IMG/VR virus record: IMGVR_UViG_3300049473_000237 | Span: 1-24,327 of that record | Direction: 5' to 3' (one strand) | Length of the DNA: 24,327 nucleotides | Source of the DNA: a virus | In this document: positions 1 through 24,327 of the stretch, piece after piece | How the letters are laid out: every line of letters starts with the position of its first letter | Position numbering within the stretch: the stretch's first letter is position 1 | Made by a program: the position numbers and the translations under genes | Notes under the pieces: generated by a model | What the model saw: the letters and a program-made list of their open reading frames with translations, nothing else | The model's database searches: none | Told to the model about the DNA's origin: nothing

Positions 1-216
1 CTCCGAGACCTTCTTCACGAACATCCGCACGGTGCGGTCGTTGACCTCGTCATCGTCCACCGCGTAGCCCCGCTCCTTGCTACCGTAGGCTTGGAACTTC
101 GAGGCGTAGGAGTACTTGCCTGCGCACCCGCACATGCAGCGGCCAGGCTTCCCTGAGTACACCTTGATGACCTTCTCGACGTTGATGCTGGGTTTGTTCA
201 CTCTCTCTTCTTGCAT
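1..216 (-). CDS. Small Cys-rich phage protein, 3' end beyond window
   Basis: The reading frame starts at an ATG at complement(214..216) and stays open for 72 codons to the window edge, so the C-terminus is missing. The start follows AGAAAGGAGAAAGACA, the same leader seen before the next gene upstream. The protein carries GRCMCGCAGKYSYAS (C-x-C-x-C) at about residues 27-41, followed by an acidic stretch (VDDDEVNDR). I recognise this CxCGCAGK arrangement from small conserved phage proteins of unknown function; the clustered cysteines could bind metal, which is inference. It lies 14 bp downstream of the 90-aa gene in the same leftward operon. Confidence 0.75.
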   Translation of the reverse strand, partial: MQEERVNKPSINVEKVIKVYSGKPGRCMCGCAGKYSYASKFQAYGSKERGYAVDDDEVNDRTVRMFVKKVSE

Positions 217-230
217 TGTCTTTCTCCTTT

Positions 231-503
231 CTACTCTTGGTCTTCTTTCCACCACACGCTCTTGTCGGCCACGTAGTCCACCAGGAAATAGGCGCTCGCG
301 TGGTGGGGGTTGTTGCTGTCGAACTCGAGGAACTCGATGCCCCTTATGTCCTCGAGGGCTATACCAGCGTCTTTTGCCTCGGCCCTGAACACGCGCAGGG
401 CCTCGTTGGTGTCCTTCTCGCACAGGTCGAAGCAGTCGTCCTCTCCGTACTTCTCCATGTAGTCGCTCACGCTCAGGGTGATCTCGTCTTTGAATCTCTC
501 CAT
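231..503 (-). CDS. Hypothetical acidic small early protein (90 aa)
   Basis: This is the first gene of the leftward operon. Its ATG is preceded by GCGAGAAAGGAGAAAGACA, a very strong ribosome-binding site, and the predicted promoter lies about 40 bp upstream. The protein is rich in Asp and Glu and has no recognisable domain, signal peptide or membrane segment. A function cannot be assigned. Its position immediately next to the divergent control region suggests it is expressed early or acts in host takeover, but that rests on position alone. Confidence 0.8.
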   Translation of the reverse strand: MERFKDEITLSVSDYMEKYGEDDCFDLCEKDTNEALRVFRAEAKDAGIALEDIRGIEFLEFDSNNPHHASAYFLVDYVADKSVWWKEDQE

Positions 504-541
504 TGTCTTTCTCCTTTCTCGCAGGTTGTACCTATTATATA

Positions 542-558
542 TGCAGCTTCTGCGCCAA
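542..558 (-). promoter_or_regulatory. Sigma-54-like promoter core, leftward
   Basis: The minus strand reads TTGGCGCAGAAGCTGCA. This has TGGC and TGC in the -24/-12 arrangement, GG-N10-GC, with one mismatch in each half from TGGCAC-N5-TTGCA. A TATAAT lies just downstream at complement(534..539), but no proper -35 sits 16-18 bp before it. The predicted start near 531 would give a leader of about 28 nt containing the ribosome-binding site of the 90-aa gene. The same block recurs on the opposite strand at 854-870. YuA phage is known to use host sigma-54 promoters, which makes the reading plausible but not proven. Confidence 0.5.
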
Positions 559-654
559 CTTTACCGCGCACGGCCGAAAATAAAAGCCAGCGATTCTAAG
601 GGCTTGCGACGACCTGGCGCCGCCTCGGGCGGCCGACGGGCGTGAAAAGCGGCG

Positions 655-684
655 ATTTTTGTCACACATGGACAATTTTTGTCA
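655..684. promoter_or_regulatory. Operator-like cluster of TTGTC/GACAA half-sites
   Basis: ATTTTTGTCA occurs exactly twice, at 655-664 and 675-684, 20 bp apart (about two helical turns). Between them lies the inverted repeat TTGTC-N7-GACAA (659-675). The overlapping GACAATTTTTGTC (671-683) is a perfect palindrome with a 3-bp centre. Three alternating half-sites of this kind resemble a binding site for a dimeric helix-turn-helix regulator. No regulator gene that would bind it can be identified in the window. Confidence 0.5.
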
Positions 685-691
685 TAGCCTA

Positions 692-827
692 CAAGCACCT
701 GATAACACTGAGGAAAGAGGGCCTATGCGGCGGGGACTGCGGCAAAAACTGCCGCTTTTCGGCGCAGTGGGCACTGCTTAGCACCCGGCGCCAGGTCGTC
801 GCAAGTGCCTGAGATCACTGAGGAAAG
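692..827 (+). repeat. 26-bp imperfect direct repeat, 110 bp apart
   Basis: Positions 692-717 and 802-827 match at 22 of 26 bases. They share CAAG, CCTGA and CACTGAGGAAAG. The second copy overlaps the end of the right 20-bp box (802-805). There is no such copy on the left flank, so this element breaks the symmetry of the region and may serve only the rightward promoter. Its function is unknown. Confidence 0.65.
739..759 (+). terminator. Short hairpin with T4 tail inside control region
   Basis: GCGGCA (739-744) pairs with TGCCGC (750-755) around an AAAAC loop, followed by TTTT. The shape is that of a small intrinsic terminator or attenuator reading rightward. Overlapping alternative stems exist: ACTGCG at 736-741 with CGCAGT at 763-768, and GCAGT at 764-768 with ACTGC at 773-777. 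It also coincides with the right arm of the 18-bp inverted repeat, so it may be a protein site rather than an RNA structure. Confidence 0.35.
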
Positions 828-853
828 CCAAAAAATGTTGGCCTGATGCAGAG

Positions 854-870
854 TTGGCGCGGTTCCTGCA
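854..870 (+). promoter_or_regulatory. Sigma-54-like promoter core, rightward
   Basis: The sequence TTGGCGCGGTTCCTGCA has GG at 856-857 and GC at 868-869, exactly ten bases apart, as in sigma-54 promoters. It matches the leftward block at 13 of 17 positions, with all of TTGGCGC and CTGCA conserved. TATAAT follows at 871-876. An alternative sigma-70 reading pairs TTGGCG (854-859) with TATAGT (876-881) at 16-bp spacing, but that spacing is not preserved in the leftward copy. The predicted start near 880 leaves about 30 nt before the ATG at 910. Confidence 0.5.
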
Positions 871-909
871 TATAATATAGTCAACTACCAACGCAAAGGA
901 GCAAGGAAC

Positions 910-1137
910 ATGGCACAACGAATCAACGAAAAAATGAGGGACCCTGAGAGCCTGATCGGAGACGAGAGGGGCTGTGTGACCATGCACTGCACCCACGGGC
1001 ACATGGTCGGCTACCTGGCCCTGAAGGACGCCGCCCGCTTCGTGGCGAAAGGGTGGGCATACGTGCTGACCACCTCCGACTGCGTCGAGTACGAGTGCGG
1101 CTGCGGCAAAAGCCCCAGCAATTGCGTGGAGTTCTAA
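910..1137 (+). CDS. Hypothetical Cys/His-rich small protein (75 aa)
   Basis: This is the first gene of the rightward operon. Its ATG follows AAAGGAGCAAGGAAC and lies about 40 bp after the promoter block. Cysteines and histidines cluster at residues 22-31 (CVTMHCTHGH) and near the C-terminus (CVEYECGCGKSPSNC). This suggests a small metal-binding fold, but no family is recognised. It is followed by a 71-bp AT-richer gap before the next start. Confidence 0.8.
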   Translation: MAQRINEKMRDPESLIGDERGCVTMHCTHGHMVGYLALKDAARFVAKGWAYVLTTSDCVEYECGCGKSPSNCVEF

Positions 1138-1208
1138 AAAAGGCGTTTACAAGCCTGCGATTTCACGCTATTTATTCCAATAGACCCACGCGAGAAAGGA
1201 GAAAGACC

Positions 1209-2009
1209 ATGCACAAGCACCACGAGACATCAGCCCCCGTCGACACGTCACTCAAGGAGATCGAGCGCCTGATGGAGGCGGACCGCCTCCGGCAGCAGAA
1301 GTTCGAGGCCAAGGCGTACGCGAAGGGTATGCGCTGGGCAGTGGATGCCTGCATCCACCCCGAGCAGGGCGGCGACGACCGGAGCATCACCATCTACTTT
1401 AACGTGGAGCCGACCGAGGGGGACATCAGGAAGCACCTCAAGAAGCAGCGCAGCTGCCGGCTCGACGACCACGGCGCCCCGAGAGAACTAAAAGACCCCA
1501 ACAATATAGAAGGAGACAAGACCATGACGACGAAACAGAAGCTCGCCGAACTGAACAGGCTGCGCGCAGCCAATAACATGAACCCCCTAAAGGCCTGGAA
1601 ACAGTCCGTTGCCAAGCTCGATGCCGCCATCAATGCCCTGAACTTCGAGGGCGGCGCGGCCGTCGAGGAGGAAGAGCAGAAGGTCGCGACGGACCCGAAG
1701 CCTGAGCAGCCCAAGGCTGAACCGCCGAAACAGAAGAAAGGCGTATCGAGGAAGGCCGAAGGGCCGACCGTGCGCGAGGTCGCCGAGCGCCTGATACTCG
1801 AGAAGGACGCGGACGGCCAGGGACTCCCCTACAGCGAGATACTGCGGCGCATCTTCGTCCAATTCCCGAAGGCTAAGACCTCGATCGCGTGCCTGCGGTG
1901 GTACGCCACCCACATGCGGACCGACAGGGGCATCCGCGTCCCCGACCGCCCCAACTCCAAGAATCCCCAGCGTGAACTGGCCAAAATCGCCGCAAAGAAG
2001 GGGGAGTAG
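1209..2009 (+). CDS. Phage protein with C-terminal winged-helix-like domain; possible two-gene fusion
   Basis: The ATG at 1209 follows CGAGAAAGGAGAAAGACC and opens a frame of 266 codons. Residues 1-90 are charged and helical with no known domain. A second ATG at 1524 (residue 106) lies in the same frame behind GAAGGAG. From there the protein reads like an independent phage protein, with a helical N-terminus, a Pro/Lys/Glu-rich linker, and a C-terminal domain around TVREVAERLI...PYSEIL...AKTSIACLRWYATHMR that resembles winged-helix DNA-binding folds. The bases just before 1524 look intergenic, and a TAA lies in the +1 frame at about 1487-1490. Either one long protein, two products from one frame, or an old frameshift fusion is possible. 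Nucleoid-like or regulatory DNA binding is inferred. Confidence 0.65.
   Translation: MHKHHETSAPVDTSLKEIERLMEADRLRQQKFEAKAYAKGMRWAVDACIHPEQGGDDRSITIYFNVEPTEGDIRKHLKKQRSCRLDDHGAPRELKDPNNIEGDKTMTTKQKLAELNRLRAANNMNPLKAWKQSVAKLDAAINALNFEGGAAVEEEEQKVATDPKPEQPKAEPPKQKKGVSRKAEGPTVREVAERLILEKDADGQGLPYSEILRRIFVQFPKAKTSIACLRWYATHMRTDRGIRVPDRPNSKNPQRELAKIAAKKGE
1524..2009 (+). CDS. Alternative start: 161-aa winged-helix-like protein
   Basis: This is the C-terminal part of the preceding entry, starting at the internal ATG. The ribosome-binding site GAAGGAG (1509-1515) is 8 bases upstream, as good as any in the operon. The new N-terminus (MTTKQKLAELNRLRAANN) looks like a natural beginning, and the whole protein has a coherent layout of helix, charged linker and C-terminal domain. 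I regard this as at least as likely to be the main product as the 266-aa form. Confidence 0.5.
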   Translation: MTTKQKLAELNRLRAANNMNPLKAWKQSVAKLDAAINALNFEGGAAVEEEEQKVATDPKPEQPKAEPPKQKKGVSRKAEGPTVREVAERLILEKDADGQGLPYSEILRRIFVQFPKAKTSIACLRWYATHMRTDRGIRVPDRPNSKNPQRELAKIAAKKGE

Positions 2010-2011
2010 CC

Positions 2012-2668
2012 GTGGGCGCCCTGGCCAAACTGGCCGCGGACAGCGCGGAGATGAGGGAGGCCCTCGAGAGGAGGAGGGCCTCCCTCGCCGCCATACTCAA
2101 GAGGAAGTACAGCAAGGGGGACAGGCGCGAGGCGAGGGCCGAGCTCGGCCTCGTCTCCGGCAAGATCGAGCTGCTCAACTGGCTCGACGGGGAGATCCGC
2201 CGGCTGTCCATCACACACCGAGAATGGGAGGGAAGCGACATGACAGAGGCGAAGAACGAATCAGAACAGTGGCTCAGGGGCTTTATAAGGGCCGAGGTAG
2301 GCCGCATGGCACAGGAGCACGACACCGTGCTCACGCCGGGGAGGGCGCTCGAGATGATCGGGCACGTCACCGACCGGATAGACCAGCTCGAGGAGCTGTT
2401 CACGCGCCCGCAGGCGCCCAGGCTGTACAGCCCGCCGATAGACACGCCGGAGGCGCCCGCCGAGGGCGACCGACTCGCCAACGACAGGACGCCGTGGTCC
2501 GCGGCCGAGGACGAGCGGCTGCGCGGGGAGTTCGAGGTGTTCGTGGCCGAGGCCGCGAGGGACCATCAGCGATCGCTCGGTGCCATACGGGTGCGCCTAA
2601 GCGAGCTCCGCGTGGCGGGCGGCAGCAGGCGCGTGCCGACCGTGCGCGGCGAGAGGAGGAGGACGTGA
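2012..2668 (+). CDS. Phage protein with C-terminal SANT/HTH-like domain (218 aa)
   Basis: The gene starts with GTG, two bases after the previous stop, behind AAGGGGGAG. Residues 1-76 form a basic helical segment. The C-terminal segment at about residues 160-202 (TPWSAAEDERL...HQRSLGAIRVRLSEL) matches the Myb/SANT-like helix-turn-helix pattern W-x3-E-D-x2-L ... H-x-R-S-x-GAI-x2-RL seen in many phage and bacterial DNA-binding proteins. A second in-frame ATG at 2240 follows GGGAGGGA, so a shorter 142-aa product is possible. The gene overlaps no neighbour and is followed two bases later by the next ATG. DNA binding is likely; the target is unknown. Confidence 0.75.
   Translation: MGALAKLAADSAEMREALERRRASLAAILKRKYSKGDRREARAELGLVSGKIELLNWLDGEIRRLSITHREWEGSDMTEAKNESEQWLRGFIRAEVGRMAQEHDTVLTPGRALEMIGHVTDRIDQLEELFTRPQAPRLYSPPIDTPEAPAEGDRLANDRTPWSAAEDERLRGEFEVFVAEAARDHQRSLGAIRVRLSELRVAGGSRRVPTVRGERRRT
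2240..2668 (+). CDS. Alternative internal start of the SANT/HTH-like protein (142 aa)
   Basis: The ATG at 2240 is in frame with the GTG at 2012 and has GGGAGGGA at 2226-2233, six bases upstream. The resulting protein keeps the linker and the entire SANT-like domain while losing the basic helical N-terminus. This is the second consecutive gene with such an arrangement, so dual products or cryptic gene fusion should be considered. No stop codon separates the two parts. Confidence 0.4.
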   Translation: MTEAKNESEQWLRGFIRAEVGRMAQEHDTVLTPGRALEMIGHVTDRIDQLEELFTRPQAPRLYSPPIDTPEAPAEGDRLANDRTPWSAAEDERLRGEFEVFVAEAARDHQRSLGAIRVRLSELRVAGGSRRVPTVRGERRRT

Positions 2669-2670
2669 CA

Positions 2671-2916
2671 ATGGCTATTGCAGCGGGGGGCCGCGTCGAC
2701 CAGGAGCCCAAGGTGCCTGCGGAGCTGCTCGCGCAGCTGCTGCTCGACGCCGTGCAGAAGGCGGCAAGGTCCGGGTACAGCGGCGAACTCGGGTACTGCG
2801 GGGAGAAGAGGAACTGGGAGGACTGTGTAATGGTAGAGAGGGTCGGCGGCAAGACGATAGCCATGCTCTACTTTAACGCGGGCGTTGACACGCTCGCAGT
2901 GACGAGGAGGATATGA
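2671..2916 (+). CDS. Hypothetical small protein (81 aa)
   Basis: The ATG at 2671 follows the purine-rich run GAGAGGAGGAGGACG at the end of the preceding gene, with a two-base gap between the genes. The protein has an amphipathic helix (AELLAQLLLDAVQKAARSG) and a short beta-rich C-terminus (VMVERVGGKTIAMLYFN) with two cysteines. No family is recognised. It belongs to the same rightward operon, so it is probably an early accessory protein. Confidence 0.75.
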   Translation: MAIAAGGRVDQEPKVPAELLAQLLLDAVQKAARSGYSGELGYCGEKRNWEDCVMVERVGGKTIAMLYFNAGVDTLAVTRRI

Positions 2917-2920
2917 AGAC

Positions 2921-3247
2921 ATGAATGTGGACTACTACAAGAAGAAGCTGGAAGTTGTCCAGCGTGACCTCGCGGCTACGCGGGGGGCGTACGTCGAGCT
3001 GCGTGACGCCTACGTGACCCTCGCGCAGAAGGCCGAAGCGCTCGAGACGGAGTGCCAGTCGGCGAGGTCGATCGTCTGGGCCATGGCCAAGACGGTCGGG
3101 GGGGAGATACGGGTCCCGAAGCTGGTCATGCAGGCCATGGACGAGACGTGCATCATCAACTCTTTCTACGACCCGGAGGGAGACGTCACGGTCATCAGGG
3201 CGAAGAACGAGCAGCCGCCAGAGAAGAAGAACGGCGACGGGGAGTGA
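2921..3247 (+). CDS. Hypothetical coiled-coil small protein (108 aa)
   Basis: This is the last gene of the rightward operon. Its ATG lies four bases after the previous stop, with GAGGAGG just upstream. Residues 3-55 look like a continuous helix or coiled coil (YYKKKLEVVQRDLAATR and onward). The C-terminal tail is charged (EQPPEKKNGDGE). There is no membrane segment or catalytic motif. Its function is unknown. Confidence 0.75.
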   Translation: MNVDYYKKKLEVVQRDLAATRGAYVELRDAYVTLAQKAEALETECQSARSIVWAMAKTVGGEIRVPKLVMQAMDETCIINSFYDPEGDVTVIRAKNEQPPEKKNGDGE

Positions 3248-3259
3248 TAAGATGGCGCA

Positions 3260-3337
3260 GGGAGGGCCCGCCCAGGCCCTCCCCGCTGGGATCTGCGCGG
3301 GCACCCCGCCTGGAGGAGCAGAGGCCGGCCCGCGCAG
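3260..3337. terminator. Two hairpins between convergent operons
   Basis: The first is a perfect 9-bp stem, GGGAGGGCC (3260-3268) with GGCCCTCCC (3275-3283), around a 6-nt loop. The second is a perfect 10-bp stem, CTGCGCGGGC (3293-3302) with GCCCGCGCAG (3328-3337), around a 25-nt loop; on the plus strand it is followed by GCCTTTACC. The pair lies between the rightward early operon and the leftward late operon. Either strand could use it, although neither hairpin has a long T-run, so termination efficiency is uncertain. Confidence 0.5.
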
Positions 3338-3341
3338 GCCT

Positions 3342-3890
3342 TTACCTGTTCTTGGTGCCCGGCGGCGCGAAGGCGCGGTCACCGAACCACCACACACCAG
3401 CCGTCGAGGCAGTAAAAACCACCGACTGAACCATATATGTGATAAGGGCTTTGGCCTCCACCGGGGTGAACACCTTTGCCAAGGTGGCATCCCCTCCTTT
3501 GAATAGGGTCATGAGGTCTTGGAAAATGAAATAAACCAAAACGAAGAGGGCCGTCGTGAGGAAGGGCCGGTAGAGCTCCTTGACCGCCTTCGACCACCTG
3601 TACGTCTCGACGGTCGCGCCGGCTGCGTCGGCCTGTATCGACTGCCCGAGCCCCTGCCACGCGCCCTGCTGGGCTATGACGGCCAGCTCGTGCTCGTCCT
3701 CCTCGCGATCGCGCTGGATCTCGAGCCTCTGCAGCTCGAGCTCGTGCACCCACTTCTTCTCCTCGAAGGCCTGCCTCTGCTTCTCCTGGAAGTACTTGGC
3801 GACGCCGCCGATGACACCGCCGGCGAAGCCGAGGATGCCGCCGCTCGCGGCCGACCCGAGTGCCCCGCTTATCAAAGTAGCCCAGTCCAT
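3342..3890 (-). CDS. Holin, 3-TM type (GTA holin-like)
   Basis: Last gene of the late operon. The ATG at complement(3888..3890) lies inside the end of the M15 gene (19-bp overlap) behind GGGAGGGG. The 182-aa protein has a Gly/Ala-rich hydrophobic segment (about residues 4-33), a charged coiled coil (about 35-72), and two clear membrane segments (about 110-126 and 148-170) ending in WWFGDR. This layout matches 3-TM holins of phages and gene transfer agents. The expected role is to permeabilise the inner membrane and release the endolysin encoded just upstream. Membrane topology is inferred from hydrophobicity only. Confidence 0.75.
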   Translation of the reverse strand: MDWATLISGALGSAASGGILGFAGGVIGGVAKYFQEKQRQAFEEKKWVHELELQRLEIQRDREEDEHELAVIAQQGAWQGLGQSIQADAAGATVETYRWSKAVKELYRPFLTTALFVLVYFIFQDLMTLFKGGDATLAKVFTPVEAKALITYMVQSVVFTASTAGVWWFGDRAFAPPGTKNR

Positions 3891-4291
3891 ATCTTTGCCC
3901 CTCCCTTTGTGACCCACCACCTCGCCCTGCCGAGGTCGAGGTGTAGGAATGTTGCGTAGTATCCGAATCCTGTGAAGCCGACCCTCCTCGCCGCGTCGAG
4001 CAGCTCCGCCGGCCTCTGATTGACCAGCGAGACGTCGAAGGCCACGAGCCTCTTGTGCATGCTCAGCGTGGCCCCTCCCACCCTGGCGTTGTGCCTGAAG
4101 CACCTGTGCCCGCTGTTCACGTGCACTGGCCTCCCGAGCTTGCGCCTGAGCGCCTGGAGGCGGTCGAATGACGCCTCGTCGAGGCAGAACTCCCCGCAGC
4201 ACGGGCACGCGAGGTTCGGCTCGCCTGGACTGAAGTTCGGCCAACGGTGTCTGTCCCACGGGGCGAGCGAGAAGTGCTCGTATGTGGTCAT
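3872..4291 (-). CDS. Endolysin, peptidase M15A family
   Basis: The 139-aa protein is a complete single-domain M15A peptidase, expected to cleave peptidoglycan peptide cross-links for host lysis. It has the N-terminal FSPGE and CxCC/CGE region (residues 20-34), SGHR (60-63), the zinc-ligand motif with His79 and Asp86 in SMHKRLVAFD, and the HLD motif with His117. All three expected zinc ligands are therefore present. The usual glycine of the SxHxxGxAxD motif is leucine here. There is no signal peptide, so it depends on a holin. It overlaps the preceding gene by ATGA and is followed by the holin, a standard lysis cassette. Confidence 0.85.
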   Translation of the reverse strand: MTTYEHFSLAPWDRHRWPNFSPGEPNLACPCCGEFCLDEASFDRLQALRRKLGRPVHVNSGHRCFRHNARVGGATLSMHKRLVAFDVSLVNQRPAELLDAARRVGFTGFGYYATFLHLDLGRARWWVTKGGAKIWTGLL

Positions 4292-4779
4292 GGCATGCCG
4301 TCCCCCCTGGACCTCATCCTGAGGTCCCTTTTGAGGTCCTTGATCTCGTCCTTCATGCCGGAGACCTTCGTCTCAGCGCTCGAGATCGCCGCCTTCAGCT
4401 CCGACTTCGTCTCGGCCTGCATAACCCTGACCTGCGCGAAGCCGTCGTGAAAGGTGATGGCGTTCTGGTTCATCCCCTTGTAGACCGAGACTATGCCGAG
4501 GACGAACAGGACCGAGTAGACGCTGATGAAGGTGTAGAAGAGCCTGTTCGGGACCTTCGACCGCTCCACCCTCTTGATCTCCTCGTACAGGTCGCCGTGG
4601 GCCTTGCCGGAGGCCTCCCTCCTCTGGTCCATTGCCGTCCGGAGCCGGTCAAGCTCCTTGTCGTGGTCGGCGAGCACCCTGCCGTGCTCGGCGTGACGGT
4701 CGCAGGTCATCATGAACTCTCTGCACTCGGGGCCCTCGTAGCCAGGCGCTTCAACTGTCATCTTGTTGCCTCTTGCCAT
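4288..4779 (-). CDS. Membrane-anchored coiled-coil protein of lysis cassette
   Basis: The ATG at complement(4777..4779) follows GAGGAGACAAAGGAC; an in-frame ATG six codons later is a possible alternative. The 163-aa protein has a cysteine/histidine patch (C-x6-C-x2-H-x2-H, residues 19-32), a coiled coil (about 35-75), one strong membrane segment (about 80-100), and a second heptad-rich region to the C-terminus. The layout recalls XhlA-like or antiholin/spanin-associated membrane proteins. Position directly before the endolysin suggests a role in lysis timing, which is inference. Confidence 0.7.
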   Translation of the reverse strand: MARGNKMTVEAPGYEGPECREFMMTCDRHAEHGRVLADHDKELDRLRTAMDQRREASGKAHGDLYEEIKRVERSKVPNRLFYTFISVYSVLFVLGIVSVYKGMNQNAITFHDGFAQVRVMQAETKSELKAAISSAETKVSGMKDEIKDLKRDLRMRSRGDGMP

Positions 4780-4792
4780 GTCCTTTGTCTCC

Positions 4793-5437
4793 TCATACCG
4801 CCAGGCCCGGCGTCCACGCCGCGCCGTCCCAGAGCGAGAACACGTCCTCGTCGACAATGTAGGCGCGCAGCCCCGTCTCAGGCGTGTGGAAGTGCCAGGA
4901 CGGCGAGCCCTCGCCAGGGGACTGCCACCACACGGCGACCTCGTCCTCGTGACCCGCCCAGTCGCCGGTCGCGGTCGCGGCCGGGACGTAGGCATCGCCG
5001 ACCGAGGGCGAGCCCGGGGGCGCCGTCAGGTCGCGGTCGAGCACCGACAGCCTGGAGATCTTGGCCTCCCAGGCGTGGTCCAGCGGGATGCCACTGTGCC
5101 ACGCGCTGCCGTCCCACGCGACGATCGCGTTCTCGTCCTCCACCGGCATCGCGAAGCCCCTGTGGGGCGCGTAGAATGTCCAGGCAGAGTCCGCCGACAC
5201 CCACACGGCCACGTCGTCCTCGTGCCCGGCCCAGAGGCCGGTCGCGGCGGGCCCGACTATGTAGGCGTCACCGTCGGTGGGCGTGCCGGGCGGCGTCGAG
5301 ACAGCGCGGCTGACCGCCGAGAGGTAGAGCAGCAGCCCCACCTTCTTGAGGTTCCCGTTCATGTTGGTGTGCCAGTTGTCGTCACCCAATACCCAGTCGT
5401 ACCACAGCCCGTTCCTGGGCTCCTGCTTGACTGCCAT
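4793..5437 (-). CDS. Tail protein with two tandem DUF2793 units
   Basis: The 214-aa protein contains two copies of the same unit of about 75 residues. Each begins PPG(T/S)P(T/S).GDAY, continues with GxWAGHED(D/E)VAVW, and ends with (I/F)xxWDGxAWxxG. The units span about residues 48-117 and 138-212. This matches DUF2793, found in fibre or tail-tip accessory proteins of phages, with beta-rich repeats that probably form an exposed trimeric shaft or head. It starts just after the J-like gene behind GGAGGAGTGTAAG. A role in host contact is inferred. Confidence 0.75.
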   Translation of the reverse strand: MAVKQEPRNGLWYDWVLGDDNWHTNMNGNLKKVGLLLYLSAVSRAVSTPPGTPTDGDAYIVGPAATGLWAGHEDDVAVWVSADSAWTFYAPHRGFAMPVEDENAIVAWDGSAWHSGIPLDHAWEAKISRLSVLDRDLTAPPGSPSVGDAYVPAATATGDWAGHEDEVAVWWQSPGEGSPSWHFHTPETGLRAYIVDEDVFSLWDGAAWTPGLAV

Positions 5438-5438
5438 C

Positions 5439-8276
5439 TTACACTCCTCCGTAGTACTCGCCGAAGCGGTAGCCGAAGCCGGCCCTGTCGGCGGTGTGGT
5501 CGCAGTCCATCCTCGAGTCCTCGCCGGTCCGGACGGTGGTCAGTGTCGCCCTGAGCTCGGAGTTGAGCCTCTGCTCCGGCCACACGTCGGCGGCGGTGAG
5601 CAGCGACCCCCAGAAGCCGAGCCTGTGGATGTCTGCGGTCAGGTACTTGTCCCTCGTCGCCGCGCCGGACCACCCGGCGCCGACGGCCCAGGGCTTGCCT
5701 GCCATCGATCCTATGACGGTGTTGACGGTCGCCTGCCCCGTCTGCGCGCCGTCCATGTAGACAGTCACCCTCGACTGCCCAGGTGCGGGCGCGTCCTTCT
5801 CGACCGTCACGAGGAAGTAGTGGTCGCGCGTCCAGTCTACCGTGCCGCCGAGGTTGCCTGAGCTGAGACCGCCGGGGCCGATGTAGACACACACATAGCC
5901 GCTGTTGAGCTCGAGGGCGAGTATGTTCGCGCCGGCCGCCGTGGACTTGTCGGCGACCGTGTTCGCCGCGCCCGAAGGGTAGCTCCCCCCGCGGACGCCG
6001 AACACTACGGAGATGGTCTCCCCGATGTCGATGTCCTCGACGTCCATGTAGCCGGTCCCCGGGAACTCGGCGAAGTCGCCGTCGAAGGCCACGTCCGTGA
6101 CGTTCGACGCCCACCCGACTGTCTGAGCAGGCCCCTCGACCCTCGCGTTCGTGTCGAGGGGGAGGAGGAAGTCGTGCGTGTCGACTGGCGCGTACACCCA
6201 TATGTCCGAGTCAGCGAGCTCGTCCGTCCAGGACTGCGAGAGACCGGACACACCGGAGTATGTCCTGAGGGGCGTCGTTACGAGGTCCCTCTCGCCGTAC
6301 AGCTTCGCGGTGTACGTCGTGCCGACCTCAGGCCCGATCGAGCCGTCGAAGTGGTCGACGATCGGCCGCACGTCCTGGAGTGTCCTGTCGCGGTGCACCC
6401 AGGTGAGGTCGAGCACGCCCGTGATGACCGACGGGTAATAGGCGGAGTTGAATGCAAACCTGCCCGCGGGGTACGGCTTGAAGAACCGGCCCGTGAAGAC
6501 GATGTTCTCGGTGGACGCGGAGGCGACGTCGAGCTCGCCTTTGCCGGTCACGGGTGTGACCCGCACGTCGAGGTCCTCCGTCGGGAGGTACGGCGTCACA
6601 TCACTGCCGCCCTTGAGCTCGGCGAACCATACCCTCGTCCCGGACGCGTGCTCGAGCGGCGCTGAGTCGAGGCAGCCGCGCCCGATGTCGATCGTGTTGA
6701 GGACGCCGTCAATGGCGTCTATGCGGACCACCTCCTGGCCTATGTAGGCGTAGTAGCCAGTAGCTATATCATCGACGAACCACGGGAGAGCGGATATAGC
6801 TATGCCGGTCTCCTGCGTCTTGTCGAGGTCCTGTGCGAGCAGGATGGTCGGCGGGTAGACGCCCTGGGCGACTTTTGCGAAGGTGCCCGTCCCCGCTGGG
6901 TCCGTCCATATGCCATAGCTGGAGCTTGCCACACTCGGCTCCCTCGCGAGGGCGTGGAGGTAGCAGTCGTTGTCCTCCACGTAGGCGAAGTCGGCCGGCG
7001 AGAGCTGCATCTTGAGGTCCCAGTATGGTACCTCCTCGAGGCGGAGCTCTGGGGCCGGAACGGGGTCGCCGACGGGGTCGGTCCACAGGGAGTCCTGCGG
7101 CGTCGAGTAGTTGGATGACGGCACGCCGAATATATCCTCGACGGCATTGATCTCGATGTCGCCCTTCGTCATGTTGCCGTAGTTGAGCGACATAGCTCTC
7201 ATCACGACCTGGTCTATGCCCTTGGGGGCCCACGTGAGCACGAATGGGTCCCCGGGGTTGAGATCCCACGCGTCCCTGTTGGCCACTATCCTCGCCTTCG
7301 CGAGGGGCGTCGAGTTCTGCTTGAGCTCGCGGATGCCTATGACTGAGGCATTCGCCGCACTGTCGATGCCGGGGTACTGGAGTGTCTGCGAGATGACCGA
7401 GCCCTGCGCCTGCACGGACGCCAGGTCCTGGAACGTGGCGGCGGCATCGGAGAATGCGCCCTGCGGTCTGTAGATGATGACGACCTCGTTGATCATCTCG
7501 CCGTACGTGGGCCGCTGGAAAGACGCGAGCTCCTTCACGTTCGAGGTGTCGAATACCGGCAGGTCACCTATGACGTAGTCCTCGCGCGTGAGCTTGAGCA
7601 CGAACTTACCGGTCAGGCGGTCCGTATAGAGGACGCCGTTGATGTGCCTGAGCACCTGCTGTATGAACTCCTCCACCGAGCCCTGTCCTGAGAGGAGCAT
7701 GGAGATACCGAGCCCCTCGTCATGAAGCGTGTCGGCGGCGGCCTTGAACGATGCGTCGTCGATGGCCGTGAAGGGATAGCCCATGCCCCAGTCTGTGTCT
7801 GTGATCGCCTCGTAGATTATGTGCGCGCCGTTCGCGGAGAGACCGATGGCGGCCTTGGCTCCATACCAGTCTTTAGCTGGAAAGCGCCTCACGAGGGCCG
7901 CCCATGGCTTCGGGTAAGGGCTCATCGCGCAGACATAGCACTTGTTGAGGACGAGCGAGACGACACCGCGATAGGCTGGTATGTCAGGGCCGAGCTGGCT
8001 TGCGAGGTATGTGTTAACTGGCTGGTATGGCTCCCCGCCAAGGACATCGACCCAGCCGTAGATGCCCCCCTCCTTCTTCTCGCCGCCGAACAGGTTCGGG
8101 GCATTCACGAGGATGCGGCCGCTCCCGGACACTGACCCGATCCAGGCCTGCCTCTCGCCAACATAGATGGCGCTGAGGTAGTCGACCGGGCCGTGGCAGA
8201 AGACTATGTGCATGCCGAGATAGTACTTGTACCCGATGACCTGACTGCCACCACCACCCTTGCCACCTCCGCCCAT
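5439..8276 (-). CDS. J-like central tail tip/fibre protein with C-terminal LamG-like domain
   Basis: The 945-aa protein begins with a glycine-rich MGGGGKGGGG stretch followed by GYKYYLGMHIVFCHGPVDYL, the characteristic start of D3112/YuA-type tail-tip proteins. Residues of about 170-330 correspond to the Phage-tail_3 region. The C-terminal part (about 719-898), with VYMDGAQTGQATV, DIHRLGFWG and a jelly-roll-like strand pattern, resembles LamG/concanavalin domains that bind sugars. The gene lies after the hub genes and before the DUF2793 protein, as expected for the receptor-contacting tip. The LamG assignment is by pattern and is less certain than the J-like call. Confidence 0.85.
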   Translation of the reverse strand: MGGGGKGGGGSQVIGYKYYLGMHIVFCHGPVDYLSAIYVGERQAWIGSVSGSGRILVNAPNLFGGEKKEGGIYGWVDVLGGEPYQPVNTYLASQLGPDIPAYRGVVSLVLNKCYVCAMSPYPKPWAALVRRFPAKDWYGAKAAIGLSANGAHIIYEAITDTDWGMGYPFTAIDDASFKAAADTLHDEGLGISMLLSGQGSVEEFIQQVLRHINGVLYTDRLTGKFVLKLTREDYVIGDLPVFDTSNVKELASFQRPTYGEMINEVVIIYRPQGAFSDAAATFQDLASVQAQGSVISQTLQYPGIDSAANASVIGIRELKQNSTPLAKARIVANRDAWDLNPGDPFVLTWAPKGIDQVVMRAMSLNYGNMTKGDIEINAVEDIFGVPSSNYSTPQDSLWTDPVGDPVPAPELRLEEVPYWDLKMQLSPADFAYVEDNDCYLHALAREPSVASSSYGIWTDPAGTGTFAKVAQGVYPPTILLAQDLDKTQETGIAISALPWFVDDIATGYYAYIGQEVVRIDAIDGVLNTIDIGRGCLDSAPLEHASGTRVWFAELKGGSDVTPYLPTEDLDVRVTPVTGKGELDVASASTENIVFTGRFFKPYPAGRFAFNSAYYPSVITGVLDLTWVHRDRTLQDVRPIVDHFDGSIGPEVGTTYTAKLYGERDLVTTPLRTYSGVSGLSQSWTDELADSDIWVYAPVDTHDFLLPLDTNARVEGPAQTVGWASNVTDVAFDGDFAEFPGTGYMDVEDIDIGETISVVFGVRGGSYPSGAANTVADKSTAAGANILALELNSGYVCVYIGPGGLSSGNLGGTVDWTRDHYFLVTVEKDAPAPGQSRVTVYMDGAQTGQATVNTVIGSMAGKPWAVGAGWSGAATRDKYLTADIHRLGFWGSLLTAADVWPEQRLNSELRATLTTVRTGEDSRMDCDHTADRAGFGYRFGEYYGGV

Positions 8277-8277
8277 A

Positions 8278-8472
8278 TCAGGCCTCCTCTTCCTTGCGCG
8301 CGGCCTCCACCATCCGAGCCATGTAGTGGTTGCCAGTGGCCGTCAGCTGCTCCTCCGGGAGGCCCCTCAGGAAGAACTCCCTGAAGTCGAGCCCGTACCT
8401 CTCGCAGTGCCTCTTTATCCCGCGCGAGCAGTAGCCGCACAGCCTCGCGTGCTTCTTAGTTATGGTAGTCAT
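8278..8472 (-). CDS. Small conserved tail-tip-cluster protein (64 aa)
   Basis: The chosen ATG at complement(8470..8472) sits one base after the previous stop (TGATATG). A longer version with six extra residues is possible but would overlap the neighbour. The protein reads ...HARLCGYCSRGIKRHCERYGLDFREFF..GLPEEQLTATG. I recognise this GYCxxGxR...GLDxxxFxxxG(I/L)PEExLxATG pattern from small genes placed next to J-like genes in many siphoviruses. Function is unknown. It may be an assembly factor for the tail tip, judged by location only. Confidence 0.8.
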   Translation of the reverse strand: MTTITKKHARLCGYCSRGIKRHCERYGLDFREFFLRGLPEEQLTATGNHYMARMVEAARKEEEA

Positions 8473-8473
8473 A

Positions 8474-8710
8474 TCACTTGCCTCCTCCACTCGACCTGAC
8501 CTCCTGGTAGCCGAGGTCGCCGTACCAGACCACGTTCGGGCTCCTCACGAGGTACGTCCCGAATACGACGGGGATCGGCCTCCCCTGCTCGGCCGTCGGC
8601 GCCTGGACGTCCTTGAGCGTCGGCGGCACCGGCTCCGGCGCCTTCGGCGAGACCGCGTAGCAAGCGGCGACGACCGCGATGACGAGCACTACAACAAACC
8701 ACCAGACCAT
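8474..8710 (-). CDS. Small membrane or lipoprotein-like tail-cluster protein (78 aa)
   Basis: The ATG follows AAGGAGGAAGGAGT. Residues 1-17 are strongly hydrophobic and end in VVAAC, which fits a lipobox, though the usual positive charges before it are missing. The rest (APTAEQGRPIPVVFGTYLVRSPNVVWYGDL) matches a motif conserved in small proteins beside J-like genes. The hydrophobic start would place it in the membrane or mark it as a lipoprotein. Roles in tip assembly or in altering the host envelope are both conceivable; I cannot choose. Confidence 0.75.
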   Translation of the reverse strand: MVWWFVVVLVIAVVAACYAVSPKAPEPVPPTLKDVQAPTAEQGRPIPVVFGTYLVRSPNVVWYGDLGYQEVRSSGGGK

Positions 8711-8723
8711 ACTCCTTCCTCCT

Positions 8724-9539
8724 TCAGAATATCGGTGTCCCCCCCATGGGGTTCTTCTGGGGTATGTAGGGGAAGCCGCCGTAGTTCACGTTGTTCGAGA
8801 ACTTCGTCACGCACGTATCCAGCGAATGGTCGCAGCCCGGGTATGCCGTCACGCTCAGCCCGACCGCGGCCCCCTGTAGCGGCAGCCCGGTTGTCAGCGT
8901 GTCGCCCACGTGGTTCACTATGAAGGCCCGGTTCACATTGCCGCTGATTGTGACCTCGACGAAGCCCCCCGCGAAGTACGCGTCCGTGTAGCCCGCGAAG
9001 GTCGCCGACTTGAGGGTGACCCCCGACGTCCCCGCTGAGAGCGCGGCCGTGATGCCGAAGGTCGCCTTGGCGATGCCGCACTCCTGACCATACAGCAGGT
9101 GTGGGCATGATGTCTGATACACCCTGCGCAGCGTCGGCCTCTTCAGCGACGAGATCGCCGACTCACACAGGATGATGGCCTCAAACTCCCTGTGCTCCAC
9201 GTTCACCACGCGACCCACCCAGAGGAAGGCGATCTCCGAGTCCTGATAGTGGTACCTGCGGACTTCGACCATTATCCTGTCCGTCGGCGGCGAGGCGATG
9301 AACTGCTCGGGGAAGTCCGCGTCCGCCGGCATCGTGATCTTGAGCGCCGTCCTCTCGACGTCCTGGCTCCCCTCTATATCGTTGCGCTTTATCGGTGCAG
9401 CCAGGTATATATCGCCACCAAGGACTACATCCCTGTCGGCCGAAGTATAGCGCCAGATACGTATGCCCTCGCGGTCAAACTTGTAGACCTCGACGGGCTC
9501 GCCGCTGTATTCACTCTTCTCCCTCGCGTCGTACGTCAA
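8724..9539 (-). CDS. Baseplate hub protein, DUF2163/phage BR0599 family
   Basis: The frame has no ATG near its natural beginning. The start is taken as TTG at complement(9537..9539), overlapping the previous TGA and eight bases after AAAGGAG. The 271-aa protein has an N-terminal DUF2163 part and the BR0599 C-terminal signature, with TSCPHLLYGQECG and later PGCDHSLDTCVTKFSNN plus NYGGFPYIPQKNP. Cysteines 145, 154, 236 and 243 are the family's conserved set. Lambda gpL, which occupies the same tail-tip position, binds an iron-sulphur cluster through cysteines, so metal binding is plausible here. The protein should connect the tail tube end to the J-like tip. Confidence 0.85.
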   Translation of the reverse strand: MTYDAREKSEYSGEPVEVYKFDREGIRIWRYTSADRDVVLGGDIYLAAPIKRNDIEGSQDVERTALKITMPADADFPEQFIASPPTDRIMVEVRRYHYQDSEIAFLWVGRVVNVEHREFEAIILCESAISSLKRPTLRRVYQTSCPHLLYGQECGIAKATFGITAALSAGTSGVTLKSATFAGYTDAYFAGGFVEVTISGNVNRAFIVNHVGDTLTTGLPLQGAAVGLSVTAYPGCDHSLDTCVTKFSNNVNYGGFPYIPQKNPMGGTPIF

Positions 9540-11212
9540 TGCTCGATCTCCTTTATCGGGACCTTGGTCAGCGCAACGTTGTTCGCCATCCACGTGAACG
9601 ACAGGCGGTCGGAGTCGAGCCGCTTGAGCCCGACGAAGCTGACCTCGTCTATGTCTGCCGCGTCGACATTCAGCGCCGAGTCCATCGTGATGGACATACT
9701 GCCGCCCGGGAGGTTCTCGACGCCGGTCACCGTCCTGAAGACGTACGACCCGTCGGCCTTGAGCCGGAAGGCCAGGTGGTTGCGCTCGGAGCCCTGGTTG
9801 ACGTAGTTGTTCTGGGCGGCCTCGAAGGAGTCGTCGATGTTCCCCTCCGACAGGATCGTGAAGTTGTTCTCGTAGGTCGTCATGTAGAACGGGCGGAGCC
9901 TGCCGGCGCGCCGGTGGAGCCACATGCGGTGCTCCCAGACCTGCTCGAGCCCCTCGAGCACGAGCTCGAAGCTCCGGATGATCTTTATGTGGTCCCAGGG
10001 CGCATACTGCTGCACCACCCCCACCCCGTAGTCGAGCGTCTCGATCCTGTGCTCGTACTCGTCGTCGAGGCCGTCACCGCCTTCCTCGTAGAGGGGCGTC
10101 ATGTCGTAGAAGTCCTCCCCGAGGAACTGGATGTCGCTCGGGTCGGGGTCGAAGTACGTGTTGTCGGTCACCTCCAGGTCGGCGGAGAGCACGCCGTCGT
10201 AGCCGCTCGTGGTCCGCACGGGGTCCCTCGTCATCCGCGCCGACCTGACGGGCATGATGACCGGGGATGCGTAGTCGTCGCCCGCCCCGCGGTAGAGCGT
10301 GATCTCGTCGTCCGTGAGGCCGGCGATCTGGAAGACGTCGAACTTGGTCGGACTCTCCCATATAACGGCGAGGCCGTCCACGCGGAAGTCGCCCCACCTG
10401 GTGTCGACGTCGATGGTCAAGTCCCCCTGTGTCACTGGCGAGTCGGCCGGCCTCGCCTCGATCCACATGGGCACGGCCCATATGCGCTTCCGCCACCCGA
10501 TCAGGAGGTTCTCCACGTTGTTGCGGTCCGCGCGGTCGAGGTAGGCCCTGACCTTGAGCTGCTGCCTCGGCGAGCGCCGGAGCCGTACCCTCTGCTCGTC
10601 CCCGGCGTAAGCAACCATGATGTCCGTCTTCCACACGAGCGTCTCGACCACCCTGCTCCGGAAGGTGACGGGCAGGAGCACGATCCTCGAGCCGACTATG
10701 CCGACCGTGATCTCGAGACCGAGCGCCGCCCAGTTGAAGTCGATGCTCGCGGCTATCTGCGGCGGGCCGGACAGGTTGGCGGTCAGCGTGTACGTCGTCT
10801 CCTGCAGGGGGAAGTAGTACATCGGGGGGGCGCTCCCGCCGGCGAGGCTCATGCCGCTGTCGAAGCTGTTCTCGTCCACGCTGCTCAGCGTCTGACCCGT
10901 GAGGTAGCCGTTGAAGACGAGGATGTCCCTCTGCTGCTCGTTCACTATGGACCCCAGGTCGATGTAGACAGGCTCGACGAGGATGCGGTTGTAGAAGACG
11001 GTGTTCACGCCCGGCGCCACTGTGCCAGAGAAGACGGCCCCCCTGAGCGCGATGGGCTGCGTGTTCGTGAAGGCGCCGTGCGCCGCGTTCGCGCCGACGA
11101 GGTGGGCCTCGCCGGTCGGCGTCCAAGTCCCCACAGTCGAGAGCCAGGCCGGGCGCCCTGAGTAGGCCCCGTAGAGGGCCGCCGGACCGAGGTATCCGTT
11201 GAAGGTGGTCAC
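9536..11212 (-). CDS. Tail tip/distal tail structural protein (558 aa)
   Basis: The start is GTG at complement(11210..11212), one base after the previous stop and six bases after AGGAGGG. The protein is beta-rich, has no catalytic motif, and contains WRKRIWAVPMWIEARPAD (about residues 240-257) and RPFYMTTYENNF (about 430-441). I recognise it as the large tail-tip protein that precedes DUF2163 in YuA/D3112-like phages. A distal-tail or baseplate-wedge role fits its place between the tape-measure block and the hub. The exact function is not proven by sequence alone. Confidence 0.7.
   Translation of the reverse strand: MTTFNGYLGPAALYGAYSGRPAWLSTVGTWTPTGEAHLVGANAAHGAFTNTQPIALRGAVFSGTVAPGVNTVFYNRILVEPVYIDLGSIVNEQQRDILVFNGYLTGQTLSSVDENSFDSGMSLAGGSAPPMYYFPLQETTYTLTANLSGPPQIAASIDFNWAALGLEITVGIVGSRIVLLPVTFRSRVVETLVWKTDIMVAYAGDEQRVRLRRSPRQQLKVRAYLDRADRNNVENLLIGWRKRIWAVPMWIEARPADSPVTQGDLTIDVDTRWGDFRVDGLAVIWESPTKFDVFQIAGLTDDEITLYRGAGDDYASPVIMPVRSARMTRDPVRTTSGYDGVLSADLEVTDNTYFDPDPSDIQFLGEDFYDMTPLYEEGGDGLDDEYEHRIETLDYGVGVVQQYAPWDHIKIIRSFELVLEGLEQVWEHRMWLHRRAGRLRPFYMTTYENNFTILSEGNIDDSFEAAQNNYVNQGSERNHLAFRLKADGSYVFRTVTGVENLPGGSMSITMDSALNVDAADIDEVSFVGLKRLDSDRLSFTWMANNVALTKVPIKEIEH
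9548..9554 (-). promoter_or_regulatory. Ribosome-binding site deciding a TTG start
   Basis: AAAGGAG on the minus strand, eight bases before the TTG of the DUF2163 hub gene. It lies inside the end of the 558-aa gene. No ATG or GTG at suitable spacing exists, so this site is the main evidence for the TTG start. Confidence 0.7.
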
Positions 11213-11213
11213 G

Positions 11214-12188
11214 TCACGCCCTCCTGTAGGCCAGGGCTATGTTCTCCGTGATCGGTGCGACCGTCTTGTCCCCGTACTTTTGGATGATCGGGAAGACCTC
11301 CCACTCAACCTCGACTATGTCCTTCGGGGTGATGACCTCCATGTTGAGGAACTTCACGTGGTCCGCGTAGCCGGCGAGGAACAGCCCGTTGAGCGTCTCC
11401 TCGTGGAGCATGAGGTACTGCGGGATCATGACGGCCCTCTGGTTGACTGAGTTGGCCTCGCACCAGAACAGCGGGCCGGCGAGGACCTGGTTGTAGATCC
11501 CGTAGGAGTCACTCAGGCTGCCGACCGTCATGAACCGGGCGAACTGGTTGTTAGACTCGGAGCTCCTGATGGGCGCCCAGTCCCTGTAGTCCCCGAGGGC
11601 CCCGTAGGGGTAGTACACGTGGCCCTGGTAGGAACTCGAGTTGTTGCCGCCCTCGAAGGGCACGGTCCCGGACTGGAACTCGTAGCCGACCGCGCCGGAG
11701 GCCGTCCAGTTCGTCGAGTACCAGGCGGTCGTGTACTCCCCGCCCGTCCAGGTCCCGAACTTCGTGACCTTGCCGAAGGAGAGGTGCGAGAAGACGTTCG
11801 CGGTCGTCTCTATGACCGCGTGGACGCAGCTCCCGTCCGTGAAGAAGTTGTAGGCCGTATAGGGCCCAGTGACGGTCCTCCAGAGCTGTGCCCTCGTTAT
11901 CTGGTTCGGGCCGACCGAGGTGTCCGCGTAGTTGGTGTTCGTCGGGAGCGCCGTCTGGGCGCGGAAGGCGATGTAGCCGTCGTCCGCGCCGCCGATTGTC
12001 TGCTTGGAGCCGAAGAAGTACCAGTACATGCCCCCCTTTGAGAGGCGGTACATGTACGTCGTCGTGGCGCCGCCGGGCGGGGCGGCGTTCCCCTCGTCGG
12101 CGAAGCCGGCATTGGCTACAGCCCAGTCGACGAGGTCCTGGAGGAGGTCGTCGAGCGTCGCCGCGGGTACGGGTCCTGAGTATGCCAT
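11214..12188 (-). CDS. Tail structural protein, conserved in YuA/D3112-type phages (324 aa)
   Basis: The ATG follows GAGGGAGGAAGAC, twelve bases after the previous stop. The protein has a short N-terminal helix (LDDLLQDLVDWA) and then a beta-rich body with HLSFGKVTKFGTWTGGEYTTAWY (about residues 135-157), a pattern I know from virion proteins encoded after the tape measure in this phage group. There is no enzyme motif. It is the same size as its upstream neighbour and shares its general layout, so an old duplication is possible, but identity is low. Confidence 0.7.
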   Translation of the reverse strand: MAYSGPVPAATLDDLLQDLVDWAVANAGFADEGNAAPPGGATTTYMYRLSKGGMYWYFFGSKQTIGGADDGYIAFRAQTALPTNTNYADTSVGPNQITRAQLWRTVTGPYTAYNFFTDGSCVHAVIETTANVFSHLSFGKVTKFGTWTGGEYTTAWYSTNWTASGAVGYEFQSGTVPFEGGNNSSSYQGHVYYPYGALGDYRDWAPIRSSESNNQFARFMTVGSLSDSYGIYNQVLAGPLFWCEANSVNQRAVMIPQYLMLHEETLNGLFLAGYADHVKFLNMEVITPKDIVEVEWEVFPIIQKYGDKTVAPITENIALAYRRA

Positions 12189-12200
12189 GTCTTCCTCCCT

Positions 12201-13178
12201 CTAATCGAGCCTTATGGCGGCGTAGTCGTGCCTCGCCGTCTTGTCCACGTTCTGCACCACCAGGTAGTCGACGGCGGCTATCTGGACGGTGTCCTCCGAG
12301 AGCGGGTTCACGACCGGGCTGAGCCCCGGCACGTAGAAGACGCCGTCGACCTCGCCGTAGACGTTCCCGCCGTCGAAGCCGCTGAACAGCGTCGCCGGCA
12401 ACAGGGCGAAGGTCCCGTCCGGGTGCCCGATATGCTGGTATGCCGCGTTGTGCTGCACGATCGGGCCCCACGGCCACGTCACAAAATAGGCGGCCGTCGA
12501 GAGGCTCGAGTACGCCTGGCAGTAGAGCCACTGTCCGTCCCTGTGGCGGAACATCGCCGGGCTGTAGTTGGTCGGGCTCCAGAAGTTGGAGATGTACACG
12601 GAGCTCGTCGGCAGCGCGTTGATGTTGTTGGTCACCGCCGACACCAGCAGCGGGTAGGGGTACTCGCTCGGGAGGGCATACGGGAGTATGAGCCCGCCGT
12701 GCATGAGGTAGAAGTCCCCGCTGATCTTGCATATCAGGATGAAGCGCCGACCGTTGGCCACGATCCAGTACTCTATCGTGCTGTTGGTCAGCGTCAGGTA
12801 CAGGAAGTTGTTGCTGTACCAGCTGTTGTTAGGCTGTCTGTGCCAGGGGACCCCGCCGTCGTAGCCCGTCGCGCCCTGCACCATCCAGTTTGAGATGCCC
12901 TGCGTCGGCGCCTCGTACGTCCTGATGTTCACGTGGACCTCGTCCGTCCCCGCGAGCCCCGGGCCCTGGAGGTACAGGTCCCTGAACGTGGCCCCGAAGC
13001 CGCCCGAGGGGGTGTTGACCGTCGGCGTGGTCATGGTATACGAGGCGATGGTCTCGTCCTTCAGCGCCGTCCACTCCTCGCTGGCGGCCACCAGGTCGGC
13101 GTCCGTCGTCAGGAACGTCTTCAGCGCGTCGAGCAGGTTGAGGTGCCCCGTCACTGTGCCCGTTGCCCAAGCTGTCAT
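12201..13178 (-). CDS. Tail structural protein, conserved in YuA/D3112-type phages (325 aa)
   Basis: First gene after the tape measure, with its ATG nine bases after the TMP stop and AGGAGGG between. The N-terminus (LLDALKTFLTTDADLVAA) and the stretches YLQGPGLAGTDEVHVNIRTYE and WIVANGRRFILICKISG are typical of a conserved virion protein family in these phages. It is rich in aromatic residues and beta strands. A part in the distal tail is likely from gene order; no biochemical role can be read from the sequence. Confidence 0.75.
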   Translation of the reverse strand: MTAWATGTVTGHLNLLDALKTFLTTDADLVAASEEWTALKDETIASYTMTTPTVNTPSGGFGATFRDLYLQGPGLAGTDEVHVNIRTYEAPTQGISNWMVQGATGYDGGVPWHRQPNNSWYSNNFLYLTLTNSTIEYWIVANGRRFILICKISGDFYLMHGGLILPYALPSEYPYPLLVSAVTNNINALPTSSVYISNFWSPTNYSPAMFRHRDGQWLYCQAYSSLSTAAYFVTWPWGPIVQHNAAYQHIGHPDGTFALLPATLFSGFDGGNVYGEVDGVFYVPGLSPVVNPLSEDTVQIAAVDYLVVQNVDKTARHDYAAIRLD

Positions 13179-13187
13179 GTCACCCTC

Positions 13188-15941
13188 CTATCCCCTCTGG
13201 AAGAAGCGGGAGATCTGGCTCCCGTTCCTCTGTATCGTGTTCACTATCAGCCTCTCGCCCGCCGGGGTGTTCATGTAGTCCTCGAGCAGGTTCGGGTCGG
13301 TCACGTTGACGACGTTGATCGGCTGCGACTCCTGCCTCGCAGGCTCGGCCTGCGCCTGCCTCTCCTGGCCCGGCGTCTTGACCGAGACGGTCTCGTTCGG
13401 CGTGGCCCTGAAGGCCACCATCTGGCTGTCCGGCCCGCCGGCGCCCCCGACCCTGAAGGAGCCGCCGTTCTGGAAGCCCTGCATGCTCGTGCCGGAGATC
13501 TGCCCGACGAGCCCGGCCGTCGCCGCGGCGACGCTCGCCATGGCCGCGAGGTTCGCGGGCCACGGGTTCGCGGCGGCGGCGGCGATGCCCTGGATGATCT
13601 TGACGGTCGAGTCGGCGATCGCGAACGCCTTGCTCGCCCTGAACATCACCTGGTAGACGCCGGACTGCTCGCCGGCAAACTGCCTTGTGATCTGGCCGAG
13701 CGAGTTGAAGATGCTCTGCCCCTGACTGAGCTGCGTCCTGAAGCGGTCGGTCTCGTACTGCAGCACCTGCTGGTTGTACTCCTGGTTGGCCTGCCGCGAG
13801 AGCTCGAGGTACTCGCCCTCGGTGATGAGCCTCGCCTCCATGGCCTGCCTGAGGATCTCGGTCCTGGCGTTCTGCTGGTCTTGGAGGGCCTGCAGCCCCG
13901 CCTCCCCCTCGGTCCCCGGCAGCTCGGCCCTCACCCCCTGGAGCCCCTGCGCGAGCTGCGTCTGGGAGAGCGCCTGACTGTACTGGGCAGCCGAGATGGC
14001 GCCCTCCGCCAGGAGCCCGTTGAGGGCGGCCTGCGTGTTCCTGTACTCCTCGGCGGGCCCGCGGATCTGGTCGAGTATGTCGGCCTGCGCCTGCAGCGCC
14101 TGGTTGGCCCTGAGCTGCGTCTCGACGAGCTCGCGCTCGCCGCCGACGAGCTCGCGCTTGAGGGCCTTCTCCGCCTTGATGAGGCTCTCGGCGATCTCCC
14201 TCTCGGAGTTCGTCATGCGGAGGGCGTCGCCCTCCTTCCTGAGCTCCGCCACGAGCTTCTGGAGGTCCGCCTCTACACCCTTGGGCCTCGTGGGCCCCGC
14301 GACTGCGAGCTGCTGCCTCGCGGCGCTCTGCTCCGCCTCGCGCGCGGCCTCGTTCCTCAGCCGCTCGGCCGCGACCTGCTTGGCCCTGTCCTGCAGGGCA
14401 GTGAACGCGGGGTCGACCATCTTCGTGAAGTCGCCGACGAAGTCGCGGTTGAAGCCCTCGAGGAAGGCGCTCTTGACGTCGGACCCGAAGTCCCTGATCC
14501 CCTGCGGGATGGTCGGGGTGGGTATCGTGATGCCCGCGACCTCCCCGATCTCGCCTATCGCCACCCCGACCTTGCCGAGGACCTGGAGGGCGAAGTCGGC
14601 AAACTGACGGAACTTGTCCACGACCCAGTCGAGGGCGGCCTTGAAGCTGTCCACGATCTCCTGTGCCACCTCCGAGCCGAGCGCTCTCAGCACGACCTCC
14701 CGCACCTTGCCGAAGACGACCTGCGCCGCCCTGAAGAGGCCGTAGTAGTAGCCTATGATCGAGTTGATGACCGTCTTGACGGCGTTCAGCACGTCCACCC
14801 AGCTGAGGCCGAAGGACGCGACAGACGTCGTCGCCCAGGCGATTGCCTGGTTGAGCTTCTCGCCGATGAGCTGGATGACCGGCCCGGCGTACTGCCGGAT
14901 GAGCTGGAATGCCGCGACCCCGTAGTCGCGCAGGGTGGTGACCCCGTCCGCGCCGATGTGTATCTGGTCGCTGAAGGCGACGAGCGCGGCGACCGCCGCC
15001 GTGATCCCGACCGCAATGGCTCCTATGGGGTTGGCGGCGATGACCAGCGTCAGCGCCCTCGTGGCCTGGATGGCCGAGTTGATCCCGCGGGCGACGAGCA
15101 CGGTGACTATCGTCGCCCCGAGCGCCGCGGCGGCGCGGATCAGGATGTCCATGTTCTCCGCCAGGGTCAGGATGACCCTGGCGAGGGTCGCGGACGACCC
15201 AAGCATCTGGTCTATACCGCCGACGGCCTGGGTGATGCTGTTGCGAAGCACGGTGAACGCCTGACCGATCGTCGGGACCGTCTTGGCGAACCTCTGGTCG
15301 AGCTCCTCGCGCGCCTTGGCGAAGGCGTCGAACACTATGTCCGCCGTGATCTTGCCCTCGGCGCCCATGTTGCGCAGCTCGCCCCTCGTGATGCCCATCG
15401 ACTTCGCGATGACGTCGGCTACGGCGGGCAGCTGCTCGAGCACCGACCTGAGCTCATCGCCCCTCAGGGCGCCCGATGCGAGGCCCTGGGAGAGCTGGAT
15501 GATGCCGGCCTGGGCCTCGGACGCGCTCGCCCCGGAGAGGACAACGGCCTGGTTGAGCGACTTGGTGAACTGGAGCGTCTCCTCCTGCGAGCGGCCCATC
15601 TCCTTGACCGCGAGGCCCACCCTCGCGTACAGCTCGGCCGTCGACTCGTAGGCGCTCCTCGTGCTGTTGGCTATCTTGAAGAGCTCGGAGGTGACGACGG
15701 CCAGCTGCGAGGTGTTCTGCGTCACGCCCCTGAGCCTGTTCTGGAGGTTGGTGTAGGTGTCGACGATGCCGGTCAGCTGGCGCACGAGGAGGGCGCCGCC
15801 TGTGAAGGCGAGCGCCCTCTTCACGAGCTGGCCGACGCGGTCCGCCGCAGTCCCGGTGTCGTCGAGGGCGCCCTTGATCTTCCTCACGTTCGCGACACCC
15901 TGCGCGGGGTCAATGACGACTTCTATATTGTATACCGGCAT
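13188..15941 (-). CDS. Tail tape measure protein
   Basis: The 917-aa protein starts 32 bp inside the end of the GT frame. The N-terminal part (about residues 60-250) fits the tape-measure N-terminal family, with YTNLQNRLRGVTQN, SGASASEAQAGIIQLSQGLASGALRGDELRSV cut into helices, and TVLRNSITQAVGGID. Hydrophobic segments follow (about 255-330), then long Gln/Ala/Glu-rich coiled coil (about 500-780), and a short C-terminal tail. At about 0.15 nm per residue it would specify a tail of roughly 140 nm; that figure is an extrapolation. Its place straight after the G/GT chaperones is standard. Confidence 0.93.
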   Translation of the reverse strand: MPVYNIEVVIDPAQGVANVRKIKGALDDTGTAADRVGQLVKRALAFTGGALLVRQLTGIVDTYTNLQNRLRGVTQNTSQLAVVTSELFKIANSTRSAYESTAELYARVGLAVKEMGRSQEETLQFTKSLNQAVVLSGASASEAQAGIIQLSQGLASGALRGDELRSVLEQLPAVADVIAKSMGITRGELRNMGAEGKITADIVFDAFAKAREELDQRFAKTVPTIGQAFTVLRNSITQAVGGIDQMLGSSATLARVILTLAENMDILIRAAAALGATIVTVLVARGINSAIQATRALTLVIAANPIGAIAVGITAAVAALVAFSDQIHIGADGVTTLRDYGVAAFQLIRQYAGPVIQLIGEKLNQAIAWATTSVASFGLSWVDVLNAVKTVINSIIGYYYGLFRAAQVVFGKVREVVLRALGSEVAQEIVDSFKAALDWVVDKFRQFADFALQVLGKVGVAIGEIGEVAGITIPTPTIPQGIRDFGSDVKSAFLEGFNRDFVGDFTKMVDPAFTALQDRAKQVAAERLRNEAAREAEQSAARQQLAVAGPTRPKGVEADLQKLVAELRKEGDALRMTNSEREIAESLIKAEKALKRELVGGERELVETQLRANQALQAQADILDQIRGPAEEYRNTQAALNGLLAEGAISAAQYSQALSQTQLAQGLQGVRAELPGTEGEAGLQALQDQQNARTEILRQAMEARLITEGEYLELSRQANQEYNQQVLQYETDRFRTQLSQGQSIFNSLGQITRQFAGEQSGVYQVMFRASKAFAIADSTVKIIQGIAAAAANPWPANLAAMASVAAATAGLVGQISGTSMQGFQNGGSFRVGGAGGPDSQMVAFRATPNETVSVKTPGQERQAQAEPARQESQPINVVNVTDPNLLEDYMNTPAGERLIVNTIQRNGSQISRFFQRG

Positions 15942-16736
15942 GCTTCCCCACCTTCTGCGGCTTCGCGGTCCTCGCCCGCGACGCCTTTATCTGTGCGATG
16001 GCCCACTTTATGTAGGCCGAATCCATCTCCCTCATTATGTGCACGAACGCCTGGCACATGTCGCCGTCGAGTCCGGCCCTGTCCGCGTACTCCACGGTCT
16101 TGTCCCAGGGTATCGGCCCGGGCCCAGACTCCGTCTGCCCCCTGCACGAGCTCAGGTCGTAGAACGCGGTCAGGAGGAAGTCGTCCCCGTGGTAGAGCGG
16201 GGGTTCGTTCAGCGCCCAGTCTGGGAGCGGCCGCCCCTTCGCGAGGGCGGCCTCTATGGAGAACTCCTTCTCCTTGTACTCGAGCTCCCAGATCAGGCGC
16301 TTCCTCAGTTTCCCGCCTTGCCCTCGGCGTCTATCACCTCGCCGGCGAAGTTCGCGCTGTTGCCGGCGAAGTTGCGCACCTCGTCGAAGAGCCAGTCGGG
16401 GAGGGCCTCGAGGAACTGCGCGCAGGCCTCGGGGCTGAAGGGCACCTGCCCGCCCGCGGAGTCAGTCACATCACCCCAGTTCACCACGACGTGCTTCGGG
16501 AACAGCTCCCGGTCCTCGTCGCGGTTCTCGGCGATCATGGCCGGGCTGATAGCGCCAGCCTGCACGGCGCGGACGTTCTTGCGGGTCCGCTTCAGTACGG
16601 CGTTGAAATAGGGCTTATTGGCCTCCGTCGCGGGCCTCACCACCAGGAAGGGCTCGCCCTTCACCTGGTAGAGGGTGCACTTGGCCGTCTTATCGCGGAC
16701 CTCGAGGGCCCGCAGGTGGCTGAAGTCGTTGCTCAT
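15910..16736 (-). CDS. Tail assembly chaperone, frameshifted gpGT form
   Basis: This is the product of a -1 ribosomal frameshift at complement(16308..16314), joining the 143-aa G part to 132 further residues, 275 aa in total. The downstream frame has no ATG and runs open from the shift point to a TGA at 15910. Its reading, which includes RPLPDWALNEPPLYHGDDFLLTAF cut by helices and IPWDKTVEYADRAGLD, is a conserved phage T-domain pattern, so the frame is real. By analogy with lambda, gpG and gpGT bind the tape measure and recruit tube subunits during assembly but are not in the virion. A 61-aa GTG-started fragment at 15910-16095 is only the tail of this frame. Confidence 0.85.
16305..16736 (-). 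CDS. Tail assembly chaperone gpG-like (unshifted form)
   Basis: The ATG follows AGAGGAAGAGGAGGAGCGACAAC. The 143-aa protein is mixed alpha/beta with an acidic C-terminal half and ends three residues after AGG-type linker, directly at the slippery site. Its position between the tail tube and tape measure genes, and the frameshift into a second conserved frame, identify it as the G component. There is no membrane or enzymatic signature. It is expected to be made in excess over the fused form. Confidence 0.8.
   Translation of the reverse strand: MSNDFSHLRALEVRDKTAKCTLYQVKGEPFLVVRPATEANKPYFNAVLKRTRKNVRAVQAGAISPAMIAENRDEDRELFPKHVVVNWGDVTDSAGGQVPFSPEACAQFLEALPDWLFDEVRNFAGNSANFAGEVIDAEGKAGN
16308..16314 (-). 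other. -1 frameshift slippery site GGGAAAC
   Basis: In the gpG frame the codons read G-GGA-AAC, a perfect X-XXY-YYZ heptamer, immediately followed by the TGA stop. Slipping back one base gives GGG-AAA and continues as CTG-AGG into the T frame. Lambda uses GGGAAAG at the equivalent place. A GAGG run about a dozen bases upstream could act as a stimulatory internal Shine-Dalgarno element. Confidence 0.88.
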
Positions 16737-16760
16737 GTTGTCGCTCCTCCTCTTCCTCTG

Positions 16761-18251
16761 TTAAAAGTTGGGGGCGTAGGGGAAGAACGAGATCCCCACA
16801 GAGTACCCGAGGGTCGCGTCCCCGTACGCCTGGGCGGTGGTGTTGATGAGGACGCTCTCGTTGACCGGGTACTCGCGGGAGCCGTCGCCGAGTGTCATGC
16901 TGGGCACGTCGACCACGATCGCCCCGTCGTCGTTCCGGATCGAGAAGTCCATGGTCACCCTCGTGTTGTCGCGCACGGCTGCCACGACGTCGCCTTCCGT
17001 GAACAGCAGCTGGGCCTCGATGTCGATCTCGAAGTTGCCGGTGTTCATGAACTTGGCGCCGAGCTGGCCGAGCACCTTCTCGGGGCTGACATTGTTGTTG
17101 ATGTTGAAGGTGAGGGACTTGAAGTCCGTCGAGAGGCCCGTCTCGTCCACCTGCTGTATGCGCAGCCGCGCGATGTCGGCCGAGGTGTTGAAGGCCGCGG
17201 TCTGCAGCGGCTCGATCGGGCTGTCGGCGTTAGTGGCCCGGGTGGTGTCGGGCGGCTCGGTGTCGGTGCCCGCGAACGCGAGGGTCAGGGTGGCCTTGTC
17301 GGTCAGCGGGAGCTCGAAGCCGAGGGTGTTGCAGTAGTTGCCCTTGGCGTACTCGTACTCGTCGGCGCCGCCGGCCCCCAGGTTGGGGTAAGCGGCCTCA
17401 AACTGGTAGCTCTGCTCCAGGTAGTCGGAGTCGTCGACTGACACGTTCCGGACGAACCGCCCGAAGTAGATGTCGACCTCCTGGGCGGCGCCCGCCTCTG
17501 TCGCCCACGTCTGGCCCGTCTTGTCGACGACCAGGGCGTTCGCGGCCGCACTCACGACGCGGACGAAGCCCTTATTGTTCGCCGTGGTGAAGTGGTTGAG
17601 CGCCGCGTCGCCGCCCACCCACAACATCTGCCCCGCGTAGAGGCCGAGGGTGGTGAAGTCGAGGACCGTGCTCGTGATCGTTACGACGCCCGCCGTGACG
17701 TCGACCTCGAGGTCGCCCGCCGCAGACCGGACGCCGCAGACCGCGAGCTCGCAGTTCGCGGGTGGCGAGGCCTCGTCGACGAGGTCGGTCGTGACCGGGA
17801 CGGAGGTGGTGGTGCCGCCTGCGTCGACCACCTTCAGGCCGTTGTTGCCCGAGTTGGTGAGGCCGCGCGCGTAGACCAGGTGCCCCGCCGGGATCGCTGC
17901 CGCCATGGCCGGCACGGTGTACTCGTCATTGGCGCCGCCGGTGACCGCCGTCGGCACCGCGACCGTCTGCCCGACGAGGCTCGAGAACATGAAGCCCTCG
18001 ACGAAGTCGATGAAGTGGTCGAGTGTCATGTCGCCGTCGAACTCGACCGCGCTGTCGAGGTCGGTGACGGTGCCCTTCCGGCGCTGCCGACTCTTGGAGA
18101 TGGGGCTGCGCGCGACGGTGGTAATGGACGCGCCGAAGGTGTTGATGCCGTTCGGCTCGAGCGTCTTCCACGTGGGGCTGGCCGGCAGCACGCCCAGGGT
18201 CTCCTCGATGGCGTACGCCAGGGAGATGTTATTGGTGAGAACGCGTCCCAT
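16761..18251 (-). CDS. Major tail tube protein
   Basis: The 496-aa protein starts behind AAGGAGGGAAACGAC. It begins MGRVLTNNISLAYAIEETLGVLPASPTWKTLEPNGI, the usual opening of large siphovirus tail tube proteins, followed by RSPISKSRQRRKGTVTDLDS, and is beta-rich throughout. The position between the tail terminator and chaperone genes agrees. At 496 residues it is larger than minimal tube proteins of about 200-250, so it probably carries an extra Ig-like or decoration domain, possibly around residues 100-260 where several GGxTTSVPV-type strands occur. That extra domain is inferred. Confidence 0.85.
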   Translation of the reverse strand: MGRVLTNNISLAYAIEETLGVLPASPTWKTLEPNGINTFGASITTVARSPISKSRQRRKGTVTDLDSAVEFDGDMTLDHFIDFVEGFMFSSLVGQTVAVPTAVTGGANDEYTVPAMAAAIPAGHLVYARGLTNSGNNGLKVVDAGGTTTSVPVTTDLVDEASPPANCELAVCGVRSAAGDLEVDVTAGVVTITSTVLDFTTLGLYAGQMLWVGGDAALNHFTTANNKGFVRVVSAAANALVVDKTGQTWATEAGAAQEVDIYFGRFVRNVSVDDSDYLEQSYQFEAAYPNLGAGGADEYEYAKGNYCNTLGFELPLTDKATLTLAFAGTDTEPPDTTRATNADSPIEPLQTAAFNTSADIARLRIQQVDETGLSTDFKSLTFNINNNVSPEKVLGQLGAKFMNTGNFEIDIEAQLLFTEGDVVAAVRDNTRVTMDFSIRNDDGAIVVDVPSMTLGDGSREYPVNESVLINTTAQAYGDATLGYSVGISFFPYAPNF

Positions 18252-18264
18252 GTCGTTTCCCTCC

Positions 18265-18678
18265 TTATCTTGTCTCTTCGAAGTGAGTGTTGACTATCAT
18301 ATTCTGCTGGTACCACTCGCCGTCCGTCCCGACGGTGACCACGCGGCCGCCGTCCGTCCAGAGGGACGCGGACACCCGCACGCCGTCGAGCAGGTCGAGC
18401 GCCTGCTTGGCCAGCTCGTCGTTGCCGTTCGTCGCGTCGCCGTTCGGCGTGAACACCTGGACGACCGCGGTGCCACCGTGCAGGAACTTCCTCCCGCCCG
18501 CGGCCCCGAGCGTCTCCTGGCCGCCCGACGTGAACCTCACGTCGAGCCTCGCCCACTTCACGCCTGCGGCGGGCTCGGGCGGGGAGAAGGGCTGGTTGGG
18601 CAGGGCGATGGGAAAGTCCCCCTCGAACTCGTCCAGGAACCTCTGCATGATGGCGTTCCTCGCCTCCTCGTGCGTCAT
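18265..18678 (-). CDS. Tail terminator (gpU/DUF4128-like)
   Basis: The 137-aa protein starts with MTHEEARNAIMQRF, has a central WARLDVRFTSGGQETLG strand pair, and the helix ELAKQALDLLDGV, matching the fold order of DUF4128/gpU-like tail terminators. It overlaps the HK97 gp10-like gene by ATGA and is followed by the tail tube gene, the usual neck order. It should cap the finished tail tube and join it to the head. Confidence 0.75.
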   Translation of the reverse strand: MTHEEARNAIMQRFLDEFEGDFPIALPNQPFSPPEPAAGVKWARLDVRFTSGGQETLGAAGGRKFLHGGTAVVQVFTPNGDATNGNDELAKQALDLLDGVRVSASLWTDGGRVVTVGTDGEWYQQNMIVNTHFEETR

Positions 18679-19070
18679 CCGAGCCTCCTCCCCTTCCTCC
18701 TGTCGACGGCTTTCTTCAGCGCCGCCTCGACGAAGCCCCTCTTCTCCGGGTGATGGGCGTCGAGGTACTGTATATAAGGCACGTTGTTAGTTATAAATAT
18801 CACGTCTGACGGCCTGGCCGAAGCCAGCGTTGTCACCGGGTCCACCCCCTCGGCCCGCACCTCGGCCCTCGGGGCGTTGCCGCCCTCGATCTCGCGGGTG
18901 TCCGGCACAGCCACCGACGGCGTCCAGTTTATGCGGGCGTGCCCGGTGTCGACGGGCGTGTCCTCGACCAGGTAGCCGTGGACCTCGAGGGCCAGGCCGA
19001 AGAGGTCCTCCCCCACGGCCGCCTCGAGCTTCCTCGACACCCTCGCCGCCTCATCCCTGTTCTTACCCAC
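18675..19070 (-). CDS. HK97 gp10-like neck/tail completion protein
   Basis: The start is GTG at complement(19068..19070), after GAGGGGGACCA and overlapping the previous stop by 8 bp. The 131-aa protein has TPVDTGHARINW (residues 38-49), NNVPYIQYLDAHHPEKRGFVE near the C-terminus and a basic tail. This is the typical signature of HK97 gp10-type proteins. They sit at the head-tail interface and help complete or stabilise the connector. Confidence 0.85.
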   Translation of the reverse strand: MGKNRDEAARVSRKLEAAVGEDLFGLALEVHGYLVEDTPVDTGHARINWTPSVAVPDTREIEGGNAPRAEVRAEGVDPVTTLASARPSDVIFITNNVPYIQYLDAHHPEKRGFVEAALKKAVDRRKGRRLG

Positions 19071-19458
19071 TGGTCCCCCTCAGCTGCAGCACGGCGACGA
19101 CGGGCACGCCCGCCGCCTCCGGTATGTTGGCCGCCACCACGCTGTAGACCTGGGCGCCGTCGACCAGTCTCGCGCCGGGCTTCAGCGCCGCGATCTGCGC
19201 GGCCGAGAGCGGCCCTATGGAGAGGATCGCCTGCCGGTCGCCCGCCTGGATGGTCGTGCCGTCCACGTACTTCTCGTCGTAGCCGGCCATGACCGCCTCC
19301 ACGTCGACGTCCACGACGGTCTGGGCGCCGCCCGCACCGGGGTCCCCGGGCGTGAGCGCGCCCCTCGTGATTATCCTGACCTGCCTCGTGGACCCGAGGT
19401 CCGCGAGCGCATCCGCGACGCCGTCGAGCAGGTCCTGAGCTATCGTCACGTCGCCCAT
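19063..19458 (-). CDS. Head closure (neck) protein
   Basis: The 131-aa protein starts one base after the previous TGA. An N-terminal helix is followed by a small beta-barrel-like part containing VDGTTIQAGDRQAILSIGPL, and GARLVDGAQVYSVVAANI near the C-terminus. This matches head-closure or stopper proteins that seal the connector after DNA packaging. The call rests on these motifs and on its exact place between connector and gp10-like genes. Confidence 0.65.
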   Translation of the reverse strand: MGDVTIAQDLLDGVADALADLGSTRQVRIITRGALTPGDPGAGGAQTVVDVDVEAVMAGYDEKYVDGTTIQAGDRQAILSIGPLSAAQIAALKPGARLVDGAQVYSVVAANIPEAAGVPVVAVLQLRGTSG

Positions 19459-19459
19459 G

Positions 19460-19894
19460 TCAACACACCCCCGTCCGCTCGTCGAACTCGTCCGACGGCG
19501 GGTTGTCGGTCATGCCGCGCCTGAACGCGGAGCCGTAGCGGTCCTCGTCCCCGTCCTCGGCCTCCATCTCCGACACCGACGTCCCCGTGAGCTCCGGACC
19601 GAGCGGAACCGAGTCCGCGTCGGCTCCCCCTCCCTCCCTTGCCCTCTGGTCAAAACTCTTGGCGAGGTCGATGTAGTGGTCGTACTTGTCGGAGTTGGAC
19701 ACCGCGACGGGGCCGGCCTTGACGTCGACCTTCGCCGCGTACTTCGCGGCTATGGCCCTCGCGGCCATCGCCGCAGCCCTATAGACGTTGGACTCGAGGT
19801 CTATGATGACCGCGTAGTCCGCGGTGGTGAGCTTCTCGTCCGCCCCCGCAGGGTCCTGCACGAGGGCCCTGAGCTGTGCCTCTGTCGCTGCCAT
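19460..19894 (-). CDS. Head-tail connector/adaptor protein
   Basis: The 144-aa protein is mostly helical: an N-terminal ATEAQLRALVQDP, TADYAVIIDLESNVYRAAAMAARAIAAKYAAKVDV, then SDKYDHYIDLAKSFDQRARE, followed by an acidic unstructured C-terminus. This helix bundle with the AxAIAAKYAxKVD pattern is typical of head-tail connectors that dock under the portal. The start is one base from the preceding stop, and it opens the block of neck genes. Confidence 0.75.
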   Translation of the reverse strand: MAATEAQLRALVQDPAGADEKLTTADYAVIIDLESNVYRAAAMAARAIAAKYAAKVDVKAGPVAVSNSDKYDHYIDLAKSFDQRAREGGGADADSVPLGPELTGTSVSEMEAEDGDEDRYGSAFRRGMTDNPPSDEFDERTGVC

Positions 19895-19895
19895 T

Positions 19896-20585
19896 TTACA
19901 CCCTCGTCCTCTCGATCGGGTTGCCGTTGACGTCGTTGGTGATGTCGAACCTGGCGACCTCGGTCGTGTTGTCGTCCTTGTAGAAGATCATCTGGCCGCC
20001 GACGAGGTGCCAGCGGCCACCCTCTATGTCCTTTATGAAGGAGATGTCGCCGGAGAGCGTCGCGAGGTCGGCGGCCGAGGCCCTCGAGGAGACGTCCACG
20101 TCCAGACGAGCCATCTCTGTGTCATACTCGCCCGCGGGCGCTCTCGAGGAGACCGCCGCGTCGAGGTTTGCCATCTCCGTGTCGTACTCGCCCGCAGGCG
20201 CCCTCGAGGAGACCGCCGCGTCCAGTTCGTCGACGAACTGCCCGACCTTGATCTCTCCAGTCTGGGGCGAGTTGGCCGCCGAGGCGCAGTCCGCCCTCAG
20301 CTCGAGCGTGTCGTCGGCCGTCATGTTGGTGATCGCCGACGTGTCGAGGTCGTGCCCGTAGGCGCCGGGGTCGTTCGCCGCGTCGAGCTCGGACATGACC
20401 TGCTGACGCGTCGTCCAGCCCGCGGCCTTGAAGGTGTCGTCGTCGAAGTCGAGCCAGTATCCGTCGCTGACCCTCCGCACGGAGAGCAGCGCGTCCGAGA
20501 GCCCCGTGAGGGGCGCGAGCGACCCGTCGAGCATGACGGCCTCGACCCTCTCGGTCGCCCCTGTCTGAATCCTGACGCTGTCCAT
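19896..20585 (-). CDS. Structural protein with tandem 20-residue repeats
   Basis: The ATG at complement(20583..20585) follows TAAGGAGGGCGAT; upstream codons in the same frame have no such site. The 229-aa protein has a beta-rich N-terminal half (DGYWLDFDDDTFK). A repeat region follows at about residues 133-190, where LDAAVSSRAPAGEYDTEMA occurs twice and a third, degenerate copy follows. Its C-terminus reads GGRWHLVGGQMIFYKDDNTTEVARFD, a closing strand set seen at the ends of phage fibre and baseplate proteins. A virion part, perhaps a collar or fibre, is likely. Its exact place is unknown. Confidence 0.7.
   Translation of the reverse strand: MDSVRIQTGATERVEAVMLDGSLAPLTGLSDALLSVRRVSDGYWLDFDDDTFKAAGWTTRQQVMSELDAANDPGAYGHDLDTSAITNMTADDTLELRADCASAANSPQTGEIKVGQFVDELDAAVSSRAPAGEYDTEMANLDAAVSSRAPAGEYDTEMARLDVDVSSRASAADLATLSGDISFIKDIEGGRWHLVGGQMIFYKDDNTTEVARFDITNDVNGNPIERTRV
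20041..20220 (-). repeat. Tandem 60-bp coding repeat
   Basis: Positions 20101-20160 and 20161-20220 match at 51 of 60 bases and encode two copies of a 20-residue unit. Positions 20041-20100 hold a weaker third copy. The period is a multiple of three, so unit gain or loss keeps the frame. The repeat encodes an Ala/Ser/Glu-rich segment likely to form a rod or flexible spacer. Confidence 0.85.
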
Positions 20586-20595
20586 ATCGCCCTCC

Positions 20596-21063
20596 TTACA
20601 CCGAGCCCCTGATGATGGGCCCGGTCGCCTTCGCATCGTCTGCGCTGGGAAATGTGGCGGCCGTCAGGTGCCTCTCCACGGCCGCCAGGATGCCGTCGGC
20701 GGTCGCCCCGCGGAGCGCCGTCATGAGTCCGTCGTGCGCCGCGTACGGCGCCACGGTCCCGTCGCACTTGGAGTCGGGGCACGCCCCGCCCGCGGTGAAG
20801 GCCCACGACCCGCACTTCCCGCACCTCCCGAGCATCTGCCCAGGCCTCGCCGGGTGCATGCCGTTCTCGAAGCGCAGGTGCAGCGTCGGCGAGGTGGAGC
20901 CCGGTACCGGGTAGGCCCTGAAGACGGAGCCCTCCCTGAAGCCGTAGTCGCACCACACGTCCACCCACTTCTGACCGCGCTCGGCGTTCGCCTCGAACTG
21001 CACGGACCGGACCTCGAGCCCGGTCACCTCCCTGACTGCCACGGGGTTCGTCAGTGTTATCAT
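20596..21063 (-). CDS. Hypothetical protein with four-Cys zinc-ribbon-like motif (155 aa)
   Basis: The start overlaps the end of the glycosyltransferase gene (ATGA). Cysteines 81, 84, 95 and 100 form C-x2-C-x10-C-x4-C, a plausible small zinc ribbon. The N-terminal part is beta-rich (VRSVQFEANAERGQKWVDVWCDYGF) and the C-terminal part helical. No family is recognised with confidence. Coupling to the glycosyltransferase upstream and to structural genes downstream suggests a virion or assembly protein, which is inference. Confidence 0.7.
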   Translation of the reverse strand: MITLTNPVAVREVTGLEVRSVQFEANAERGQKWVDVWCDYGFREGSVFRAYPVPGSTSPTLHLRFENGMHPARPGQMLGRCGKCGSWAFTAGGACPDSKCDGTVAPYAAHDGLMTALRGATADGILAAVERHLTAATFPSADDAKATGPIIRGSV

Positions 21064-22304
21064 TCCCTGTGTCTCCTTATGGTGTCCCTGTAGAGGCCGG
21101 CGGTCTGCTCCGCGGCCCTATCCCAACTGAAGTGCCCGGCCCTCTCGAGGCCGAGCCGCCCGAGCTCCTCGCGCGCCTCCGGGTGGGCGCGCAGGTGCGC
21201 GGCCGCCTCCCTGATCTGCCGCGGGTCGCCGGCGTCTATGATGAGCGCGTACTCGCGCCCGCCGCCGTCCGCGGCGATCTCCCCGAGCCCGCCGACCTCG
21301 GTGCACACGAGCGGGAGGCTGGCGGCCATCATCTCGAGCGCCACTATGCCGAAGGGCTCGTGGACCGAGGGCATGACGCCGATCTCCGCCGCGGAGTAGA
21401 GGCCCCTGAGCCCGCGGTCGTCCTGGAAGCCCGCCCAGAGCAGCCTGTGCGGGTAGGACTCCCCGAGCTCCCTTATCTTCCTGGTGACGTCCCAGCCGTC
21501 GCGCTCCTCGTCAGAGTTCGCGTTGACCTCGCCGGCGAGCACGAACAGATAGGGGCAGTCGTCCCACCCCTCGATCGCGGCGAGCAGCTCGCGGATGCCC
21601 TTCATCTCAGCGATGCGCCCGGCGTAGAGGGCTATCGGCCTGTCCGTCACTATGCCCAGTCTCGCCCTCGCAGATGCGGCGGCGTCCGGGTCGCGCGCCC
21701 AGAGGTCGGCGCGGATGCCGTTGTAGATCAGGTTGATGGGCCTGTCCGTCATGAAGGTGCGCCTGGCCATCTCGACGTACGCGGCCGAGCACAGTATGAG
21801 CTCGTCGACGTCGACGATCAGGTGGCCCTCCTGCTGCATGAGGTACACGTCCTGCTCGGTCGCCGCCGACATGTCCGCCCCCGCCTCCTCCATCAGCCTC
21901 GTGATGCAGAGGTGCATGGTGCCGACCAGCGGCGCGCCGAGGGCCGTCCGGGCCATCCTCGCGACCTGCATGGCGTTCCACTCGTGGACGTGCACCAGGT
22001 CCCACCTCCTCCCCTCTGCGATCAGGCGCATCAGGGTGGTGGCGAGCTGGATGTCCGAGACGAGCAGGCTCGCCATGTTCGCGGCCCTCGGCTTGTAGCA
22101 GAGCAGCTTGTCGCTGTGGTGCTTCGTGAAGCCCTCGTACTCGTAGGACTCGTGCGCGGGCCCGCCGACGAGCAGGTCGACCTCCGCGTCGCCTCTCGCC
22201 GCCATGGCGCGGTACAGCTCCCGCAGGTGCCGCCCCATGCCGCCGAGCAGGTGCTCCGGGTCCTCCTGGCAGATCGCCAGTATCCTTGGCCTGCCCTCAC
22301 TCAT
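21060..22304 (-). CDS. Glycosyltransferase, GT-B fold, GT4 type
   Basis: The chosen ATG overlaps the previous stop by ATGA and gives 414 aa; a start 21 codons earlier is less likely. The N-terminal domain has GGMGRHLRELYRAM and DLVHVHEWNAM. The C-terminal nucleotide-sugar domain has YNGIRADLW, YAGRIAEMKGIRELLAAI and EPFGIVALE (E-x7-E), the hallmarks of GT4-type retaining enzymes. The enzyme should transfer a sugar from an NDP-sugar in the cytoplasm. It is embedded in the virion gene block, directly after three fibre paralogues. Modification of a phage structural protein is therefore one reading and alteration of host surface glycan another; substrate and acceptor cannot be read from sequence. 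Confidence 0.9.
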   Translation of the reverse strand: MSEGRPRILAICQEDPEHLLGGMGRHLRELYRAMAARGDAEVDLLVGGPAHESYEYEGFTKHHSDKLLCYKPRAANMASLLVSDIQLATTLMRLIAEGRRWDLVHVHEWNAMQVARMARTALGAPLVGTMHLCITRLMEEAGADMSAATEQDVYLMQQEGHLIVDVDELILCSAAYVEMARRTFMTDRPINLIYNGIRADLWARDPDAAASARARLGIVTDRPIALYAGRIAEMKGIRELLAAIEGWDDCPYLFVLAGEVNANSDEERDGWDVTRKIRELGESYPHRLLWAGFQDDRGLRGLYSAAEIGVMPSVHEPFGIVALEMMAASLPLVCTEVGGLGEIAADGGGREYALIIDAGDPRQIREAAAHLRAHPEAREELGRLGLERAGHFSWDRAAEQTAGLYRDTIRRHRE

Positions 22305-22825
22305 CCCACTACCTGCACCTCTCCCCAGCAGTTCAGCGTGTCCACCGTCGTGCCGTAGTTCGTCCACACGAGCCTGAGCACCCTGGTCGTCGGCCCGGTC
22401 AGCGTCAGGTACGCCTCGGTCAGCGCCAGGCTCTCCGTGTCGGCCGCCGAGAAGACCTTGTGCGACAGGTTCATGGCCGACGCCCTCTTCGAGTAGCAGG
22501 CGTTGTAGGCCGAGGTCGCGATCGTGCCGTGCCCGCCGAGCGAGAAGGTCGTCGCCTCGAGCTGGCTCCTCGTGGCCACGCCGTGCACGCCGGCCTTGCC
22601 GCCGCCCTCGGAGCAGGTGTGGCCGCTCCTGAGCGAGAACTTGACCACGCGCGCGTCGAGCGGGACGGGTATGTCCCAGACACCAGGCCCACCCGGGAGC
22701 GGGTCCACGGTCAACGTGGTGTTGGAGACCTCCGCGTTCGACGGCCGGCCGTGGTGCTGGTCTACTCCGACCCCGGTCAGCGCCGCGTGCTCGCCCGGGT
22801 GCTCCCTGTGTCCCCTCAGTCTCAT
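22301..22825 (-). CDS. Small fibre/spike protein, paralogue 3 (174 aa)
   Basis: The ATG at complement(22823..22825) overlaps the previous stop by one base (TGATG). The N-terminus reads MRLRGHREHPGEHAALTGVGVDQHHGRPS, which contains the H-x3-L-x-GVG-x-D-x-HH pattern found at shaft starts of phage fibres. The C-terminal half (YNACYSKRASAMNLSHKVFS...LALTEAYLTL...LRLVW) aligns with the two genes before it. It is beta-rich with no enzyme motif. It is immediately followed by the glycosyltransferase. Confidence 0.8.
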   Translation of the reverse strand: MRLRGHREHPGEHAALTGVGVDQHHGRPSNAEVSNTTLTVDPLPGGPGVWDIPVPLDARVVKFSLRSGHTCSEGGGKAGVHGVATRSQLEATTFSLGGHGTIATSAYNACYSKRASAMNLSHKVFSAADTESLALTEAYLTLTGPTTRVLRLVWTNYGTTVDTLNCWGEVQVVG

Positions 22826-23313
22826 CACTTCACCGCCAGTGTCCCGTATACCGTCAGGCTCTTCGTCAGGCCCGACGCATTGTAGAACTCGAGGACCGCC
22901 TCGTCCCCGTCTATGTAGGCGTCGCGCAGGGCGATGCCATCCCCGAAGGCCCCGACGGGCGAGAGGTACAAGTCCCCGTGGATCCGCGAATAGGCCCCCA
23001 TGTAGCTCGTCGTGTAGCCCGAAGCCCCGTAGGGGGCGATGCCGATGCCCGAGCACACCCCGGACGCGCCACCGGCGATCACGAAGGTGCCGACGTGGCC
23101 CTGGGTGTCGACGTTATCGCCGCCCCTCAACAGGGCCCTGAATGTGCGGAAGCCCGTCATGCTGAGGGCCACCCGCACCTCGTAGGCGCCGGGGGAGATG
23201 GCCGTCGGGTTGACGAGCACCGTCGCGGACTCGCCGCGGTTGTGGTGGTCGTCCTCGCCGACCCCCGCGAGGAGGCCGTGGTCCGTCACTGTACCGCCAT
23301 TGTTGAGTCTCAT
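22825..23313 (-). CDS. Small fibre/spike protein, paralogue 2 (162 aa)
   Basis: The protein starts MRLNNGGTVTDHGLLAGVGEDDHHNRGES, the clearest copy of the fibre-start motif H-x3-L-x-GVG-x-DDHH. Its C-terminal region (SYMGAYSRIHGDLYLSPVG...IALRDAYIDGDEAVLEF) aligns with the neighbours on either side. The stop overlaps the next ATG by one base. A multimeric head spike or fibre is the likely role. The gene is preceded by a 7-bp gap after paralogue 1. Confidence 0.8.
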   Translation of the reverse strand: MRLNNGGTVTDHGLLAGVGEDDHHNRGESATVLVNPTAISPGAYEVRVALSMTGFRTFRALLRGGDNVDTQGHVGTFVIAGGASGVCSGIGIAPYGASGYTTSYMGAYSRIHGDLYLSPVGAFGDGIALRDAYIDGDEAVLEFYNASGLTKSLTVYGTLAVK

Positions 23314-23320
23314 ATCCGCC

Positions 23321-23815
23321 TCACCACAGGAGCGCCTGGCCCCTGACGTTCAAGAACACTGACCCGCCGAAGAAGCTGCGGAAGGTCAGCCTGAGGACAC
23401 TCCCCGTCAGCACCGCGTCCTGCACGGCGATGTAGTTGCCAGACCCGGTGTTGAAGATCTTGTGCGTCAAGTAGGCGTCCGAGTTCTGCTTCGAGTACGT
23501 GGACGAGTACACCGTCTTCTGGCCAGCGTTCCTGAAGCTGTGCCCCATTGCTTGCGCCGTGTCCCTCGTCACGAGGAGCTCGGCGGCCTCCCTCCAGGTC
23601 GCACTGAGCCCCGTCGAGTCGTTGGGCCCGACGAGCATCACGCGGGCAAACCGGAAGTCGTCCCTCCCGACCGCCACGTCCAGGTTGTAGGTCGTGCCGG
23701 GCGGGAGCGACTGGGTTGTGTTCGTGAAGTCCACGGACACGGGCGCCGCGTGGTGGTCGTCTGCGCCGCCGTCCGCGGGGTGGAGCCTGCCGTCCGTCTG
23801 CTGCCTGAGCCTCAT
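23321..23815 (-). CDS. Small fibre/spike protein, paralogue 1 (164 aa)
   Basis: The ATG at complement(23813..23815) overlaps the previous stop (ATGA); upstream codons in this frame read as low-complexity shadow. The N-terminus MRLRQQTDGRLHPADGGADDHHA carries a degenerate version of the motif. The C-terminal half (YSSTYSKQNSDAYLTHKIF...IAVQDAVLTGSVLRLTF) aligns with paralogues 2 and 3. It is the first of the three and follows the spike base and VTRGY-repeat genes. Confidence 0.8.
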   Translation of the reverse strand: MRLRQQTDGRLHPADGGADDHHAAPVSVDFTNTTQSLPPGTTYNLDVAVGRDDFRFARVMLVGPNDSTGLSATWREAAELLVTRDTAQAMGHSFRNAGQKTVYSSTYSKQNSDAYLTHKIFNTGSGNYIAVQDAVLTGSVLRLTFRSFFGGSVFLNVRGQALLW

Positions 23816-24033
23816 GCCGGCCCTCCGAGTCCCCTGGTCACCGCGTTTTTCGCGCCGTAGCCCCTCGTGACGAGGGACGGCCGGAACGCCGTGACGAAGT
23901 AGTAGCCCCGCGTGACCACCTTCGCCGTCGCATAGGCGCGCGTGACAAGGCCGCCCTTGACCGCGGTCGGCCCCGCGCCGCGCCTGAGGTGGCTGCTGTC
24001 GAGCCATATGGTTATGCCGAGCCCTATCGACAT
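23812..24033 (-). CDS. Small VTRGY-repeat protein (73 aa)
   Basis: The start is one base after the previous stop. The protein contains four variants of the short unit (V)TR(G/A)(Y/L) at about residues 30, 40, 56 and 66, separated by 10-16 residues. I have seen similar small repeat proteins beside spike genes in other phages. There is no membrane or catalytic motif. It probably is a virion component, linked to the spike by gene order only. Confidence 0.7.
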   Translation of the reverse strand: MSIGLGITIWLDSSHLRRGAGPTAVKGGLVTRAYATAKVVTRGYYFVTAFRPSLVTRGYGAKNAVTRGLGGPA

Positions 24034-24034
24034 G

Positions 24035-24295
24035 TCAGTACACCGCCCATATGTCCGTCGCGGTCCCGCCTGGGCGGACCCGCTTGACCTGGATCTGGTT
24101 GAGGCCGATGAAGAGGGGGAAGTTGTCCCTGTCCTCGTCGGCCAGCGTCCTTATGTTGGCCGTGCCAGCCGTGCCGACCCAGAGGGCCCTGCAGGGCCCG
24201 TCCGGGAGCTCGGCGTCGGCCTTCGTCACCGGGACGACGTCCTGGCCGGGTATGATGTCTGCGGAGTAGCTCCGCTTCCGGTCACCCAGAGACAT
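24035..24295 (-). CDS. Head-spike base-like protein (RcGTA GhsA type)
   Basis: The 86-aa protein has DAELPDGPCRALWVGTAGTANI (about residues 26-47), then FPLFIGLNQIQVKRVRPGGTATDIWAVY at the C-terminus. That is the typical pattern of the small spike base protein of phages and of the Rhodobacter gene transfer agent. The start is supported by GGAGGAGTACAACA. In the gene transfer agent this protein anchors fibres on the head. The three fibre paralogues downstream are the natural partners. Confidence 0.75.
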   Translation of the reverse strand: MSLGDRKRSYSADIIPGQDVVPVTKADAELPDGPCRALWVGTAGTANIRTLADEDRDNFPLFIGLNQIQVKRVRPGGTATDIWAVY

Positions 24296-24327
24296 TGTTG
24301 TACTCCTCCGCGAGCGCGTCGGCGTCG
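24282..24327 (-). CDS. C-terminal end of an upstream gene, truncated by window
   Basis: Reading from the window edge, the frame gives DADALAEEYNNVSG and a TGA at complement(24282..24284), overlapping the start of the spike base gene by 14 bases. Overlaps of this kind are common in this operon. Only 14 residues are visible, so the product cannot be named. Confidence 0.35.
   Translation of the reverse strand, partial: DADALAEEYNNVSG

Follow-up and report, generated by a model that had tools for sequence, protein, structure and literature searches.

Positions 504-909 of the 24,327-bp virus record IMGVR_UViG_3300049473_000237 (the whole stretch of DNA analyzed; referred to as the window) were found to be an imperfect inverted duplication: local alignment of the right arm with the reverse-complemented left arm scored 88, whereas 1000 dinucleotide shuffles averaged 21.8 and never exceeded 37. 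This region is probably a bidirectional promoter, in which inverted and diverged copies of one module, aided by an activator, would turn on the operons on both sides together, with sigma-54 as the favored polymerase partner.

The record, to which no taxonomy is attached, is a contig that covers part of a YuA-like siphophage genome. From ~3.5 kb rightward, the minus strand carries siphophage genes for structure and lysis, coding for an endolysin-type M15 peptidase, a DUF2793 tail fibre, a tail protein, and members of the tape measure, chaperone, and tail terminator families. Across 72% of its length, the tail protein shared ~50% identity with those of YuA, M6, MP1412, and their relatives. This homologous tail/structural module places the window among the YuA-like siphophages (Mesyanzhinovviridae), and its source is a bacteriophage with Pseudomonas phage YuA as a distant relative. 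Polymerase and capsid genes, the basis for a phylogeny at the family level, were not recognised in the fragment. The rightward operon g3-g8 (910 to ~3.25 kb) converges on the minus-strand structural/lysis module, two short leftward genes (g2 and g1) extend off the left end of the contig, and g2 and g3 enclose the control region (504-909). The genes referred to below are:

1-216, minus strand: g1, the second leftward gene, which runs off the contig and matches phrog_24766 (unknown function; E 6e-12)
231-503, minus strand: g2 (90 aa, function unassigned), the first gene left of the control region, an ORF with a ribosome-binding site and high GC3
910-1137, plus strand: g3 (75 aa, function unassigned), the first gene right of the control region
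1524-2009, plus strand: g5, the third gene of the rightward operon, of a family conserved in Mesyanzhinovviridae-type phages; helical, with a possible DNA-binding C-terminal domain

No convincing family was found for g2 (a single weak phage match, E 0.03), a search for relatives of g3 found none, and protein scans with both as queries returned nothing. A near-identical translation-start element of 19-22 nt (AGAAAGGAGAAAGACMATG-like) was seen upstream of g1, g2, and g4 (214-232, 501-519, and 1190-1211, respectively). At 2049-2122 on the minus strand, a sub-threshold Rfam match to CcsR1 (24 bits vs a gathering score of 65) fell within coding sequence and is probably due to chance.

The elements of the control region were as follows, with box centers given relative to the predicted transcription starts:

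532-560, minus strand: left promoter core, with TTGGCGCAGAAGCTGCA at 542-558 and TATAAT at 534-539; start predicted at ~531 if of the sigma-54 type
603-622, minus strand: left outer box, CGGCGCCAGGTCGTCGCAAG, centered at ~-82; perfect inverted copy of 786-805
644-661, minus strand: left inner box, CAAAAATCGCCGCTTTTC, centered at ~-122; 16/18 inverted copy of 743-760
655-684, plus strand: two ATTTTTGTCA words, 20 bp apart (655-664 and 675-684); unmirrored, possible operator
692-717, plus strand: central copy of CAAGnnCCTGAnAnCACTGAGGAAAG, a direct repeat of 802-827
743-760, plus strand: right inner box, CAAAAACTGCCGCTTTTC, centered at ~-130
786-805, plus strand: right outer box, CGGCGCCAGGTCGTCGCAAG, centered at ~-85
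802-827, plus strand: right copy of CAAGnnCCTGAnAnCACTGAGGAAAG; a partial inverted copy adjoins the left outer box in the left arm
852-880, plus strand: right promoter core, with TTGGCGCGGTTCCTGCA at 854-870 and TATAAT at 871-876; start predicted at ~881 if of the sigma-54 type

The original prediction had described a perfect 20-bp inverted repeat and a nested 18-bp one with dyad centers at 704 and 702, boxes 21 and 25 bp apart, and promoter blocks ~43 and 47 bp from the outer boxes, and all of these values were reproduced. The 20-bp repeat was the only site of the window within three mismatches (~0.01 expected), and perfect inverted repeats of at least 18 nt with arms 60-400 nt apart occurred at only a handful of loci in 2.45 Mb of other phage-related sequence. 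The symmetry extended beyond what had been claimed, to the promoter cores and the ribosome-binding sites. Identity between the arms was 16/18 in the inner box, 20/20 in the outer box, 11/15 in the element following the outer box, 23/29 in the promoter core, and 7/9 in the ribosome-binding site, and the spacers between the conserved blocks were eroded to ~50% (~12/25 and 15/31) and could be aligned only with gaps. Discrete conserved blocks separated by such spacers are the pattern of selected sites, and the region resembles the remains of an old inverted duplication, these sites having survived. As for the idea that one cassette had been copied in inverted form to drive two operons together, the anatomy (mirrored modules upstream of two divergent genes) agreed with it, and the joint drive may be supposed from this layout.

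Both cores read TTGGCGC-N5-CTGCA, and GG-N10-GC was exact in both, the sequence between being free to vary. With GG and GC separated by 10 nt within YTGGCACGRNNNTTGCW as the standard, both cores had this spacing, and they matched the long sigma-54 consensus at 12/14 and 11/14 and the plain consensus at 10/12 and 9/12 positions. When ~48,600 positions of the window were scanned with a weight matrix, the weights of which were approximate and were drafted after the sites had been seen, the cores ranked first and second as -24/-12-like sites (14.8 and 13.7; the next site, 8.6); by plain consensus counts, the right core ranked first and the left core was tied second. The matrix score of the cores was reached at 31 sites in 1.1 Mb of high-GC phage-related loci, with only one divergent pair within 500 bp, indicating that the pair is unusual and single sites are not. 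Starts predicted from the -12 GC fell at ~531 and ~881, and the outer (~-82 and ~-85) and inner boxes (~-122 and ~-130) thus became candidate enhancers by position (~80-150 bp upstream), in agreement with the distances first proposed (~80-85 and ~120-130 bp); no known activator consensus was recognised in them. Of the assignment to sigma-54, the resemblance of the cores to -24/-12 elements was supported, and use of sigma-54 is putative, since TATAAT is present in both arms and the same matrix gave low scores to the three annotated sigma-54 fragments of YuA.

TATAAT occurred exactly twice in the 24,327 bp, once per core, which keeps a sigma-70 reading open: TATAAT would be the -10 element of promoters that lack a usable -35, and an activator of phage or host origin, bound at the mirrored boxes, would recruit ordinary sigma-70 polymerase in both directions. 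With hexamers 16-18 nt apart as the standard, the right arm contained TTGGCG-N16-TATAGT (9/12) and the left arm had no equivalent. YuA is annotated with putative sigma-70 promoters requiring a phage cofactor; however, its 28-bp repeats (CTTTACTTCTTCGG...) belonged to a different motif. The distance from box to core differed between the arms by ~4 bp, and such a shift, close to half a turn, is unfavorable for direct polymerase contact. Since the distance from TATAAT to TTGGCGC also shifted by 2 nt between the arms, whereas GG-N10-GC was fixed, sigma-54 with an enhancer-binding activator is the favored polymerase form of the putative switch, and recruitment of sigma-70 polymerase appears rather doubtful. 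The 29-bp cores might, on the other hand, be read by a single-subunit RNA polymerase of the phage type or by another phage-specific sigma factor instead of a host sigma, in line with such a long conserved block (23/29) immediately upstream of genes. Promoters of phage polymerases normally recur across the late module, but there was no further copy of the core in 20 kb of late genes, the next-best core-like sites were weak, and no such polymerase is annotated in YuA, making this very improbable.

The nested inverted repeats may also have a structural role, forming a large hairpin or cruciform or binding an initiator at a replication origin, with the promoters being incidental. The coincident dyad centers and the iteron-like ATTGYGGC repeats noticed by inspection in the divergent regions of Rhodobacter phages (see below) fit such a role, as does folding of the strand, which was better than that of shuffles (DNA, z -4.4; RNA, z -6.0); however, any inverted repeat folds well, and the fold energy is not independent evidence. 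An origin or hairpin is unlikely because the symmetry runs on through the promoter cores and ribosome-binding sites, which would be superfluous for it; moreover, neither tandem iterons in the control region nor a replication gene anywhere in the 24,327-bp window could be recognised. Inverted chimaeras do arise in amplified metagenomes, but they are near-identical, whereas the arms of the window have diverged in their spacers and flank different genes; with chance symmetry excluded by the shuffles, an assembly or amplification artefact is barely conceivable. The mirror is real, and its reading as a switch that would turn both gene sets on together is the simplest one.

The statement that every box was duplicated in inverted orientation was too strong, since the TTGTC dyads at 659-683 and the direct repeat (692-717/802-827) lay off the symmetry. 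The ATTTTTGTCA pair built two dyads, TTGTC-N7-GACAA (659-675) and GACAA-N3-TTGTC (671-683), each of which occurred once in the window (0.0 expected); placed on one side of the center, these are candidate operators. The two copies of CAAGnnCCTGAnAnCACTGAGGAAAG were identical at 22/26 positions, and none of 300 shuffles was as good (maximum, 19). On the plus strand only, two short frames, MRRGLRQKLPLFGAVGTA (725-781) and MLA (835-846), each following a repeated ACTGAGGAAAG, resembled leader peptides, and a possible central rightward promoter for them was seen at TTGTCA (679-684) and GATAAC (701-706). A search of Rfam returned nothing relevant within the control region.

Neither boxes nor cores were found at a comparable place in any other sequence searched, and the symmetry was likewise absent from more distant relatives whose rightward operon is homologous. 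When IMG/VR was scanned for exact matches to 18 nt of the outer box, two were obtained, both judged to be chance: one resembled a terminase coding region, and the other had no box pair or similar surroundings. The 13 matches to the core pattern all lay within open frames and were likewise attributed to chance, and none of seven divergent sigma-54-like pairs at the same spacing was accompanied by a long inverted repeat. Relatives were obtained in scans with the tail protein and endolysin, and the control region was present in none of these loci. The only close relative found, a 9.6-kb contig (L090; IMGVR_UViG_3300031371_000031) with ~75% nucleotide identity to positions 5166-12987 of the window (7.9 kb), stops at the lysis end, short of the control region. 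At 459 aa, its tail fibre gene has double the length of that of the window (214 aa).

YuA (Mesyanzhinovviridae, Yuavirus; AM749441) is the same structural kind of phage, and three of its promoter fragments are annotated as active, with a -24/-12 consensus and measured activity. In contrast to the window, the sigma-54 promoters of YuA are single, lie within the structural region on one strand with no mirrored divergent pair, and receive low scores from the matrix by which the cores of the window stood out. Divergent sigma-54 pairs with shared enhancers and known activators are found in bacteria: hyc/hyp of Escherichia coli with FhlA and flbG/flaN of Caulobacter with FlbD. These pairs resemble the window in that two sigma-54-type cores face outward from intervening activator sites (candidate sites in the window), an arrangement for co-expression, but differ in that the whole module of the window, including the ribosome-binding site, is duplicated in inverted form. 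In the A2b/A3 region of phi29, protein p4 represses one side and activates the other at sigma-A promoters. Although inverted sites between divergent phage promoters switch two transcription programmes there, a likeness to the window, the two sides of the window are mirror copies, suggesting an equal response in both directions.

The family of g5 was widespread among Mesyanzhinovviridae-type phages. In DLP4 and PaMx74, the operon with the g5 homologue converged on lysis genes as in the window, but was preceded by DNA-metabolism genes on the same strand. In RcSimone-Hastad, the g5 homologue was third in an operon starting at a 653-bp divergent region (L210:5747-6399), and RcRudolph (OP009285) had a like arrangement if the ends of the record join. 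Although a divergent region thus heads the rightward operon in these Rhodobacter phages as in the window, their arms were not mirrored (scores of 21-22, vs the shuffle mean of 21.8 for window 504-909), and neither the outer box, the inner box, the core, nor any strong sigma-54-like site was found in the two regions. By these comparisons, no regulatory sequence was shared with the window; words common to both, such as CTGGGGAAAG, were marginal (equalled in 43-70 of 1000 shuffles) and were set aside, CTGGGGAAAG itself (43/1000) being suggestive. The divergent start of the operon may be old and the mirrored module particular to the group of phages to which the window belongs. The Rhodobacter divergent regions (L210:5747-6402 and the ends of OP009285) shared ~70% identity over 390 bp and carried, in addition to the iteron-like repeats, duplicated GCTGGGGAAAGATGGGGCC elements; they are possible origins or control regions.

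The g5 protein represents a two-part phage family, the C-terminal domain of which occurred at two places in many records (in L210, at 7001-7528 and 5510-5746). By inspection, this domain forms a stand-alone small protein (gene 61) across the control region of RcSimone-Hastad and is thus present on both sides of it. A single-sequence model of g5 contained helices at 83-92, 103-113, and 121-130 with moderate confidence; neither the model of g5 nor that of g6 was good enough to assign a fold, and fold searches gave nothing reliable. A role of g5 as a DNA-binding trans factor would be a guess.

The proposed mechanism involves an outward-reading module (inner box, outer box, promoter core, and ribosome-binding site) present as two old inverted copies. 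An activator bound to the outer boxes, and possibly to the inner boxes, would aid host RNA polymerase, and transcription would proceed outward from ~531 and ~881, so that the leftward (g2, g1, ...) and rightward (g3-g8) operons are turned on simultaneously. The unmirrored TTGTC dyads near the center may constitute a repressor operator and a second level of control. A more specific proposal, which we advance tentatively, is that a sigma-54 control region duplicated in mirror image starts both opposed operons of the phage, that its 20-bp boxes are enhancers to which a phage or host activator binds, that the phage programme is thereby tied to a host signal read by RpoN, and that this region arose by inverted duplication of a promoter together with its enhancers.

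Most phages use sigma-70-type promoters or promoters of their own. If the proposal is true, host sigma-54 control of the paired operons would couple infection to nutritional or envelope signals via RpoN. The two arms also provide a comparison of kept bases within one genome (20/20 in the outer box and GG-N10-GC in the core) where no close relative covers the region, and the bases kept in both arms are precise targets for mutation and binding tests.
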